Below are positions 1 to 64,000 of a stretch of 64,000 bases of DNA, piece after piece. The stretch covers positions 8,660,501-8,724,500 of the forward strand of contig NZ_CP095376.1 of assembly GCF_023008405.1 (NCBI RefSeq), read 5' to 3'. A model generated the notes under the pieces. That model did no database searches, was not told the origin of the DNA, and saw only the letters and a program-made list of their open reading frames with translations. A program made the position numbers and the translations under genes. This stretch comes from Amycolatopsis sp. FBCC-B4732. Its GTDB lineage: Bacteria > Actinomycetota > Actinomycetes > Mycobacteriales > Pseudonocardiaceae. The stretch's first letter is position 1. Each line of letters begins with the position of its first letter.

Positions 1-2991
1 GCGGAAGTGAAGCGTGCCGCCCAGATCGCGTTGTCCGGCACGCGCGAAGAGCTGCAGGAATTCCTCGAGACCGGCCAGTACGCGGCCCGGGAGCGGGACG
101 GCGAAGTCGCGACCGTGGCCGGCCTCGCGGCGGCGGCCAAGGAGGAAAGCGAGCGCGCGGCGACCGAAACGACGCTCGCGAAGCAGGCGTCGGAGCGGGC
201 GGTCCAGGCCGCCGACCTGGCTCGCCAGGCTGCCGAAACGGCGGCGGCGGAGACGGCCGCGGCCAAGGACGACTCGGTCAAGGCGGCCAACGCGGCGGGC
301 CGGGCGGCCGACGCCGCGACGCGGGCCGCCGCGGCCGCGCGGGAGGCCATCGGCGCGGCCAACGATGCGACGCAGGCAGCCAAGGTCGCGGCCACCGCCG
401 CCCAGCGCGCGGCCGTGGCGGCGGTGCTCGCCGGGCGGGCCGCGGGTGCGGCGCAGCGCGCGGCGGCGGACGCCCGGACCGACGCCGGCAAGGCGGACGA
501 CGCGCGCAAGGCGGCCATCGGGGCTCGTCAGGCGGCGGCCAGCGCCCGGCTCGCGGCGGACGCCGCGGTGGCGGTCGGCGACGCGGCCCGGGCGGCGGGC
601 GCGGCGGTGCAGGCGGCGTCCTCGGCCGCCGCGAACGCGCAGAAGGCAGGCAATGCCGCCGACGCGGCCGCCGGTCAGTCCGCCGCGGCCGGGGCGCAGG
701 CCGAGCGGGCCAAGAAGGCCGCGGCCGACGCCAAGCGAGCGGCGTCGCGGGCCACCCGCGCCGCGAACGCGGCCGGTGCGCTGGCCGCCGAAGCCGCTTC
801 GGCCGCGCAGGAAGCGCGGACGGCCGCCCTCAGCGCGGCCACGCACGCCGACGCGGCCGCCGCGGCCGCGGACGAAGCGGCCGCGCACGCCGGGGAAGCC
901 GACAAGGCGGCGACGGAATCGGAAGCGCACGCCCGGGCCGCCAAGGAAGCCGCCGACGCGGCGACGGCAGCGGCCGCGCAGGCGAGCCGGACCCAGGAGG
1001 TCGCCCGCCACGCGGAGGCCGAGCGCCTGGCGACGGAGACCGACGAAGCCGTCGAGCTCGCCCAGGCCCTGCGCGCGGAAACCGAGGCGATCCCGGCCGA
1101 AGTCCTTTGGGACACCCCGGAAGCCGACCGGATGGACGCCGAGGCGAAGCGCTTGCTCGCCGAAGCCGCGGCACCCGGCGCGCCCCGCGCGACCGTGGTC
1201 ACCGACGGCCGCAAGATCGCCGTCAAGCAGCTCGCGGCGGCGGGGCCGATCAGCCGGTCCCGCGCCGAAGCGGTGCTCGGCGGCTCCGACGACGACGTCG
1301 TCGAGTACATCACCGGCGGCCTGACCGCGGCCGCCTACCAGGACGACCGCGCACGGGTCGGCCACCTCGCCCAGAGCGAGAACACCGCGCTGGCGCAGGC
1401 CGCGCTCGCCGCGTTGGGCGGGACCGACGTCCAGGTCAACGAATTCCTGAAGACCCAGCCGTACGAGGGCAAGGAGCACGACGAGCGCACGGCGATCGCG
1501 CAGCTGCTCGCCGCGGGCGGCCCGGCCACGAAGGAGGCGGCGCAGGCCGCGCTCAACGGCTCGGCCGCCGACCGGCGGGCGTTCCTGCGCACCGGCCAGT
1601 TCTCCGCGGCGAAGAAGGACGACCGCATCGCCGTCGCGCAGGCGCTGGCGACCGGCGGAGCCGAGGTGAAGGCGGCGGCGCAGATCACCCTCGCCGGCCC
1701 GGACGACGAGCTGCGCGAGTTCCTGCAGGTCGGCAAGGCCCAGGCCCAGCGCCGCGACCAGGACACCGCGGCGCACGTCGCGGTCGTCGAGCGCTACGTC
1801 GCCGAAGCGGCGGCTTCCGCGGCCTCGGCCCGGGAATCGGCGTCGTGGGCGGCCGCGGCGGCGGCAACCGCCCGCCACGCGGCCGACGAGGCAGCGGGGT
1901 ACGCGGAGCAGGCCCGCCGTTCGGCGACGGAGGCCGGGACGTACGCGGATCAGGCCAAGGTGTCCGCGGCTTCGGCCCAGGCCTCGGCGGAGCAGGCGGC
2001 GTTGTCCGCGAAGCAGGCGCGTCAGGCCGCCGCGACGGCGCAGCAGGCCGCGGCCCGAGCCGCGGACTCCGCGGCGAAGGCAGCGCACTCGGCGGCGGTC
2101 GCCCGCTCGATGGCCCAGTGGGCCGCGAGCGAGGCCGAAGACGCCCGGAAGGCAGCCGCTGACGCGGGCAAGAGCGCGTCGGAGGCCGCGGACGCCGCGG
2201 CCGAAGCGGTCGAGATTTTCTTGCGCACGCACAACAACGAGCAGTTGAACGGACCCCCGCAGCGCTTCCGGGCAGCCCAGTTCGAGAACGGGGTGATGGT
2301 GCTGTTCACGGATGGCACCTGCCTGGTCAACGGCCTGGTGCTGCCGTTCGCGGATTACGGGTTGTCGGCGTGCGAAGCGATCGGGCGCAACTTCGACGCG
2401 TGGATCACCGAGCACGCCGACGAGTACGACAGTGCGGATGCCGTCGGTGACGAGTTCTCGGACCTGCTGCTGCGGGAGTACTGCAACAACGGCGGTTCGT
2501 GCAGCGCGGCGCTGAAGAACCAGCTCAAGTCCCTCACCGGCTTCTTGCTGGTCAAGAAGGAAAACGGCATCGGGAAGCCGTTCGGCAGGTGGTTCGAACG
2601 GATGCTGAAACTGCGCGCGGCCGGCGTGGTCGCGGGCAAGGCGCTGATCTCCGGTCGGTCGGCCGGGGCACTGGCGGACTGGACGAGCAAGGCGTTCCAG
2701 GTCGGCGCTGAGCAGGCGCGGTTGAACAAGGACTACATCAAGCACATCCTCGAACGACACCACCCGCGGTACTGGGACGGCAGCTTCAAGGCGACCCAGA
2801 CGTTCTTCGACTCGCGGATGACCATCCCGGACATCGAAGACGCGATTCGCCAAGTGCTCACCCAGAACCAGGCGAAGATCATCGCGAACGGCGGCACCAA
2901 CGCCAACACGGCCATCGAAGGTGTCGTCAACGGCGTGACCTACAAAGGTACGGTCGCAGGTGGCAAGATCGTCCAATTCTTCCCGAAGTAG
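1..2991 (+). CDS. ALF-repeat polymorphic toxin (5' end outside window)
   Basis: The reading frame is open from base 1 and the first visible residues are already inside an ALF-type repeat, so the true start lies upstream. Counting from the GTG at base 7, there is a very long alanine-rich, probably coiled-coil stretch (about 45-340), a block of ALF short repeats (about 400-588, pattern A-AL-G-FL-TG), a second alanine-rich helix (about 605-735), a non-repetitive linker domain (740-905) and a compact C-terminal domain (909-994). The last domain has an HIL..HH motif (His913, His917, His918) and ends in QFFPK, which recalls EndoU/BECR-fold nuclease toxins. Such a long stalk with a variable nuclease tip is typical of contact or secreted polymorphic toxins. 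The small gene 11 bp downstream is the likely immunity gene. The nuclease assignment is inference; the ALF repeats are fairly clear. Confidence 0.75.
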   Translation, partial: AEVKRAAQIALSGTREELQEFLETGQYAARERDGEVATVAGLAAAAKEESERAATETTLAKQASERAVQAADLARQAAETAAAETAAAKDDSVKAANAAGRAADAATRAAAAAREAIGAANDATQAAKVAATAAQRAAVAAVLAGRAAGAAQRAAADARTDAGKADDARKAAIGARQAAASARLAADAAVAVGDAARAAGAAVQAASSAAANAQKAGNAADAAAGQSAAAGAQAERAKKAAADAKRAASRATRAANAAGALAAEAASAAQEARTAALSAATHADAAAAAADEAAAHAGEADKAATESEAHARAAKEAADAATAAAAQASRTQEVARHAEAERLATETDEAVELAQALRAETEAIPAEVLWDTPEADRMDAEAKRLLAEAAAPGAPRATVVTDGRKIAVKQLAAAGPISRSRAEAVLGGSDDDVVEYITGGLTAAAYQDDRARVGHLAQSENTALAQAALAALGGTDVQVNEFLKTQPYEGKEHDERTAIAQLLAAGGPATKEAAQAALNGSAADRRAFLRTGQFSAAKKDDRIAVAQALATGGAEVKAAAQITLAGPDDELREFLQVGKAQAQRRDQDTAAHVAVVERYVAEAAASAASARESASWAAAAAATARHAADEAAGYAEQARRSATEAGTYADQAKVSAASAQASAEQAALSAKQARQAAATAQQAAARAADSAAKAAHSAAVARSMAQWAASEAEDARKAAADAGKSASEAADAAAEAVEIFLRTHNNEQLNGPPQRFRAAQFENGVMVLFTDGTCLVNGLVLPFADYGLSACEAIGRNFDAWITEHADEYDSADAVGDEFSDLLLREYCNNGGSCSAALKNQLKSLTGFLLVKKENGIGKPFGRWFERMLKLRAAGVVAGKALISGRSAGALADWTSKAFQVGAEQARLNKDYIKHILERHHPRYWDGSFKATQTFFDSRMTIPDIEDAIRQVLTQNQAKIIANGGTNANTAIEGVVNGVTYKGTVAGGKIVQFFPK

Positions 2992-3002
2992 CAGGAGGCG
3001 CG

Positions 3003-3467
3003 ATGGGGGCGGTAGCGCGGGTGCGGACGGTGCTCGACTTCGGCAAGCGGGACTTCCGCTTCGTCGATGTCCTGGACTGCACCGAGCTACCGCCGAAGCG
3101 GGGCGTCGACGATCCGGGTGGTGCGATCCTGTTGACCGTCAACGGGGTCGTACTGCTCGACGAAGACCTGTACTCGTCCATCGAGCTGTTGTGGATCTTC
3201 GTCGCTCAGCTCGTCGCCGACTACCGTCAAGACGGGCGTGCCGTGATGTCGTTCCCGGACCAGTCGATCGAGATCTCGCTCGATCCGGTTCCGGGGAAGC
3301 AGCTCCGGATCACGGTCGCTGGCGGCGAACTCCGCCGCACTTCGGTCGCGGGCGAAGAGGAGCTGCTTTCGGCCATCACCGTCGGCGGCGTCGAGTTCTT
3401 CGAAAAGCTCGCGGAACTGACCGGAAGGAACTTTTCGGCAGCAATAAGGCGGCTCACCGGTACCTGA
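3003..3467 (+). CDS. putative immunity protein for the upstream toxin
   Basis: A 154-residue soluble protein with no signal peptide or membrane segment starts 11 bp after the toxin stop, with an AGGAGG ribosome-binding site. It is predicted mixed alpha/beta and acidic, and I recognise no family. Its role is inferred from position: in polymorphic toxin loci the gene directly after the C-terminal toxin domain normally encodes the cognate inhibitor. A strong hairpin terminator overlaps its stop codon, so toxin and immunity gene form a closed two-gene transcription unit. Alternative: an unrelated small cytoplasmic protein. Confidence 0.6.
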   Translation: MGAVARVRTVLDFGKRDFRFVDVLDCTELPPKRGVDDPGGAILLTVNGVVLLDEDLYSSIELLWIFVAQLVADYRQDGRAVMSFPDQSIEISLDPVPGKQLRITVAGGELRRTSVAGEEELLSAITVGGVEFFEKLAELTGRNFSAAIRRLTGT

Positions 3468-3480
3468 CCGGTGAGCCGCC
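3448..3480. terminator. bidirectional hairpin terminator
   Basis: Two 14-base arms (GGCGGCTCACCGGT and its complement) surround a 5-base loop and overlap the stop codon of the putative immunity gene. A convergent gene ends 13 bp away, so the hairpin can serve both strands. It lacks a T-run, as is usual in this GC-rich DNA. Confidence 0.75.
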
Positions 3481-3493
3481 CGTGAGAATGCGA

Positions 3494-3970
3494 TCAGGCC
3501 GGGCCGGAATTGAGTTCCAGGAGCGACGAAGGCCCGTTCTGGGGGTCCGCTCCTTCGCCGACCGAAGTCCACGAGTTCTTTTCGATGTCGACCACCTTCG
3601 GGGTGCCCTTCACGAGCATCGTCGCTTTGAGGGAGTGGTCGTCGGCCTTGATGAGGTAGACCTTGGCGAGGTCGAGGCTCAGGTAGCCCTTGTTCGCCGT
3701 GACGTGGAAGCAGAACGTCGCGTCGTTCGTGCGGCTCCACACCTCGATGCGGTTCCCGCTGGTGGCGCAGTCGGTGAACAGGATGTGGCCGTCGCCCTTG
3801 AGCAGGCGGATCCCGTGCTCGGCGAAGATCTGGTCGGCGCCCGGGTAGTCGTAGTCCTCGACGATGGGCGGGGGTGTGTCGTCGGCGGCCGCGGTGGCCA
3901 CGGTGGGGCCGGCGACGAGCGCGGCGGCGGTCAGAACGACTGCGCCGAATGCACTATTGACAGATTTCAC
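3494..3970 (-). CDS. small secreted protein of unknown function
   Basis: This 158-residue protein starts MKSVNSAFG, followed by a hydrophobic, alanine-rich segment ending ATAAADD, a clear Sec signal peptide of about 29 residues. The mature part is about 130 residues with two cysteines (in FTDCATSG and TFCFHV) that could form a disulfide. No family was recognised. It is transcribed divergently from the trypsin-fold gene, and the shared intergenic region holds a CRP-type palindrome. It probably acts outside the cell. Confidence 0.7.
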   Translation of the reverse strand: MKSVNSAFGAVVLTAAALVAGPTVATAAADDTPPPIVEDYDYPGADQIFAEHGIRLLKGDGHILFTDCATSGNRIEVWSRTNDATFCFHVTANKGYLSLDLAKVYLIKADDHSLKATMLVKGTPKVVDIEKNSWTSVGEGADPQNGPSSLLELNSGPA

Positions 3971-4026
3971 GAATGTCCTCCCCTGAATTCAGGTACGGAT
4001 TTTACTTGACCACCTGATAGCCAAAA

Positions 4027-4042
4027 TGTGACATGTGTCACC
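4027..4042. promoter_or_regulatory. candidate CRP/GlxR-type operator
   Basis: TGTGACATGTGTCACC matches the CRP-family consensus TGTGA-N6-TCACA except at the last base. It lies between two divergent genes for secreted proteins, 57 bp upstream of the minus-strand start and 88 bp upstream of the plus-strand start. Confidence 0.5.
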
Positions 4043-4129
4043 GGCTGGTGCGGTAAAAAACTGTCTATCTTTCGCGATGAGCCCCGAGGGGCGGGAACTG
4101 CTTCGCGAAACTTAAGAGGGGGAACTCTG

Positions 4130-6169
4130 GTGGATCGCACACGAACAGCGGGAAGAACCGTGATCGGCGGTGTGCTGCTGGTGACCGGGCTGCTCGCCGC
4201 CGTTCCTGCGTCGGCGGTGTCGCACAGCTCGGTCGCCGCCGACGGGACCTACGGCTTCACCGCCAAGCTCACCATGGACGGCCGGGCCTGCAGCGGCGTG
4301 CTCGTCGCGCCGGACTGGGTCGCCACGGCCGCCAGTTGCTTCCCGGAGAACCCGCAGGGCGGGGCGCCGGCGAAAGCGACCACGGCCGTCGTCGGGCGGA
4401 CCGACCTCACCGGGTCCGCCGGCCACTCCGCCGCGGTCACCGGGCTGGTGCTCGCCGCCGGGCGCGACCTCGCGCTGGCCCGGCTCGCCGCCCCGATCAC
4501 CGACGTCGTCCCGATTTCGCTGTCGGCCACGGCGCCCGCGGCGGGGGAAAAGCTGCGGGTCGCCGGGTTCGGCCGCACCGACACCGAGTGGGTGCCCGAC
4601 AAGCTGCACAGCGCGGTCTTCACCGCCGGGGCGAACACCGCCACCACGGCGAACCTCACCGGGGACGCCGGCGCGGACACCTGCCGCGGTGACGCCGGGG
4701 GACCGGCGTTCCGCGAGGTCTCCGGCCGCGCCGAACTGGTCGGCGTCAGCAGCGCTTCCTGGCAGCACGGCTGCTTCGGCGAGACCGAGACCAGGCAGGG
4801 CAGCACCGCGGCCCGGACCGACGACGTCGTGTCCTGGATCCGGCAGACCGTGCTCGCGCCCGTGGCGAAGGGCGTCGGGCACACGATCGTCGTGAGCTGG
4901 AACGGGTTGCCGGCGGCGGACAACGCCGGCTACGCCGTCTACGGTTCGACGACCGCGGACGTCCCGGTCGACGCGGCCCACCGGCTCACCACGACGTCGT
5001 CGCTGTCGTTCACCCAGCCGCAGCTGCCGGCCAAGCAGACGCGGTACTACCGCGTCGTCGCCACCCCGGCGGCCGGCCCGGCCAGCACGCCGACGGCGGT
5101 CGTCTCCGCCACGACTCCGCTGTCCAAGGGCACCGACTTCACCGGTGACGGCCTCGAAGACGTCGGCGCGGTGTACGACTTCAAGAACGCGCGGACCGGT
5201 CTCTACGTCTGGCCTTCGCTCGGCCCGGGTTCGGCCGAATCCCCGATCCTCGGCACTCCCGCGCTCAAGTGGGACAGCGGGAACGGCGCGGTGAACGCCG
5301 CCCAGGCGCGCTGGCTGACCGGTGACTTCAACGGCGACGGCCGCAGCGACTTCGCGATGGTCTACGACTACCTCAACAACAGCTCGACCATCTGGCTCTG
5401 GTACGCCAACGCCGCCGGCGGGTTCGACGCGCAGGGCGTCAAGTGGGACAGCGCGAACTTCTCGCCGAGCAAGGCGCGGTTCGTGGCCGGCGACTTCGAC
5501 GGTGACGGCCGCACCGACATCGGCGCCGCCTACGACAACGGCAACGCCAGCATGTCGTTCCTCACCTGGCACGCCACGGCGACCGGGATCGACGCCCCGG
5601 TGACCCAGTGGACCACCGCCGCCGGGGTGTGGAACATCGCCCAGTCGACGTGGGTGGCGGGCGACTTCACCGGGGACGGCCGCGCCGACCTCGCGTCGTT
5701 CTACGACTACCGCAACAACTCGGCGAACCTGTTCCTCTGGACCGCGAACGCGGCCGGCAAGTTCGACGACAAGGGCGTGAAGTGGAACGGCCTGACCTTC
5801 ACCCCGGCCAAGGCGCGGTTCGTGACCGGCGACTTCGACGGTGACGGCCGCATCGACATCGGCGCGGCCTACGACAACGGCAACGCCGACACCACGTTCT
5901 CGACCTGGCACGCGACGGGCGACGGGTTCGACGCCCCGGTTACCAAGTGGGACAGCGGTGCGGGGACCTGGTCGTGGGCCAAGTCGCAGTGGACCGCGCC
6001 GGACATCGACGGTGACGGCCGGGCCGACGTGATCGCCAGCTACGACTACGGGAACTCGAACACCGGCCTGTTCTACTGGCACACCGCCCAGAACGGCGCC
6101 CTCGAGGACCGCGGCGGCAAGTGGAACAGCAACGGGACGTTCAGCGCGGCCCAGGCCGTGTTCCTCTGA
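4130..6169 (+). CDS. secreted trypsin-fold pseudoprotease with FG-GAP repeats
   Basis: The chosen start is the GTG at 4130, preceded by AGAGGGGG; it gives a 679-residue protein with a signal peptide ending near ASA29. Residues about 35-240 have the S1 trypsin fold (CSGVLVAPDWV, DLALARL, GDAGGP). Two catalytic positions are changed: the usual TAAHC reads TAASC (Ser69 for His) and GDSGGP reads GDAGGP (Ala189 for Ser). Asp113 is kept. It is therefore probably not an active peptidase. A fibronectin-III-like domain (about 247-330) and six FG-GAP/VCBS units with DGDGR-type calcium loops (about 337-679) follow. The likely role is extracellular binding or adhesion. A terminator hairpin follows the stop. 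Confidence 0.85.
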   Translation: MDRTRTAGRTVIGGVLLVTGLLAAVPASAVSHSSVAADGTYGFTAKLTMDGRACSGVLVAPDWVATAASCFPENPQGGAPAKATTAVVGRTDLTGSAGHSAAVTGLVLAAGRDLALARLAAPITDVVPISLSATAPAAGEKLRVAGFGRTDTEWVPDKLHSAVFTAGANTATTANLTGDAGADTCRGDAGGPAFREVSGRAELVGVSSASWQHGCFGETETRQGSTAARTDDVVSWIRQTVLAPVAKGVGHTIVVSWNGLPAADNAGYAVYGSTTADVPVDAAHRLTTTSSLSFTQPQLPAKQTRYYRVVATPAAGPASTPTAVVSATTPLSKGTDFTGDGLEDVGAVYDFKNARTGLYVWPSLGPGSAESPILGTPALKWDSGNGAVNAAQARWLTGDFNGDGRSDFAMVYDYLNNSSTIWLWYANAAGGFDAQGVKWDSANFSPSKARFVAGDFDGDGRTDIGAAYDNGNASMSFLTWHATATGIDAPVTQWTTAAGVWNIAQSTWVAGDFTGDGRADLASFYDYRNNSANLFLWTANAAGKFDDKGVKWNGLTFTPAKARFVTGDFDGDGRIDIGAAYDNGNADTTFSTWHATGDGFDAPVTKWDSGAGTWSWAKSQWTAPDIDGDGRADVIASYDYGNSNTGLFYWHTAQNGALEDRGGKWNSNGTFSAAQAVFL

Positions 6170-6183
6170 CCGGCTGAGCCGGA

Positions 6184-6220
6184 GCGGGCCGTTCACGTTC
6201 TCGTGAACGGCCCGCTTTCT
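6184..6220. terminator. hairpin terminator between convergent genes
   Basis: A perfect 14-bp stem (GCGGGCCGTTCACG and its complement) with a 4-base loop is followed by TTTCT. It sits 15 bp after the trypsin-fold gene stop and just before the end of the convergent glucosaminidase gene. Confidence 0.8.
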
Positions 6221-6222
6221 CG

Positions 6223-7836
6223 TTACTGGCCCCAGTTTTCGATGTCGGGGGCGCCCATGTCGGTGTTCCAGTACCAGTGGGTCAGCGTGCCGTTGGTGGA
6301 ACGGCCGTAGATGTTTTCCTGGTTGTCGGTGGCGAAGCCGGTGGGGTTGGCGCCGAGGTTTCCGCCCCAGTTGTCGTGACGGGGCTGGTTGTCTTCCGGG
6401 GTCCAGTACCAGTGGCCGAGCTGGTTGTCGGGGGTGCGGGCGAAGACGTGCTGCTGGTCGTTCCAGACGTAGGCCACGGGGTTGCCCTGGATCGCGGCAC
6501 CGAGCGGTTCGTCGACGACCTCTTCGTCGGGGGTCCAGTAGAAGTGCTTGAGGGTGCCGTCGGTGCCGCGGGCGAAGACGTGCTGCTGCTCCCCGAACGC
6601 GTACCCCGTCGGGTCACCGGCCAGCGTGCTGGAACCCCAGGTGCCGTAGTTCGGGTCGGCGTCGGTCGGGGTCCAGTACCAGTGCGCGAGGTGGCCGTCG
6701 GTGGTGCGGCCGAAGACGTGCTGCTGGTCGCCCCAGACGTACGCGACGGGGTCACCCGCGACCGATTGGGTCTGGGTCTCCTCCACCATCCCGGTGTCGG
6801 GCGTCCAGTAGAGGTGCTTGAGCTTCCCGTCGGTCCCGCGGGCGAAGATGTGCTGCTGGTCGCCGAACGCGTAGCCGGTGGGGTTGCCCGCGATGTCGTC
6901 GGCACCCCACTGCTCGAAGTTGGGGTCGGCGTCCGTCGGGTACCAGTACCAGTGCCCGATGGTGTTGTCGGTCAGCCGCGCGAAGACGTGCTGGGTGTCC
7001 CCGGCGACGAACGCGACCGGCTCACCGGCCAGAGCACCGGGGTAGGACTCCGATTCGATCGACTCGCCCGCGTTGTACGAGTGCAGCAGCGAGCCATCCG
7101 CACCCCGGGAGAACATGTGCTCCTGGGTCCCGTACCGGTAGGACGCCGACGCCGCGATGCTCTCGTCGCCGAGGGTGGCGCCCGGCGCCGTGCCGGAGTC
7201 GAAGCGGTAGAGGTCGTAGGTGTTCATCAGCGAGATGACCTTGTCCGCGTAGCTCGGGTCCGTGGCGTAGTGCCGGCCCACCTCGCGGATGAACGCCGCA
7301 GGGTCGTGGCGGTACGGGAGCGCGCTCGAGTAGGTCGAGCTGGTGGTGAGGAGCCGCCCGTAGTCGCGGAACGAGTTCTCCATCGAGTCGTACGAGCGGA
7401 AGTACGCGTTGACCGTGTGGCAGGGCGCCGGCACGCACTCGGTGGTCGGGTACGGCGCGCAGCCCTTCGCGAACGGGCCGGGGTTGGTCGGCGACGTGCA
7501 CTTGAAGCCGAAGTAGTTCCGGTCGTTGACCGAGAGCGTGCTGCGGCCCCAGTTCGACTCCAGGATCGACTGGGCCGCCGTCACCGAGGCCGGGATGTCG
7601 AAGTCGTCGCGGACGCGCTGGGCGGCGGGGCCGGCCGCGGCGACGTAGTCGTCCTGGGCGCCGTCCTCGACGGCCGCGGATCTCATCGCGGCCGACCGCT
7701 GTTGTTCCTGCGTGGTCGTGCTCGTCCCCGGGTCGCCGGTCGTCGGCTGCCCGGCCGAAGCGGGCGCGACGAGAGCCAGCGTGCTGATCAACGCGCCGAG
7801 CCCGCCGACGGTGATCCGGGTGGTGGTGCGGGTCAT
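6223..7836 (-). CDS. secreted glucosaminidase with seven-repeat lectin propeller
   Basis: The ATG at 7836 has a GGAGGA ribosome-binding site; the open frame extends further upstream, but no better start is seen. The 537-residue product has a signal peptide (about 1-34), a FlgJ/GH73-like glucosaminidase domain (about 75-225, motif AQSILESNWG with the expected catalytic Glu, then NYFGFKC) and seven repeats of about 44 residues (233-537) of the form QQHVFAR-TDG-L-HWYW, suggesting a seven-bladed PLL-like beta-propeller lectin. It probably hydrolyses the glycan strand of peptidoglycan while anchored by the lectin. The propeller is almost the same as that of the divergent NlpC/P60 gene, and the last 460 bp look identical, which points to gene conversion. 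Confidence 0.85.
   Translation of the reverse strand: MTRTTTRITVGGLGALISTLALVAPASAGQPTTGDPGTSTTTQEQQRSAAMRSAAVEDGAQDDYVAAAGPAAQRVRDDFDIPASVTAAQSILESNWGRSTLSVNDRNYFGFKCTSPTNPGPFAKGCAPYPTTECVPAPCHTVNAYFRSYDSMENSFRDYGRLLTTSSTYSSALPYRHDPAAFIREVGRHYATDPSYADKVISLMNTYDLYRFDSGTAPGATLGDESIAASASYRYGTQEHMFSRGADGSLLHSYNAGESIESESYPGALAGEPVAFVAGDTQHVFARLTDNTIGHWYWYPTDADPNFEQWGADDIAGNPTGYAFGDQQHIFARGTDGKLKHLYWTPDTGMVEETQTQSVAGDPVAYVWGDQQHVFGRTTDGHLAHWYWTPTDADPNYGTWGSSTLAGDPTGYAFGEQQHVFARGTDGTLKHFYWTPDEEVVDEPLGAAIQGNPVAYVWNDQQHVFARTPDNQLGHWYWTPEDNQPRHDNWGGNLGANPTGFATDNQENIYGRSTNGTLTHWYWNTDMGAPDIENWGQ
6226..7174 (-). repeat. inverted paralogous copy of the propeller segment (copy 1)
   Basis: This segment encodes the lectin propeller of the glucosaminidase and aligns without gaps to 8649-9597 on the other strand (position p pairs with 15823 minus p). 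The stretch nearest the 3' end, about 460 bp, showed no difference in my reading, while the 5' half carries scattered, mostly synonymous changes. Confidence 0.85.
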
Positions 7837-7883
7837 GGTGTCCTCCAGGTCGTGGCGATGGGCCAAGCCTGGAAGCCCGGTCT

Positions 7884-7945
7884 CCAAGTCGACTCCAAGC
7901 CGCCTGCAAGTCCCGTTGAAGCGGATTTGGGGCGGACTTGAAGCC
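7884..7945 (+). promoter_or_regulatory. 11-bp phased heptamer repeats, candidate SARP operator
   Basis: Heptamers CCAAGTC, CCAAGCC, GCAAGTC and TGAAGCG start at 7884, 7895, 7906 and 7917, exactly 11 bp apart. A fifth, TGAAGCC, starts at 7939, exactly 22 bp further. SARP regulators such as ActII-ORF4 and AfsR are known to bind direct heptamers spaced 11 or 22 bp. A SARP gene lies 2.6 kb away. The array is between the two divergent wall hydrolase genes and could control both. The link to this particular SARP is inference. Confidence 0.55.
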
Positions 7946-8016
7946 TGCCGCGACACGGTTTCCCGGCGAGTCCGCCGCACCGAGAACGGCGGAGCGTTCA
8001 CCCGGGAGGAAAACCC

Positions 8017-9600
8017 ATGACCGTCCAGCGCACCGGTGCCGTCGTCGCCGCCGTGCTCACCTCGCTCGTGCTCGCCGGCACCGCCCCCGCGATCGCCCAG
8101 ACCCACCCGCTCGGCCCGGCCGCCGCGGCCGCTTACTACGACCCCGCCCACCCCGGCGCGTTACCGCACGAAGGCACCGCCGGCGTGCCGAGCCATCCGC
8201 AGGCCGCCCGGGCGATGACCTCGGTCGAAAACGGCCAGATCACGCGCTCCGAAGTGCTGACCAGATCGAGGTCGTGGATCGACGAGCACGTGATGTACAG
8301 CCAGTCCGCGTACCACACCAACCAGTACGGCACCTACCGCCAGGACTGCTCCGGGTTCGTTTCGATGGCCTGGAACCTCAGCACGAGCCTGACCACCGCG
8401 ACCCTGCCGTCGCGGATGGACGCCATCGGCTGGGCGGACCTGCGGCCCGGCGACGCGTTGTGGCGCAACGGCCACATCGCGCTCTTCCTCGCCTGGAACG
8501 ACGCCGCCAAGACGCAGCCGATCGTCCGCGAGGAGTTCGACTACGGCAACCCGGCGGTCGAGCGGGCGTGGACCACGCAGTCCTACATCCGCACCTTCAC
8601 CCCGATGCGCTACCGCAACATCGTCGACGACATCGGCCAGCCGGCCCCGATGGGCGACGAGGGCATCGCGGCGTCGGCGTCCTACCGCTACGGCACCCAG
8701 GAGCACATGTTCTCGAAGGGCGCCGACGGGTCGCTCTTGCACTCCTACAACGCGGGCGAGTCCATCGAGTCCGAGTCCTACCTCGCGGCGCTCGCGGGTG
8801 AGCCGGTCGCCTTCGTCTCGGGCGACACCCAGCACGTCTTCGCGCGCTTGACCGACAACACGATCGGCCACTGGTACTGGTACCCGACGGACGCCGACCC
8901 CAATTTCGAGCAGTGGGGCGCGGACGACATCGCGGGCAACCCGACCGGATACACCTTCGGCGACCAGCAGCACATCTTCGCGCGGGGAACCGACGGCAAG
9001 CTCAAGCACCTCTACTGGACCCCGGACACGGGCGTGGTCGAGGAAACCCAGACGCAGAGCATCGCCGGCGACCCGGTGGCCTACGTCTGGGGCGACCAGC
9101 AGCACGTCTTCGGCCGCACCACCGACGGCCACCTGGCCCACTGGTACTGGACCCCGACCGACGCCGACCCGAACTACGGCACCTGGGGTTCCAGCACGCT
9201 GGCCGGTGACCCGACGGGGTACGCGTTCGGGGAGCAGCAGCACGTCTTCGCCCGCGGCACCGACGGCACCCTCAAGCACTTCTACTGGACCCCCGACGAA
9301 GAGGTCGTCGACGAACCGCTCGGTGCCGCGATCCAGGGCAACCCCGTGGCCTACGTCTGGAACGACCAGCAGCACGTCTTCGCCCGCACCCCCGACAACC
9401 AGCTCGGCCACTGGTACTGGACCCCGGAAGACAACCAGCCCCGTCACGACAACTGGGGCGGAAACCTCGGCGCCAACCCCACCGGCTTCGCCACCGACAA
9501 CCAGGAAAACATCTACGGCCGTTCCACCAACGGCACGCTGACCCACTGGTACTGGAACACCGACATGGGCGCCCCCGACATCGAAAACTGGGGCCAGTGA
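8017..9600 (+). CDS. secreted NlpC/P60-like hydrolase with lectin propeller
   Basis: The ATG at 8017 follows GGGAGGAAAACCC. The 527-residue product has a signal peptide (about 1-28, ending AIAQ), a papain-fold NlpC/P60-like domain (about 80-205) and the same seven-repeat propeller as the divergent gene (213-527). The probable nucleophile is Cys111 in QDCSGFVSMAW and the probable base His153 in NGHIALF. The expected activity is cutting peptidoglycan stem peptides, complementing the glucosaminidase. A secreted PIG-L deacetylase gene starts 17 bp after its stop, so the two are probably one operon. Confidence 0.85.
   Translation: MTVQRTGAVVAAVLTSLVLAGTAPAIAQTHPLGPAAAAAYYDPAHPGALPHEGTAGVPSHPQAARAMTSVENGQITRSEVLTRSRSWIDEHVMYSQSAYHTNQYGTYRQDCSGFVSMAWNLSTSLTTATLPSRMDAIGWADLRPGDALWRNGHIALFLAWNDAAKTQPIVREEFDYGNPAVERAWTTQSYIRTFTPMRYRNIVDDIGQPAPMGDEGIAASASYRYGTQEHMFSKGADGSLLHSYNAGESIESESYLAALAGEPVAFVSGDTQHVFARLTDNTIGHWYWYPTDADPNFEQWGADDIAGNPTGYTFGDQQHIFARGTDGKLKHLYWTPDTGVVEETQTQSIAGDPVAYVWGDQQHVFGRTTDGHLAHWYWTPTDADPNYGTWGSSTLAGDPTGYAFGEQQHVFARGTDGTLKHFYWTPDEEVVDEPLGAAIQGNPVAYVWNDQQHVFARTPDNQLGHWYWTPEDNQPRHDNWGGNLGANPTGFATDNQENIYGRSTNGTLTHWYWNTDMGAPDIENWGQ
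8649..9597 (+). repeat. inverted paralogous copy of the propeller segment (copy 2)
   Basis: This is the partner of 6226-7174 in inverted orientation, about 1.5 kb apart. From about 9139 to 9597 the two copies appear identical, while at 9061-9138 several synonymous third-position differences are visible (for example CACCTGGCC here versus CACCTCGCG in the partner). Confidence 0.85.
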
Positions 9601-9617
9601 ACGAAAGGAAGCACGTC

Positions 9618-10532
9618 ATGCGCACGAAGATCGCGCGGCCGCTCGCCGCGCTGGTCCTGGCCGCGGCGACCGTCGCCGCGGTGCACAGTCCCGCCGCCGC
9701 CGACACCACCACGACGCTCAGCTTCTCCGCGCACCAGGACGACGACCTCCTGTTCATGAACCCGGACATCGCTTCCGACGTCGAAGCCGGGTACAACGTG
9801 TGGGTCACCTACCTCACCGCGGGCGAAATCCCGTGTGAGAGCCACGATCCGTGTGGCATGGACTACGCCGACAACCGGGTGCAGGGCGAGCACGCCGCCT
9901 ACGCCGAGACGGCCGGGGTGCCCAACTCCTGGACGTACGAGGAAATGTGGTTCGGCGGCCACCCGGTCGCCGTCGACCACCTCGACGGCACGAACGTGCA
10001 CCTCGTGTTCACCTACATCCACGCGGCCGCCGGGCCCGAGGACAACTGCGGTGACCTGTACCGGATGCTGCACGACGACTCCTACGTCGCCGAGCCGATC
10101 GACTACCGGCCGGCGTACACGAAGGACTCCTTCGTCGGCATGCTGCGGTCGATCATCGACTACGTCCAGCCCGACTACCTGCGCACGCAGAGCACCATCG
10201 GGCACCGCGAAAAGCGCGGGGACGGCGTGGCCGACAACGTCGACCACGTCGCCGGGGCGATCCTCGCGGCCGACGCGGACGTCGACGGCGCCGGCAACAC
10301 CTGGATCCGCCGGGACGAGTACCAGGGGTACGTCATCACCGACTACGCGGACAACGTCGGCGGGTACTGGCGGGACCGCAAGCAGTCGATCTGGAACGCC
10401 TACAAGCCGTTCGACTACCAGATCAGCCCGTGGTCGTGGGACAACGTGATGGGCAAGCAGTACCGGCCGGAGGGCCGGATCTTCTGGCCGGGGATCCCCT
10501 GGGTGCCGCCGGGCGACTTCAACGGCTGCTAG
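9618..10532 (+). CDS. secreted PIG-L family deacetylase
   Basis: The chosen ATG at 9618 has AAAGGAA upstream and gives 304 residues beginning MRTKIARPLAALVLAAATVA, a signal peptide ending near AAAD. The mature N-terminus carries SAHQDDDLLF, the AHxDD zinc-binding signature of PIG-L/LmbE N-acetylglucosaminyl deacetylases (Gln replaces the common Pro). A second His-rich region (TIGHREKRGDG, then NVDHVAGA) could give the third zinc ligand. Cytosolic relatives in actinomycetes make mycothiol (MshB, Mca), but this protein is secreted and sits beside two wall hydrolases, so it more likely deacetylates GlcNAc in cell-wall or extracellular glycan. Substrate is inferred. Confidence 0.8.
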   Translation: MRTKIARPLAALVLAAATVAAVHSPAAADTTTTLSFSAHQDDDLLFMNPDIASDVEAGYNVWVTYLTAGEIPCESHDPCGMDYADNRVQGEHAAYAETAGVPNSWTYEEMWFGGHPVAVDHLDGTNVHLVFTYIHAAAGPEDNCGDLYRMLHDDSYVAEPIDYRPAYTKDSFVGMLRSIIDYVQPDYLRTQSTIGHREKRGDGVADNVDHVAGAILAADADVDGAGNTWIRRDEYQGYVITDYADNVGGYWRDRKQSIWNAYKPFDYQISPWSWDNVMGKQYRPEGRIFWPGIPWVPPGDFNGC

Positions 10533-10540
10533 TGCCCAGG

Positions 10541-10592
10541 CCGGTCGTGAGTGTGAAACAGGGTGCTAACCCTGTTTCACACTCACGACCGG
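10541..10592. terminator. long bidirectional terminator
   Basis: Two perfect 24-base arms starting CCGGTCGTGAGTGTG enclose the 4-base loop GCTA. The hairpin separates the convergent PIG-L and SARP genes and runs into the SARP frame, so that its right arm encodes the last residues (VVSVKQG) of the regulator. Confidence 0.85.
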
Positions 10593-13500
10593 TTCGGCGC
10601 GGGGCTCGCCGGCTTCCCGGGCGCCGTAGCGGGCGAACAGGGCCTGCGCCTCGGCGTGGGTGGCGTCGGATTCCGCCCGCCTGCCCAGCGCCCGCTGGGC
10701 GGTCGCGAGGTCACGCAGGTTGCGCGCCCGCCACAGCGGGAGGGAAAGCGCGTCGCACCAGGTGAGGGCGAGTTCGAGGTGCCGCCGGGCGGAGTCCGGT
10801 TCGCCGCGGACGAGGTCGAGCTCGCCGAGGGTCCGGAGCATCAGCGCCTGGCCGAAGCCGTCCTGCATCTCGCGGCACGTCGCCAGCGCGTCCTCGAGTT
10901 CGGCGTGCAGCTCGCCGGTGTCCCGCCTGCCCTGTCTGATGTGGACTTTCACCAGCGCCTGGGTGGCGTAGGCGATCATCAGCCGGTCGCCGACGTCCCG
11001 CAGCAGGGCCAATCCCCGCGCGCACGCCAGTTCGGCCTCGACGAGCCGGCCGGCCGCGCGGTGCACGATGCCGGTGGAGCGCAGGACGAGCGCGACGCCG
11101 TGGTCGTCCGGCAGCGACCGGTACCGCTCGAGGGCGAGCTCCAGCTCGAGCAGCGCTTCGGGCAGCCGGCCGAGCTCGGTCAGCACCATGCCGCGGCCGT
11201 GGTGCCCCCTGGCCTCCGCACGCGGGTCGCCGAGCTCGTTCAGCACGGGGAGCGCTTCCCCGAGCAGCTCCAGCGCTTCGGGGAGCCGGGCCTGCTCGCG
11301 CCGGACACTGCTCAGCATCAGCCGTGTGACCGCCTTGCCGCGGACGTCGTCGACGTCGGCGTACGCCTGGAGGGCCTGCGCGTAGTAGTCGGCGGCTTCG
11401 TCGAGCCGGTCCTGTTCGCTGCGCAGCCAGCCGAGCCCGGCCAGCAGCAGGCCCTGGCCGGAGAGGTCACCCGCCTGCCGGGCCGCTTCGAGCGCCGCCG
11501 TGTGCGTCCGCCACCAGTGGTGGAAGTGGTTCTCCACGGCGAAGGAGGACGAACACAACGCGGTCGCCAGCCGCACGGCCGCGTCGGCCAGCCCGAGTTC
11601 GCTGGCGCGCTCGACGATGTGCACGAGTGCCGCCTGTTCGGCGTCGAACCAGGCGAGCGGTTCGCCGAGGGTGTCGGTGCCGACCAGCTCGGGGGTCGCC
11701 GCCGGGCTCGGCGCCGCGGGGCGCAGCGCGCGCACCGGCGTGCCGCCCGACGCCCACTCGACCAGCCGGTACCACTCGTCGGCGGCCCGCCGGACCGCGA
11801 GCCGCAACTGCTCGGCGTCCTCCTCCGCTTCCGCGCGTTCCCAGCCGAACACCCGGATGAGGTCGTGCAGGCGGTACCGGGTGACGGCCGAGCCGTCGTT
11901 GCTGACCACGTCCAGCAGCTGCGCGCGGACAAGACCTTCGACGATGTCTTCGGCGTCGTCCGGCGGCACCGACAGCAGCACGCTCACCAGCCAGGCACCG
12001 AAGTCGGGGACGCCCAGCCAGCCGAGCCGGCGCAGCGCGGACCGTTCCGGGTCGTCGAGCCCGCGGTAGGAGAGGGCGAGGCTGCCGCGGACTTCGAGGT
12101 CCCCGATCGCCAGCTCGTTCAGGAACTTCCGCTGTTCGCGCAGCCTCGGCACCAGCCGCGACGGCCGCCAGTCCGGCCGCGCGGCGAGGCGGGCGCCGAT
12201 GATGCGCACGGCCAGCGGCAGGTTGCCGCAGAGGTGCACGAGCGTGCGGGCCGCGTCGGGCTCGGCGGCGATCCGGGTGCCGCCGACGATCCGGGTGAGC
12301 AGGGCGAGCCCGGTCTCGTCGTCGAGGACCCGCAGGTCGATGTGCTCGGTCGAGTCCAGCGCGGCCAGCCGCACCCGGCTGGTGAGCACGCACAGGCAGC
12401 CGTCCCCGCTGGGCAGCAGCGGCCGCACCTGGCGCTCGTCCGCGGCGTCGTCGAGCACGACGAGCAGCCGCTTCGACGCCGAAAGGACCCGGTACAGCTC
12501 GACGCGTTCGTCGAGGCCCACCGGGAGTTCCCCGTCGGGGACGCCCAAGGCGCGCAGGAACCGGCCGAGCACCTCGACCGGATCCACCGGCGACTGCTGG
12601 GCGCCGCGCAGAGCGACGTAGAGCTGGCCGTCGGGGAACCGGGCCCGCAGCAGGTGGCTCACGTGCACGGCCAGCGAACTCTTGCCGGAGCCGGGTTTCC
12701 CGGAGATCGCCACCCGGCGCGCGGACGGCTTGGTGAGCGTCGCCGTCTCGGTGCGCCGGCCGGTGAAGTCGGTGATGTCCGGGGGAAGCAGGCACGGGCC
12801 GCCGGGCGCTTCCGGTTCCTCGTCGGCCTTCGGCACCGCCGGTGCACCCGCCTCCGGCGCGCCCGCGTCGCCGCGCAAGATCCGCTGGTGCAGCGCCCGC
12901 AGCTCCGGCCCGGGTTCGACGCCGAGCTCCTCGACGAGCAGTTCGCGGCCGGTCTGGTAGCACCGCAGGGCGTCGGCCTGCCGCCCGGTCGTCCACAACG
13001 CGGTCATCAGCTGGCCGCGCAGGCGCTCACGGAGGGGGTGCTCCGCGACCAGCGCCGTGAGTTCGCTGACCAGCCCCGCGCCGCGGCCCAGCGCGAACGC
13101 GCAGTCGACGCGCTTCTCCAGCACGTCCAGCCGCTGGTCCGCCAGCCGCGCGGCTTCCGCGGCGGCGAACCGGGACTTGAGGCCGCCGAGGGCCGGGCCC
13201 TGCCACTGGCCGAGCGCCTGGTCGTAGCGCTGTTCGGCGGTTTCGTGGTCGCCCGCGCCGGCGGCGGCATCGCCTTCGGCGGCCAGGCGGGCGAACTCCA
13301 GCAGGTCGACGGTGCAGCCGGTCAGCTCGATCCGGTAGCCGCTCTGCTCGGTGAGGATCGCGCCCGGGGCGCCGTCGGGCTGCTGGAACGCCCGCCGCAG
13401 CGTCGAAACGTAGGTGTGCAGCAACGCGGACGCGCTGTCCGGCGGCGTCTCGTCCCAGATGATCGAGATCAGCCGGTCGGCGTGCAGCACCCGGCCTTCC

Positions 13501-13604
13501 GCCAGCAGCAGCGCCGCGAGCAGCGTGCGGGGCTTCGGCCCGCCCAGCGGGACATCGGCCCCGGTTCGCCGCGCGGTCACCGCCCCCAACAGCTGAAACC
13601 GCAT
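10566..13604 (-). CDS. AfsR-like SARP transcriptional regulator (BTAD, NB-ARC, TPR)
   Basis: This 1012-residue protein has an N-terminal OmpR-type winged helix (about 1-95, MRFQLLGAV, then GGPKPRTLLAALLL), a bacterial transcriptional activation domain (about 100-245, ending ELGVEPGPELRALHQRIL), an NB-ARC ATPase domain with Walker A GKPGSGKSS near residue 300 and Walker B RLLVVLDDA, and a long TPR-type C-terminus (about 640-990). This is the architecture of AfsR/SARP activators of secondary metabolism and development. No biosynthetic cluster is adjacent. The 11-bp phased heptamers at 7884-7945 are an attractive target. Its stop codon lies in the loop of the terminator hairpin, and its last residues come from the hairpin arm. 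Confidence 0.9.
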   Translation of the reverse strand: MRFQLLGAVTARRTGADVPLGGPKPRTLLAALLLAEGRVLHADRLISIIWDETPPDSASALLHTYVSTLRRAFQQPDGAPGAILTEQSGYRIELTGCTVDLLEFARLAAEGDAAAGAGDHETAEQRYDQALGQWQGPALGGLKSRFAAAEAARLADQRLDVLEKRVDCAFALGRGAGLVSELTALVAEHPLRERLRGQLMTALWTTGRQADALRCYQTGRELLVEELGVEPGPELRALHQRILRGDAGAPEAGAPAVPKADEEPEAPGGPCLLPPDITDFTGRRTETATLTKPSARRVAISGKPGSGKSSLAVHVSHLLRARFPDGQLYVALRGAQQSPVDPVEVLGRFLRALGVPDGELPVGLDERVELYRVLSASKRLLVVLDDAADERQVRPLLPSGDGCLCVLTSRVRLAALDSTEHIDLRVLDDETGLALLTRIVGGTRIAAEPDAARTLVHLCGNLPLAVRIIGARLAARPDWRPSRLVPRLREQRKFLNELAIGDLEVRGSLALSYRGLDDPERSALRRLGWLGVPDFGAWLVSVLLSVPPDDAEDIVEGLVRAQLLDVVSNDGSAVTRYRLHDLIRVFGWERAEAEEDAEQLRLAVRRAADEWYRLVEWASGGTPVRALRPAAPSPAATPELVGTDTLGEPLAWFDAEQAALVHIVERASELGLADAAVRLATALCSSSFAVENHFHHWWRTHTAALEAARQAGDLSGQGLLLAGLGWLRSEQDRLDEAADYYAQALQAYADVDDVRGKAVTRLMLSSVRREQARLPEALELLGEALPVLNELGDPRAEARGHHGRGMVLTELGRLPEALLELELALERYRSLPDDHGVALVLRSTGIVHRAAGRLVEAELACARGLALLRDVGDRLMIAYATQALVKVHIRQGRRDTGELHAELEDALATCREMQDGFGQALMLRTLGELDLVRGEPDSARRHLELALTWCDALSLPLWRARNLRDLATAQRALGRRAESDATHAEAQALFARYGAREAGEPRAEPVVSVKQG

Positions 13605-13717
13605 CGAGATCCCCCCAGTCCCGTGAGATCACACGTTCAGGTGACCTCGCTTCGGACCCTAGTCACGCCTGATCACGTGCGGAGGGGAAAACACTCGAAC
13701 GGCCGAAGCCGCCCGGT

Positions 13718-14815
13718 TCAGCAGTAGCCGAGCTGCGCCAGCGTGTCCACGATGATCTCGGACGGGTGGTACTTGTCCATCCAGGACTCGCCGCGGCGGT
13801 TCTGGTACGTGTCGAGGAAGTTCTGCAGCTTGTCGCCGCGCATCTCGGTCAGCACGACCGTTTCGCCCAGGTGCTGCGGGGTTTCCGTGCGCTCGCGGTG
13901 CACCGCGCAGGGGAGGCCGAGGTAGTAGCACTCCGCCGACAGGCCACCCGAGTCGGTGACGACGTATTCCGCGCGCGCGACCAGCGGAAGGAACTTCAGG
14001 TAGCGCATCTTCGGCTGGACGATGAACTGGTCGTCGAAGATGTTCCCGATGCCCAGCGCGCGGATCTTCTCGCGCTCCGGCGCACCGGCCATGTACAGGA
14101 TCGGCATCTTGCGGCTCTGCTCGCGCAGGATCTCCAGCGCCTCGCGGTACTTGTCCGGGCGCGAGACCAGTTCGAAGCGGTGCAGCGTCGCCAGGCCGAA
14201 CTTCTCCGGCAGGTTCGGCACGTCCAGCGGTTGGTTGATGGCCAGGCGCATCGCGTCGATCGCCGTGTTCGCTTCGGTGTTGACGACGACGCCGCGGGCG
14301 TGCCGCAGGTTGTTGACCTCGCGGATGCTCGGCGCGAAGTGCATGTCGACGATCTTCGCCGCGATCTTGCGGTTCAGCTCCTCCGGCAGCGGCGAGAGGA
14401 TGCTGCCCGACCGCGCGCCCGCCTCGACGTGCCCGACGCGGGACTTGAGGATGCGCTTCCCGATCAGCGAGCCGTACGGCGTGGTGAACGTGTCGCCGTG
14501 CACCAGCACCAGCGGGGGACGGCCGTCCTCGTTCAGCGCGGCGCGCAGCTCGTGGCGGCGGCTCCACGCGGTGCGCAGCACCTGCGCGGCCCAGCCCGGC
14601 ACCTGCGCCGGCGACTCGAGGTTGTGGGCCTTGTCCTCCGGCACCAGCCAGACGTCGGGCGCCGGCATGTCCAGGTCGGCCAGTACGTCCGCGACCTCGT
14701 CGACGTGCTGGGCGGTGAACCAGATCTTCGGCCGCATCCCGCGCTCGCGGATCCCGTGGTAGACGGGCGCGATCTTGATCAGTTCCGCGGTGGTGCCGAG
14801 AATGAAGGAAATCAC
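13718..14815 (-). CDS. wecB: UDP-N-acetylglucosamine 2-epimerase
   Basis: The GTG at 14815 gives 365 residues beginning VISFILGTTAELIKIAP, the normal first strand of the family; the frame runs further upstream but into sequence unlike the family. Typical elements are LVHGDTFTT, VGHVEAGARSG, PEELNRKI and a C-terminal TDSGGLSAE loop. The enzyme interconverts UDP-GlcNAc and UDP-ManNAc for surface polysaccharide. No good ribosome-binding site precedes the GTG. It is divergent from the glycosyltransferase-flippase operon, with 84 bp between the starts, and fits as its sugar supplier. The exact substrate could be another UDP-HexNAc. Confidence 0.85.
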   Translation of the reverse strand: MISFILGTTAELIKIAPVYHGIRERGMRPKIWFTAQHVDEVADVLADLDMPAPDVWLVPEDKAHNLESPAQVPGWAAQVLRTAWSRRHELRAALNEDGRPPLVLVHGDTFTTPYGSLIGKRILKSRVGHVEAGARSGSILSPLPEELNRKIAAKIVDMHFAPSIREVNNLRHARGVVVNTEANTAIDAMRLAINQPLDVPNLPEKFGLATLHRFELVSRPDKYREALEILREQSRKMPILYMAGAPEREKIRALGIGNIFDDQFIVQPKMRYLKFLPLVARAEYVVTDSGGLSAECYYLGLPCAVHRERTETPQHLGETVVLTEMRGDKLQNFLDTYQNRRGESWMDKYHPSEIIVDTLAQLGYC

Positions 14816-14886
14816 CAGAGGAGCCCATTTCCGGTCGGGTGCGGTGGCGTAAGGATACTGGCCGACCCCCCGCGGGGGCCGCCGGG

Positions 14887-14892
14887 TAGCCT
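14887..14892 (+). promoter_or_regulatory. -10 box TAGCCT, leaderless start at 14900
   Basis: TAGCCT ends 7 bp before the GTG of the glycosyltransferase, so transcription would begin at the start codon itself. No ribosome-binding site is present. Confidence 0.55.
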
Positions 14893-14899
14893 CGGCACG

Positions 14900-15919
14900 G
14901 TGAGTGCGAACCCGCTCCTCCCCTCGCTCAGCGTCGTGATCCCGGTCTACAACGAGCAGGACTGGATCGAACGCAGTGTCGGCGCGCTGCTCGCTTCGGC
15001 GTCGGCCGCGAGCTGGCCGATCGAGGTCGTCGTGGTCGACGACGGCAGCACCGACGCCACCCCGTCCCGGCTCGACGACCTGCGTGAACGCCACGGCATC
15101 ACGGTGCTCAGCCAGGCCAACGGCGGCCGGTTCGAGGCCAGGAGCGCGGGCATCGCCAAGTCCTCCGGCGAGTGGATCGCGCTGCTCGACAGCCGCGTCA
15201 TCGTCGACGAGCACACCCTCACGTTCCTGCGCGACCAGCTCGTGGACCACCCCGAGCGCGCGGTCTGGAACGGCCACATCAACGTCGCTTCCGAGCACAA
15301 CCCGTACGCCGGTTTCATGGCCGGGCTGGTGAAGGTGCCGTGGCGCAAGTACTGCGCGAACCCGCGGCTGATGTCGTACGGCATCGAGGAGTTCGACGTC
15401 TACCCGAAGGGCACGACCTTCTTCTGCGCCCGCCGCGGTCTCCTCGAAGGCTCGGTGACGGCGTTCGCGTCGCTGTTCGACGACATCCGCTTCGCCAGCG
15501 ACGACACCCGCATGCTGCGGTGGATCGCCGAGCGCGAGCAGATCTGGCTCGCCCCCGAGCTGTCCGCGACCTACAACGGGCGCGACTCCTTCAAGAAGTT
15601 CACGCAGCAGGCGTACTTCCGCGGCACGACGTACGTGGACTCCTACATCGCTTCGCCGGGCCCGGCCCGCAATGCCCTCTTCGGCGCGCTCGCGGCCGGG
15701 GTCATCGGCCTGGCCTTCGCCGCGAAGAAGCCGAAGACGACGCTGGCCGCCGGCGTGCTCGGCGCGGTCGCGGCCGGCGAGGTCGTCAAGAAGTGCGGTG
15801 CGACCGGCCCCGAGGCCCGCGCGGTCACCAAGCTGCTGCCGGTGTTCGCCGGCGGTTTCGGCGCGGGTGTCCTGCGTGGACTGGCCATGGCCGTGCGGAC
15901 CAAGCTCCGCCGCCGATGA
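14900..15919 (+). CDS. family 2 glycosyltransferase
   Basis: The GTG at 14900 gives 339 residues. The GT-A fold is clear: LSVVIPVYNEQDW at the start, VVVDDGSTDATP and a DSR motif (LLDSRVIVD) in place of the usual DxD. A C-terminal hydrophobic segment (about 255-330) suggests membrane attachment. The enzyme should transfer a sugar from a nucleotide donor to a lipid-linked acceptor on the cytoplasmic side. The stop overlaps the flippase start (ATGA), so the two are co-translated. Donor and acceptor cannot be told. Confidence 0.85.
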   Translation: MSANPLLPSLSVVIPVYNEQDWIERSVGALLASASAASWPIEVVVVDDGSTDATPSRLDDLRERHGITVLSQANGGRFEARSAGIAKSSGEWIALLDSRVIVDEHTLTFLRDQLVDHPERAVWNGHINVASEHNPYAGFMAGLVKVPWRKYCANPRLMSYGIEEFDVYPKGTTFFCARRGLLEGSVTAFASLFDDIRFASDDTRMLRWIAEREQIWLAPELSATYNGRDSFKKFTQQAYFRGTTYVDSYIASPGPARNALFGALAAGVIGLAFAAKKPKTTLAAGVLGAVAAGEVVKKCGATGPEARAVTKLLPVFAGGFGAGVLRGLAMAVRTKLRRR

Positions 15920-17220
15920 GCGCCGAGGTGGAAACCCCGGCCGCCGCCCGCAGCGGGCGCACGACGGCGGGCAGCCTCGGCGGCTCGCTGATCGTGTCGA
16001 TCGGCCTCGGCTACGTCCTCACGGTCGCCTGCCAGCGCCTGTTGTCCCCGCAGGATTACGCGGTCTTCGTCACCTTCTGGGGCCTGGTGATGGGCCTCGG
16101 CAGCACGCTCTCGCCGCTGGAGCAGGAGCTCTCTCGCCAGTCCGCGGTGGCCGCGTTGACCGGGGGCAGGGCGGGGCGCCCCGCCCTGCGCGCGGTCGCC
16201 GTCGGCATGCTGGTCGCGGCCGCTTTTTCGCTCGCCCTGCTGATCCCGCCGGTCAACGAAAAGCTCTTCGGCGGCGACTGGTCGCTGGCCCTGATCGTGC
16301 TGTGCGGCGGCGTCGCGTTCGCCTGCCAGTTCGGCACCCGCGGGCTGCTGATCGGCCAGCACAAGGTCAAGGCGTTCTCGCTGCTCGTGGTGGCCGAGCC
16401 GGCCATCCGCGCGCTCGTCCTGGGCGTGCTGTTCGTCTCCGTCGCCTACAACGTCGTCTCGCTGGCGATCGCGGTCGCGGCCGGCTCCTTCGCGTGGCTG
16501 CTGTTCGCGCGCCCGGCCCGGCAGCTGCTCGACCCGCACGTCGAGGGCGACGGCTGGGGCGTCACCGGCCGCCGGATGGGCATGCTGCTGGTCGGGGCCG
16601 CGCTGACGGCCGCGGTCATCACCGGCTACCCGGCGCTGGTCGGCCTGCTGGCCCCGGGCGGCGACCGCGACCGCGTCGGCGCCCTGTTCGCCGCGCTGGT
16701 CATCGCCCGGCTGCCGCTGACCCTGATCGGGCCGGTGCAGTCGCTGGCCGTGCCGTTCGTCGTCCGGCTCTCGGTCACCGAGGAAGGCCGCCACAAGCTC
16801 CGCCGCGTGCTCGCCCTCGGCGCCGCCGCGTCGCTGGTGCTGGCCGCGCTCGGCGCGCTGGTCGGGCTGTGGCTCGGGCCGTGGGCCGTCCGGTTCGTCA
16901 GCGGGCCGAAGTACGACATCGACGGCTGGTCGGTCGCCGGGCTCGTCTGGTCGTCGGTGCTGCTGGTGCCGATGCAGCTGCTCACGGCCGTGCTCGTGGC
17001 CCGCACCCAGGCCCGGCTGGTGCTGGTCACCTGGGCGATCGTCACCGGCACGGCGTCCCTGCTGCTGGTGCTGCTGCCCGGCGAAACCGTGTTCCGCGCG
17101 GTCGTCGCGCTGGCCGCCGCGCCGACGCTGGGCCTGGCCGTGGTGCTCGCGTTCGTTCTCCGGAAAGCACCGGAATCGGTTTCGGGGACAACCCCGGGCA
17201 CCGGTGGAACGTCTTCGTAG
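15916..17220 (+). CDS. polysaccharide flippase-like membrane protein (MATE/Wzx type)
   Basis: A 434-residue protein with about a dozen hydrophobic segments and few charges between them begins at an ATG that overlaps the preceding stop codon. Its N-terminal region (GSLIVSIGLGYVLTVACQRLLSPQDYAVFVTFWGL) reads like Wzx/MVF-type lipid-linked glycan transporters. It likely flips the undecaprenyl-linked glycan made by its neighbours across the cytoplasmic membrane. A polysaccharide biosynthesis protein without flippase activity is the alternative. Confidence 0.75.
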   Translation: MSAEVETPAAARSGRTTAGSLGGSLIVSIGLGYVLTVACQRLLSPQDYAVFVTFWGLVMGLGSTLSPLEQELSRQSAVAALTGGRAGRPALRAVAVGMLVAAAFSLALLIPPVNEKLFGGDWSLALIVLCGGVAFACQFGTRGLLIGQHKVKAFSLLVVAEPAIRALVLGVLFVSVAYNVVSLAIAVAAGSFAWLLFARPARQLLDPHVEGDGWGVTGRRMGMLLVGAALTAAVITGYPALVGLLAPGGDRDRVGALFAALVIARLPLTLIGPVQSLAVPFVVRLSVTEEGRHKLRRVLALGAAASLVLAALGALVGLWLGPWAVRFVSGPKYDIDGWSVAGLVWSSVLLVPMQLLTAVLVARTQARLVLVTWAIVTGTASLLLVLLPGETVFRAVVALAAAPTLGLAVVLAFVLRKAPESVSGTTPGTGGTSS

Positions 17221-17228
17221 CGGCCCAG

Positions 17229-17303
17229 TAAGGTGCGTTGCGAACCCGCCGGTGGGGACGGGAAACGGCGTGAAACGCCGGTAAGGTTTGGACTGCGAAT
17301 TCG
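17229..17303 (+). promoter_or_regulatory. candidate promoter with duplicated TAAGGT boxes
   Basis: TAAGGT occurs at 17229-17234 and again at 17282-17287. A small hairpin (CGGCGT-GAA-ACGCCG, 17266-17280) lies directly before the second copy, which is 16 bp upstream of the next ATG and fits a -10 element. This suggests that the DUF6541 gene has its own promoter. Confidence 0.4.
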
Positions 17304-19271
17304 ATGAACGTGCTACTCGTTTTGCTCGCGTTCTGGTTGCCGGGTCTGGTGTTCGGTGCCGCGATCCGGCTGCGCGGCTGGACGCTGGCCGCGGCAGCGC
17401 CGATGCTGACCTTCGGCCTCGTCGCCCTCGGCATCCCGGTGCTCGGCCGGTTCGGCATCCGCTGGTCGATGCCGAACGTCGCGCTGTGGACGCTGGTGCT
17501 CTCGGCCGTCGGGTTCGCGCTGGCCTTCGCGGTGACGCGGTCCACGCGCCGCCGTCACCCGGACTGGACCGAGCCGGAGCGGCCCGAGCGCAGCCTTCGC
17601 GACCACCTGCTGATCGGCCTCGGCGTCCTCGCCGGCCTCGGCATCGGCACCGTCACGTTCCTGCGCGGCATCCGCGACGTCGGCAACGTCCAGCAGGGCT
17701 GGGACGCGCCGTTCCACGCGAACCTGGTCCGCTGGATCGCCGAGCACGGCGACGCCCGGCCGTCGACCGTCGGCACGATCGCGAACCTGCCGAACGAAAC
17801 GCACTACTTCTACCCGGACACCTACCACGCGCTGCTCGCCCTGGTCTTCGGCAAGGGCGGCCTGACGATCATGCCGACGCTGAACCTGGCGGCGCTCGCG
17901 GTCGTGCTGACCGTGCCGCTCGGCGTCGCGGCGATGTGCCACGCCTGGCGGATGCCCCCGATCGGGGTGGCCGCGGCGGCCGCGGTGTCGGCCTGCTTCA
18001 CGGTCTTCCCGTACGACTCGCTGTGGCGCGGCCCGCTGTGGCCGTTCGTCGCCGGCGTCGCGCTCATCCCGGCCATGCTCGCGGTCGCCCGGCACCTGCT
18101 GGAGCCCCGCGCGATCGCCGGCCCGGTCGCCATCGGTGTCGGCGTCGCCGGGCTCGCCGGCCTGCACACCAGCGTCGTGTTCGTCGTCATCGTCTACTTC
18201 CTGCTGATCCTCGCCGCGGTGGTGTTCCGCTTCGAGGCGATCACCTGGCGCCGGTCGCTGCCGTCGCTGCTCGCGACCGTGGTGCTGGCCGCCGCGCTGG
18301 GCATCCCGGTGGTGCTCCCGTCGCTGTACAACGCCGGCGGCGTGACCAGCGCGTACTGGGCGAACGAAGCGACCGTGAGCGGCGCGGTCGGCGAGACGAT
18401 CACGTTCTCGCCGATGGCCGCGTTCCCGCAGTGGTGGATCGGCGTCCCCGCGATCATCGGCGTCTTCCTGCTGGTCAAGCACCGCCGGATGCTGTGGATG
18501 GTCGGCGCGTACGTCGTGCTCGGCGGGTTGTTCGCCGCGACCGTCTCCCTCGAGACCGACCTGGTGCACACGCTGAGCAGCCCGTTCTACAACGACAACT
18601 GGCGCGTCGCGGCCCTCGTGCCGCTGGCCGGCTGCGTCGCGTTCGGCGAGTTCGTGCACACCGCGTCCGGCTGGTTCGCCGAAAAGGTGGCCCCGCGCCT
18701 GCCGAACCTCAAGCCGGCCACGCTCACCCTGGTCGGCGTCGTGGTGCTCGCGCTGGTCGTCGGCGGCCTGAGCCGCGGCGGCTACATCGGCCGCAACGCC
18801 GCCCGCCTGCAGCTCAACTACAGCGGCGGCCCGACGGTCAGCAAGGACGAAGAGGCCGCGTTCACCTGGCTCGCGCAGCACACCGCGCCGGGCGAGCGCG
18901 TGCTGAACGACAAGGCCGACGGGTCCGTCTGGATGTACGCGCTGGCCGGCGTGATGCCGACGCAGTGGAACTTCTACGGCGCCGAGTTCGACACCGACGC
19001 GGGCTACCTGAGCGTCTTCGCCAACGACGTCGAGAAGTACCCGAAGGTGCGCGAGCTGCTCACCGAACTGAAGGTCCGCTACGCCTTCGTCGGGGCGGGC
19101 AAGGTGACCCCGGCGACGCAGAACGACGTCGGTCTCCAGCACCTCGACAGCAGCCCCGGCTTCAAGCTGGTCTACCGCAACGCGGGCGCGAAGATCTACG
19201 AGATCGAGGGCCAGCAGGGCGTTGTCACGGCCGGTGCCGCGCCTGGGTCCGGCACCGGTAACGGGCAGTGA
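17304..19271 (+). CDS. DUF6541-type polytopic membrane protein (possible GT-C glycosyltransferase)
   Basis: A 655-residue protein with many hydrophobic helices over its first 490 residues and a soluble extracytoplasmic C-terminal domain of about 150 residues. The pattern (a run of helices, an acidic motif GWDAPFHANLVRWIAEHGD in an early loop, EKxTHYFYP-like NETHYFYPDTYHA) resembles actinobacterial DUF6541 proteins, which look like GT-C enzymes using polyprenyl-phosphate sugars. In context with the GT2 enzyme and DUF2304 protein downstream, it may add a sugar to a surface glycan on the outside of the membrane. Function is inference. Confidence 0.75.
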   Translation: MNVLLVLLAFWLPGLVFGAAIRLRGWTLAAAAPMLTFGLVALGIPVLGRFGIRWSMPNVALWTLVLSAVGFALAFAVTRSTRRRHPDWTEPERPERSLRDHLLIGLGVLAGLGIGTVTFLRGIRDVGNVQQGWDAPFHANLVRWIAEHGDARPSTVGTIANLPNETHYFYPDTYHALLALVFGKGGLTIMPTLNLAALAVVLTVPLGVAAMCHAWRMPPIGVAAAAAVSACFTVFPYDSLWRGPLWPFVAGVALIPAMLAVARHLLEPRAIAGPVAIGVGVAGLAGLHTSVVFVVIVYFLLILAAVVFRFEAITWRRSLPSLLATVVLAAALGIPVVLPSLYNAGGVTSAYWANEATVSGAVGETITFSPMAAFPQWWIGVPAIIGVFLLVKHRRMLWMVGAYVVLGGLFAATVSLETDLVHTLSSPFYNDNWRVAALVPLAGCVAFGEFVHTASGWFAEKVAPRLPNLKPATLTLVGVVVLALVVGGLSRGGYIGRNAARLQLNYSGGPTVSKDEEAAFTWLAQHTAPGERVLNDKADGSVWMYALAGVMPTQWNFYGAEFDTDAGYLSVFANDVEKYPKVRELLTELKVRYAFVGAGKVTPATQNDVGLQHLDSSPGFKLVYRNAGAKIYEIEGQQGVVTAGAAPGSGTGNGQ

Positions 19272-19276
19272 AAGGC

Positions 19277-19282
19277 TAAAGT
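19277..19282 (+). promoter_or_regulatory. -10 box TAAAGT, leaderless start at 19289
   Basis: TAAAGT ends 6 bp before the GTG of the following glycosyltransferase, and no Shine-Dalgarno sequence is present. It lies only 6 bp after the DUF6541 gene stop, so the downstream genes can be expressed separately. Confidence 0.5.
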
Positions 19283-19288
19283 GATCGC

Positions 19289-20032
19289 GTGTCCACCACC
19301 TCCGTGACCAGCCGCCGGGTGCTGATCGTGATGCCCGCGCTCAACGAATCGGCGAGCGTCGCTTCGGTCATCGCGCAGGTCAAGCGCGCTCTGCCGGACG
19401 GCGATCTGCTGGTCGTGGACGACGGCTCGGCGGACGACACCGCCAAGCTGGCGCGCGCGGCCGGGGCCGAAGTGGCCCGGCTCGCGGTGAACCTCGGGGT
19501 CGGCGGCGCGATGCGCACCGGCTTCCGGTACGCCGCCGCCCGCGGCTACGACGTCGTCGTGCAGGTGGACGCGGACGGCCAGCACGACCCGGACGAGCTC
19601 GACGCGCTGTTGCGCGGCCTGGACGACGCGGACATCGTGATCGGCTCCCGGTTCGCCGGCAAGGGCGCCTACAAGGCCAGCGGGCCGCGCAAGTACGCGA
19701 TGGTCGTGCTGTCGCTGGTGTTCTCCCGCCTGGCGAAGACCAAGCTCACCGACGTCACGTCGGGGTTCAAGGCGATGGGCCCGAAAGCGATCCGGCTGTT
19801 CGCCGGCTACTACCCGGCGGAGTACCTGGGCGACACGGTGGAGTCGCTGGTCATGGCCATCCGGGCCAAGCTGACCATCAAGGAGATCCCGGTCGTCATG
19901 CGCGAGCGCGCGGGCGGCACACCCAGCCACTCGCCCGTCAAGTCGGCCGTCTACCTGGGCCGCGCCGGCCTCGCGCTGCTGCTGGCGCTGGTCCGACGCC
20001 GCCCGGCCGTCGACTCCTCAGACTCGGCATAA
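19289..20032 (+). CDS. dolichol-phosphate-mannose synthase-like GT2 glycosyltransferase
   Basis: This 247-residue GT2 enzyme has VLIVMPALNESASV, VVDDGSADDT and QVDADGQHDP (the DxD donor site), followed by the DPM1-like motif IGSRF and TSGFKAM. It lacks the large C-terminal membrane domain, as in soluble polyprenyl-phosphate sugar synthases. It probably makes a polyprenyl-phosphate sugar for the neighbouring DUF6541 GT-C-like protein. The DUF2304 gene follows after 13 bp, a pairing often seen in bacteria. Confidence 0.85.
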   Translation: MSTTSVTSRRVLIVMPALNESASVASVIAQVKRALPDGDLLVVDDGSADDTAKLARAAGAEVARLAVNLGVGGAMRTGFRYAAARGYDVVVQVDADGQHDPDELDALLRGLDDADIVIGSRFAGKGAYKASGPRKYAMVVLSLVFSRLAKTKLTDVTSGFKAMGPKAIRLFAGYYPAEYLGDTVESLVMAIRAKLTIKEIPVVMRERAGGTPSHSPVKSAVYLGRAGLALLLALVRRRPAVDSSDSA

Positions 20033-20045
20033 GGAGCTACCGAAG

Positions 20046-20480
20046 ATGGTCGGTTGGCGCATCCTCAGCATCGTCATCGCATGCCTGGTGCTCTTCGTCG
20101 TCATCGAGATGATGCGGCGGCGCAAGCTGCGCGAAAAGTACGCGGGTGTGTGGCTGATCGTCTCCATCGGCGTCGTGGTCCTGGCCGTGGTCCCGTCGGC
20201 CGCGGATTTCCTGGCCAAGCTGACCGGGGTGGAAACCCCGTCGAACTTCGTCTTCCTCCTGGCCGGCGTCGTGCTGGCGCTCGTGTCGCTGCACCTGTCC
20301 ACCGAGGTCGGGCACCTCGAGGAAGAGGTCCGCACGTCGGTCGAGGAGATCGCGCTGCTGCGCTGCGAGCTCGAAGACACCCGGCGCGACCTGGAGCGGC
20401 GGATCGCCGGGCTGGAGACCCGCGTGTCGGCGCCCGACGACGTCAAAGGGCTCCCGGAGGTCGAGCGCGTCAGCAAGTGA
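20046..20480 (+). CDS. DUF2304 family small membrane protein
   Basis: A 144-residue protein with three hydrophobic helices (about 5-22, 35-52, 64-84) and a charged coiled-coil tail (about 85-130). The RRRKLREKYAGVWLIVSI pattern is typical of DUF2304. Members usually sit next to a DPM-like GT2 gene, as here, and are thought to assist membrane attachment of that enzyme; no activity is known. The ATG has GGAGC upstream. Confidence 0.85.
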   Translation: MVGWRILSIVIACLVLFVVIEMMRRRKLREKYAGVWLIVSIGVVVLAVVPSAADFLAKLTGVETPSNFVFLLAGVVLALVSLHLSTEVGHLEEEVRTSVEEIALLRCELEDTRRDLERRIAGLETRVSAPDDVKGLPEVERVSK

Positions 20481-20532
20481 CGCGCTGATCGAAGCCCTGC
20501 TCGCCGCGCCCGCCCGGCTGGGCGGGGTCCGC

Positions 20533-21021
20533 GTGCTCGCGATCGACGGGCCGTCGGGTGCCGGGAAGTCCACACTGGCCGCCCGGGTCGTCGAAGGCCT
20601 GCGCGCCCGCGGGTGCCGCACCGAGCTGGTCAGCACCGACGCCTTCGCCACCTGGGACGACCCGGTTTCGTGGTGGCCGCGGCTCGTCGACGGCGTCCTG
20701 CGTCCCCTGGCCGAAGGCGTTCCGGGCGCTTATCGGTGCACCGACTGGTCTTCCGGCGTTCCCCGCCCGGGTGAGCTCGTCCGGGTGAGCGTGCCGGACG
20801 TGCTGGTGCTGGAAGGCGTCTCGAGCGGCCGGGCTTCGGCAAGAACCCTGCTTTCGCACCTCTGCTGGCTCTCCGGCGGCCCGGAAGCCGTGCGGCTGGC
20901 CAAAGCCGTCGGACGGGACGGGGAGGCCGCACGGGCCGAATTGGGGCGCTGGCAACGGTTCGAGCGTGGCTGGTTCGCCGTCGACGGCACCCCCGCGGCG
21001 GCCGGAACCCGACTTTCGTAG
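20533..21021 (+). CDS. P-loop uridine kinase-like protein
   Basis: Residues 3-12 read AIDGPSGAGKS, a Walker A of the uridine/pantothenate kinase superfamily, followed by LVSTDAFATWDDP, the usual nucleotide-kinase acidic site. Downstream are LVLEGVSSGR and a WFAVDGT C-terminus. The GTG at 20533 is the first usual start codon, but the in-frame sequence before it (about 19 residues, ALIEALLAAPARLGGVR) looks protein-like, so translation may start at a rare codon such as CTG at 20485. Likely role: ATP-dependent phosphorylation of a small substrate, unidentified. Confidence 0.7.
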   Translation: MLAIDGPSGAGKSTLAARVVEGLRARGCRTELVSTDAFATWDDPVSWWPRLVDGVLRPLAEGVPGAYRCTDWSSGVPRPGELVRVSVPDVLVLEGVSSGRASARTLLSHLCWLSGGPEAVRLAKAVGRDGEAARAELGRWQRFERGWFAVDGTPAAAGTRLS

Positions 21022-21338
21022 GGAACGAATCGGTCACCCAGCGTGACCAGAGGACCCGGATCGATCCAGCCCGGCATCACGACCGGACCAACATAGGTAC
21101 CGCCATCTGAGTTAGTGATCCGGCACCGGGTGCATCCGTAACGCACAAACGGTCACATTCTGTCGTGATTTACGGACACATTGCGGTCAAATCGACGTCC
21201 ACGTAGCGCGATCGTAACCTCACGTGCTTAAGTGCGAGCCGAGTTCCCGCTAGTGTCGGCGAACACACGATCGTCCGTCGAGTTCCTGACCGACCGGACG
21301 GTGACTTTGAACCCGAAACATCTCCCAAGGGGTGCCAG
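21022..21338. promoter_or_regulatory. 317-bp upstream region of the peptide ABC operon
   Basis: No gene was recognised here. The stretch is less GC-rich than its surroundings. The most promoter-like feature near the operon is TAGTGT (about 21252-21257), which would leave a 5' leader of roughly 80 bases. A CCAAGGGG ribosome-binding site precedes the ATG at 21339. An antisense frame across the region has no family resemblance. Confidence 0.4.
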
Positions 21339-23015
21339 ATGCAGCAATTGCGGCTGACCCGAACACGCCGCGTGGCCCTGATCGGGCTCGCCGGCGCGCT
21401 CGCGGTTTCGCTGTCCGCCTGTGCGGAATCCAAGCGTGAAGAAGGCGCCGGGGGTGGTACCGGGGGCACGATGATCTTCGGTGCGGCCGGCAACCCGAAG
21501 CTGTTCGACCCCGCGTTCAACGACGAGGGCGAGACCTTCCGCATCACGCGGCAGATCTTCGACACGCTGATCCAGAACAAGCCGGGCACGGCCGACCTCG
21601 AACCCTCGCTCGCCGAGAAGTGGGAGTCGAGCAACGAGGGCAAGACCTGGACGTTCTCCTTGAAGACGGGCGTCAAGTTCTCCGACGGCACCGCGATGGA
21701 CGCGACGGCGGTCTGCGCGAACTTCGACCGCTGGTTCAACATGAAGGGCGCCGCCGCCCAGAGCCAGATGATCTACTACGGCGACGTCTTCGAGGGCTTC
21801 GCCAAGAACGAGGGCGACGCGGCAGGCGACCCGGTCTACAAGAGCTGCGAGGCGAAGGACCCGGCGACCGCGGTCCTCAACCTGAACAAGGCCAAGGGCG
21901 CGTTCCCGGCGGCGTTCACGCTCCCGTCGTTCGCGATCCAGAGCCCGACGGCGATCAAGCAGTACAACGGCGACACGGTCACCCAGAGCGGCGACTCGTT
22001 CACCTACAGCGAGTACGCGAACAAGCACCCGGTCGGCACCGGCCCGTTCAAGTTCGACAGCTGGGACCAGGGCAAGGGTGAGATCACCCTGGTGCGCAAC
22101 GACAGCAGCCCGTCCCCGGCGAAGCTCGACAAGCTGATCTTCAAGGTCATCCCGGACGAGAACGCCCGCAAGCAGGCGCTCAAGGCCGGCGACATCAACG
22201 GCTACGACTACCCGAACCCGGCGGACTACGGCCTGCTGCGCAACGACGGCGAGCAGGTCCTCATCCGCCCGTCGTTCAACGTGCTGTACCTGGGCATCAA
22301 CCAGTCCGGCCCGAACGCGGCGAAGCTGAAGGACCCGCGGGTCCGCCAGGCGCTGGCCTACGGCATCAACCGCGAGCAGTTCGTGAAGAGCAAGCTGGCC
22401 GAGGGTTCCGAGGTCGCGAGCGAGTTCGTCCCGAAGGTCATCTCGGGCTACACCGACGACGTCACCAAGTACCCGTACGACCAGCAGAAGGCCAAGGACC
22501 TGCTGAAGGCGGCGGGCGCCGAGGGCATGACGCTGAAGTTCTACTACCCGACCGAGGTCAGCCGCCCGTACATGCCGAACCCGGCGGACACGTTCACGGC
22601 GATCTCCGAGGACCTGAAGAAGATCGGCATCACCATCGAGGCCCACGCCGAGCCGTGGAACGGTGGCTACAAGGACGACGTCCAGAAATTCGGCAAGCAG
22701 GACCTGCACCTGCTCGGCTGGACCGGTGACTACAACGACGCCGGCAACTTCGTCGGCACGTTCTTCGGCCGCGAGAAGAAGGAGTTCGGGTTCAACAACC
22801 CCGAGCTGTTCTCGGCCCTCGCCGCCGCGGACGCTTCGCCCGCCGGCGACGCGCACGCCAAGGCGTACCAGGAAGTGAACAAGAAGATCATGGACTTCCT
22901 CCCGGCGGTCCCGATCGCGTACCCGACGCCGGCCATCGTCGTCGGCCCGAAGGTCAAGGGTCTGGTGGCGAGCCCGCTCACCGATGAGCGCTTCAACACC
23001 GTGACCGTGAGCTGA
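21339..23015 (+). CDS. dppA: peptide ABC transporter substrate-binding lipoprotein
   Basis: The 558-residue product begins MQQLRLTRTRRV with a hydrophobic segment ending in the lipobox LSAC, so the mature protein is lipid-anchored at the cysteine. The rest is a family-5 (DppA/OppA) solute-binding protein: FGAAGNPKLFDPAFNDEGETFRI near the start, FSDGTAMDATAV and DPRVRQALAYGINRE motifs. It captures di- or oligopeptides outside the membrane and delivers them to the permeases encoded downstream. The gene heads a five-gene operon. A stable hairpin lies directly after it. The symbol reflects family, not proven substrate. Confidence 0.9.
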   Translation: MQQLRLTRTRRVALIGLAGALAVSLSACAESKREEGAGGGTGGTMIFGAAGNPKLFDPAFNDEGETFRITRQIFDTLIQNKPGTADLEPSLAEKWESSNEGKTWTFSLKTGVKFSDGTAMDATAVCANFDRWFNMKGAAAQSQMIYYGDVFEGFAKNEGDAAGDPVYKSCEAKDPATAVLNLNKAKGAFPAAFTLPSFAIQSPTAIKQYNGDTVTQSGDSFTYSEYANKHPVGTGPFKFDSWDQGKGEITLVRNDSSPSPAKLDKLIFKVIPDENARKQALKAGDINGYDYPNPADYGLLRNDGEQVLIRPSFNVLYLGINQSGPNAAKLKDPRVRQALAYGINREQFVKSKLAEGSEVASEFVPKVISGYTDDVTKYPYDQQKAKDLLKAAGAEGMTLKFYYPTEVSRPYMPNPADTFTAISEDLKKIGITIEAHAEPWNGGYKDDVQKFGKQDLHLLGWTGDYNDAGNFVGTFFGREKKEFGFNNPELFSALAAADASPAGDAHAKAYQEVNKKIMDFLPAVPIAYPTPAIVVGPKVKGLVASPLTDERFNTVTVS

Positions 23016-23035
23016 CAAACGGATTTCAGCCAAAG

Positions 23036-23069
23036 GCAAGGGGTGGGTGCTACCGCGCCCACCCCTTGC
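23036..23069 (+). terminator. intercistronic hairpin between dppA and dppB
   Basis: A 15-bp stem (GCAAGGGGTGGGTGC with its complement, one G-T pair) and loop TACC lie 20 bp after the dppA stop and 33 bp before dppB. Such hairpins stabilise or partly terminate the message so that the binding protein is made in excess over the permeases. Confidence 0.65.
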
Positions 23070-23102
23070 GCCTGATCCCGGGCTGGCGACAAAGGACTGC
23101 AC

Positions 23103-24104
23103 GTGCTCCGTTTTCTCGTGCGTCGGCTGCTACAAGCGATCCCGACGCTCCTCATCCTGTCCATCCTGGTCTTCGCGTGGTTGCGTTCCCTGCCCGGCGG
23201 TCCCGCAGCCGCGCTGCTGGGTGACAAGGCAACGCCCGAGAAGATCGCCGACCTCAACCACGTACTCGGGCTCGATCAGCCGATCATCCTGCAGTACTTC
23301 GGGTTCCTCGGCCGAGCCTTCACCGGCGACTTCGGCAACTCCCTGGTCTCGACCCAGCCCGTCATGGGCGAGATCACCACGTTCCTGCCGGCGACCATCG
23401 AACTCGGCTTCACGGCCATGCTCATCGCGTGCGTCGTCGGCATCCCGGCCGGTTACCTGTCGGCGCGCTACCGCGGCGGGCCGGTCGACAACGGTGTCAT
23501 CCTGCTCAGCCTGATCGGCGTCGCGGTGCCGGTGTTCTTCCTCGGCTACATGATGCAGGACCTGCTGGCCTCGCCGCTGGGCCTGCCGTCGCAGGGCAGG
23601 CAGACGACCGGGCTCGACGCCACGGCCATCACGAACTTCGCCATCCTCGACGGCATCATGACGAGCGAGTGGGACGCCGTCTGGGACGCGATCCGGCACC
23701 TGATCCTCCCCGCGTTCGCGCTGGCCACGATCCCGCTCGCGGTGATCACCCGGATCACCCGCGCGTCCGTGCTCGAGGTGCTCAACGAAGACTTCATCCG
23801 CACGGCCAACTCGAAGGGCCTCACGCAGCAGGTGGTCCGCCGCCGGCACGTGCTGCGCAACGGCCTGCTCCCGGTGGTCACCACCATCGGCCTGCAGACC
23901 GGCGCGCTGCTCGGCGGCGCGGTGCTGACCGAGCGGGTGTTCAACTTCCGCGGCCTCGGGTTCCTGCTGGCCGAAGGCATCGAGCGGCGTGACTACCCGC
24001 GGCTGCAGGCGCTGCTGCTGTTCGGGGCCGTGGTCTACGTCCTGGTGAACATGCTGGTCGACATCTCGTACGGGATCATCGACCCGAGGGTGCGTGTGCG
24101 ATGA
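23103..24104 (+). CDS. dppB: peptide ABC transporter permease
   Basis: This 333-residue inner-membrane protein has the DppB/OppB layout: an N-terminal helix (LVRRLLQAIPTLLILSILVFAWL), an extracytoplasmic loop, then five helices with the cytoplasmic EAA-type loop (RTANSKGLTQQVVRRRHVLRNGLLPV). It forms half of the transmembrane channel. The GTG start has AAAGGA upstream. Its stop overlaps the dppC start (ATGA), giving equal expression of both permeases. Confidence 0.9.
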   Translation: MLRFLVRRLLQAIPTLLILSILVFAWLRSLPGGPAAALLGDKATPEKIADLNHVLGLDQPIILQYFGFLGRAFTGDFGNSLVSTQPVMGEITTFLPATIELGFTAMLIACVVGIPAGYLSARYRGGPVDNGVILLSLIGVAVPVFFLGYMMQDLLASPLGLPSQGRQTTGLDATAITNFAILDGIMTSEWDAVWDAIRHLILPAFALATIPLAVITRITRASVLEVLNEDFIRTANSKGLTQQVVRRRHVLRNGLLPVVTTIGLQTGALLGGAVLTERVFNFRGLGFLLAEGIERRDYPRLQALLLFGAVVYVLVNMLVDISYGIIDPRVRVR

Positions 24105-25030
24105 ACACTCTGCTCAACAAGAAGAAGGAACCGATCGACAAGCTCGCCGCGGCGAGCGGGCGCAGCATCGGCGGCGAAGCGTTCCGGCGCATGCTGCGCA
24201 GCCCGGTCGCGATCACCGGTGGCGTCATCACCGGCCTGTTCTTCCTCCTGGCGATCTTCGCGCCGCTGCTCGCACCCAAGGACCCGCTCGACCGGTCGAT
24301 GCAGGACCAGGTGCAGCTCGGCCGGGGCATCATCCCCGGCTCGATGCCCGGGTACCCGCTCGGCGTCGACGACTTCGGCCGCGACTTCCTGTCCCGGCTG
24401 ATCGTCGGTGCCCAGCAGACGCTGATCGTCGGCGTGCTCGCCACGCTGATCGGCGTGCTGCTCGGCGTCATCATCGGCGGTCTCGCGGGCGCGTTCGGCG
24501 GCTGGGTCGACACCGTCCTCATGCGACTGGTCGACGTCATGCTGTCGTTCCCGTCGCTGCTGCTGGCCATCTCGATCGCGGCGCTGTTCTCGAAGCCGAG
24601 CCAGTGGACGGTCATCCTCGCCGTGTCGATGGTCGGTGTGCCGATCTTCGCGCGGCTGCTGCGCGGTTCCATGCTGGCCCAGCGCGACGCCGATCACGTG
24701 CTGGCGGCGACGTCGCTGGGTGTGAAGCGCGGGACGATCGTGTTCCGGCACATGCTGCCGAACTCGCTCGGCCCGGTCATCGTGCAGGCGACGCTGACGC
24801 TGGCGACCGCCATCCTCGAGGCCGCGGCGCTGTCGTTCCTCGGTCTGGGCGACCCGGACCCGTCGCGGGCGGAGTGGGGGCTGATGCTCGGCAAGGCCGC
24901 GCGCCAGTTCCTCGACATCCGCCCCGAGCTCGCGTACTACCCGGCCATCGCGATCATCATCGTCGCGCTCGGGTTCACGCTGCTCGGCGAGTCCCTCCGC
25001 GAAGCCCTCGACCCGAAGAACAGGCGGTGA
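24101..25030 (+). CDS. dppC: peptide ABC transporter permease
   Basis: The 309-residue protein has a cytoplasmic N-terminal tail, a first helix near residues 39-60 (VAITGGVITGLFFLLAIFAP), the DppC landmark GVDDFGRDFLSRLIVGAQQTL, and the EAA loop ATSLGVKRGTIVFRHMLPN that contacts the ATPases. With DppB it forms the channel. Start and stop overlap with dppB shows translational coupling. Confidence 0.9.
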   Translation: MNTLLNKKKEPIDKLAAASGRSIGGEAFRRMLRSPVAITGGVITGLFFLLAIFAPLLAPKDPLDRSMQDQVQLGRGIIPGSMPGYPLGVDDFGRDFLSRLIVGAQQTLIVGVLATLIGVLLGVIIGGLAGAFGGWVDTVLMRLVDVMLSFPSLLLAISIAALFSKPSQWTVILAVSMVGVPIFARLLRGSMLAQRDADHVLAATSLGVKRGTIVFRHMLPNSLGPVIVQATLTLATAILEAAALSFLGLGDPDPSRAEWGLMLGKAARQFLDIRPELAYYPAIAIIIVALGFTLLGESLREALDPKNRR

Positions 25031-25036
25031 AAACCC

Positions 25037-26028
<992 letters not shown>

Positions 26029-26032
<4 letters not shown>

Positions 26033-27141
26033 CCCGTCCTGCTGGTGACGTGCTGCTCGAGGTCACCGACCTCAAGGTGCACTTCCCGATCAAGCGCGGC
26101 ATCGTGATCGACCGGACGGTCGGGCACGTCTACGCGGTCGACGGCGTCGACCTGGCCATCCGCCGCGGCGAGACCTATGGCCTGGTGGGCGAATCCGGGT
26201 GCGGCAAGTCCACGCTGGGCCGCGCGATCCTCCGGCTCAACGAGCCGACCAACGGCCAGGTCGTCTTCGACGGCACCGACGTCGCGGCCCTGAAGGGTGA
26301 GGAACTGCGGAAGGCCCGGCGCCGGATGCAGATGATCTTCCAGGACCCGCTGTCCAGTTTGGACCCCCGCCAGTCGGTGGAATCCATTCTGCTGGAAGGG
26401 ATGCACGCGCACGGGCTCGACCAGGACAAAGAATCAACACAGCGGCGACTCCGATCGCTCCTGGCTTCGGTAGGACTGCCGGAGACGGCGCTGCGGAAGT
26501 ACCCGCACGAGTTCTCGGGCGGGCAGCGCCAGCGCATCGGCATCGCGCGGGCGCTGGCCGTGGAGCCGGACCTGATCGTCGCCGACGAGCCGGTGTCCGC
26601 ATTGGACGTTTCGGTGCAGGCCCAGGTGGTGAACCTGCTGGAGGACCTGCAGGACCAGCTCGGGCTGACCTACCTGGTGATCGCGCACGACCTCGCGGTG
26701 GTGCGGCACATCTCCGACCGCATCGGCGTGATGTACCTGGGCGCGCTGGTCGAGGAGACCGACGCGGACTCGCTGTACCAGGACCCGCTGCACCCGTACA
26801 CGCGGGCGCTGCTGTCGGCCATCCCGGTGCCGGACCCGCAGGTCGAGGACACCCGCGAGCAGATCCTGCTCGCCGGTGACCTGCCCTCGCCGGCCAACCC
26901 GCCGACGGGCTGCCGGTTCCACACGCGCTGCCCGTGGCGGCAGGCGAGCCTGTGCGACACCGACCGCCCGCAGCTGCGCGAAATCGGCGCCGGGCACCGG
27001 GTGGCGTGCCACTACGCGGAGGACATCCGCGACGGGCGCATCCAGCCGCACGAGGTGAAGCCGGAACTGGTGGAGCTCACCGGGGCGCTGAACCCCGACC
27101 TGGGCCCGCCGGACGTCGGCACGGCCGCCGAAATCCTCTGA
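26029..27141 (+). CDS. dppF: peptide ABC transporter ATP-binding protein
   Basis: The ATG at 26029 overlaps the dppD stop and follows a strong GGGAGGAGGAA. The 370-residue product has Walker [10 protein letters not shown], signature [15 protein letters not shown], Walker B LIVADEPV and the C-terminal cysteine motif ([19 protein letters not shown]...ACHY). It is the second ATPase of the importer, last in the operon, and is followed by a long hairpin. The C-terminus beyond the cysteine motif is about 45 residues longer than in E. coli homologues. Confidence 0.9.
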
Positions 27142-27147
27142 GCGGAG

Positions 27148-27202
27148 CTTTCACGTGAAAGTGACCCGGAGGTACCCCCTCCACGTCACTTTCACGTGAA
27201 AG
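27148..27202. terminator. hairpin terminator of the dpp operon with nested palindromes
   Basis: The 17-18 base arms CTTTCACGTGAAAGTGAC and its complement each contain the palindrome CTTTCACGTGAAAG, and the loop region itself pairs (GGAGG with CCTCC). The structure lies 6 bp after dppF and 7 bp before the end of the convergent SnoaL-like gene. Confidence 0.75.
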
Positions 27203-27208
27203 TGCGCG

Positions 27209-27640
27209 TCAGGGCTTGAGGTCCAGCGCGGCGCTCATCGTGCCGTCCATGTAGAACGGCGTCGAGTCGTGGACGTGGGCGATCCGCCACTCGCCGTTCT
27301 CGCGGCGGAAGCCCGTCGTCGAGCGGAACCAGAGCTCGAACTTCCGGGGCATGCCCTTCGGCGTCGTCGACAGCCGGTTGAGCGAGTGGCTGTAGGCGAC
27401 GTCGCCCCCGACGACGACTTCGAGGTCGCGGACCTCGTACTCGATCGGGCCGTCGAAGCTCGCGAACCACGCCTTGCGCGACTCGACGTCTTCGCCGTGG
27501 TGCGCGAGCGGCGGGGCCAGCGTGTACGCGAGGAGCCCGGGCACGCACTGCGCGGCGAGCGCTTCGGCGTCACGTTCGGTCATCGCCTCGGCGCGGGCGG
27601 CCACGAGTTCGCGAATCAGCTTGTCGTCGTGCTCGGTCAT
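27209..27640 (-). CDS. SnoaL-like / NTF2-fold protein
   Basis: A 143-residue protein with the cone-shaped NTF2 fold pattern: an N-terminal helix pair (LIRELVAARAEAMTERDAEAL), then strands with YEVRDLEVVVGGDVAYSHS and ending WRIAHVHDSTPFYMDG. Such YybH/SnoaL-like proteins bind small hydrophobic molecules or act as simple isomerases or cyclases. The start at 27640 has AGGAGG 6 bp upstream. It is divergent from the DGPF-sigma pair, with which such proteins often occur, so it may belong to the same ECF regulon. Confidence 0.75.
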   Translation of the reverse strand: MTEHDDKLIRELVAARAEAMTERDAEALAAQCVPGLLAYTLAPPLAHHGEDVESRKAWFASFDGPIEYEVRDLEVVVGGDVAYSHSLNRLSTTPKGMPRKFELWFRSTTGFRRENGEWRIAHVHDSTPFYMDGTMSAALDLKP

Positions 27641-27726
27641 GCCATCCTCCTGGAGTGGTGGTGCCTTGCCTGTCGTAGGGACGTAGGCGCCGCCGCGCGG
27701 ATTTCGACATCCAGCGGGAGGCGTTC

Positions 27727-28086
27727 GTGAAGTACGTGGTGCTGATCTACGGCAACCCCGAGTCCCGCGCGGCGTGGGCGGGCATGAGCGACGAGCAGCG
27801 CGCGGCCGGTCTCGCGCACTACCAGCAGCTCAACGACGACCTCGACGCGTCCGGCGAGCGCGTCGTGTCCGAGCGCCTGGCCTACCCGGAGCTGACGAAG
27901 CAGGTCCGCGCCGGCGAAGGCGGCGTCCTGACGACGGACGGCCCGTTCGCCGAGGCCAAGGAGTTCCTCGCCGGCTTCTACCTGCTGGACTGCGAGAGCC
28001 TCGAACGCGCGACCGAAATCGCCGGCCGCGTCCCGGAGGCGTCGTTCGGGGTGGTCGAGGTGCGGCCGGTGATGGGGCTCCGGTGA
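27727..28086 (+). CDS. YCII/DGPF domain protein
   Basis: The 119-residue protein begins MKYVVLIYGNPES and has the hallmark TTDGPFAEAKEFLAGFYLLDC of the DGPF subgroup of YCII-related proteins. It is a small ferredoxin-like-fold protein. Its gene overlaps that of the sigma factor by four bases (GTGA). In ECF42 systems the DGPF protein is the constant genetic partner of the sigma factor; its role is not settled. A GGGAGG site precedes the GTG start. Confidence 0.9.
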   Translation: MKYVVLIYGNPESRAAWAGMSDEQRAAGLAHYQQLNDDLDASGERVVSERLAYPELTKQVRAGEGGVLTTDGPFAEAKEFLAGFYLLDCESLERATEIAGRVPEASFGVVEVRPVMGLR

Positions 28087-29261
28087 TCCCCGACCTCCTG
28101 CGCTCGCTGACCCCGCAGGTCGTCACGGCGCTGGTCCGCCGCTACGGCGACTTCGACGCGTGCGAGGACGCGGTCCAGGAGGCGCTGCTGGCGGCGTCTC
28201 AGCAGTGGCCGTCGGCGATGCCGGACAACCCGAAGGGCTGGCTGATCACGACGGCGTCCCGCCGCCGCATCGAGCAGCTGCGCAGCGAGACGGCCCGGCA
28301 GCGCCGTGAAGCGGCGGTGGCGCTGGCCGAGCCACCGGACCCGGCGCCGGTCGCGGTCGACGACACGTTGACGTTGCTGCTGCTGTGCTGCCACCCGTCA
28401 CTCTCACGGCCGTCGCAGGTGGCGCTGACGCTGCGCGCGGTCGGCGGCCTGACGACGGCGGAGATCGCGCGGGCGTTCCTGGTCCCGGAGGCCACGATCG
28501 GCCAGCGCATCAGCCGCGCGAAGCGCTCCCTGCGCGGCGAGCGGTTCGTCGCTTCGGGCTCGCCGGACCGGGTGCTGGAGGTGCTGTACCTGATCTTCAC
28601 GGAGGGCCACACAGCCAGCTCCGGCGACGCGGTGAACCGGGTCGAGCTGACCACGGAGGCGATCCGGCTGACCCGGCAGCTGCGCGCGTCGCTGCCGGAG
28701 GACGGCGAGGTGACGGGCCTGCTGGCGTTGATGCTCCTGACGGACGCCCGCCGCCCGGCGCGCGTGTCGCCGTCGGGGGAGCTGGTGCCGCTGGCCTCGC
28801 AGGACCGGTCGCTGTGGAACCGCGAGTTCATCGCGGAGGGGACCGCCCTGATCACGGGCGCGCTGTCGTCGTCGCCGGTCGGCCCGTACCAGCTCCAGGC
28901 GGCGATCGCGGCGGTGCACGACGAGGCGGCGTCGACGGAGACGACGGACTGGGCCCAGATCCTGACGCTGTACGACTTGCTGCGCGTGGTGGCGCCGGGC
29001 CCGATGGTGACGGTGAACCGCGTGGTGGCACTGGCGCAGGTGGCGGGTCCCGAGGCAGGGCTGGCGGAGCTGGCGGCGGCGGCATCGGACCCGGCGTTGG
29101 CGGCGCACCACCGGGTCGACGCGGTACGGGCGCACTTGCTGGAGCTGTCGGGGGACGTGGCCGGGGCTCGGCAGGCGTACCTGGCGGCGGCCGAACGGAC
29201 GTTGAGCGTGCCGGAGCAGGGCTACCTGCGGTCCCGGGCGGCCGCACTGGCCGAGGCCTGA
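28083..29261 (+). CDS. ECF42-type RNA polymerase sigma factor with C-terminal extension
   Basis: The 392-residue protein has sigma region 2 (about 1-75, RRYGDFDACEDAVQEALLAA, WLITTASRRRIEQLR), region 4 (about 105-165, LTLRAVGGLTTAEIARAFLV...ISRAKRSLR) and then a C-terminal extension of about 220 residues (SPDRVLEVLYLIFTEGHTA, WNREFIAEG) absent from ordinary ECF factors. This extension and the DGPF neighbour define the ECF42 group, which has no anti-sigma factor and is thought to be controlled through its own C-terminus. The GTG start overlaps the preceding stop. Confidence 0.9.
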   Translation: MIPDLLRSLTPQVVTALVRRYGDFDACEDAVQEALLAASQQWPSAMPDNPKGWLITTASRRRIEQLRSETARQRREAAVALAEPPDPAPVAVDDTLTLLLLCCHPSLSRPSQVALTLRAVGGLTTAEIARAFLVPEATIGQRISRAKRSLRGERFVASGSPDRVLEVLYLIFTEGHTASSGDAVNRVELTTEAIRLTRQLRASLPEDGEVTGLLALMLLTDARRPARVSPSGELVPLASQDRSLWNREFIAEGTALITGALSSSPVGPYQLQAAIAAVHDEAASTETTDWAQILTLYDLLRVVAPGPMVTVNRVVALAQVAGPEAGLAELAAAASDPALAAHHRVDAVRAHLLELSGDVAGARQAYLAAAERTLSVPEQGYLRSRAAALAEA

Positions 29262-29276
29262 GCCTGTCCTCCCCAG

Positions 29277-29396
29277 GATGTCATGAACGAGTCGTTCACC
29301 TCGCCGGACGCGATGAAAGGGTCGTTCATGACGTTCTCGCGGCACCCGGCCGGCCCGCGGGGAGGTTGCGACTTCGTTGGTGCGCCGCAGGCAGTG
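29277..29396. repeat. dispersed hairpin element, copy 1
   Basis: About 120 bp starting GGATGTCATGAACGAG contain nested inverted repeats (GTCATGAACGA with TCGTTCATGAC, and TGAACGA-G-TCGTTCA inside). It is repeated almost exactly 260 bp downstream. It lies 15 bp after the sigma factor gene and may act as its terminator. A short open frame through it is unlikely to be a gene. Confidence 0.75.
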
Positions 29397-29536
29397 CCCG
29401 CCCGCGGTGCTCGCTCGGCACCGCAGCGCCCGCCCTCGCCGCAGGCAGTGCCCGCCCGCGGTGCCCGCTCGGCACCGCAGCGCCCGCCCCCGCCGGGGTG
29501 CCCGCCTGCGGTGCCCGCCCGCCCTCCCCGACCCGG
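29397..29536. repeat. GC-rich tandem duplication
   Basis: A unit of about 50-55 bp around GCAGTGCCCGCCCGCGGTGC...CACCGCAGCGCCCGCC occurs twice in a row, starting within the end of the first hairpin element. It shows no coding signal I trust and looks like an expanding intergenic repeat. Confidence 0.6.
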
Positions 29537-29655
29537 GATGTCATGAACGAGTCGTTCACCTCGCCGGACGCGATGAAAGGGTCGTTCATGACGTTCCCGC
29601 GGCACCGGCCGGCCCGCGCGGAGGTTGCGACTTCGCTGGTGCGCCGCAGGCGGTG
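29537..29655. repeat. dispersed hairpin element, copy 2
   Basis: This is the second copy of the element at 29277-29396, offset by exactly 260 bp. The first 60 bases differ only near the end, and the following part (GGTTGCGACTTCG-TGGTGCGCCGCAGGC) is also conserved. Confidence 0.75.
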
Positions 29656-29720
29656 CCCACTCGGCGGTGCCCACTCGGCGGTGCCCGCTCCGCGGTGCCC
29701 GCTCCGCCGTGCCCACTGCA
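29651..29720. repeat. five 14-bp tandem repeats
   Basis: Units CGGTGCCCACTCGG (twice), CGGTGCCCGCTCCG (twice) and a diverged fifth copy CCGTGCCCACTGCA run without gaps. They are non-coding as far as I can see. Confidence 0.8.
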
Positions 29721-29796
29721 GCGCCCGCCCTCCCCAGGGGGCCATCCCCGTTCCAGCCTATCGCCGCACCCCGACAAAACCCGGCCGCTCCCCGAG

Positions 29797-29839
29797 TTGT
29801 CCACATGGGGGTGAACCCTGTGGACAACCCTGTGGACCG
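29797..29839. promoter_or_regulatory. paired DnaA boxes
   Basis: TTGTCCACA (29797-29805) and TGTGGACAA (29819-29827) are two exact actinobacterial DnaA boxes in opposite orientation, within a 10-bp inverted repeat with 13 bp between the arms. A third, weaker box TGTGGACCG follows at 29831. They lie 34 bp upstream of the next gene. Confidence 0.6.
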
Positions 29840-29872
29840 GCGAACCACCCCCATCTGCGGGAGGATCACCCC

Positions 29873-30517
29873 ATGCAGGTCACCGTGCTGGGCGCGACCG
29901 GGCGAACCGGCTTCCACGTAGTCCGCCTGCTCGCCGCGCGCGGTCACGCCGTGAAAGCCGGCCTCCGCAGCCGGAAGCGGGCCGAGGTGCTTCGCGGGAT
30001 CGAGAACGTCAAACCCGTGCTCGCCGACGTCACCGCCGATCCGGCCGATCTCGTCGAGGTCCTCAGGGACTCCGACGTCGTCATCACCACGATCGGGGCC
30101 CCCGATCCGGAACCCGAATCGGTGAACCTCGTCGACCGGGACGGGGCCATCACCGCCGTCCGGGCCGCCGAGGAAGCGGGGGTGGCTCGCTTCGTGCAGC
30201 TCTCCGCGCAGTTCGCCGACTCACCCGATCAGGGCGATCGGCTCGTCCGGTCGATCCTGCTCGCCAAGCAGATCTCCGACAGCGTCCTGCAGAAGTCGGC
30301 GCTGACCTGGACGATCGTCCGGCCCGGGACGCTCTCCGACGGGCCCGCGACCGGGCGGGTCAAGGCGGCCGGGCACCTCGAACCGGGGCGCATCACCAGG
30401 CAGGACGTCGCCGCCGTGCTCGTCGGGACGCTGGCCGAGCCGCTCACCGAAAACCGCGGGTTCGACGTCGTTTCCGGGGAATTCCCGGTCGCGCCGGCCC
30501 TCGCCGCGCTCGACTGA
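29873..30517 (+). CDS. NAD(P)-binding atypical SDR (NmrA/SDR5-like)
   Basis: A 214-residue Rossmann-fold protein with the N-terminal motif VTVLGATGRTGFHV (GxxGxxG), DVVITTIGAP and VRFVQLSAQ/TIVRPGTL segments. This is the short, atypical SDR group that includes YwnB-like NAD(P)H-binding proteins, often without a catalytic Tyr-Lys pair. It may be a reductase or a redox-sensing regulator. GGGAGGA precedes the ATG. DnaA boxes lie just upstream. Confidence 0.8.
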   Translation: MQVTVLGATGRTGFHVVRLLAARGHAVKAGLRSRKRAEVLRGIENVKPVLADVTADPADLVEVLRDSDVVITTIGAPDPEPESVNLVDRDGAITAVRAAEEAGVARFVQLSAQFADSPDQGDRLVRSILLAKQISDSVLQKSALTWTIVRPGTLSDGPATGRVKAAGHLEPGRITRQDVAAVLVGTLAEPLTENRGFDVVSGEFPVAPALAALD

Positions 30518-30625
30518 CCCCCGACCTGAGTAGGACCCCCGGCAATACCTGAGTAGGCCGCCCCGAGCGCCCCGCCCCCGGTACCCTTCGGAAAGCAGAT
30601 TCCGGAGTACCAGGGGGTACGAGCA

Positions 30626-31273
30626 GTGCACATCGACCAATGGCTGGAGGCGATCCCGCCGCTCTCGGTGTACCTGATCGTCGGCGCGGTGATCATGATC
30701 GAGAGCCTCGGCATCCCGCTCCCCGGCGAGATCGTGCTGGTCAGCGCGGCCTTGCTGGCCTCGCAGCACGACACCCTGAGCCCGGTTTGGATCGCGGTGC
30801 TGGCCAGTGCCGGCGCCATCATCGGCGACAGCATCGGGTATTTCATCGGGAAGACCGGTGGCCAGCGCCTGTTCGCCTGGGCCGGGCGGAAATTCCCGAA
30901 GCACTTCGGCCCGACGCACCTGGCCAACGCCGAACGCATTTTCGACAAACGCGGTGTGTGGGCCGTCTTCCTCGGCCGCTTCATCGCGTTCCTGCGCATC
31001 CTCGCCGGCCCGCTCGCCGGGTCGCTGCGCATGCACTACCCGAAGTTCCTGCTGGCGAACGCGGCCGGCGGCATCGTCTGGGCCGGCGGCACCACCGTGC
31101 TCGTCTACTACCTCGGCGTCGTGGCCGAACAGTGGCTCGGCCGGTTCTCGAAGTTCGGCCTGGTGGCCGCGGTCGTCATCGGCATCGTCGTCTTCTTCGT
31201 CATGAAGAAGCGCCTCGGCCGCACCCACGAGGGTGAAGAAGAGACCCCGAAGCAGGAAGAGACGGCGGCCTAG
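30626..31273 (+). CDS. DedA/VTT family membrane protein
   Basis: The 215-residue protein has the DedA pattern: an N-terminal helix, ESLGIPLPGEIVLVSAALLA, GDSIGYFIGKTGGQRLF, then GRFIAFLRILAGPLAGSLRMHYPKFLLANAAGG, a membrane re-entrant core, and a charged tail. DedA proteins are lipid scramblases or undecaprenyl-phosphate/phospholipid transporters needed for envelope integrity. GTG start with AGGGGG upstream. The stop shares CTAG with the convergent EamA gene. Confidence 0.9.
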   Translation: MHIDQWLEAIPPLSVYLIVGAVIMIESLGIPLPGEIVLVSAALLASQHDTLSPVWIAVLASAGAIIGDSIGYFIGKTGGQRLFAWAGRKFPKHFGPTHLANAERIFDKRGVWAVFLGRFIAFLRILAGPLAGSLRMHYPKFLLANAAGGIVWAGGTTVLVYYLGVVAEQWLGRFSKFGLVAAVVIGIVVFFVMKKRLGRTHEGEEETPKQEETAA

Positions 31274-32166
31274 ACCGCCACCAGCTCCGGCTGGGGCTTG
31301 CGCGTGAACCGCAGCGAACCCAGCAGCACGCCGGCGATGACGACGGCGGCCGCCCCGATCTCCAGCCCGGTCGGCCGCTCGCCGAGGAAGGCGAACGACG
31401 CCGACAGCCCGACCACCGGCACCAGCAGCGAAAACGGCGACACGACGCCGGCCGGGTTGCGCCGCATCAGCGTCGTCCACAGGCCGGAGCCGACGACGGT
31501 GCCGATCAGCACGACGTAGGTCAGGCCGCCGAGCGCGGTCAGCCCGGTCGGGGTGCCGAGCGTCGTCAGCGACCGCCACTGCGCGGCCGGGCCTTCCATG
31601 ACCAGCGAGAGCGCGAACATCGGCAGCGGCGGCACGACCGACATCCACAGCGTGAAGTGCAGCGGGTTGTCCGGCTCGGCCCGGCGCGTGCTCAGGTTGC
31701 CGAACGCCCAGCTCAGCGCGCCCAGCAGGGTCAGCACCATCGGCAGCAGGGCGGCGTGCCCGGACTGCTGCCACGCGATCGCGACCATCCCGGCGACCGC
31801 CAGCCCGATGCCGGCCAGCTGGTGCGGCGTGACGCGTTCGCGAAGGAAGACGGCGCCGAGCAGCACCGTGAACGGCGCCGACGCCTGCAGCACCAGCGAC
31901 GCGAGCCCGGTCGGCATCCCGGTGTCCATCGCGATGAACAGGAACGCGAACTGCCCGGTGCCGAAGCCGAGGCCGTAGCCGAGCAGGTACCGCACCTTCA
32001 CCTTCGGCCACGGCACGAACAGGATCGTCGGCACGGCGATGACGGCGAACCGCAGCGCCCCCGCGAACACCGGCGGGAACTGGCCGAGCGTGGCGTGGAT
32101 GGCGAGGAAGTTGAGTCCCCAGAGGACGGCGACGAGCACGGCGAGCAGGCGGTCACGAGCGGGCAT
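31270..32166 (-). CDS. EamA (DMT) family transporter
   Basis: The 298-residue protein has two EamA repeats of five helices each (LLAVLVAVLWGLNFLAIHATLGQFPP at the start; LTLLGALSWAFGNLSTRRAE begins the second). Family members export amino acids and other metabolites. It begins with ATG at 32166 and ends in a CTAG shared with the DedA gene. The gene is divergent from a second EamA gene. Confidence 0.85.
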   Translation of the reverse strand: MPARDRLLAVLVAVLWGLNFLAIHATLGQFPPVFAGALRFAVIAVPTILFVPWPKVKVRYLLGYGLGFGTGQFAFLFIAMDTGMPTGLASLVLQASAPFTVLLGAVFLRERVTPHQLAGIGLAVAGMVAIAWQQSGHAALLPMVLTLLGALSWAFGNLSTRRAEPDNPLHFTLWMSVVPPLPMFALSLVMEGPAAQWRSLTTLGTPTGLTALGGLTYVVLIGTVVGSGLWTTLMRRNPAGVVSPFSLLVPVVGLSASFAFLGERPTGLEIGAAAVVIAGVLLGSLRFTRKPQPELVAV

Positions 32167-32369
32167 GCCACCACTGTGACCACGTCGACCGTGAAGGACC
32201 AGCGAGAATATCTGCAGGGACTTTGTAGCTGAGCTTCACGAAAAACACGCTGACCTGCACCGCTCTCCGGCGCGGTCGTCCGTCCGCCGCCGACGCCGCT
32301 GACGCGGTGTTGACCACGCCGCCCGGCTCCGGTCACGATCTCCGCCGTCGTCGACTGGGGGAGAAACCG

Positions 32370-33302
32370 ATGATGCGAGGAGTCCTGCCGCTGACCGGGT
32401 TCGCGGCGCTGACCGCGGCGCTCGACGTCTTCGCCGGCAACCAGCTGGAGCAGCTCCGCCCGGCCACCGTCGCCGCGGTGTCGTTCGGCATCGCCGCGGT
32501 GGTCTTCCTGGTGCTCGCGCTGCTGCGGGACGGCGCCGCCACGACGTTCCGCCCGGTCCGGGAGCTGCGCGGAGACGTCGCGATGATCAACGTGACGACC
32601 GCCGTCACTTGGCTGTCGATGCTGTTCGCGCTGCGCTACCTCGAACCGGCGGTGGTCAACGTCGTCGGCATCGCGCTCGGCCCGGTGCTGACCCTGATCC
32701 TGAACCCCGTGCTGCGCCGGGGTTTTCCGGCCCTGCGCGCGGAGGCGTGGGTCGCGGCCGGGATCGGTGTGCTGATCGGGCTGCTCGTCTGGGGCTCGTT
32801 CACCGGCCGCGGCGCGCTCGACCGGACGGCGGGCGAGACGCTCACCGGCGTGGTGCTGGTGCTCCTCACCGGCGTCGGCTCGGTGGCGAACGTGCTCTAT
32901 TCGAAGCGGCTGAGCGACGCTTCGCTGCCGCCGCGGCGGGTGCTCGCCCTGCGGTTCTTCCTGATCCTGGCCGTGACGTGGGTGCTGGTCGCGGTCGACG
33001 ACGCACCGGGCGTCCTCGCGGCGCTCGTACCGTCGGCGTCGATCGCGGTGTTCGGGGTCGCGCTGCCGCTGTACCTGCTGCAGGTCGGCATCAAGCGGAC
33101 CGAGCCGATCACGGCGTCGATCCTGCTGACCCTTTCGCCGCTCTTCGCGTACCTGATGCAGCTCGCCGACCACCGCCTCACGCCGTCCGTGCTCACGTTC
33201 GGCTGCGTCGCCGGGATCGTCGCGCTGGTCGGCGCCGGGACGGTCGCCCGGCTGCGGCACGACCGTGAAGCCGCGCCCGCTGAATGCCTGCGGACTTTGT
33301 AG
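32370..33302 (+). CDS. EamA-like DMT transporter
   Basis: The first ATG with a good GGGGGAGAAA site is at 32370 and gives 310 residues (MMRGVLPLTGFAALTAALDV). About ten hydrophobic segments in two halves are seen, with RYLEPAVVNVVGIALGPVLTLILNPVL at the end of the first half. Substrate is not predictable. The LysR regulator gene begins 24 bp downstream on the same strand and could control this transporter and the divergent one. Confidence 0.8.
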   Translation: MMRGVLPLTGFAALTAALDVFAGNQLEQLRPATVAAVSFGIAAVVFLVLALLRDGAATTFRPVRELRGDVAMINVTTAVTWLSMLFALRYLEPAVVNVVGIALGPVLTLILNPVLRRGFPALRAEAWVAAGIGVLIGLLVWGSFTGRGALDRTAGETLTGVVLVLLTGVGSVANVLYSKRLSDASLPPRRVLALRFFLILAVTWVLVAVDDAPGVLAALVPSASIAVFGVALPLYLLQVGIKRTEPITASILLTLSPLFAYLMQLADHRLTPSVLTFGCVAGIVALVGAGTVARLRHDREAAPAECLRTL

Positions 33303-33314
33303 CACCGCTTCACA

Positions 33315-33320
33315 TATGCT
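33315..33320 (+). promoter_or_regulatory. -10 box TATGCT, leaderless start at 33327
   Basis: TATGCT ends 6 bp before the GTG of the LysR gene and there is no ribosome-binding site, so the regulator is probably translated from a leaderless message. Confidence 0.5.
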
Positions 33321-33326
33321 GGCGCC

Positions 33327-34235
33327 GTGGACCTGGGACGACTGCGCACGCTGCGGGAGTTCGCCGACCGCGGGAGCGTGACGGCGGCCGCGCGGGCGCT
33401 GCACTGCACGCCGTCGGCCGTCTCGCAGCAGCTGCGCGCGTTGCAGGGCGAGGTCGGGCTGCCGCTCACCGAGCCGGCCGGGCGGGGCCTGCGGCTGACC
33501 GACGCGGGGCGGGCGCTGGTCGCCCGCGCCGACGAGGTGCTGGCCGCGCTCGAGCGCGCGGAGTCCGAATTGGACACTTACCGCAGCGCGCCGCGCGGGC
33601 GGGTGCGCGTCGCGATCTTCCAGTCGGCCGGGCTGATGCTGCTGCCCGGCCTGCTGACCCGCGTCGCCGCGTACGAGGGGCTGGAGGTCGACGTCCGCGA
33701 CGTCGACATGACGCCGCCGGAGGTGCCCGGCCTGGTCGCGGACTACGACGTCGTCGTGGCGCACCGGGACGAGCACGCGCCGGAGTTCGATTCGGACCGC
33801 CTCGACGTCGTGCCGCTGCTGCGCGAGCCGCTCGACGTGGCGCTGCCGGCCGGGCACCGCCTGGCGAGCCGGCGGCGCGTCGACCTGGCGGAGCTGGCCG
33901 ACGAACGCTGGATCGGCGTCGACCACGGGTTCCCGGTGGACGACGTGCTGCGCTCGCTGACCGTCCGCACCGGCGTGCGGCCGGTCGTCGTCCAGCGGAT
34001 CAACGACTTCCGGATCACCGAACGGCTGGTGGCGGCCGGCCACGGCATCGCGCTGGTGCCGCGCTACACGATCGACACGCGGCGGGGCAGCGGCCTGGTC
34101 AGCCGGCCGCTGGCCGGCATCCGCGCGGCGCGGCTGGTGGAGGCGGTGTGCCGCACGGGCGCGCTGCAGCGCCCGGCGGTGGCCAAGGTGATCGAGGAAC
34201 TGGCCGCGGAGGTCGCCCAGCTCACCGGCTCGTGA
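33327..34235 (+). CDS. LysR family transcriptional regulator
   Basis: The 302-residue protein has the LysR helix-turn-helix at the N-terminus (LRTLREFADRGSVTAAARALHCTPSAVSQQLRAL) and a periplasmic-binding-protein-like effector domain (about 90-295). It lies next to two EamA transporter genes, which are its most likely targets; the ligand is unknown. The stop codon lies inside the terminator hairpin shared with the convergent TetR gene. Confidence 0.9.
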   Translation: MDLGRLRTLREFADRGSVTAAARALHCTPSAVSQQLRALQGEVGLPLTEPAGRGLRLTDAGRALVARADEVLAALERAESELDTYRSAPRGRVRVAIFQSAGLMLLPGLLTRVAAYEGLEVDVRDVDMTPPEVPGLVADYDVVVAHRDEHAPEFDSDRLDVVPLLREPLDVALPAGHRLASRRRVDLAELADERWIGVDHGFPVDDVLRSLTVRTGVRPVVVQRINDFRITERLVAAGHGIALVPRYTIDTRRGSGLVSRPLAGIRAARLVEAVCRTGALQRPAVAKVIEELAAEVAQLTGS

Positions 34236-34272
34236 GTGGTCAGGGCGGTTCTAGCCGCCCTGGCCACTCACG
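34231..34272. terminator. bidirectional terminator between LysR and TetR genes
   Basis: An 18-bp stem (CGTGAGTGGTCAGGGCGG, one G-T pair) has the 6-base loop TTCTAG. It overlaps both stop codons and encodes the last residues of the TetR protein. Its outer arm CACTCACGACC is the same as in the terminator at 10541-10592. Confidence 0.8.
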
Positions 34273-34874
34273 ACCTGGTGGCCGCGCAGGTAGGCGAGTG
34301 CGATGCTCAGTGCGTCCTCCAGTGCCGTGAGGTCGTGCCGGATGTGCGCCAGCAGCAGTCCACCTTGGACGGACGTCATCGCCGCCTGCGCGAGCCGGGC
34401 CGGGTCGGCGTCGGGCGCGAGCTCTCCCTTGTCCCGCAACGTGGTCAGCCCGCGCACGAGGTGGGACTCCCACTGCCGGTAGGCCTGGTCGACCAGCGGC
34501 GCGAGCTTCGGGTTGTCGCCGACTTCGCCGGCGAGGTTGCCGAGCGGGCAGGCGACCGGCGTGCCCGCTCGGCGGTGGACGTCCAGCAGCTGCTCGGTCC
34601 ACGACTCGAGGTCGGCCCACGAGCTCAGCGTGAAGATCGCCGGCTGGTTGGCGAGGATCTGCTCGACGTACCGGTCGATCACGGCCTCGACCAGCTGTTC
34701 CTTGTTCTTGAAGTAGTGGTACATCTGCGATTTCCCGGCCCCGCTCGCGGCGAGCACCTTGTCGACGCTCGTGCCCGCGACGCCGTCGACGTACATCAGG
34801 GCCGCCGCCGCGTCGACGATCGCTTCCCGCGTCCGCTTGCCGCGCGGGGTCGAGGCCGCTGCTTGCGTCTCCAT
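34251..34874 (-). CDS. TetR family transcriptional regulator
   Basis: The ATG at 34874 gives 207 residues with a TetR DNA-binding domain (TREAIVDAAAALMYVDGVAGTSVDKVLAASGAGKSQMYHYFKNKEQL, about 15-60) and a C-terminal ligand domain of the YxaF/LmrA type (motif CPLGNLAGEV). The message is probably leaderless: TACTAT ends 7 bp before the ATG. A TGTACCGA-AGTACA operator covers this -10 and start, and a second copy lies towards the divergent peroxiredoxin gene, so it should repress both genes. The final VVSGQGG comes from a terminator arm. Confidence 0.9.
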   Translation of the reverse strand: METQAAASTPRGKRTREAIVDAAAALMYVDGVAGTSVDKVLAASGAGKSQMYHYFKNKEQLVEAVIDRYVEQILANQPAIFTLSSWADLESWTEQLLDVHRRAGTPVACPLGNLAGEVGDNPKLAPLVDQAYRQWESHLVRGLTTLRDKGELAPDADPARLAQAAMTSVQGGLLLAHIRHDLTALEDALSIALAYLRGHQVVSGQGG

Positions 34875-34889
34875 GTACCGAATAGTACA
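34874..34889. promoter_or_regulatory. TetR operator 1
   Basis: TGTACCGAATAGTACA is an imperfect palindrome that covers the -10 box and start of the TetR gene. It matches operator 2 at 14 of 16 bases. Confidence 0.7.
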
Positions 34890-34900
34890 GTTCGGCACAT

Positions 34901-34916
34901 TGTACCGATCAGTACA
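34901..34916. promoter_or_regulatory. TetR operator 2
   Basis: TGTACCGATCAGTACA lies 27 bp (centre to centre) from operator 1 and 17 bp before the peroxiredoxin ATG, overlapping the probable promoter of that gene. Confidence 0.7.
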
Positions 34917-34933
34917 ACAAGCTAGGGGGATCC

Positions 34934-35545
34934 ATGACGCTCGACAACGCACTGACCGGCGTGAACGACCACCTCCGCGGCGTGCTGCCGCCGGAGATCT
35001 TCGCCGTCCTCGAAGCGGACCGGCGCCGGGCCGCGACGGACTTCGCCGAGGTCGGCACCAAGATCGACGACTTCACCCTGCCGGCAGCCGATGGTGCGAC
35101 GACGAGCCTGGGCCGGCTCGTCTCGGACGGGCCGGCGGTGCTCGTGTTCTACCGCGGCCAGTGGTGCCCGTACTGCAACCTGACCCTGCGCACATACCAG
35201 CAGGAAGTGCTGCCCGAGCTGGGGAAGTCCGGTGCGAGCCTGGTCGCGATCAGCCCGCAGCGGCCGGACGGCCCGGCGCCGGAGCTGGCGTTCCCGGTGC
35301 TGTCGGACGTCGGGAGCACGGTCGCGCGGGGCCTCGGCCTGAGCTACCCGGTGTCCGCCGTCGTGCGCGAGGCCATGGAGACGCTCGGCACCGACCTCGA
35401 AGCGGTCAACGGCACCTGGGAGCTGGTCCACCCGGCGGTCGTCGTGGTGGACCGGGACCGGGTGCTGCGGTTCGTCGACGTCCACCCGGACTTCGTCACG
35501 CGGACCGAACCGGCGGAGATCCTCGAAGCGGTCAAGTCGCTTTAG
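34934..35545 (+). CDS. peroxiredoxin-like thiol reductase (AhpC/TSA fold)
   Basis: The 203-residue thioredoxin-fold protein has the active-site motif RGQWCPYCN (Cys78, Cys81), as in the two-cysteine AhpC/TSA-like redoxin group, preceded by an N-terminal helical extension of about 45 residues. It probably reduces peroxides or disulfides in the cytoplasm. AGGGGG precedes the ATG. It is divergent from, and likely repressed by, the TetR regulator. Its 3' end overlaps the convergent DedA-like gene by 14 bp. Confidence 0.85.
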   Translation: MTLDNALTGVNDHLRGVLPPEIFAVLEADRRRAATDFAEVGTKIDDFTLPAADGATTSLGRLVSDGPAVLVFYRGQWCPYCNLTLRTYQQEVLPELGKSGASLVAISPQRPDGPAPELAFPVLSDVGSTVARGLGLSYPVSAVVREAMETLGTDLEAVNGTWELVHPAVVVVDRDRVLRFVDVHPDFVTRTEPAEILEAVKSL

Positions 35546-36134
35546 CGCCGCGCTTCACGCCGTAGGTGATCACCGAACCCAGGACCAGGGCGACGCCCAG
35601 GGAGAGCAGCACGCTGATCCCGGGTTCGGTGATGAGCCGGCCGCCCGCGTAGCCGAGGAAGGCCACGTAGGACGTCCAGAGCGTGACGCCGATGGCCGAA
35701 GCGGTGAAGAACTCCGCCATCGGCCACCGGAGCGAGCCGGCGAGCAGCGCGCCGACCGTGCCGCCCACACCGTCTTCGGGGGTCCGGGTGGCGGAGCCCC
35801 CGGCCCGGGGCGGAGCCCCGGATGTCATCGCAGCCAGCGGGCGATCACCAGCACGGGACGCGGGGTGGCGCTGCAGCCGCCCGTCGACCCAGCCGATGCC
35901 GGCGGCGATCTTCCGCCGCCGGCTCAGCCGGTTCAGCGCCGCCCGGCCACCGAACCGGCCGAGGGCGTAGAGCGCCTGGTCGGACGCCAGGCACCCGGCA
36001 CTCGCCACGGCGATCACCAGGGCCGGCGAAGTCCCGCCCTGCGCCGCCGCGACGCCGATGCCGAGGAGCGTCACCTCGGTGGGCAGCAGCGATACGACGA
36101 ACAGCACCAGCAGTACGGCCGTAGTCGCGTCCAC
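35532..36134 (-). pseudogene. DedA-like membrane protein gene with an inserted palindromic element
   Basis: The open frame from GTG 36134 encodes 200 residues. The first half (LLVLFVVSLLPTEVTLLGIGVAAA, ALYALGRFGG) and the last third (GALLAGSLRWPMAEFFTASAIG, VAFLGYAGGRLI) read as a DedA-like protein. In the middle (about residues 100-125) the expected PVLVIARWL-type helix appears only in another frame (CCCGTGCTGGTGATCGCC), and a palindromic GC-rich insert follows. One extra base plus an insert that restores the frame would explain this. The product therefore lacks one conserved helix and is probably non-functional, although the frame is open. It lies 26 bp downstream of leuA. Confidence 0.6.
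35775..35830. repeat. GC-rich palindromic element within the DedA-like gene
   Basis: CCGGGGCGGAGCCCCGG (35805-35821) and the neighbouring GGGGGTCCGGGTGGCGGAGCC.. form stacked hairpins of the kind usually found between actinomycete genes. Here the element lies inside a reading frame. Confidence 0.6.
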
Positions 36135-36160
36135 AGGAACCCGACAGGCGGCCCACAGGT

Positions 36161-38050
<1,890 letters not shown>

Positions 38051-38139
38051 AGGCAACGCCGCCCGAGGGAAGCCGGGCGGCCCCTTCCCGGGGTTACCTG
38101 TGGGTAGCAATTGGACGGTCGCCGTGCGAAACTGCGGGC

Positions 38140-38508
38140 ATGGCTGAGCACGCAGAGTCGTCGTCGGAGGAGACCGAGGTCTCGCGCCTGGCTCCCGTCG
38201 ACTGGCGCAGGACCGGGGGCCGCGCCGCCTCCGCGGTGGCGTCGATCGTCCGCTGGGTAGGACTGGTCTTCGCGGCGTTCCTGGTGATCCACGTGATCTT
38301 CACGGTCGGCTCGGCCAACCCGGACAACGGCATCGTCTCGTTCGTGAAGTCCTGGGCGGACGGCCTGGCGCTGGGGTTCAGCGACCTGTTCACGCCGAGT
38401 GACGAAAAGCTGCGCGTGCTGGTGAACTACGGCATCGCGGCGATCTTCTGGCTCGTGGTGTCGGGCATCCTCGCGAAGGTGATCCGCCGGGTGGGCGGCG
38501 CTTCCTAA
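38140..38508 (+). CDS. small membrane protein of unknown function
   Basis: The 122-residue protein has a charged N-terminal tail (about 1-35), two hydrophobic helices (about 36-58 and 98-117) and an intervening loop (SWADGLALGFSDLFTPSDEKLRV). Small proteins of this type are common in actinomycetes, but I know no function. It is divergent from leuA. The stop shares bases with the convergent gene (CTAA). Confidence 0.65.
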   Translation: MAEHAESSSEETEVSRLAPVDWRRTGGRAASAVASIVRWVGLVFAAFLVIHVIFTVGSANPDNGIVSFVKSWADGLALGFSDLFTPSDEKLRVLVNYGIAAIFWLVVSGILAKVIRRVGGAS

Positions 38509-39113
38509 CGCCGGGCCAGGCCTTCCCAGATCCGGGCCGCCGCGGCCTGCCGCGCGTGGTGCTCGCCGTCGGTGCTGCCGGTCGAGCCGCGCCGCAGCTG
38601 CCCGAGCAGGTCCATCGCGGTCGACGACGGCAGTTCGCGCAGCAGTTCGACGACGTCTTCGGCCGGTGAGTAGCAGAGCAGCCGGCCGTCGGCGAAGGCC
38701 TGCGGCTGACGGGCCGCCAATTCGCGCAGGTGGTCGAGGCCGAGCTGCGGCAGCACCCGGGCGGCGAGCGGCACGGGCATCTCGTGGAGGAGGCCGCTGA
38801 TCTCCTCGAGGGGCAGGTACCGGAGCACGGCCGCGGCGTCGGGTGGAGCCAGCTTCGCCAATTCACGGTAGATCCCGGCGTAGCCGTTCTTGCGGATCCG
38901 GGCCAGCGGCTGCTTGCCGAGCTCGGCCATCAGGCGAACGGCGGTCCGGGCCGCCTCGGCCGGGCCCGGCCCGGAAGCGGCGGCCGGTCGCGGGGGTGGC
39001 TCGGGTGGCGGCCCGCCGGTGAAGATGACGTTCCCGTGCACCGCGCCGATCTGCCCGAAACTGCCCGTCGAGACGCCGGACGCCTCGTTGTGCACCGCTT
39101 CCCGCTCGTCCAT
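38505..39113 (-). CDS. protein with RHIM/BASS-like amyloid motif and MgtE_N-like helical domain
   Basis: The 202-residue protein begins with a short segment NEASGVSTG-SFGQIGAVHGNVIF (about residues 9-31) that fits the bacterial amyloid signalling pattern N-x-x-SG-...-Q-x-G-x-(I/V)-x-G-x-V seen in actinobacterial NLR-linked BASS3/RHIM-like motifs. A proline-rich linker (34-50) follows, then a helical region (about 55-175) with repeats like LAPPDAAAVLRYLPLEEISGLL that recall the MgtE_N/HEAT-like superfamily. It has no membrane segment. It could act as an effector or adaptor triggered by amyloid templating. No NLR gene is adjacent, so the role is an inference. Confidence 0.6.
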   Translation of the reverse strand: MDEREAVHNEASGVSTGSFGQIGAVHGNVIFTGGPPPEPPPRPAAASGPGPAEAARTAVRLMAELGKQPLARIRKNGYAGIYRELAKLAPPDAAAVLRYLPLEEISGLLHEMPVPLAARVLPQLGLDHLRELAARQPQAFADGRLLCYSPAEDVVELLRELPSSTAMDLLGQLRRGSTGSTDGEHHARQAAAARIWEGLARR

Positions 39114-39155
39114 CGGCCACCTCCTGCCGGTGAAGTCGCGGATCGGCGGACACGG

Positions 39156-39758
39156 TTACAGCGCCGGCTTGCCCCACTGGTCGGTGAACGCGAACTCCGC
39201 CAGCGGCACCCGCACCCGCTCGGCCTTCTCGCGCTCGATCCGCCAGTCCTCCTCCAGCACCTCGGGCGCGGCCGCCGACCCCACCGCGATCGCCACCTTC
39301 GGCGCCGCGTCCGGCGGCAGCGAGAAGGCGTCCCGCACCGCATCGGGCGAGAACCCCGCCATCTGGTGCGCGATCAGCCCGAGCTCCACCGCCTGCAGCA
39401 CGAGGTTCTCCGACGCCAGCCCGAGCCCGTACTCCGCGTACGGGACGTCGCCCTTCTCGTTCGTCGTCACCACCACGCCGATCAGCAGCAGGCCCGCGCG
39501 GTGCGCCCACGCCCGGTTGCCCGAGTTCAGCGTGGCCAGGATCGCGTCGAACGCCGGGGTCCCGCGGACGCCCACCAGGTACCGGGCGGGCTGGGTGTTG
39601 CCGAACGACGGAGCCCAGCGGGCCGCTTCCAAGAGGGCTCGCACCTGTTCCGTCGTCACGCGAGCCGACTCGTCGTAAGCCCGCGGGCTCCACCGTTCGG
39701 CCAGCAGGGTCGCGATCGGGACGCTCGTCACAGCTGGCTTTCGCACGATCTCGACCAT
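39156..39758 (-). CDS. nitroreductase family protein
   Basis: The 200-residue protein has the FMN-binding nitroreductase fold: RWSPRAYDESARVTTEQVRALLEAARWAPSFGNTQPARYLVG near the start and GLIAHQMAGFSPDAVRDAFSLP in the C-terminal half. It would reduce nitro compounds, quinones or enones with NAD(P)H, as a homodimer in the cytoplasm. It is divergent from the aspartokinase gene. The ATG has no evident ribosome-binding site. Confidence 0.85.
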   Translation of the reverse strand: MVEIVRKPAVTSVPIATLLAERWSPRAYDESARVTTEQVRALLEAARWAPSFGNTQPARYLVGVRGTPAFDAILATLNSGNRAWAHRAGLLLIGVVVTTNEKGDVPYAEYGLGLASENLVLQAVELGLIAHQMAGFSPDAVRDAFSLPPDAAPKVAIAVGSAAAPEVLEEDWRIEREKAERVRVPLAEFAFTDQWGKPAL

Positions 39759-39974
39759 ACCCAGGCGTGCGCTGCATCACTCGGGAGGAAGGGCTACGCG
39801 CATTTCGTTGGTGTTGCGGAAGATTTACTTCCGAGTGACCCACGCAAAGGGTCCGCCCCACGTCAAGAGGGTGGCGGGCCGTCCCAGCCCCGGTAGGCTC
39901 CTCTTCAAATCATGGGACGCGGGGGCTCTCCGGTGCCCACCAGGGAGCCGCCCGGCCCGCGAGGAGGTTCGGGC

Positions 39975-42277
<2,303 letters not shown>

Positions 42278-42308
42278 CCACAGTGGACAGCTGAAACTCA
42301 CTTGGCGT

Positions 42309-42344
42309 TTCGCGGTGCTCAGGAGATCCTGGGCACCGCGAAAA
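42309..42344 (+). terminator. hairpin after asd
   Basis: A 16-bp stem (TTCGCGGTGCTCAGGA, one G-T pair) with a GA loop is followed by AAAAC. It lies 32 bp after asd and 21 bp before the rtcB ATG. It probably ends the ask-asd message but could also be a structured leader of rtcB. Confidence 0.65.
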
Positions 42345-42364
42345 CATTTCCAGGGGAGGAAATC

Positions 42365-43543
42365 ATGTACACCGCTGTCGACGGCGCCCGCGTCCCGATC
42401 CGGATGTGGGCGGATCCCGCGTCGGTCGAAGAGCAGGCCATGCGGCAGCTGCAGAACGTCGCCAACCTGCCGTGGGTGCACGGGCTCGCCGTGATGCCCG
42501 ACGTGCACTACGGCAAGGGAGCGACCGTCGGCAGCGTCATCGCCATGCGCGACGCCGTCTCGCCCGCCGCCGTCGGGGTGGACATCGGGTGCGGGATGAG
42601 CGCCGTGCGGACGTCGCTCGCCGCGAGCGACCTGCCGGACGACCTCGGCAAGCTGCGCCGGCGCGTCGAAAGCGCCGTGCCGGTGGGGTTCGGGCTGCAC
42701 AAGACGCCCGTCAACCCCGCGAAGGTGCACGGCGTCGGCGGCTGGGACGCGTTCTGGCGGGGCTTCGGCGAGCTGCACACCGGCGTCCAGGAGCTGCACG
42801 ACCGGGCCGCGCGCCAGATCGGGAGCCTCGGGGGCGGGAACCACTTCATCGAGGTCTGCCTCGACGACGACGGCCGCGTCTGGCTGATGCTGCATTCGGG
42901 TTCGCGCAACATCGGCAAGGAGCTCGCGGAGCGGCACATGGCGGTCGCGCGCAAGCTGCCGCACAACGCCGACCTGCCCGACCGCGACCTCGCGGTGTTC
43001 GTCGCCGGCACGCCGGAGATGGCGGCCTACCGGCGCGACCTGTTCTGGGCGCAGGACTACGCGGCGCGCAACCGGGCCACGATGGTCGCGCTGGTGAAGC
43101 AGGCGCTGAAGGACGTCGTGCCGCAGACGACGTTCGACGACGCCATCTCCTGCCACCACAACTACGTCTCGGAGGAGACGTACGACGGTGTCGAGCTGCT
43201 CGTCACCCGGAAGGGCGCGATCCGCGCCGGATCGGGTGACCTCGGGATCATCCCGGGCAGCATGGGGACCGGTTCGTACATCGTCCGCGGGCTCGGGAAC
43301 GACTCGTCGTTCCAGTCGGCGTCGCACGGCGCCGGCCGCCGGATGTCCCGCACCAAGGCCAAGAAGCTGTTCACGGCCGACGACCTCGCGGCCCAGACGG
43401 CCGGCGTCGAGTGCCGCAAGGACTCCGGCGTCGTCGACGAGATCCCGGCCGCGTACAAGGACATCGATTCGGTGATCCGGGCGCAGACGGACCTGGTCGA
43501 GGTCGTCGCGCACCTCAAGCAGGTGGTCTGCGTCAAGGGCTGA
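42365..43543 (+). CDS. rtcB: RtcB family RNA ligase
   Basis: The ATG at 42365 follows GGGGAGGAA, the best site in the frame. The 392-residue protein has GVDIGCGM (metal cysteine), GSLGGGNHFIEV, MLHSGSRNIG, SCHHNYVSEE and PGSMGTGSYIVRG, all RtcB landmarks including the histidine that carries GMP. It joins 2',3'-cyclic-phosphate or 3'-phosphate RNA ends to 5'-OH ends with GTP and manganese. It is shorter than E. coli RtcB (408) and of the actinobacterial type. No archease gene is nearby. Confidence 0.93.
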   Translation: MYTAVDGARVPIRMWADPASVEEQAMRQLQNVANLPWVHGLAVMPDVHYGKGATVGSVIAMRDAVSPAAVGVDIGCGMSAVRTSLAASDLPDDLGKLRRRVESAVPVGFGLHKTPVNPAKVHGVGGWDAFWRGFGELHTGVQELHDRAARQIGSLGGGNHFIEVCLDDDGRVWLMLHSGSRNIGKELAERHMAVARKLPHNADLPDRDLAVFVAGTPEMAAYRRDLFWAQDYAARNRATMVALVKQALKDVVPQTTFDDAISCHHNYVSEETYDGVELLVTRKGAIRAGSGDLGIIPGSMGTGSYIVRGLGNDSSFQSASHGAGRRMSRTKAKKLFTADDLAAQTAGVECRKDSGVVDEIPAAYKDIDSVIRAQTDLVEVVAHLKQVVCVKG

Positions 43544-43547
43544 CCGG

Positions 43548-43553
43548 TACCTT
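43548..43553 (+). promoter_or_regulatory. -10 box TACCTT, leaderless start at 43560
   Basis: TACCTT ends 6 bp before the ATG of the lipoprotein gene, which lacks a ribosome-binding site. Confidence 0.45.
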
Positions 43554-43559
43554 GGCGCC

Positions 43560-43940
43560 ATGACGAGGGGTGGAACGACGGCCGCGTTGCTGGCCGGGGC
43601 CGCACTGCTGCTGAGCGGGTGCGCCGAGGTCGGCAACGCGGTCGACCAGGGGTCGAGGACGGCGGACAAGGTGAGCGCCTGCACGGAGGCGCTCGGGCTG
43701 GCGGACCTGAACCCGCTGGTCGACCCGGACAAGCTCAAGGCGCGCGCCGCGGACAAGGAGAAGCGGCTGCGCGAACTGGCCGCGAACGTCCAGGACCAGG
43801 ACGTGAAGAACGCGCTGCTCGGCATGGCGGGCTCGTACGTCGAGGTGCAGAAGGAACGCATCGAGGACGCCGGCGTCGTGGCCCGGTGGGTTCAGCGCAA
43901 CGTCACGAAGCTCGACGCCCTCCGCGCGGCCTGCGGCTGA
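43560..43940 (+). CDS. small lipoprotein of unknown function
   Basis: The 126-residue product begins MTRGGTTAALLAGAALLLSGC; the lipobox LLSGC puts a lipid on Cys21. The mature 105 residues are mainly helical and rich in charged residues (DKEKRLRELAANVQDQDVKNALLGMAG), with one further cysteine pair candidate (C38 and C125). I recognise no family. It is expected on the outer face of the membrane. Confidence 0.7.
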   Translation: MTRGGTTAALLAGAALLLSGCAEVGNAVDQGSRTADKVSACTEALGLADLNPLVDPDKLKARAADKEKRLRELAANVQDQDVKNALLGMAGSYVEVQKERIEDAGVVARWVQRNVTKLDALRAACG

Positions 43941-43954
43941 CCGCGGCGGGCAGG

Positions 43955-45160
43955 CTAGCTCTCCGCCAGTGCCGGCACCGGCTCCGCGGTCGGGTCCACC
44001 GTGCGGGTGTGGCGGCGCAGCAAGCCCGCCGCCGCGATCACCAGACCGCCGAGGCCCGCCGCCGCGAAGCCCCACGCCGGGCTCGAGTGATCGATCGCGA
44101 AGCCCACGAACGGGCTGCCCAGGGCCAGGCCGAGCCGGGTCGACGCGTCCTGCAAGCCCATCGCCTCCCCGCGGACCCGGGGCGGCGCGATCCTGCTGAC
44201 CGTCTCCGTGGTCGCCGCCAGGGTCGGGGCGCACAGCAGGTTCGTCGGGATCAGCACCAGCATCAGCAGCCACCACGGCTGGTCGGCGAGCCCGACCGGC
44301 ACCACCAGCAGCGCCATCAGCAGCATCAGCACGCCCTGCGGCAACGACCGCTTGACCGCGCCGTGGACGATGCCGCCCAGGATCGATGCCGCGCACATCA
44401 CCGCGATGACCAGGCCGGTCACGCCGATGTCGCCGTTCGCGCGCAGGGCCGCCAGCGTCGCCAGCTCGGTGCCGACCAGCACGAACAGCGCGCCGCCCGC
44501 GATCAGGAGCGTGGCCACCAGCTGCCAGGACAGCCAGGTGCGCAGCTTCGGCCGGACGCCGTCGACGACCGGCTCGAGGTCGTCGCGGATCGGCGGGTCG
44601 ACCAGCCAGATCAGGAACGCCGTGCCGCCGAACAGGACGCCGAGCGCGCTGAGCGTGAACGTCGGTGAGAGCGCGGTCATCGCCGCGATGCCGGCCGCCG
44701 GGCCGATCATGAACGTCGCTTCGATCGAGATCGTGTCCAGCGAGTACGCCGCCCGCCGCTCGGCCACCGGGACGAGCGCGGCCAGCACCTGCCGGGCCAG
44801 CGAGCCCGCCGGCACCGAGAGCGCGCCGGCCGGGATCGCGACCACGGCCAGCGCCGCGTACGGCAGGTGCGGTGCGGCGATCCAGAACGCCGTCGTGGCG
44901 AGCCCGCAGACCGCGACGACCGGGCGCAGCCCGTACCGGTCCAGGAACCGGCCGAGCAGCGGCGCGCCGAGGGCCATCCCGAGGGTGACGCCGGCGCCGA
45001 CCAGCCCGGCGGCGCCGTAGCCGCGGCCGAGCCCGGTGACGATGTACAGCGTCATCATCACGCCGTTCATGGTCATCGGCAGCCGCGCCAGGAACATCAG
45101 GGCCATGGTCGAGGGGACGCGGGGAACGGCGAGGACCCGGCGGTAGGGCTGCAGCGGCAC
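43955..45160 (-). CDS. MFS transporter
   Basis: The GTG at 45160 gives 401 residues; the frame continues upstream but the sequence there is unlike a transporter N-terminus. The pattern is of a 12-helix major facilitator: LMFLARLPMTMNGVMMTLYIV, the loop GAPLLGRFLDRYGLRP (helices 2-3), and IAPPRVRGEAMGLQDASTRLGLALGSP in the second half. Such proteins are commonly drug or metabolite exporters. It is divergent from the second MFS gene, and the region between holds a palindromic operator. Confidence 0.85.
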   Translation of the reverse strand: MPLQPYRRVLAVPRVPSTMALMFLARLPMTMNGVMMTLYIVTGLGRGYGAAGLVGAGVTLGMALGAPLLGRFLDRYGLRPVVAVCGLATTAFWIAAPHLPYAALAVVAIPAGALSVPAGSLARQVLAALVPVAERRAAYSLDTISIEATFMIGPAAGIAAMTALSPTFTLSALGVLFGGTAFLIWLVDPPIRDDLEPVVDGVRPKLRTWLSWQLVATLLIAGGALFVLVGTELATLAALRANGDIGVTGLVIAVMCAASILGGIVHGAVKRSLPQGVLMLLMALLVVPVGLADQPWWLLMLVLIPTNLLCAPTLAATTETVSRIAPPRVRGEAMGLQDASTRLGLALGSPFVGFAIDHSSPAWGFAAAGLGGLVIAAAGLLRRHTRTVDPTAEPVPALAES

Positions 45161-45227
45161 GTCCCCGATGAGAACCCAACCTGGTACGCGCGTGCAACAA
45201 AATTTCGACACTGGTGCTCGATAATTT

Positions 45228-45242
45228 TGAGAGCTACTCTCA
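45228..45242. promoter_or_regulatory. palindromic operator between MFS genes
   Basis: TGAGAGCTACTCTCA is a perfect palindrome with a 3-base centre, in an AT-rich patch 30 bp before the plus-strand MFS start and 68 bp before the minus-strand one. The TetR protein encoded downstream in the plus-strand operon is the obvious binder. Confidence 0.65.
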
Positions 45243-45272
45243 TTTGGTAGCACCTATTAAATGGGGGTCGCT

Positions 45273-46799
45273 ATGACTCAGCTTTATCCACGCAGGTGGT
45301 GGGCACTCGGTGCGCTCGCGGTGAGCCTGCTGACCGTCGGGCTCGACCTGACTGTGCTCAACGTCGCCGTGCCGACGCTGGCCGTCGACCTCGGCGCCAC
45401 GACGACGCAGCTGCAGTGGTTCGGCAACGCCTACACGCTGGCGCTCGCCGCCCTCCTGCTCCCGGCGGGCCTGCTCGGCGACCGCTTCGGCCCGAAGAAG
45501 CTCCTGCTCGGCGCGCTCGTGCTGTTCGGGCTGGCTTCGCTGGCGTGCGCCTACGCCGGTTCGCCGGGCGCGCTGATCGCCGCCCGGGTCGTGCTCGGCG
45601 TCGGCGCCGCGTTCCTCATCCCGCTGTCGCTCTCGCTGCTCAACACCCTCTTCCCGCCCGAAGAGCGCGCGAAGGCGCTGACGACGTGGGTGCTGGCGAC
45701 GTTCGCCGGCATCCCGCTCGGGCCGCTGCTCGGCGGCTGGCTGCTCGACCACTTCGCGTGGGGCTCGGTCTTCCTCGTCAACGTCCCGCTGACGGCCGTC
45801 GGGGTGGCCGCGGTGGTGTTCCTCGTGCCGCTCACGCCGGGGTCGGGCCGGGGCCGCGTCGACCTCGCGGGCATCGCCCTCTCGGCCGCCGGGCTGGTCG
45901 CGCTCACCTACGGCTTCGTCCACGCCGGCGAGCACGGCTGGGCCGACCCGGTGACCTACGGCCTGATCGCGCTCGGCGTCGCGCTCGTCGCGGTGTTCTG
46001 CCGGACCCAGACGCGGGTGGCCGCGCCGCTCACCGACCTCGCGCTGTTGCGCGAACCCCGGTTCGTCTGGGGCGCGGTGCTCGCCACGGTGGTGTCCTTC
46101 GCGCTGATGGGCTTGATGTTCGTGCTGCCGCAGCTGTTCCAGGCCGTGCAGGGCGCCGACGCGCTGCAGACCGGGCTGCGGCTCCTGCCGCTGATCGGCG
46201 GGATGCTGGTCTCGGCCAAGATCGCCGAGCGGCTGGTCGCCGCGGTGGGCGTGCGGGTGGTCGTCACCGGCGGGTTCCTGCTGCTCGCGGTGGGCCTGGC
46301 CTGGGGTTCGGCGACGGCGCCGTCGGACGGCTACGGCGGCACGGCCGGCTGGGAGGTCGTCATCGGCCTCGGCACCGGGTGCACGCTGCCGCCGCTGATG
46401 TCGATGGCGATGGGCGCGCTCACCGAGGGCCGCTCGGGCGCCGGCTCGGCGCTGATCCAGGTGCTGCGCCAGGTCGGCGGCACCATCGGCGTCGCGGTGC
46501 TGGGCACGGTGCTCAACGGCGTCTACCGCGACGGCGTCGGGGTGGCGGGCCTGCCCGGGCCGGTGGCCGACGCGGCGCGGGGCAGCGCGTCCGCCGCGAT
46601 CGCCGTCGCCGGGAAGCTCCACCTGCCGGGGCTCGCCGAGTCCGCGCGGGTCGCGTTCACCGACGGCATGGCGGTGACGCTGTGGGTCTGCGCCGGGCTC
46701 GGCGTGGCCGGCGCGCTGCTGGCGGCGCTGTTCCTGCCCGGCCGGGCGGCCGCGGAGGTGCAGCCGCGAGAATCGGGGCATGACGTCGTCGCCATCTGA
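45273..46799 (+). CDS. DHA2-type MFS multidrug exporter
   Basis: The ATG at 45273 follows GGGGG with proper spacing; a second ATG at 45261 lies too close to a probable TATTAA -10 box. The 508-residue protein has 14 predicted helices of the EmrB/QacA type: LTVGLDLTVLNVAVPTLAVDL (motif D1), GLLGDRFGPKKLLL, VLGVGAAFLIPLSLSLL and GIPLGPLLGGWLL. It likely exports drugs or own metabolites by proton antiport. It overlaps the downstream TetR gene by 20 bp, so the repressor is made with its target. Confidence 0.88.
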   Translation: MTQLYPRRWWALGALAVSLLTVGLDLTVLNVAVPTLAVDLGATTTQLQWFGNAYTLALAALLLPAGLLGDRFGPKKLLLGALVLFGLASLACAYAGSPGALIAARVVLGVGAAFLIPLSLSLLNTLFPPEERAKALTTWVLATFAGIPLGPLLGGWLLDHFAWGSVFLVNVPLTAVGVAAVVFLVPLTPGSGRGRVDLAGIALSAAGLVALTYGFVHAGEHGWADPVTYGLIALGVALVAVFCRTQTRVAAPLTDLALLREPRFVWGAVLATVVSFALMGLMFVLPQLFQAVQGADALQTGLRLLPLIGGMLVSAKIAERLVAAVGVRVVVTGGFLLLAVGLAWGSATAPSDGYGGTAGWEVVIGLGTGCTLPPLMSMAMGALTEGRSGAGSALIQVLRQVGGTIGVAVLGTVLNGVYRDGVGVAGLPGPVADAARGSASAAIAVAGKLHLPGLAESARVAFTDGMAVTLWVCAGLGVAGALLAALFLPGRAAAEVQPRESGHDVVAI

Positions 46800-47379
46800 A
46801 CCGCAGGGACTGCGCGAACGGAAGAAGGCCAAGACGCGCGCCGCGATCCAGCGGCACGCGTTGCGGCTGTTCCACGAGCGGGGCTACAGCGCGACGACGG
46901 TCGACCAGATCGCGGCCGCGGCGGAGATCTCGCCCAGCACCTTCTTCCGGTACTTCCCGACGAAGGAGGCGACGGTGCTGTACGACCCCTTCGACCCGCT
47001 GCTCATCGCCGCGGCGCTGGCGCAGCCGGCCGAGCTCAGCCCGATCGGCGCGCTGCGGGCGACCGTGACCACCATCCGCGAGGTGCTCCCCGCCGACGAG
47101 TGGGAGCGTGAACGCCAGCGGCAGCGGCTGGTGCTGCGCGAACCCGAGCTGCGCACGGCGGCCATGGACAAGTTCGCCGAGGGGATCGACCTGCTGGCCG
47201 GGTTCGCCGCGCAGCGCACCGGCCGCGAGCCGGGCGGCTTCGAGGTCCGCAACTGGGCGGGCGCGGTGGTCGGCGTCGTCCTGGCCGCGTTCCTGGGATC
47301 GGCGGCGGATCCCGAGGCGGACACGCTGGCCGTGCTCGACGAAGCCGTTGCCCACCTGGAAGAGGGTTTGCCGCTCTGA
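46780..47379 (+). CDS. TetR family regulator of the MFS operon
   Basis: The 199-residue protein has a TetR HTH (AAIQRHALRLFHERGYSATTVDQIAAAAEISPSTFFRYFPTKEATV, about 20-65) and a helical C-terminal domain of the AcyR/actinorhodin-regulator type. It is encoded in the MFS operon, overlapping the MFS gene by 20 bp, and most likely binds the TGAGAG palindrome upstream of it. Inducer unknown. Confidence 0.88.
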   Translation: MTSSPSEPQGLRERKKAKTRAAIQRHALRLFHERGYSATTVDQIAAAAEISPSTFFRYFPTKEATVLYDPFDPLLIAAALAQPAELSPIGALRATVTTIREVLPADEWERERQRQRLVLREPELRTAAMDKFAEGIDLLAGFAAQRTGREPGGFEVRNWAGAVVGVVLAAFLGSAADPEADTLAVLDEAVAHLEEGLPL

Positions 47380-47760
47380 ATCGGCGAATCGCCTTCGCAT
47401 CTGCGCGCTGACCTGTGTGGGTGGCGGCGCGAACGTGGGGGGACACCCCGTCTGGAGCAGTCAGGACACGCGGTCCGACGGAGTGATGAAGCCAAAAGAT
47501 CACCGTTTACACCCGTGTAGGTGCCCCAATCGTTCCATAGTGGACAGTGATCACCGCTGAGTGACGATCGTGCTCGGCAAGGGTGATCTTCAGGGGGAGG
47601 GGCAAGCTTTCGACGTTAATCAGATGCGGGCCAGTTCGCCTTTTCCGGATCCGGCACGTAAGGGTTAGAAAACATCTCGAACCGGTGATCGGGTGGCTTA
47701 TCTCCGATACGGCGGGTATCGATTTAACCCGTCAGGTCTCCCGAGGCCAGGAGGTAAAAA
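47380..47760. promoter_or_regulatory. 381-bp region upstream of a secreted protein gene
   Basis: No gene is visible. The region is less GC-rich than average and contains GTGATCAC and related dyads (near 47548) and a strong AGGAGG just before the next ATG. It probably carries a regulated promoter with a long leader, but I cannot place the promoter with confidence. Confidence 0.35.
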
Positions 47761-48291
47761 ATGAAAGGCAAGATCGGGCGGGTCATCGCCCTGGTAGCCG
47801 CCGGCAGTCTGCTCGCGGTCGGAACGGCGGGTATGGCGTCGGCGAGCCCGGACGGGGGCAAGGGTTCCTCCAGCACCCAGGCCCTCGCCGCACAGGTGCT
47901 CCAGATGCGTGACGACCTCACCAAGGTGGCCTACGCGGGCAACGTCGGTGCCACGCGCGGCGACCTCGGGCAGTTCAGCCCGGTGCTCGCGGACATCGCG
48001 GCCGGCAAGCGCTACACCGTCCAGACCGACACCGAGCAGCTCGCCGGCCTGGCCAAAGGCCGGGCGGACGAGTCCAGCAGGCTCCTGACCGACCCGACGG
48101 CGAAGGCGCGCCAGCTGCCGCCGCTGCCGTTGCCCATCCCGTCGCTGCCCGACTTGCCCGGGCCGTTGAAGATCGTCAGCGACCTGGTGAAGGCGCTGCT
48201 CGCGGCCGTCACCGGAATCCTCGGCGGCCTGCTCGGCGGGCTGCCCGTACCGCCGCTGCCGGTGCCCCCGCTGCCCGCACCGGCGGGCTGA
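47761..48291 (+). CDS. secreted proline-rich protein of unknown function
   Basis: The 176-residue product begins MKGKIGRVIALVAAGSLLAVG with a cleavage site near ASAS (about 30). The mature protein has a helical domain (about 40-110) and a C-terminal proline/leucine-rich part (LPPLPLPIPSLPDLPGPL and PVPPLPVPPLPAPAG) around a hydrophobic helix (LLAAVTGILGGLLGGL). Strong AGGAGG and an unusually long leader suggest high expression under control. Function unknown; possibly surface-attached. A terminator follows. Confidence 0.7.
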   Translation: MKGKIGRVIALVAAGSLLAVGTAGMASASPDGGKGSSSTQALAAQVLQMRDDLTKVAYAGNVGATRGDLGQFSPVLADIAAGKRYTVQTDTEQLAGLAKGRADESSRLLTDPTAKARQLPPLPLPIPSLPDLPGPLKIVSDLVKALLAAVTGILGGLLGGLPVPPLPVPPLPAPAG

Positions 48292-48314
48292 CTCCGGCCA
48301 CGGGAAACAGGGGG

Positions 48315-48358
48315 ATCCGGAGCCCGGCGCGGACATTTCTCCGCGCCGGGCTCCGGAT
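48315..48358. terminator. hairpin terminator
   Basis: A perfect 19-bp stem (ATCCGGAGCCCGGCGCGGA) with a 6-base loop lies between the convergent secreted-protein and esterase genes. Confidence 0.85.
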
Positions 48359-48363
48359 TCGGT

Positions 48364-49470
48364 TCAGCCCTTTCCGGCCAATCCCTGTCGCAGCGCGCCC
48401 GCGGTTTCGGCCAGTGCTTCGCGAAACCGCGTGCCGACGCCGGTGAAGTTGATGAACCCGTGGATCAGGTCCTCGTGCCGGCGCAATGCCACCTCGACGC
48501 CCGCCTCGCGCAGCTTCTCCGCGTACGCCTCGCCTTCGTCGCGCAGCGGGTCGAACCCCGCCGTGACGACCAGTGCCGGCGGCAGGCCGCTCAGGTCGTC
48601 CGCGCGCAGCGGGGAAAGCCGCGGGTCGGTCAGGTCGCTGCCCTCCGGCACGTAGTGGCCTTCGAACCACTTCATGTGCACGTCGGTCAGGAACAGGTTC
48701 TCGGCGAACAGGTCCTGCGAGCGGTACCGGTGCGCGAAGTCCGTCGCCGGGTAGATCAGCAGCTGGAACGCCGGCGCCGGGCCGCCGCGCTTGACCGCCT
48801 GCTGCGCGGTGACGGCGGCGAGGTTGCCGCCCGCGCTGTCCCCGCCGACGGCGATCCGCGCCGGGTCGGCGCCGAGGTCGCCCGCCTTCGCCACGGCGTA
48901 GTCGAACGCCGCCAGCGCGTCGTCCGTCGCCGCCGGGAAGGGGAATTCCGGGGCCAGCCGGTACTCGATCGACAGCACCCGCACCCCGGCGTGCTTGGCC
49001 AGGAAGCGGCAGGCGTTGTCGTGGCTCGCGCGGGTGCCGATCACCCAGCCGCCGCCGTGGAAGAACACCAGCAGCGGCGACTTCTCGGGCAGCCCGACGG
49101 GCGTGTAGAGCGTCGCCGGCAGTCCATCCATGCCCCCGCCGCCACCCTCAACGGAGGAGCTGCGCTCCGCTGATCGATTCCCGTCCAGCGTCGGCACATC
49201 CAGCTCGCGCGCTGAGACGGGCTCGACCGGCCGGCCGCTGACCAGGTGCCGGCCCACGTCGAGCAGGGCCCGCGACTGCTCGACCGACCCGCGCACGAGC
49301 TCGGCACGGGCGATCTTCTGCAGCCGGAGCAGCAGCTGGGCGTCGAGCGCGAGGTCCTGGCCGTCGATGCGGACGGTCCGGCCCGCCGCCGCGCGCCGGA
49401 CCGGCGCGGGCAGCCAGAACGCCAGCTGGGACGCGGCCGCCTGGACGCGGACCGGGAGCGGGATCGCCAT
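48364..49470 (-). CDS. alpha/beta hydrolase (HSL-type esterase/lipase)
   Basis: The ATG at 49470 has GGAGGA 5 bp upstream and gives 368 residues. The hormone-sensitive-lipase signature is present: HGGGWVIG (oxyanion hole), GGDSAGGN (nucleophile Ser), DPLRDEG (Asp) and HGF (His). The N-terminal cap of about 100 residues is helical, and an odd low-complexity stretch (SSVEGGGGG) sits before the core. It should hydrolyse short acyl esters. A TTAC-type palindrome upstream may bind a TetR regulator encoded elsewhere. Confidence 0.88.
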   Translation of the reverse strand: MAIPLPVRVQAAASQLAFWLPAPVRRAAAGRTVRIDGQDLALDAQLLLRLQKIARAELVRGSVEQSRALLDVGRHLVSGRPVEPVSARELDVPTLDGNRSAERSSSVEGGGGGMDGLPATLYTPVGLPEKSPLLVFFHGGGWVIGTRASHDNACRFLAKHAGVRVLSIEYRLAPEFPFPAATDDALAAFDYAVAKAGDLGADPARIAVGGDSAGGNLAAVTAQQAVKRGGPAPAFQLLIYPATDFAHRYRSQDLFAENLFLTDVHMKWFEGHYVPEGSDLTDPRLSPLRADDLSGLPPALVVTAGFDPLRDEGEAYAEKLREAGVEVALRRHEDLIHGFINFTGVGTRFREALAETAGALRQGLAGKG

Positions 49471-49503
49471 GGGTTCCTCCTGAGCTTCGGTGCCGCCCCG
49501 GAC

Positions 49504-49523
49504 GTTACTTGTCAGTAGGTAAC
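49504..49523. promoter_or_regulatory. palindromic operator upstream of the esterase gene
   Basis: GTTACTTGTCAGTAGGTAAC has 5-bp outer arms (GTTAC/GTAAC) and partial inner symmetry, like many TetR-family operators. It lies 34 bp before the esterase ATG. Confidence 0.5.
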
Positions 49524-49584
49524 AGGTCCAGGTGTGACCGGGACCTCGGTCCCAGAGTCTGGTCCTCCAGTTAAGTGGAGGGGT

Positions 49585-49590
49585 TAGCCT
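49585..49590 (+). promoter_or_regulatory. -10 box TAGCCT, leaderless start at 49598
   Basis: TAGCCT ends 7 bp before the GTG of the FMN reductase gene; no ribosome-binding site is seen. Confidence 0.5.
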
Positions 49591-49597
49591 GGAAAAC

Positions 49598-50170
49598 GTG
49601 ACTTCAGCCAGGACGCTCAACGTGCTCGGGATCGGCGGCTCGCTGCGGGAGGGCTCGCAGTCCGAACGCGCGCTGCAGATCGCGCTCGGCGGCGCGGCCG
49701 AAGTCGGTGTCCGGACCCGGCTGCTGACCGGCCCGGACCTGGTCCTCCCGTTCTACGACGCCGGCGTGCCGGAGCGCGACGAACGCGCCACGCGGCTCGT
49801 CGAAGCCATCCGGGAGGCGGACGGGATCATCGTCGTCTCGCCCGGTTACCACGGCGCGCTGTCCGGCCTGGTCAAGAACGCCTTGGACTACGTCGAAGAC
49901 CTGCGTGACGACCGCCGCCCATACCTCGACGGCCGCGCGGTCGGCCTCGCCGCCGTCGCGTACGGCTGGCAGGCCGCGGTGACGACGCTGGAGCAGCTGC
50001 GCACGATCACGCACGCGCTGCGCGGCTGGGCCACCCCACTGGGTGGTTCGATCAACTCGGCCGAGACCAAGTTCGACGAAGGCGGTGGCGCGTCGGACGA
50101 GAAGAGTGTCCGGACGCTTCGCCTGATCGGGCGGCAGGTCGCCGAATTCGCGGTGACGCGCACCGCTTGA
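49598..50170 (+). CDS. NADPH-dependent FMN reductase-like flavoprotein
   Basis: The 190-residue flavodoxin-like protein has VLGIGGSLREGSQSERAL (phosphate loop) and SPGYHGALSGLVKNALDYV, the signature of the NADPH-dependent FMN reductase family (SsuE/chromate reductase type). It supplies reduced flavin or reduces quinones. The GTG start appears leaderless. It is followed by Ohr and Dps, consistent with an oxidative-stress neighbourhood. Confidence 0.85.
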   Translation: MTSARTLNVLGIGGSLREGSQSERALQIALGGAAEVGVRTRLLTGPDLVLPFYDAGVPERDERATRLVEAIREADGIIVVSPGYHGALSGLVKNALDYVEDLRDDRRPYLDGRAVGLAAVAYGWQAAVTTLEQLRTITHALRGWATPLGGSINSAETKFDEGGGASDEKSVRTLRLIGRQVAEFAVTRTA

Positions 50171-50307
50171 CGTTTTCACCCGGGTGGGTCCGGGGTAGTC
50201 GATGAACGTGACGCCTGCCATGTGCGGGCACTGTTCCGCGGGTGCGGGATGTTGTGCCCAGTGAGACGCTCGATCGAAGAGCATCCAGAGCAGAAGGCGG
50301 GCTGAGC

Positions 50308-50730
50308 ATGGGTCAGGCGATCTACACCGCGGTGGCGACGGCTCGCGGCGACGGCCGCAACGGCGAGGTCACGTCGTCGGACGGCGTCATCGACGAATCG
50401 CTGGCCATCCCGAAGGAGATGGGCGGCCCGGGCGGGGACAAGACCAACCCCGAACAGCTCTTCGCCGCCGGCTACTCGGCCTGCTTCCACAGCGCCCTGC
50501 AGCTGGTCGCCCGCCAGGCCAAGGTCGCGCTGGCCGACTCGACGGTGACCGCGGAGGTGAGCGTGCTCAAGCAGGACGTCGGCTTCGGCCTAGGCGTCGC
50601 GCTGAACGTGTCGCTCCCGGGCCTCGAGCAGGCGCAGGCCGACCAGCTGGTCGAGCAGGCCCACCAGGTCTGCCCGTACTCCAACGCGACCCGCGGCAAC
50701 ATCGAGGTCGCGCTCTCCGCCACCGTCTGA
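50308..50730 (+). CDS. ohr: organic hydroperoxide resistance protein
   Basis: The 140-residue Ohr/OsmC protein begins MGQAIYTAVATARGDGRNG and has both redox cysteines: Cys59 in FAAGYSACFHSAL and Cys122 in VCPYSNATRGNI. The NPEQLFAAGYSACFHS motif is typical of Ohr rather than OsmC. It reduces organic hydroperoxides with lipoyl-dependent recycling. An AGAAGG site precedes the ATG. The frame is open upstream, but that part is not family-like. No OhrR gene is adjacent. Confidence 0.92.
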   Translation: MGQAIYTAVATARGDGRNGEVTSSDGVIDESLAIPKEMGGPGGDKTNPEQLFAAGYSACFHSALQLVARQAKVALADSTVTAEVSVLKQDVGFGLGVALNVSLPGLEQAQADQLVEQAHQVCPYSNATRGNIEVALSATV

Positions 50731-50771
50731 TCCCCCGTCGTCGAACCAGTCCGAGGAAAGGACCACCAGAG

Positions 50772-51248
50772 ATGAGCAAGTCTCCGATCAAGAGCCCGCT
50801 TTCCGAGGCCGACAAGGAGATCACCGGCAACGCCCTGCAGGCGACGCTGGTCGACTTGGTCGACCTGTCCCTCATCGCTAAGCAGGCGCACTGGAACGTC
50901 GTCGGCGCGAACTTCCGCAGCGCGCACCTGCAGCTCGACGAGCTGGTCAACACCGCGCGCCAGTACGTCGACGAGGTCGCCGAGCGCGCCAACGCCATCG
51001 GCGTCTCGCCGAACGGCAAGGCCAAGACCGTCGTCGAGAGCTCGGGCGCGCCGGACTACCCGGACAACTGGCAGTCCGTCGAGTCCACGGTCGCCGCGGT
51101 CGTCGACATCCTCTCGACGCTGATCGAGCGGCTGCGCGCCCGCATCGACGAGACCGACAAGAGCGACCTCGTGACGCAGGACCTGCTGATCGAGATCACC
51201 CGCGCGCTCGAAGAGGCGCACTGGATGTGGCAGGCGCAGCAAGCCTGA
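50772..51248 (+). CDS. dps: Dps family ferritin-like DNA-protection protein
   Basis: The 158-residue helical protein has the Dps signature: LSLIAKQAHWNVVGANFRSAHLQLDEL (ferroxidase His and Asp/Glu at the dimer interface) and DLLIEITRALEEAHWMWQAQ at the end. It forms dodecamers that store iron and shield DNA. AGGAAAGG lies upstream. It is in the same direction as ohr, 41 bp apart, so possibly co-transcribed. A T-rich terminator follows. Confidence 0.92.
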   Translation: MSKSPIKSPLSEADKEITGNALQATLVDLVDLSLIAKQAHWNVVGANFRSAHLQLDELVNTARQYVDEVAERANAIGVSPNGKAKTVVESSGAPDYPDNWQSVESTVAAVVDILSTLIERLRARIDETDKSDLVTQDLLIEITRALEEAHWMWQAQQA

Positions 51249-51264
51249 CTTTTTTATCGCCACG

Positions 51265-51296
51265 AAAGGGCCGTTCCGGACGGAGCGGCCCTTTTT
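51265..51296 (+). terminator. rho-independent terminator after dps
   Basis: AAAGGGCCGTTCCG pairs with CGGAGCGGCCCTTT around a 2-base loop and runs into TTTTTC, the only classical T-tailed terminator noticed in the window. Confidence 0.9.
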
Positions 51297-51312
51297 CGTC
51301 GGTGGAGGTCAG

Positions 51313-51318
51313 TACCTT
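51313..51318 (+). promoter_or_regulatory. -10 box TACCTT, leaderless start at 51326
   Basis: TACCTT ends 7 bp before the ATG of the glutamate decarboxylase gene, and no ribosome-binding site is seen. Confidence 0.45.
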
Positions 51319-51325
51319 CGGTGGC

Positions 51326-52714
51326 ATGGTGCTGCATCAGGGGAAAACCGACCACCCGGACCGCGCGGGCGGGACGAACCCGCTGTACGCCGGGGCGAAC
51401 CCGGCGCTGGCCGCGGGGTTCGTCATGCCGCACGACAAGCTGCGCGAGGACTCGCTGCCGCCGGACACGGCGCTGCAGCTGGTGCGCGACGAGCTGATGC
51501 TCGACGGCAACGCCCGGCTCAACCTCGCCACGTTCGTCACGACGTGGATGGAGCCGCAGGCGCGCGAGCTGATGGCCGAGTGCGTCGACAAGAACATGAT
51601 CGACAAGGACGAGTACCCGCAGACGGCCGAGCTGGAGCGGCGCTGCGTGAACATCCTCGCCGACCTGTGGCACGCCCCCGACCCGACGGACGTCATGGGC
51701 TGCTCGACGACGGGGTCGTCGGAAGCGTGCATGCTCGCCGGGATGGCGTTGAAGCGGCGCTGGTCCCAGCTCGGGCGCACCGGGAAGCCGAACCTGGTGA
51801 TGGGCGTGAACGTCCAGGTGTGCTGGGAAAAGTTCTGCGAGTACTGGGAGGTCGAGCCGCGGCTGGTGCCGATGGAGGGGGACCGGTACCACCTCTCGGC
51901 CGAGGAGGCCGTGGCGCGCTGCGACGAGAACACGATCGGCGTGGTGGCGATCCTCGGCTCGACGTTCGACGGCAGCTACGAGCCGGTCGCGGAGATCGCC
52001 GCGGCGCTGGACGCCCTGCAGGAGCGCGCCGGCTGGGACATCCCGATGCACGTCGACGGCGCTTCGGGGGCGATGATCGCGCCGTTCCTCGACCCCGGGC
52101 TGGAGTGGGACTTCCGGCTGCCGCGGGTGGCGTCGATCAACACGTCCGGTCACAAGTACGGGCTGGTGTACCCGGGCGTCGGCTGGGTGCTCTGGCGCGA
52201 CCGGGCCGCGCTGCCGTCGGAGCTGGTGTTCAACGTCAACTACCTCGGTGGCGACATGCCGACGTTCGCGCTGAACTTCTCGCGCCCGGGCGCCGAGGTG
52301 GCGGCGCAGTACTACACGTTCGTCCGGCTCGGCCGGGACGGTTTCCGCGCGGTGCAGCAGGCATCGCGGGACGTGGCGACGCACCTGTCTTCGGGCGTCG
52401 AAGCGCTGGGTCCCTTCGAGCTGCTGACCCGCGGCGACCAGCTGCCGGTGTTCGCGTTCACGACCCGCGCGGACGCGGGGTTCGACGTCTTCGACGTGTC
52501 ACGCCGCCTGCGCGAGCGGGGCTGGCTCGTGCCCGCGTACACGTTCCCGGAGAACCGGACGGACCTGGCGGTGCTGCGGATCGTCGTCCGCAACGGCTTC
52601 ACGCACGACCTCGCGGACCTGCTGCTGGCCGACCTCGCGCGGGTCCTGCCGGAGCTGGCGAAGGAGGGCGGCCGCCCGAAGGATCCCGCCAAGGCGACCG
52701 CCTTCCACCACTAG
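51326..52714 (+). CDS. gad: glutamate decarboxylase
   Basis: The 462-residue protein is a class II PLP decarboxylase of the bacterial GadB type: NLATFVTTWMEPQA, GCSTTGSSEACMLAG, HVDGASGAMIAPF and SINTSGHKYGLVYPG, where Lys277 binds PLP. It converts glutamate to GABA, consuming a proton. No glutamate/GABA antiporter gene is adjacent, so the role may be in GABA metabolism rather than acid resistance. It ends in a CTAG shared with the convergent oxidoreductase gene. Confidence 0.93.
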   Translation: MVLHQGKTDHPDRAGGTNPLYAGANPALAAGFVMPHDKLREDSLPPDTALQLVRDELMLDGNARLNLATFVTTWMEPQARELMAECVDKNMIDKDEYPQTAELERRCVNILADLWHAPDPTDVMGCSTTGSSEACMLAGMALKRRWSQLGRTGKPNLVMGVNVQVCWEKFCEYWEVEPRLVPMEGDRYHLSAEEAVARCDENTIGVVAILGSTFDGSYEPVAEIAAALDALQERAGWDIPMHVDGASGAMIAPFLDPGLEWDFRLPRVASINTSGHKYGLVYPGVGWVLWRDRAALPSELVFNVNYLGGDMPTFALNFSRPGAEVAAQYYTFVRLGRDGFRAVQQASRDVATHLSSGVEALGPFELLTRGDQLPVFAFTTRADAGFDVFDVSRRLRERGWLVPAYTFPENRTDLAVLRIVVRNGFTHDLADLLLADLARVLPELAKEGGRPKDPAKATAFHH

Positions 52715-53772
52715 TGCCAGGACTTGGCGCGGGCGTACTGGTCGGGCCAGCGCACGTCGGCGCCGAGAACGTTCGCCGCGCGGAGCGGCCAGTGCGGGTC
52801 GCGCAGCAGGGCGCGGGCGAGGAACACGACGTCGGCCTGGTCGTTCCCGACGATCTCCTCGGCCTGGTGCGGGTCGGTGATCATGCCGACCGCGCCGGTC
52901 GGGAGGCCGGCTTCGGAGCGGATGCGCCCGGCGAACGGAACCTGGTACCCGGGCCCGACGGGGATGTCCGGGTGCGGGGTGTTGCCGCCGGACGAGGTGT
53001 CGATGAGGTCGATCCCGCGCTCGGCCAGCAGCTTCGCGAGCCGGACGGACTCGTCGACGGTCCAGCCGCCCTCGGTCCAGTCGGTGGCGCTCAGCCGGGC
53101 GAAGAGGGGGAGACCGGTCGTCGCCCGCACGGCGTCGGCGATCTCGAGCGCCAGCCGGGTGCGCCCCTCGAAGTCGCCGCCGTAGCGGTCGGTGCGGGAG
53201 TTGGACAGCGGCGACAGGAACTGGTGCACGAGGTAGCCGTGGGCGAAGTGCAGCTCGAGCACGTCGAACCCGACGCCCGCCGCCCGGCGGGCCGCCTCGG
53301 CGAAGGCCTCGGGGAGCGCGGCAACCTCGTCGGTGGTCAGCTCGCGCGGGGTGGCGTACTCGCCGAAGGCCGTCGCGGACGGTCCGACGGTCGGCCAGCC
53401 CCCGTCCTCGGCGGGCACGCTGCCGGGCCCGTCCCACGGCCGCTTGGTCGAACCCTTCCGCCCGGCGTGGGCGAGCTGCATCCCGATGGCGGCGTCCTGC
53501 CCGTGCACGAACTCGACGATCCGGCGCCAGGCGTCGGCGTGCTGGTCGCTCCAGATGCCGGTGTCCTGCGGGCTGATCCGCCCTTCGGGGGTGACGGCGG
53601 TGGCTTCGGTCATGACGAGCCCCGCACCCCCGGCGGCGAACTGGCCGAGGTGCACGAGGTGCCAGTCACCGGGGAATCCCTCGGTGGCGGAGTACTGGCA
53701 CATGGGAGAAACCCAGACCCGGTTCGGCAAGGTAAGTCCACGGACGGTGATCGGGCTGAAGAGTCGGCTCAC
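52711..53772 (-). CDS. NADH:flavin oxidoreductase / old yellow enzyme (YqjM-like)
   Basis: The GTG at 53772 gives 353 residues starting VSRLFSPITVRGLTLPNR, the usual first strand. Landmarks are VSPMCQYSA (the YqjM-type cysteine), LAHAGRKGS, HFAHGYLVHQFLSPLSNSRTDRYGG and VFLARALLRDPHWPLRAA. It is an FMN-dependent ene-reductase for activated C=C bonds. The frame is open upstream, but residues there do not match the family. The stop overlaps that of gad. Confidence 0.9.
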   Translation of the reverse strand: MSRLFSPITVRGLTLPNRVWVSPMCQYSATEGFPGDWHLVHLGQFAAGGAGLVMTEATAVTPEGRISPQDTGIWSDQHADAWRRIVEFVHGQDAAIGMQLAHAGRKGSTKRPWDGPGSVPAEDGGWPTVGPSATAFGEYATPRELTTDEVAALPEAFAEAARRAAGVGFDVLELHFAHGYLVHQFLSPLSNSRTDRYGGDFEGRTRLALEIADAVRATTGLPLFARLSATDWTEGGWTVDESVRLAKLLAERGIDLIDTSSGGNTPHPDIPVGPGYQVPFAGRIRSEAGLPTGAVGMITDPHQAEEIVGNDQADVVFLARALLRDPHWPLRAANVLGADVRWPDQYARAKSWH

Positions 53773-53898
53773 ACTTCGATCAACGACACGCGCCCGCGCT
53801 CTCTTCCCGAGTGGGCCCGCCGGTGACCCGCGCGACCCGAATCCGGCCCCGGTACGTGCCCGCCGTCTCTTCCCGTCGCCAAGGGCTCTACCGGCGAG

Positions 53899-53904
53899 TA
53901 ACGT
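53899..53904 (+). promoter_or_regulatory. -10 box TAACGT, leaderless start at 53912
   Basis: TAACGT ends 7 bp before the ATG of the TIGR03085 gene, which has no ribosome-binding site. Confidence 0.45.
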
Positions 53905-53911
53905 CGACCAC

Positions 53912-54538
53912 ATGGGTGTCGCTGCTGACGAACGCCAGGCCTTGAGCTCCCTCCTCCACGACCTCGGGCCCGACGCGCCCACGTTGTGCGAAGGCTGGAC
54001 CACGCGGGATCTCGCCGCGCACCTCGTCGTGCGGGAACACCGCCCCGACGCCGCGCCCGGGATCATCGTTCCCGCGCTCGCCGGGCACACGCAAAAGGTG
54101 CAGGACCGCTACGCCGCCAAGCCCTGGGGCACCCTCGTCGACCAGGTGCGGAAGGGCCCGTCGAAGTTCTGGCCCACCGCCATCGGCCCCCTCGACGAGC
54201 TCACCAACACCGCCGAGTTCCTCGTCCACCACGAGGACGTCCGCCGCGCGCAGCCCGGCTGGGAACCGCGCCCGGCCGACGCCACCAGGGACGCCGCCGC
54301 GTGGAAGTCGGCCAAGCAGGCCGCCAAGCTCAACCTGCGCAAGGCGCCCGTGGGGGTCACCCTACGGACCCGCACCGGGCAGGAAGCCGCCGTCAAGACC
54401 GGGCCCGATCCCGTCGCCGTGATCGGCGACCCGATCGACCTGCTGCTCTTCGTGTTCGGCCGCGACGCCGTCCGCCTCGAGTTCGAAGGCGACGCGGCCG
54501 CCGTCACGAAGCTGCAGGGTGTGAACCGCGGACTCTGA
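53912..54538 (+). CDS. TIGR03085 family metal-binding (mycothiol-transferase-like) protein
   Basis: The ATG at 53912 gives 208 residues with a DinB-like four-helix start (ADERQALSSLLHDLGPDAPTLCEGWTTRDLAAHLVVREHRPDA) and HHEDVRRA, a His-containing metal site. This matches the actinobacterial TIGR03085 family, related to the mycothiol-dependent maleylpyruvate isomerase fold. It probably uses mycothiol. Its end overlaps the convergent membrane-protein gene by 35 bp. Confidence 0.85.
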   Translation: MGVAADERQALSSLLHDLGPDAPTLCEGWTTRDLAAHLVVREHRPDAAPGIIVPALAGHTQKVQDRYAAKPWGTLVDQVRKGPSKFWPTAIGPLDELTNTAEFLVHHEDVRRAQPGWEPRPADATRDAAAWKSAKQAAKLNLRKAPVGVTLRTRTGQEAAVKTGPDPVAVIGDPIDLLLFVFGRDAVRLEFEGDAAAVTKLQGVNRGL

Positions 54539-55196
54539 GCGTCACCCAGCGGCCCACCGGCAGCGTGACCACGATCGCGGCCAGCACCAGGTGCACGGCC
54601 ATGAACGCGACCGCGGCCGGCACGCTCGGCGGGCCGCCGAGGAACACGATCATGTGCGACGCCCACTTCAGCTCGGTCGGCTTCGTGCCCGCCGCCCAGA
54701 CGTCGTTGAGCGCCCAGAACGTCAGGTCGTTCACGCCCGAGATGACCACCAGGATCGACGCGATCCCGACCTTCAGCACGTTCGCCGTCCGGCCGCCGCC
54801 GAGGCGGTACGCGAGCAGTGCGAACAGCACGATGAACGTCGTCACGAACAGCTCGAACTGGTACACCGGCTGGAAGTCCTGGTCGGGCGAGCGCGCGAAC
54901 CCCTGCACCCGCATCACCAGCTCGGTGTCCAAATAGGACATGTACACGAACACGGCGAACACGATCAAGGCCGGCCCGAAGCGCCCGCGCGGGAACAGCG
55001 AAACCGTCAGCACCGCGAAGACGAACGGGCACAGCTTGAACGCCCAGTCGCCGACGTTGTCCAGCGTCTGGTCCGGCGGCAGCACCACCATGATCAGCAG
55101 CGCGGTGACCACCGCCGGCACGGCGGCGACCAGCCACAGCCACTGCCGCCGCCGGTACAGGGCGGCGACCAGGCCGGGCGATTCCAAGAGCGTCAC
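54504..55196 (-). CDS. integral membrane protein of the carbamoyltransferase operon
   Basis: The GTG at 55196 overlaps the carbamoyltransferase stop (GTGA) and gives 230 residues with about six hydrophobic helices (for example WLWLVAAVPAVVTALLIMVVL and TTFIVLFALLAYRL), with a polar loop after the second or third. No family was recognised. Coupling to the carbamoyltransferase suggests a role in placing or using the carbamoylated product at the membrane. Confidence 0.7.
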   Translation of the reverse strand: MTLLESPGLVAALYRRRQWLWLVAAVPAVVTALLIMVVLPPDQTLDNVGDWAFKLCPFVFAVLTVSLFPRGRFGPALIVFAVFVYMSYLDTELVMRVQGFARSPDQDFQPVYQFELFVTTFIVLFALLAYRLGGGRTANVLKVGIASILVVISGVNDLTFWALNDVWAAGTKPTELKWASHMIVFLGGPPSVPAAVAFMAVHLVLAAIVVTLPVGRWVTLRVRGSHPAAS

Positions 55197-56992
55197 AGTT
55201 CCTTCTCCACCCAGAACGGTCCGAGGGCCAGCGCGTCGACGTCGGTCTTCAGGTAGCACGCGATCGCGTCGGCCGGGCTGGCCACGATCGGCTCGTTGTT
55301 GTCGTTGAACGAGGTGTTGACGACCATCGGCACCCCGGTCAGCTTCTCGAACTCGCCGATCATCCGGTAGTACAGCGGGTTGTCGGTACGGCTCACAGTC
55401 TGCACCCGCGCGGTGCCGTCGACGTGCGTGATCGCCGGGACCTCGTCCCGCTTGTCCGGCAGGACGTCGAACACCAGCAGCATCACCGGGGACGGGTAGT
55501 CGCTGACGAAGTACTCGCCCGCCCGCTCCTCCAGGCACGAAGGTGCGAACGGCCGGAACGCCTCGCGGTGCTTCACCTTCTCGTTCATCCGCGTCTTGGA
55601 CTCCGGGTCGCGAGGGTCGGCGACGAGCGAGCGGTTGCCCAGTGCCCGCGGCCCGCACTCCATCCGGCCCTGCACCCAGCCGACGATCTTGCCGTCGGCC
55701 ACTTTCGCCGCGGTGTGCGCCGCGATGTCGTCGACGCGCTCGTACTCGACGCCGGCGTCCTGCAGCGCCAGCTCCATCTCGGCCTCGGTGTAGTCCGGCC
55801 CGGTGTAGGTGTAGCCGTCGCGCGGGCGCGGCTTGCCGTACTTGGCGACCGACACGTCGAGGGCCGCGCCGAGCGCGCACCCGTCGTCCGCCGCCGCGGG
55901 CTGGGCGAAGAAGTCCTCGAACGGCGTCTCCAGCAGGATCCGCCCGTTCATGACGCTGTTCAACGCGACCCCGCCGGCGACGCACAGCCGCTTCGAGCCC
56001 GTCTCGCGCTGCAGCCACCGCGCCAGGTGCAGGCCCGCTTCTTCGAGCGTCACCTGCAGGGCGTACGCGATGTCGCAGTAGTGCTGGGGAACGGGATTCT
56101 CGGCCGTGACGCGGGTTTTCGGCCGCGCGGGACCGAAGGCGTCGGTGAACTTCCGGGACATCACGTGCTTGCCGGTGCGGTGGTGGCCGAACCAGCTCAG
56201 GTCCAGCTCGAAGCCGCCGTCGTCGTCGAGGTGGATGAGCTGCTTGAACGCGTCGACGTAGGTGTCCTCGCCCAGCGGCGCGAGGCCCATGATCTTGCCT
56301 TCGTCGCGGGTCGGGTAGAAGCCGAGGTAGCCGGTGACGCCCGCGTACATCGCGCCGAGGGAGTGCGGGAACTTGATCCGCCGCAGGTCGACGATCTTGT
56401 TCCCGCGCCCGTGCGCGAGGTAGGTCGCCGTGCCGTCGCTGCCGATGCCGTCGAAGGTGAGCACCGCCGACTCGTCCCACGGCGAGATGAAGTAGCCGCT
56501 GGCCGCGTGCGCGCGGTGGTGGTCGACGAGGTGGGTCTTGAACTTCGTCGGCCCGGTCCAGCCGGCGGCCTCCTTGACGTCGTTCGCCAGCGTGTAGGAC
56601 CGCTTGATGTGCGCGAGGACCGCGCCGCCGACGTGGTAGTCGTCGTGTCCCTTGCCACCGCCGGTGAGGAAGGTGTCGACCATGCCCGCGGACTTGCCGC
56701 CCTCGTCGCCGTTGGTGTTGCGGAAGACGTCCAGGGTGCCGGGGAAGTACCGCGCGAACACCTTGGCCGCGTGGATGCCTTCCTTCCAGCGCTGCCAGTA
56801 GTAGGCCACGTGGTCGACGTCGGCGAGCGTGATCCCGGCCCGCTCCAGGCAGAACTTGATGGCCTCGGCGGGGAAGCCGCCGTCGTGCTTCACGCGGGTG
56901 AAGCGCTCCTCCTCGGCGAACGCGATGATCTCGCCGTCGCGCACGAGTGCCGCCGCCGAGTCGTGCACCCGGCTGATGCCCAGTACGTACAT
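55193..56992 (-). CDS. carbamoyltransferase (NodU/CmcH/TobZ family)
   Basis: The 599-residue protein has the N-terminal YrdC-unrelated ASKHA-type (Kae1-like) domain: MYVLGISRVHDSAAALVRDG, VAYYWQRW, HHRAHAASGYFISPWDESAVLTFDG, GGVALNSVMNGRIL, then the C-terminal domain with GPRALGNRSLVADPRD. Members transfer the carbamoyl group of carbamoyl phosphate to hydroxyls of sugars, antibiotics or Nod factors. Here the neighbours (GT2, flippase, ATP-grasp) suggest a sugar of a surface or exported glycan. The start is 16 bp after the flippase stop. Confidence 0.9.
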   Translation of the reverse strand: MYVLGISRVHDSAAALVRDGEIIAFAEEERFTRVKHDGGFPAEAIKFCLERAGITLADVDHVAYYWQRWKEGIHAAKVFARYFPGTLDVFRNTNGDEGGKSAGMVDTFLTGGGKGHDDYHVGGAVLAHIKRSYTLANDVKEAAGWTGPTKFKTHLVDHHRAHAASGYFISPWDESAVLTFDGIGSDGTATYLAHGRGNKIVDLRRIKFPHSLGAMYAGVTGYLGFYPTRDEGKIMGLAPLGEDTYVDAFKQLIHLDDDGGFELDLSWFGHHRTGKHVMSRKFTDAFGPARPKTRVTAENPVPQHYCDIAYALQVTLEEAGLHLARWLQRETGSKRLCVAGGVALNSVMNGRILLETPFEDFFAQPAAADDGCALGAALDVSVAKYGKPRPRDGYTYTGPDYTEAEMELALQDAGVEYERVDDIAAHTAAKVADGKIVGWVQGRMECGPRALGNRSLVADPRDPESKTRMNEKVKHREAFRPFAPSCLEERAGEYFVSDYPSPVMLLVFDVLPDKRDEVPAITHVDGTARVQTVSRTDNPLYYRMIGEFEKLTGVPMVVNTSFNDNNEPIVASPADAIACYLKTDVDALALGPFWVEKEL

Positions 56993-57008
56993 GATTTCTC
57001 CCAGTGGT

Positions 57009-58262
57009 TCAGAATCGGCGGACCAGGCGCCGCAGGACTGCCGCCTTCACCGCGAGCGCGAAGACGAGTGCGGCGAACCCGCCGACCGGCCCGAGGACGG
57101 GGACGAGCAGTGCCGCCGCGGCGGCGGTGGCGACGAGCGAGACGACGGCGGTGCCGGACGTCAGCGTCAGCACCTTGCTGTTGGTGTTTTCGATGAGGAA
57201 GCCCGCGTACAGCCCGGTCGCGTACAGCGCGGTCTCGACGAGCACGAGCAGCCCGAGGACGACGTACGCGTCCTCGGCCGTGAGCGAGGCGCGGGTCCCG
57301 GGGATGGCGAGACCCGCGCCGAGCAGGACGACCACCGCGATCCCGGCGCGTTCGACCAGCCGCAGCAGCGCGACCGCCCGCGCCCGCCCGGCCGCCGCGC
57401 CCGTGCCGCGCATCCGCCGCGACGCCGCCGGCTGGTGCAGCTTGAGCTGGTAGTACAGCAGCGAGCAGAACGCGCTCGACACCAGCAGCGCCAGGTAGAA
57501 CGGGCCGCTGTCGGTGGTCCGGCCGGACAGCGCGAGCACCGCGAACACGACCGACGTCGAGATGACGTCGAGCAGCTCGGTCAGGCCGAGCAGGACGGTG
57601 CTGCGGCCGAACGCGGGCAGCAGCCGGTGCCCCGGCACCCGGCCCCCGCGCAGCCACGGCCGGGGCAGCAGGGCGACCGAAGCGCCGAGGATGACGAGGA
57701 TCCCGCCCAGCAGCAACGCCAGGTGCGTCTCGGGTGGCCAGCCCACCGCCCACGTCACGCACGTCACGACGCCGACCACGACCGAGCCGGCGGCGAACGC
57801 CAAGGCGTCCAAAGTGGACTTGTCGCGCAGCCGGTGCAGGCCGGACACCGTCATCAGCAGCCCGCCGGAGATCGACCAGGCCGCCGCCGTCAGGTACAGC
57901 GCCGCGTCCGACCGCGGGGCCACCACCAGCGCGACGGCGGTCGCGGCCAGCACGGCCAGCACCGGCACCGCGGCCAGCCGGACCGCGAGCGCCGCGACGG
58001 CGTCCCGGGTCCGGTGCAGCCGCGGCAGGCTCTTCAACGCCGACTTCTCCGCCGCGGCCGGCACGAAGTTCAGCCAGGTCATCAGGCCGAGCGCGTTCGC
58101 GAAACGCCCGTAGTCGCGGGCGCCCCACGCCGTGATCAGGACCAGCCCCATCACCTGCACCGAAAGCCGGAACACGCCCCGGCCGGCGAGCAGGCGCAGC
58201 ACCACCGCCGGCCGCGGCGGCGCCACGGCCGGGGCGGTGCTGACCGAGGGAGGACCCGTCAC
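57009..58262 (-). CDS. flippase-like polysaccharide export protein
   Basis: The GTG at 58262 overlaps the ATP-grasp stop and gives 417 residues with about 12 hydrophobic segments. FRLSVQVMGLVLITAWGARDYGRFANALGLMTW is a typical Wzx/MVF N-terminus, and a long hydrophilic loop lies in the middle (KLHQPAASRRMRGTG). It probably moves the lipid-linked or soluble product of this operon across the membrane. Confidence 0.8.
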   Translation of the reverse strand: MTGPPSVSTAPAVAPPRPAVVLRLLAGRGVFRLSVQVMGLVLITAWGARDYGRFANALGLMTWLNFVPAAAEKSALKSLPRLHRTRDAVAALAVRLAAVPVLAVLAATAVALVVAPRSDAALYLTAAAWSISGGLLMTVSGLHRLRDKSTLDALAFAAGSVVVGVVTCVTWAVGWPPETHLALLLGGILVILGASVALLPRPWLRGGRVPGHRLLPAFGRSTVLLGLTELLDVISTSVVFAVLALSGRTTDSGPFYLALLVSSAFCSLLYYQLKLHQPAASRRMRGTGAAAGRARAVALLRLVERAGIAVVVLLGAGLAIPGTRASLTAEDAYVVLGLLVLVETALYATGLYAGFLIENTNSKVLTLTSGTAVVSLVATAAAAALLVPVLGPVGGFAALVFALAVKAAVLRRLVRRF

Positions 58263-59500
58263 GGCAGGGGTACCGCCATGTCCTGGTCGCTCAGCAGGAA
58301 CTTCAGCGTGCCGCGCACGGCGTTCTCCGCGGACAGCAGTTCCGGCACCGACCCGGCCGTGAGCACGACGTACCCGAGCTTGTGCCCGGCCTGCTCGTAG
58401 GGCCGGACGAACGAGCCCTCGTCGGCGAACAGGTGCAGGCCGACCAGCCCGGGCAGCGCGCGCACGTCCGCGACACCGTCCACCCGGGACAGGTGACCGC
58501 CGCGGTCGGACGCCAGGATGTGCACCAGCGTCGGCTTCGGCTGGTGCAGGTCCAGCCGCACCTCGTCGCCGGTGGCGGCGGCGATCCCGGCGCCGATCAG
58601 GTCGGCGCCGTGGCAGTGCGCGATCGCTTCCGCCAGCCCGTTGCCGCCCATCCGGGCGCCCATCTCGATGAGGTAGAGCCGCCCGTCCCGGCCGAGCACG
58701 GCGTCGAGCGTCAGCGGTCCCGTCCGGTAGCCGAGCTCGGTGCAGATCTGGTCGAGGGCTTCGATCAGGCTCAGCTCGACGTCGGCGGGCAGCTCGGCGG
58801 GCAGCAGGTGCGACGACGTCACGAAGAACGGCGGCGGCGTGAGCACCCGCTCGGTCACGGCGTGGAAGACGATTCGCCCGTCGACGACCAGCGCCTCGAT
58901 GGTGAAGTGCGAGCCGTCGAGGTGCTCCTCCACGACCAGGCGGCCGGACGGCGAGAACGCGAGCGACTCGGTGAACGCCCTGGTCAGCCGGCCCGGACCC
59001 GGGCAGGAGACGACCCCGCGGCTGCCCGAAGAGTCGACCGGCTTGACCAGCGTCGGGAAGCGCAGCTGCTGGGCGGCGTGGATGAGCTCCGGCCCCGGGC
59101 GGCCGTCGACGCTGCGGTAGCTCGGCAGGCCCAGGTGGTCGCACAGCGCGCGGAACACCGACTTGTCCGTCGACGCGGCCACCGCGTACTGCGGCAGCGG
59201 GTCCGGCATGCCCCAGTGGCGGGTCAGCCACGCCAGCGCCGGCAGGCCGACGTCGCTGGCCGGGCAGAGCACCCCCGCGAGGTCGCGGCGGCCCTCCAGC
59301 GCCGCCGCGATCTGCTCCGGTGCGCGCACGCTGACCTGCAGGAACTCGTCCGCGTACGCCACTGCCGGTGCGCCCGGCCGGACGTCGACGCAGATCGTGC
59401 GGAACCCCAGCTCCCGCGCCCGCTCGTAGGTGCTGACCGAACCGTCCGCGCCCCCCAGGATCACCAGGGTTCTCGCGGGGTCCTTCTTCGAACTCGTCAC
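58259..59500 (-). CDS. ATP-grasp ligase
   Basis: The GTG at 59500 overlaps the GT2 stop and gives 413 residues. It has the ATP-grasp layout: an N-terminal Rossmann-like lobe (TLVILGGADGSVSTYERARELG), then STDKSVFRALCDHLGLP, FPTLVKPVDSSGSRGVVSC (ATP-binding lysine and glycine loop), VVEEHLDGSHFTIEALVVDG and LYLIEMGARMGGNGLAE (metal-binding acidic site). The C-terminal part is like carbamoyl-phosphate-synthase-like ligases that activate a carboxylate to form an amide. In this operon it may couple an amino acid or carboxylic acid to an amine of a glycan precursor. Substrates unknown. Confidence 0.85.
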   Translation of the reverse strand: MTSSKKDPARTLVILGGADGSVSTYERARELGFRTICVDVRPGAPAVAYADEFLQVSVRAPEQIAAALEGRRDLAGVLCPASDVGLPALAWLTRHWGMPDPLPQYAVAASTDKSVFRALCDHLGLPSYRSVDGRPGPELIHAAQQLRFPTLVKPVDSSGSRGVVSCPGPGRLTRAFTESLAFSPSGRLVVEEHLDGSHFTIEALVVDGRIVFHAVTERVLTPPPFFVTSSHLLPAELPADVELSLIEALDQICTELGYRTGPLTLDAVLGRDGRLYLIEMGARMGGNGLAEAIAHCHGADLIGAGIAAATGDEVRLDLHQPKPTLVHILASDRGGHLSRVDGVADVRALPGLVGLHLFADEGSFVRPYEQAGHKLGYVVLTAGSVPELLSAENAVRGTLKFLLSDQDMAVPLP

Positions 59501-60507
59501 GCCGAAACGCCTTTCCCCAGGTGCACATCGATGAGCCGGGGACCCGCCGGGTCCGCCGGGGTGAAGAGCCGGTCCTCGGCGTCGACGACGACGTTCGCTT
59601 CCCGGATGTAGAACTGCCGCGGCCTCGGCTGGCCCGCGCCGACCACGACGAGGTAGCGCACGGTCAGCGACGCCACCAGCAGCAGCACCGCGAGCAGCGC
59701 GAACAGCAGCGTGGCCGTGACCCCCGCGCCGAGCAGGCCGAACGCCGCCGCGCCGCCGGCGAGCACCGCGATCCCCGCGGCCAGCAACGCCGTCGCGGAC
59801 GCCGCGGTCGTGAGCCGCCGGGTGAACCCGACGAAGAGTTCGATGGCGTGCGATGCCAGGAACCCGAAGCCCACTTTGGACTCGCCGCGCTCGCGGGCCC
59901 GGTGCGCGACCTGGACGCAGGTGTACCGGCTGGTCAGCCGGGGGACCGTGGCCAGGAAGTACGGCGTGCCGAGCCGCAGGTCGACGATCTTGCGGGCCAG
60001 TTCCGCGCGGACCAGCCGAAACGCCGTGGCGCCCGGCGGGATCTCGATCCGCAGGACGCGCCGGCCGAGGAAGTGGAACGCGGCGGTGCCCCACCGTCGC
60101 AGCCGCGGGTCCTGGCGGTTGGTGCGGACGCCGAAGACCGCGTCGTTGCCCAGCTCCGCCGCCGCGACGAGCTTCTCCGCTTCGGCGGCGGGGAACTGCT
60201 GGTCGGCGTCGACGTGCAGGATCCACGGTTGCGCCGCGTAGCGGTAGCCCGCCGAGAATGCGGCTTCGAAACCGAAGTTCCGAGAAAAGGACAAATACCG
60301 CACGCGCGGGTCGGCGGCCGCGAGTGCGCGGATCTTGTCCAGTGTTCCGTCGACGCTCCCGTCATCGACGTAAAACAATTCCAGTGAGTAGTGGCCTAGT
60401 TCGTTGGTTATTTCCCGATAGGACGGTTCGACGTTCTCGACTTCGTTGAAGCACGGAATGACTACGGTGAGTCCACTGTGGGCCGGCCCCGGGAAAGGGG
60501 TCGTCAT
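59497..60507 (-). CDS. membrane-bound GT2 glycosyltransferase (DPM1/ArnC-like)
   Basis: The 336-residue protein has LTVVIPCFNEVENVEPS, FYVDDGSVDGTLD, LSFSRNFGFEAAFSAGYRYA and HVDADQQFPAAE (DxD site), then two C-terminal hydrophobic helices (about 233-255 and 260-290). This is the layout of ArnC/GtrB-type polyprenyl-phosphate sugar transferases. It heads the five-gene minus operon. The DADQQ after VDAD is typical of the family. No ribosome-binding site was judged strong. Confidence 0.85.
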   Translation of the reverse strand: MTTPFPGPAHSGLTVVIPCFNEVENVEPSYREITNELGHYSLELFYVDDGSVDGTLDKIRALAAADPRVRYLSFSRNFGFEAAFSAGYRYAAQPWILHVDADQQFPAAEAEKLVAAAELGNDAVFGVRTNRQDPRLRRWGTAAFHFLGRRVLRIEIPPGATAFRLVRAELARKIVDLRLGTPYFLATVPRLTSRYTCVQVAHRARERGESKVGFGFLASHAIELFVGFTRRLTTAASATALLAAGIAVLAGGAAAFGLLGAGVTATLLFALLAVLLLVASLTVRYLVVVGAGQPRPRQFYIREANVVVDAEDRLFTPADPAGPRLIDVHLGKGVSA

Positions 60508-60780
60508 CTGTGCTGCTCAGGTACGTGTGTCGAATTCGTGTCCGCGCGGTCACCGACAGTGCGAATGGTGATCATGAATCCCCCAGCCGGATCCGATAAG
60601 GCCGCTTGCCGATTGCGGTGTGGCGGGAGTTATAAGCAGACGGATCGGTGAACGGCGACGGTACTTCGGCGAATTCCTCCGTTCAGACCCAGACCAAAGT
60701 AGTAACCCATCCGGCATTCGGGGTGACCTGGCGGCCAAGTCCTTCCCCGCGGGCCGGTCGGTGGCGCAGACTCCCCGGCC
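60508..60780. promoter_or_regulatory. divergent promoter region of the two glycan operons
   Basis: This 273-bp region is the least GC-rich of its surroundings and separates the two divergent operons. On the plus strand TTGCCG (60606-60611) and TTATAA (60630-60635) with an 18-bp spacer form the most sigma70-like promoter seen in the window. No gene was recognised in it. Confidence 0.45.
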
Positions 60781-61539
60781 ATGTGGAATCTGGGGGCGGG
60801 GGTCGTGTGGCGCGCTGCCTACGCGCGGGCGGTGCGCTCGGCGTTCGCGACGGTGCCGTTCTACCGCGAGCGCTGGGCGCTCGACGGCCGGGAGGACCCG
60901 GTCGTGGTGCCCGGGCGCACCGGGACGAACGGCGGCGCGGTACCCCTCGCGGAAGCGGTGCACAAACTGGTCGACCTCGTCCCGCTCGCCGGCGGCGCCC
61001 GGCGGCCCGAGCCGGCGCGCGGGCTCGGGCGGGTGCTGCGGACGGCTCGCCGGCCGGACCCCGGCAGCCTGGTCGTGGTGCTCGGACCCGACGACCTGCG
61101 GCCGCCGTCGGACCTGCCGAAGGGGGTGCGGGGCTGCGTCGCCGATCCGGACGCGCCGAGCGCCTCGGTGCTGCGCGAAGTCGCGGCCGTGCTGGACCGC
61201 GGGCGCCGCGTGCTCGCCGTCGGTGACGACAAGGCGATCGCGGCGTTCGCCGAGGACCACCGCGTCGAGGCCGTGCCGCACCGCGAACTCGATTCGCTGG
61301 ACGCCGGCCCGTACGGCGTGCTGCACGACCCGGTGCTCGGGTACCTCGGCGCCTTGGGCGACTGCGGGCGGTGGCACCTCGACTGGCCGCACGTCTACGC
61401 GCGCCCGACCGCCGCCGGGCTCGCGTTCACGTTGCTGCGCCAGGCTTCCCCGCGGTTCGTCGACGTCGTCCCGGCCGGCGGGGTGCGCGGCGAGATCGCG
61501 TTCTGCCCCCGGCACGGCACCCCGGTCGTCCTGGCATGA
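60781..61539 (+). CDS. unrecognised protein, possibly a degenerate adenylation-enzyme relative
   Basis: The 252-residue product begins MWNLGAGVVWRAAYARAVRSAFATVPFYRERWALDG. The N-terminal pattern AYARAV--AFATVPFYRERW resembles the start of PaaK/CapK-type acyl-adenylating enzymes, and the C-terminal HDPVLGYLGALGDCGRWHLDWPHVYAR could match a later part. The conserved nucleotide-binding core (YGSTE-type motifs) is missing and the protein is short, so it is not expected to adenylate substrates. It heads the plus operon and overlaps the first FemAB-like gene (ATGA). Confidence 0.55.
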   Translation: MWNLGAGVVWRAAYARAVRSAFATVPFYRERWALDGREDPVVVPGRTGTNGGAVPLAEAVHKLVDLVPLAGGARRPEPARGLGRVLRTARRPDPGSLVVVLGPDDLRPPSDLPKGVRGCVADPDAPSASVLREVAAVLDRGRRVLAVGDDKAIAAFAEDHRVEAVPHRELDSLDAGPYGVLHDPVLGYLGALGDCGRWHLDWPHVYARPTAAGLAFTLLRQASPRFVDVVPAGGVRGEIAFCPRHGTPVVLA

Positions 61540-62567
61540 GGTTCACGTTCCACGACCCCCGCGCCGACCCGGCGCCCGCGGGGTGGGCGGAGTTTTCGCG
61601 GGCCGCCCGGCTGCACCCGGTGTGGGACTACGGCGTGATGGGTCTCGAAGCCTGGGGTGCCCGCAACCCGCAGCTGCTGGTCGTCGCGGCCGACGGCGAC
61701 GCGCTCGTCGCCGCGGTGTCCGTGCTGGTCTGCCGTCCCCGGCTGGCCCCGCGGTTCGCGCCGCGGCCCGGGAAGCGCTTGCTGCGGCCGTTCTGGGCCG
61801 AGGTCTGCCAGCCGTGGCTCAGCGGCTACCCCGGGATCGCGTTCGCGCCCGGGGTGCGCGACCACGCGGCGCTGGTGCGGGAGTTCGAGCGGGAGCTGGG
61901 CCGCCACCTCGGGCCGGGCCTGCTCGGTGTCGTCCACCGCGCGCTCGGCGAGGAGCTCGCCACCGGCCTCGCCGGCCGCGGCCGGCTCGTCAAGCGCGTG
62001 GATCCGGTGGCGGTGCTGGAGAACCGGTTCGAGTCCGAGGAGGACTGGATCGCGTCGCTGTCGAAGTCGCGGCGGGCGGGGCTGCGGCGGCAGCGGCGCC
62101 GGCTCGCCGAAGACCCGTCGCTGGTGATCCGCGGCGGCGCGGGGCGCACCGACCTCGACGGCGCCGAGCTGGCCGGGTTGATCCAGGCGCACCGCGAGCG
62201 GTACGGGCGGCTGGCGCTGGACACCCGCACGCCGCCGTCGGCGGGGTTCCTCGACCGGTTCGTCCGGCGGCCGGACGTGCACACCCTGACTTACACCGGC
62301 ACCGGCGGGCAGCTGCTCGCCGTACAGACCATGCTCGACCACCCGGACACCCCCGTCCTGCAGCACTGGGCGGCGCTGCCGCCGGCCGCGGGCGGGAAGA
62401 AGTGGCTGTACTTCGACTCCTACGTGCGCGCGGTGCGCTTCACCGCGAAGCGCGGCGCCCGGGAGCTGTCCGCGGGGCGCGGCATGATCGAGCTGAAGCA
62501 GGAGCTGGGGTTCCGGCCCCGGCCGGTCTACACGGCCGCCGTGCCGAGGCCGGTGCTGGGCCGGTGA
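61536..62567 (+). CDS. GNAT/FemAB-like transferase, paralogue 1
   Basis: The 343-residue product has two GNAT-like lobes, as in FemAB-type aminoacyltransferases: an N-terminal lobe (HDPRADPAPAGWAEFSRAARLHPVWDYGVM, VAAVSVLVCRPR) and a second lobe (LIQAHRERYGRLALDTRT, QTMLDHPDTPVLQHWAALPPAAGGKKWLYFDS). The basic helix ASLSKSRRAGLRRQRRRL (about residues 173-190) is the place where acyl-donor phosphates usually bind. FemAB proteins add amino acids from aminoacyl-tRNA to lipid-linked precursors; GNAT relatives use acyl-CoA. It overlaps both neighbouring genes. Confidence 0.7.
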   Translation: MRFTFHDPRADPAPAGWAEFSRAARLHPVWDYGVMGLEAWGARNPQLLVVAADGDALVAAVSVLVCRPRLAPRFAPRPGKRLLRPFWAEVCQPWLSGYPGIAFAPGVRDHAALVREFERELGRHLGPGLLGVVHRALGEELATGLAGRGRLVKRVDPVAVLENRFESEEDWIASLSKSRRAGLRRQRRRLAEDPSLVIRGGAGRTDLDGAELAGLIQAHRERYGRLALDTRTPPSAGFLDRFVRRPDVHTLTYTGTGGQLLAVQTMLDHPDTPVLQHWAALPPAAGGKKWLYFDSYVRAVRFTAKRGARELSAGRGMIELKQELGFRPRPVYTAAVPRPVLGR

Positions 62568-63622
62568 AGACCGTGACCGCGGTGTCGCGGGTGGACGTCC
62601 ACGACCCCCGCACCGATCCGCCGCCGGAGGGCTGGGCCGCGTTCCGGGCCCGGTGCCTGCCGCCGGTGTGGGACTACGAGCTGCTGCGCCGCGAGGCGTG
62701 GCTGGCGAAGAACCCGCCGGTGCTCGCCGTCGTCCGCCAGGGCTCGCTCGTCGTCGGCGCGTTGTCGGTGATGGTGTGCCGGGGCTGGGGCGCCGGCAAG
62801 TTCGGCCCGCTCTCCGGTGGCCGGTTCCGGCCGCGCTGGGCCGAGGTCTACCTCCCGCTGCTGAGCGGCTATCCGGCGTGCGTCTTCGACGACGACTTCA
62901 CCGACCGGCGCACCGCGATCCGCCAGTTCGAACGCGCATTGCGTGAGTACGTCGGCCCCGGCCTGCTCGGCGTCGTCTACCGGGCGATGAACCCGGAGCT
63001 GGTGCCCGCGCTGGCGGGCCGGGCCCGGATCAGCCGCGAGATCGACCCGGCCGCCGTGCTCGTCAACCGCTATTCCACTGTGGACGAATGGGCGGCGGCG
63101 CTCGCGCCGGACGTCCGCGGGTACCTGGACCCGGACGTCGCCACCGAAGCGGCGGCCGGGCGCACCGACCTCGATCCGCACGAGCTGGCCGTGCTGCTCA
63201 ATGCCCACCGCGCGCGGCAGGACGACCGCGCGTGGGCCGGCGGCCAGCGTTCCCGCGTCGGCGGGCTGCACCTGGACACCCGCAGCCCGATCGCGCCGGC
63301 CTACCTCGACGCGCTCGTCCGGCGTCCGGACGTCGTGACCCGGACCTACCGGGCCGCGGACGGCAAGTTGCTCGGCTTCAACACGATGATCGACCAGGAC
63401 CGCGGGTGCGCGGTCCACCACTGGGCCGCGCTGCCGAGCGCGGAAGGCGGCCGGAAGGGTCTCTATGTCGACTGCTACGCCCGCTGCGTGGCCCACATGA
63501 TCGCCTCAGGACGGCCGGAGCTGACCGCCGGCCGCGCGATGCTGCCGGAGAAGGAGGCGCTGGGCTTCGGCACGCGAAGCCTCTTCTCGGTGGCGGTCCC
63601 GAGGCCGGTGCTGGGCCGATGA
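62564..63622 (+). CDS. GNAT/FemAB-like transferase, paralogue 2
   Basis: The 352-residue protein starts at GTG 62564, overlapping the previous stop, and is a clear paralogue of its upstream neighbour: HDPRTDPPPEGWAAFRARCLPPVWDYELL at the start and the same end AVPRPVLGR. The basic RRAGLRRQRRRL stretch of paralogue 1 is replaced by APDVRGYLDPDVATEAAAG, and an extra loop (RAWAGGQRSRVGG) is present. It may therefore use a different donor or be a non-catalytic partner. Overlap with the next gene is ATGA. Confidence 0.7.
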   Translation: MKTVTAVSRVDVHDPRTDPPPEGWAAFRARCLPPVWDYELLRREAWLAKNPPVLAVVRQGSLVVGALSVMVCRGWGAGKFGPLSGGRFRPRWAEVYLPLLSGYPACVFDDDFTDRRTAIRQFERALREYVGPGLLGVVYRAMNPELVPALAGRARISREIDPAAVLVNRYSTVDEWAAALAPDVRGYLDPDVATEAAAGRTDLDPHELAVLLNAHRARQDDRAWAGGQRSRVGGLHLDTRSPIAPAYLDALVRRPDVVTRTYRAADGKLLGFNTMIDQDRGCAVHHWAALPSAEGGRKGLYVDCYARCVAHMIASGRPELTAGRAMLPEKEALGFGTRSLFSVAVPRPVLGR

Positions 63623-64000
63623 CCTGGACCGTCCGGGTGCTCGACCCGCGCACCGATCCCGAACCCGCCGGCTGGGCCGCGTTCCTCGAAGCCCAGCAAG
63701 CCCCGCTGACCTGGGACTACGGCTTGCTGTGCACGGAGTCGCGGCCGTCGCGCAGCCCGTACCTGCTCACCGTCGTCAGCGACGGCGACGAGCTCGTCGC
63801 CGCGGTGCTCGCGATGGTCTGCCACCCCGGCGGCGCGGCCGAGCCCGGCGCGGTCGGCGGTGTCGCGCGGTGGACGCCGCGCTGGCTGGAGGTCCAGCAC
63901 GCCTGGCTGTCGTGCTACCCGGCGTGGCTGTTCGCCGAAGCGCTCGACGCCGCCGCGTGCCGCGAAATCCTGCGCCGGTTCGAACGCGCCGCCTGCCGGC
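63619..64000 (+). CDS. GNAT/FemAB-like transferase, paralogue 3 (cut by window end)
   Basis: The ATG at 63619 overlaps the previous stop. The visible 127 residues begin MTWTVRVLDPRTDPEPAGWAAF and go on with LTWDYGLL and WLEVQHAWLSCYPAWLF, matching the first lobe of the two upstream paralogues. The 3' end lies outside the window, so the length, the second lobe and the state of the basic motif cannot be judged. Confidence 0.7.
   Translation, partial: MTWTVRVLDPRTDPEPAGWAAFLEAQQAPLTWDYGLLCTESRPSRSPYLLTVVSDGDELVAAVLAMVCHPGGAAEPGAVGGVARWTPRWLEVQHAWLSCYPAWLFAEALDAAACREILRRFERAACR

Follow-up and report, generated by a model that had tools for sequence, protein, structure and literature searches.

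Ten genes in two divergent operons, read from one end of a 64,000-nucleotide stretch of Amycolatopsis sp. FBCC-B4732 DNA (the window) and on past that end, seem to form one gene unit that is carried whole or not at all, and we put at about 0.5 the probability that they encode a single pathway to a peptide-bearing, carbamoylated, lipid-linked sugar. The proposal rests on the gene unit and its co-inheritance, on the families of a glycosyltransferase (GT2), an ATP-grasp ligase and a carbamoyltransferase, on the predicted folds of the proteins designated p1 and p2, and on gene fusions; from these we infer substrates, order of steps, use of tRNA, export and final acceptor. An earlier note on the window had proposed an amino-acylated, carbamoylated surface glycan or glycolipid, an interpretation that is partly supported by the results below.

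Layout of the locus

The window corresponds to bases 8660501-8724500 of its source genome, a single contig of 10.19 Mb. By increasing coordinate, the minus-strand operon encodes a small membrane protein designated memb (54504-55196, 230 residues, about seven hydrophobic segments), an O-carbamoyltransferase of the NodU/TobZ/GdmN/NovN type (55193-56992, 599 residues), a polytopic membrane protein that is the proposed exporter or flippase (57009-58262, 417 residues), an ATP-grasp ligase with an L-amino-acid-ligase C-terminal domain (58259-59500, 413 residues) and a GT2 of the lipid-phosphate type (59497-60507, 336 residues). The plus-strand operon encodes p1 (60781-61539, 252 residues) and four FemAB-like proteins: p2 (61536-62567, 343 residues), p3 (62564-63622, 352 residues), p4 (63619-64662, 347 residues; L009:9620-10663), whose gene crosses the window's end at 64000, and, beyond it, p5 (64659-65678 in extrapolated coordinates, 339 residues; L009:10660-11679). 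Three of the four minus-operon junctions are GTGA overlaps and the fourth is a 16-bp gap, as had been described, while four-base overlaps (ATGA or GTGA) are found at all four junctions of the plus operon, which does run past the window as the earlier note expected: p4 ends at 64662 and p5 follows. That note had recorded three tandem FemAB-like genes; the tandem array stands, with a corrected count of four (p2 to p5); the note missed the fourth because that gene starts at 64659, past the window. A FemAB-like identity for p1 is ruled out by the truncated PaaK-type fold of its model.

The coordinates and base composition also agree with the reported 273-bp AT-richer region shared by the operons (60508-60780, no strand), for which GC content is 62.6%, the operons themselves having 71.1% and 75.4%. 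A core, GTTATARGCA, a TCATGARTCCCC-like block and other blocks are common to this gap in ten Amycolatopsis; the core and the TCATGARTCCCC-like block are candidates for promoter or operator sites.

Distribution and co-inheritance

Searching 84,980 species genomes with the p1 alignment as query, by a scan that used two peptide patterns and may miss remote relatives, found 37 loci. Genus names assigned to the Pseudonocardiaceae (for some genera, an assignment that we in part assume) are carried by 36 of these, while L103 is a bin whose name gives Actinomycetes alone. Amycolatopsis provides the nearest named loci, and p1 of the window shares 95% identity with that of Amycolatopsis eburnea. By tblastn of the ten proteins, 27 of the 37 loci contain the carbamoyltransferase and are designated type A; the hosts are Amycolatopsis, Saccharomonospora, Prauserella, Goodfellowiella, Actinophytocola, one Actinokineospora and the bin L103. 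Nine loci, eight from Actinokineospora and one from Labedaea, lack the carbamoyltransferase, contain an epimerase and are designated type B, and one locus, L117 from Actinophytocola xinjiangensis, is partial. The memb gene is present in 36 of the 37. The complete minus-strand order, without insertions, is found in 24 of the 27 type A loci, the exceptions being L112, without a polytopic gene, and L113 and L125, each of which has a second ATP-grasp gene, with an ATP-grasp gene lying outside memb.

Of 80 Amycolatopsis genomes, 31 have p1, and exactly these 31 also have the polytopic protein (at E <= 1e-8) and the carbamoyltransferase (at E <= 1e-250); none of the three is found at these cut-offs in the remaining 49. 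Since the same 31 genomes hold genes from both operons, the possibility that the two are chance neighbors is ruled out, and the earlier reading of the operons as one system holds; no independent occurrence of either operon, which that reading had named as its potential refutation, was seen in the 80 genomes. Similarly, in 120 genomes of the family, FemAB-like matches (E <= 1e-5) single out the same 16 as do ATP-grasp matches with E <= 2.3e-71, after which the ATP-grasp values jump to E 1.9e-34; the score cut was set after this gap was seen. These genomes share ancestry, so that the co-occurrence counts are of non-independent events. In a class-wide sample, p1 was found in 2 of 394 genomes, both from the window's family, with six candidates scored per genome and remote relatives possibly missed. 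No relative was found in viral contigs scanned with p2.

By a Nei-Gojobori script applied to three genome pairs, dN/dS for the window's genes ranges overall from 0.06 to 0.40: 0.056-0.230 against Amycolatopsis eburnea (ten genes), 0.097-0.330 against a second Amycolatopsis (ten genes) and 0.131-0.400 against Amycolatopsis azurea (nine genes). Because the type A layout recurs in 27 of 37 loci, with the full order in 24 of 27, and dN/dS lies at 0.06 to 0.40, the locus is more than a chance assembly. Type A loci sit in about ten clade-specific settings, with edges mostly fixed at memb and the last FemAB-like gene, according to a simple in-house gene caller that sometimes merged or shortened genes in flanks and clusters. 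In L105, from Amycolatopsis palatopharyngis, two downstream genes are common with the Amycolatopsis orientalis group.

Locus variants

A sugar epimerase/dehydratase gene adjoins the GT2 gene in all nine type B loci. A SnoaL-like protein, a second p1-like protein and a divergent FemAB-like protein are each encoded in eight of the nine, as is a protein with paired cysteines, judged by eye to resemble a zinc ribbon. The genes for the latter adjoin those for the second p1-like protein, as at L086:9920-10834 (+) and L081:10613-11398 (+), and the L086 copy has no match in Pfam.

Actinophytocola xinjiangensis (L084:2-9272 and L083:12404-19901) places FemAB-like genes and p1 beside genes for aspartate decarboxylase, MbtH and nonribosomal peptide synthetase (NRPS). 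One locus has an aspartate-decarboxylase relative, assigned by clustering, with MbtH and NRPS alongside; in the second, NRPS domains, MbtH, an ABC transporter and aspartate decarboxylase adjoin p1 and one FemAB-like gene, and a remote ATP-grasp protein, 25% identical, is also encoded. Because aspartate decarboxylase adjoins the p1 and FemAB-like genes, there is a hint that beta-alanine might be a ligase substrate in this species.

GT2, ATP-grasp ligase and carbamoyltransferase

Of nine PDB sequences matched by the GT2 (domain Glycos_transf_2), seven are sll0501 (GtrB), ArnC or DPMS. Simple hydropathy analysis places two C-terminal hydrophobic segments at residues 232-265 and 266-293, and C-terminal membrane segments are a further likeness to ArnC and GtrB. 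With its nearest solved relatives being lipid-phosphate transferases, as sugar transfer to a lipid had led one to expect, and with these two segments, the likely GT2 product is a polyprenyl-phosphate sugar. The ATP-grasp assignment was sound: both domains, ATP-grasp_4 and LAL_C2, score above cut-off, and the PDB matches include the L-amino acid ligase BL00235, so that an enzyme of the L-amino-acid-ligase type is predicted.

In eight Amycolatopsis loci (L095-L101 and L120), GT2 and ATP-grasp are fused in one 744-residue open reading frame, as at L099:7485-9728 (-). They again form one reading frame in a type B locus, that of Actinokineospora spheciospongiae at L081:5591-7873 (-), and the two fusions look independent because they occur in different locus types. 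We argue from these fusions that the ligase would act on the sugar or sugar-lipid handled by GT2, whether before or after GT2 itself acts.

Both domains of the carbamoyltransferase, Carbam_trans_N and Carbam_trans_C, are matched, with NovN, GdmN and TobZ as PDB relatives, and copies located in this type of locus share 76-98% identity with the one in the window. The earlier expectation of carbamoylation is supported by alignment to these antibiotic O-carbamoyltransferases, with which the protein shares both domains and, along with NodU, similarity over most of its length, although the context of the locus differs from theirs.

The main rival to a lipid-linked product is a soluble, secreted peptidyl amino-sugar antibiotic made in the manner of streptothricin, the sugar of which carries a carbamoyl group, with GT2 glycosylating a soluble core. 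According to the review PMC12945691, a FemX-type aminoacyl-tRNA enzyme (Orf11, Sba18, Sbb17) extends streptothrisamine in the streptothricin/BD-12 pathway, a Fem-like enzyme adding glycine from tRNA, and PDB titles among our own structural matches make the same connection. The NRPS neighbors in Actinophytocola xinjiangensis fit a secreted metabolite and count against a purely surface-glycan or lipid reading, yet among the flanks examined NRPS genes lie beside the loci of that one strain only. Core-building or NRPS genes like those of streptothricin clusters are not recognizable among the ten genes, nor is there, within the conserved edges, any obvious core-building, resistance or regulator gene. 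The same review describes one Fem-like enzyme, compared with two to four in the Amycolatopsis-type locus, which, unlike streptothricin/BD-12, also includes a lipid-phosphate-type GT2, with its two C-terminal hydrophobic segments, and membrane proteins, two of them part of the core. We therefore judge a soluble antibiotic to be unlikely, although no other rival fares as well.

Membrane proteins

The polytopic protein is a putative exporter or flippase. The earlier label of flippase had hydropathy as its sole basis and gains no family match: eight hydrophobic segments are counted, by a method that also flags one segment in p2, a protein expected to be soluble; Pfam, searched with 11 members to E 1, shows no flippase family, an NCBIfam scan gives nothing convincing and a PDB profile search returns no family match. 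Comparison by hhalign to proteins of PF13440, in a crude set whose members were excised between stop codons and selected on composition, gives E 0.013, where the same polytopic alignment yields 0.46 to 0.68 with sets of memb, FemAB and MurJ proteins; a deeper polytopic alignment gives E 0.16, in another register, with 10 of the 12 comparison proteins, two having been dropped because their frame looked wrong. For memb, five of 12 members weakly match UPF0542 (best E 0.0049), and nothing in Pfam or NCBIfam is convincing. Actinokineospora spheciospongiae has two loci in one strain, L112 of type A, where the polytopic gene is missing, and L124 of type B, where it is present; an exporter could thus be shared between loci.

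FemAB-like proteins and p1

The p2 model has a double-GNAT fold like that of FemX, with FemX and FemA as closest structures. Its 22 best VIA rows, representing few distinct proteins, are all aminoacyl-tRNA-dependent transferases, and the lowest of these stands 2.4 Z units above the first CoA enzyme, in keeping with the acyl or aminoacyl transfer proposed earlier. Lys321 is found in all 117 of the FemAB-like sequences compared and Trp278 in 113 (compare Trp284 of DhpH-C); positioned by VIA end points rather than residue superposition, they lie near the matching place, the catalytic lysine being Lys305 in FemX and Lys329 in DhpH-C. These 117, from a total of 121, were used for residue counts and for a tree, a quick build with a long-branch warning; three sequences cut by locus ends or partial were left out, as was L119, where the stretch ran past the natural stop.

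A basic tRNA-binding helix on the second GNAT domain is a feature of FemABX transferases, according to PMC12945691. Mean net charge of the corresponding helix is +5.8 in p2, +5.6 in p4, +4.2 in p5 (some p5 having little such helix, with a minimum of 0) and +4.9 in the divergent type B group. It is absent in p3, with a mean of -1.0, while the lysine is retained throughout; as a transferase, p3 may be altered or inactive. On the predicted fold, we infer that aminoacyl-tRNA would be the donor for the FemAB-like enzymes.

Were these proteins instead ordinary CoA-dependent GNAT acyltransferases, the product would be an acylated, carbamoylated glycolipid with no peptide. For p2 and p4, Pfam gives a GNAT domain, Acetyltransf_6, as the one match above its cut-off, CoA-type tandem GNATs appear at ranks 6 and 11-14 among FemX and MprF rows in Foldseek, with lower TM-scores, and p3 lacks the basic helix. 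The VIA ordering, the invariant lysine, the basic helix and the presence of an amino-acid-ligase-type ATP-grasp protein in the same locus all argue the other way, and we consider this reading improbable. Across 35 FemAB-like members at E <= 0.001, Acetyltransf_6 is matched by 14 and FemAB_like (PF04339) by five, with no further family hit, while p3 has no Pfam match; none matches Pfam FemAB (PF02388), NCBIfam gives no match for any of the 35, and a PDB profile search with the FemAB-like alignment finds nothing at E up to 1.

Least credible of all is a peptidoglycan modification, an interpeptide bridge on lipid II such as FemX, FemA and FemB, acting serially, build in Staphylococcus: the folds of FemX and FemA are the closest, but GT2, ATP-grasp and mostly the carbamoyltransferase travel along, the genome has two MurJ matches elsewhere, and 49 of the 80 Amycolatopsis genomes lack p1 at the cut-off used, which would be odd for a wall cross-link.

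Two to four FemAB-like enzymes are encoded per locus. The p5 gene is absent solely from loci cut by a contig end, and p2, p3 or p4 is naturally absent in some species. The p1 model has the overall fold of a PaaK-type AMP ligase, with invariant Cys/His pairs, but not the C-terminal domain and ATP-binding loop of a complete chain: its alignment to AjiA1, 430 residues long, reaches no further than residue 319. A stretch resembling TSGTTG, presumably the ATP-binding motif of PaaK-type AMP ligases, occurs in none of 39 p1 rows. Pfam and NCBIfam give nothing convincing for p1, and a PDB profile search with its alignment reaches a best E of 0.039, with TAL effectors and other unrelated chains.

Proposed pathway

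In the ten-gene pathway that we favor, GT2, acting on the inner side of the membrane, would load polyprenyl phosphate with a sugar taken from a nucleotide, the ATP-grasp ligase would form the first amide, joining the sugar to an amino acid, and the FemAB-like proteins, p5 and then p2 to p4, would add residues from charged tRNAs, with p1 as their non-catalytic partner. The carbamoyltransferase would place a carbamoyl group on a hydroxyl, and export of the product would fall to the polytopic protein, after which its transfer to an acceptor may depend on memb or on an enzyme encoded outside the locus; no acceptor transferase for the sugar is recognizable within the locus. Weighing against this pathway are the lack of family support for the flippase, the missing basic helix in p3 and low charge in some p5, the CoA-type tandem GNATs among the top Foldseek rows, the absence of the polytopic gene from L112, and the fact that a similar fold need not imply a tRNA donor.

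A tentative extension, which we hold to be possible though rather less probable than the pathway itself, is a second lipid-II-like logic in which a polyprenyl-phosphate monosaccharide would receive a short peptide of its own before carbamoylation and export. The ATP-grasp ligase would add the first residue and the FemAB-type enzymes the next two to four, one each, so that gain or loss of FemAB genes between species would tune peptide length.

Comparison with known systems

Each family is known; their combination and co-inheritance are undescribed as far as searched. Text searches of titles and abstract openings, covering few subscription journals or preprints, found neither a description of the locus nor the same gene order in a characterized cluster. 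Arn- and Pgf-type sugar decoration (ArnC/ArnT, PgfS) uses the same class of GT2, and an epimerase is a further likeness in type B loci; this locus differs in having no recognized acceptor transferase and in its additional ATP-grasp ligase, FemAB-like array and carbamoyltransferase. The FemXAB side chain of lipid II is built by proteins of the same double-GNAT fold, and its serial enzymes supply the logic proposed here, whereas this locus is accessory, comes with a GT2 and an ATP-grasp ligase of its own, and encodes proteins outside the PF02388 and NCBIfam models.

If correct, the proposed pathway would bring three separate fields, lipid-linked sugar decoration, tRNA-dependent peptide synthesis and antibiotic-type carbamoylation, together within a single compact locus with clear edges, in an antibiotic-producing group of bacteria, and would give truncated PaaK-type proteins a role. 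Species naturally lacking p2, p3 or p4 offer ready-made comparisons, and the FemAB-like enzymes lend themselves to being assigned an amino acid one by one.

Two additional observations concern genes outside the main loci. In Labedaea, a lone FemAB-like gene, L087:7405-8732 (+), is preceded by p3-like fragments and is separate from the main locus of Labedaea rhizosphaerae, L123. In a tRNA scan of six loci, a tRNA-Phe called in L077 overlaps the polytopic gene and is probably false, and the window's genome has a tRNA-Pro gene about 3 kb beyond p5, at L009:14638-14712 (-), or about 68637-68711 in window coordinates.
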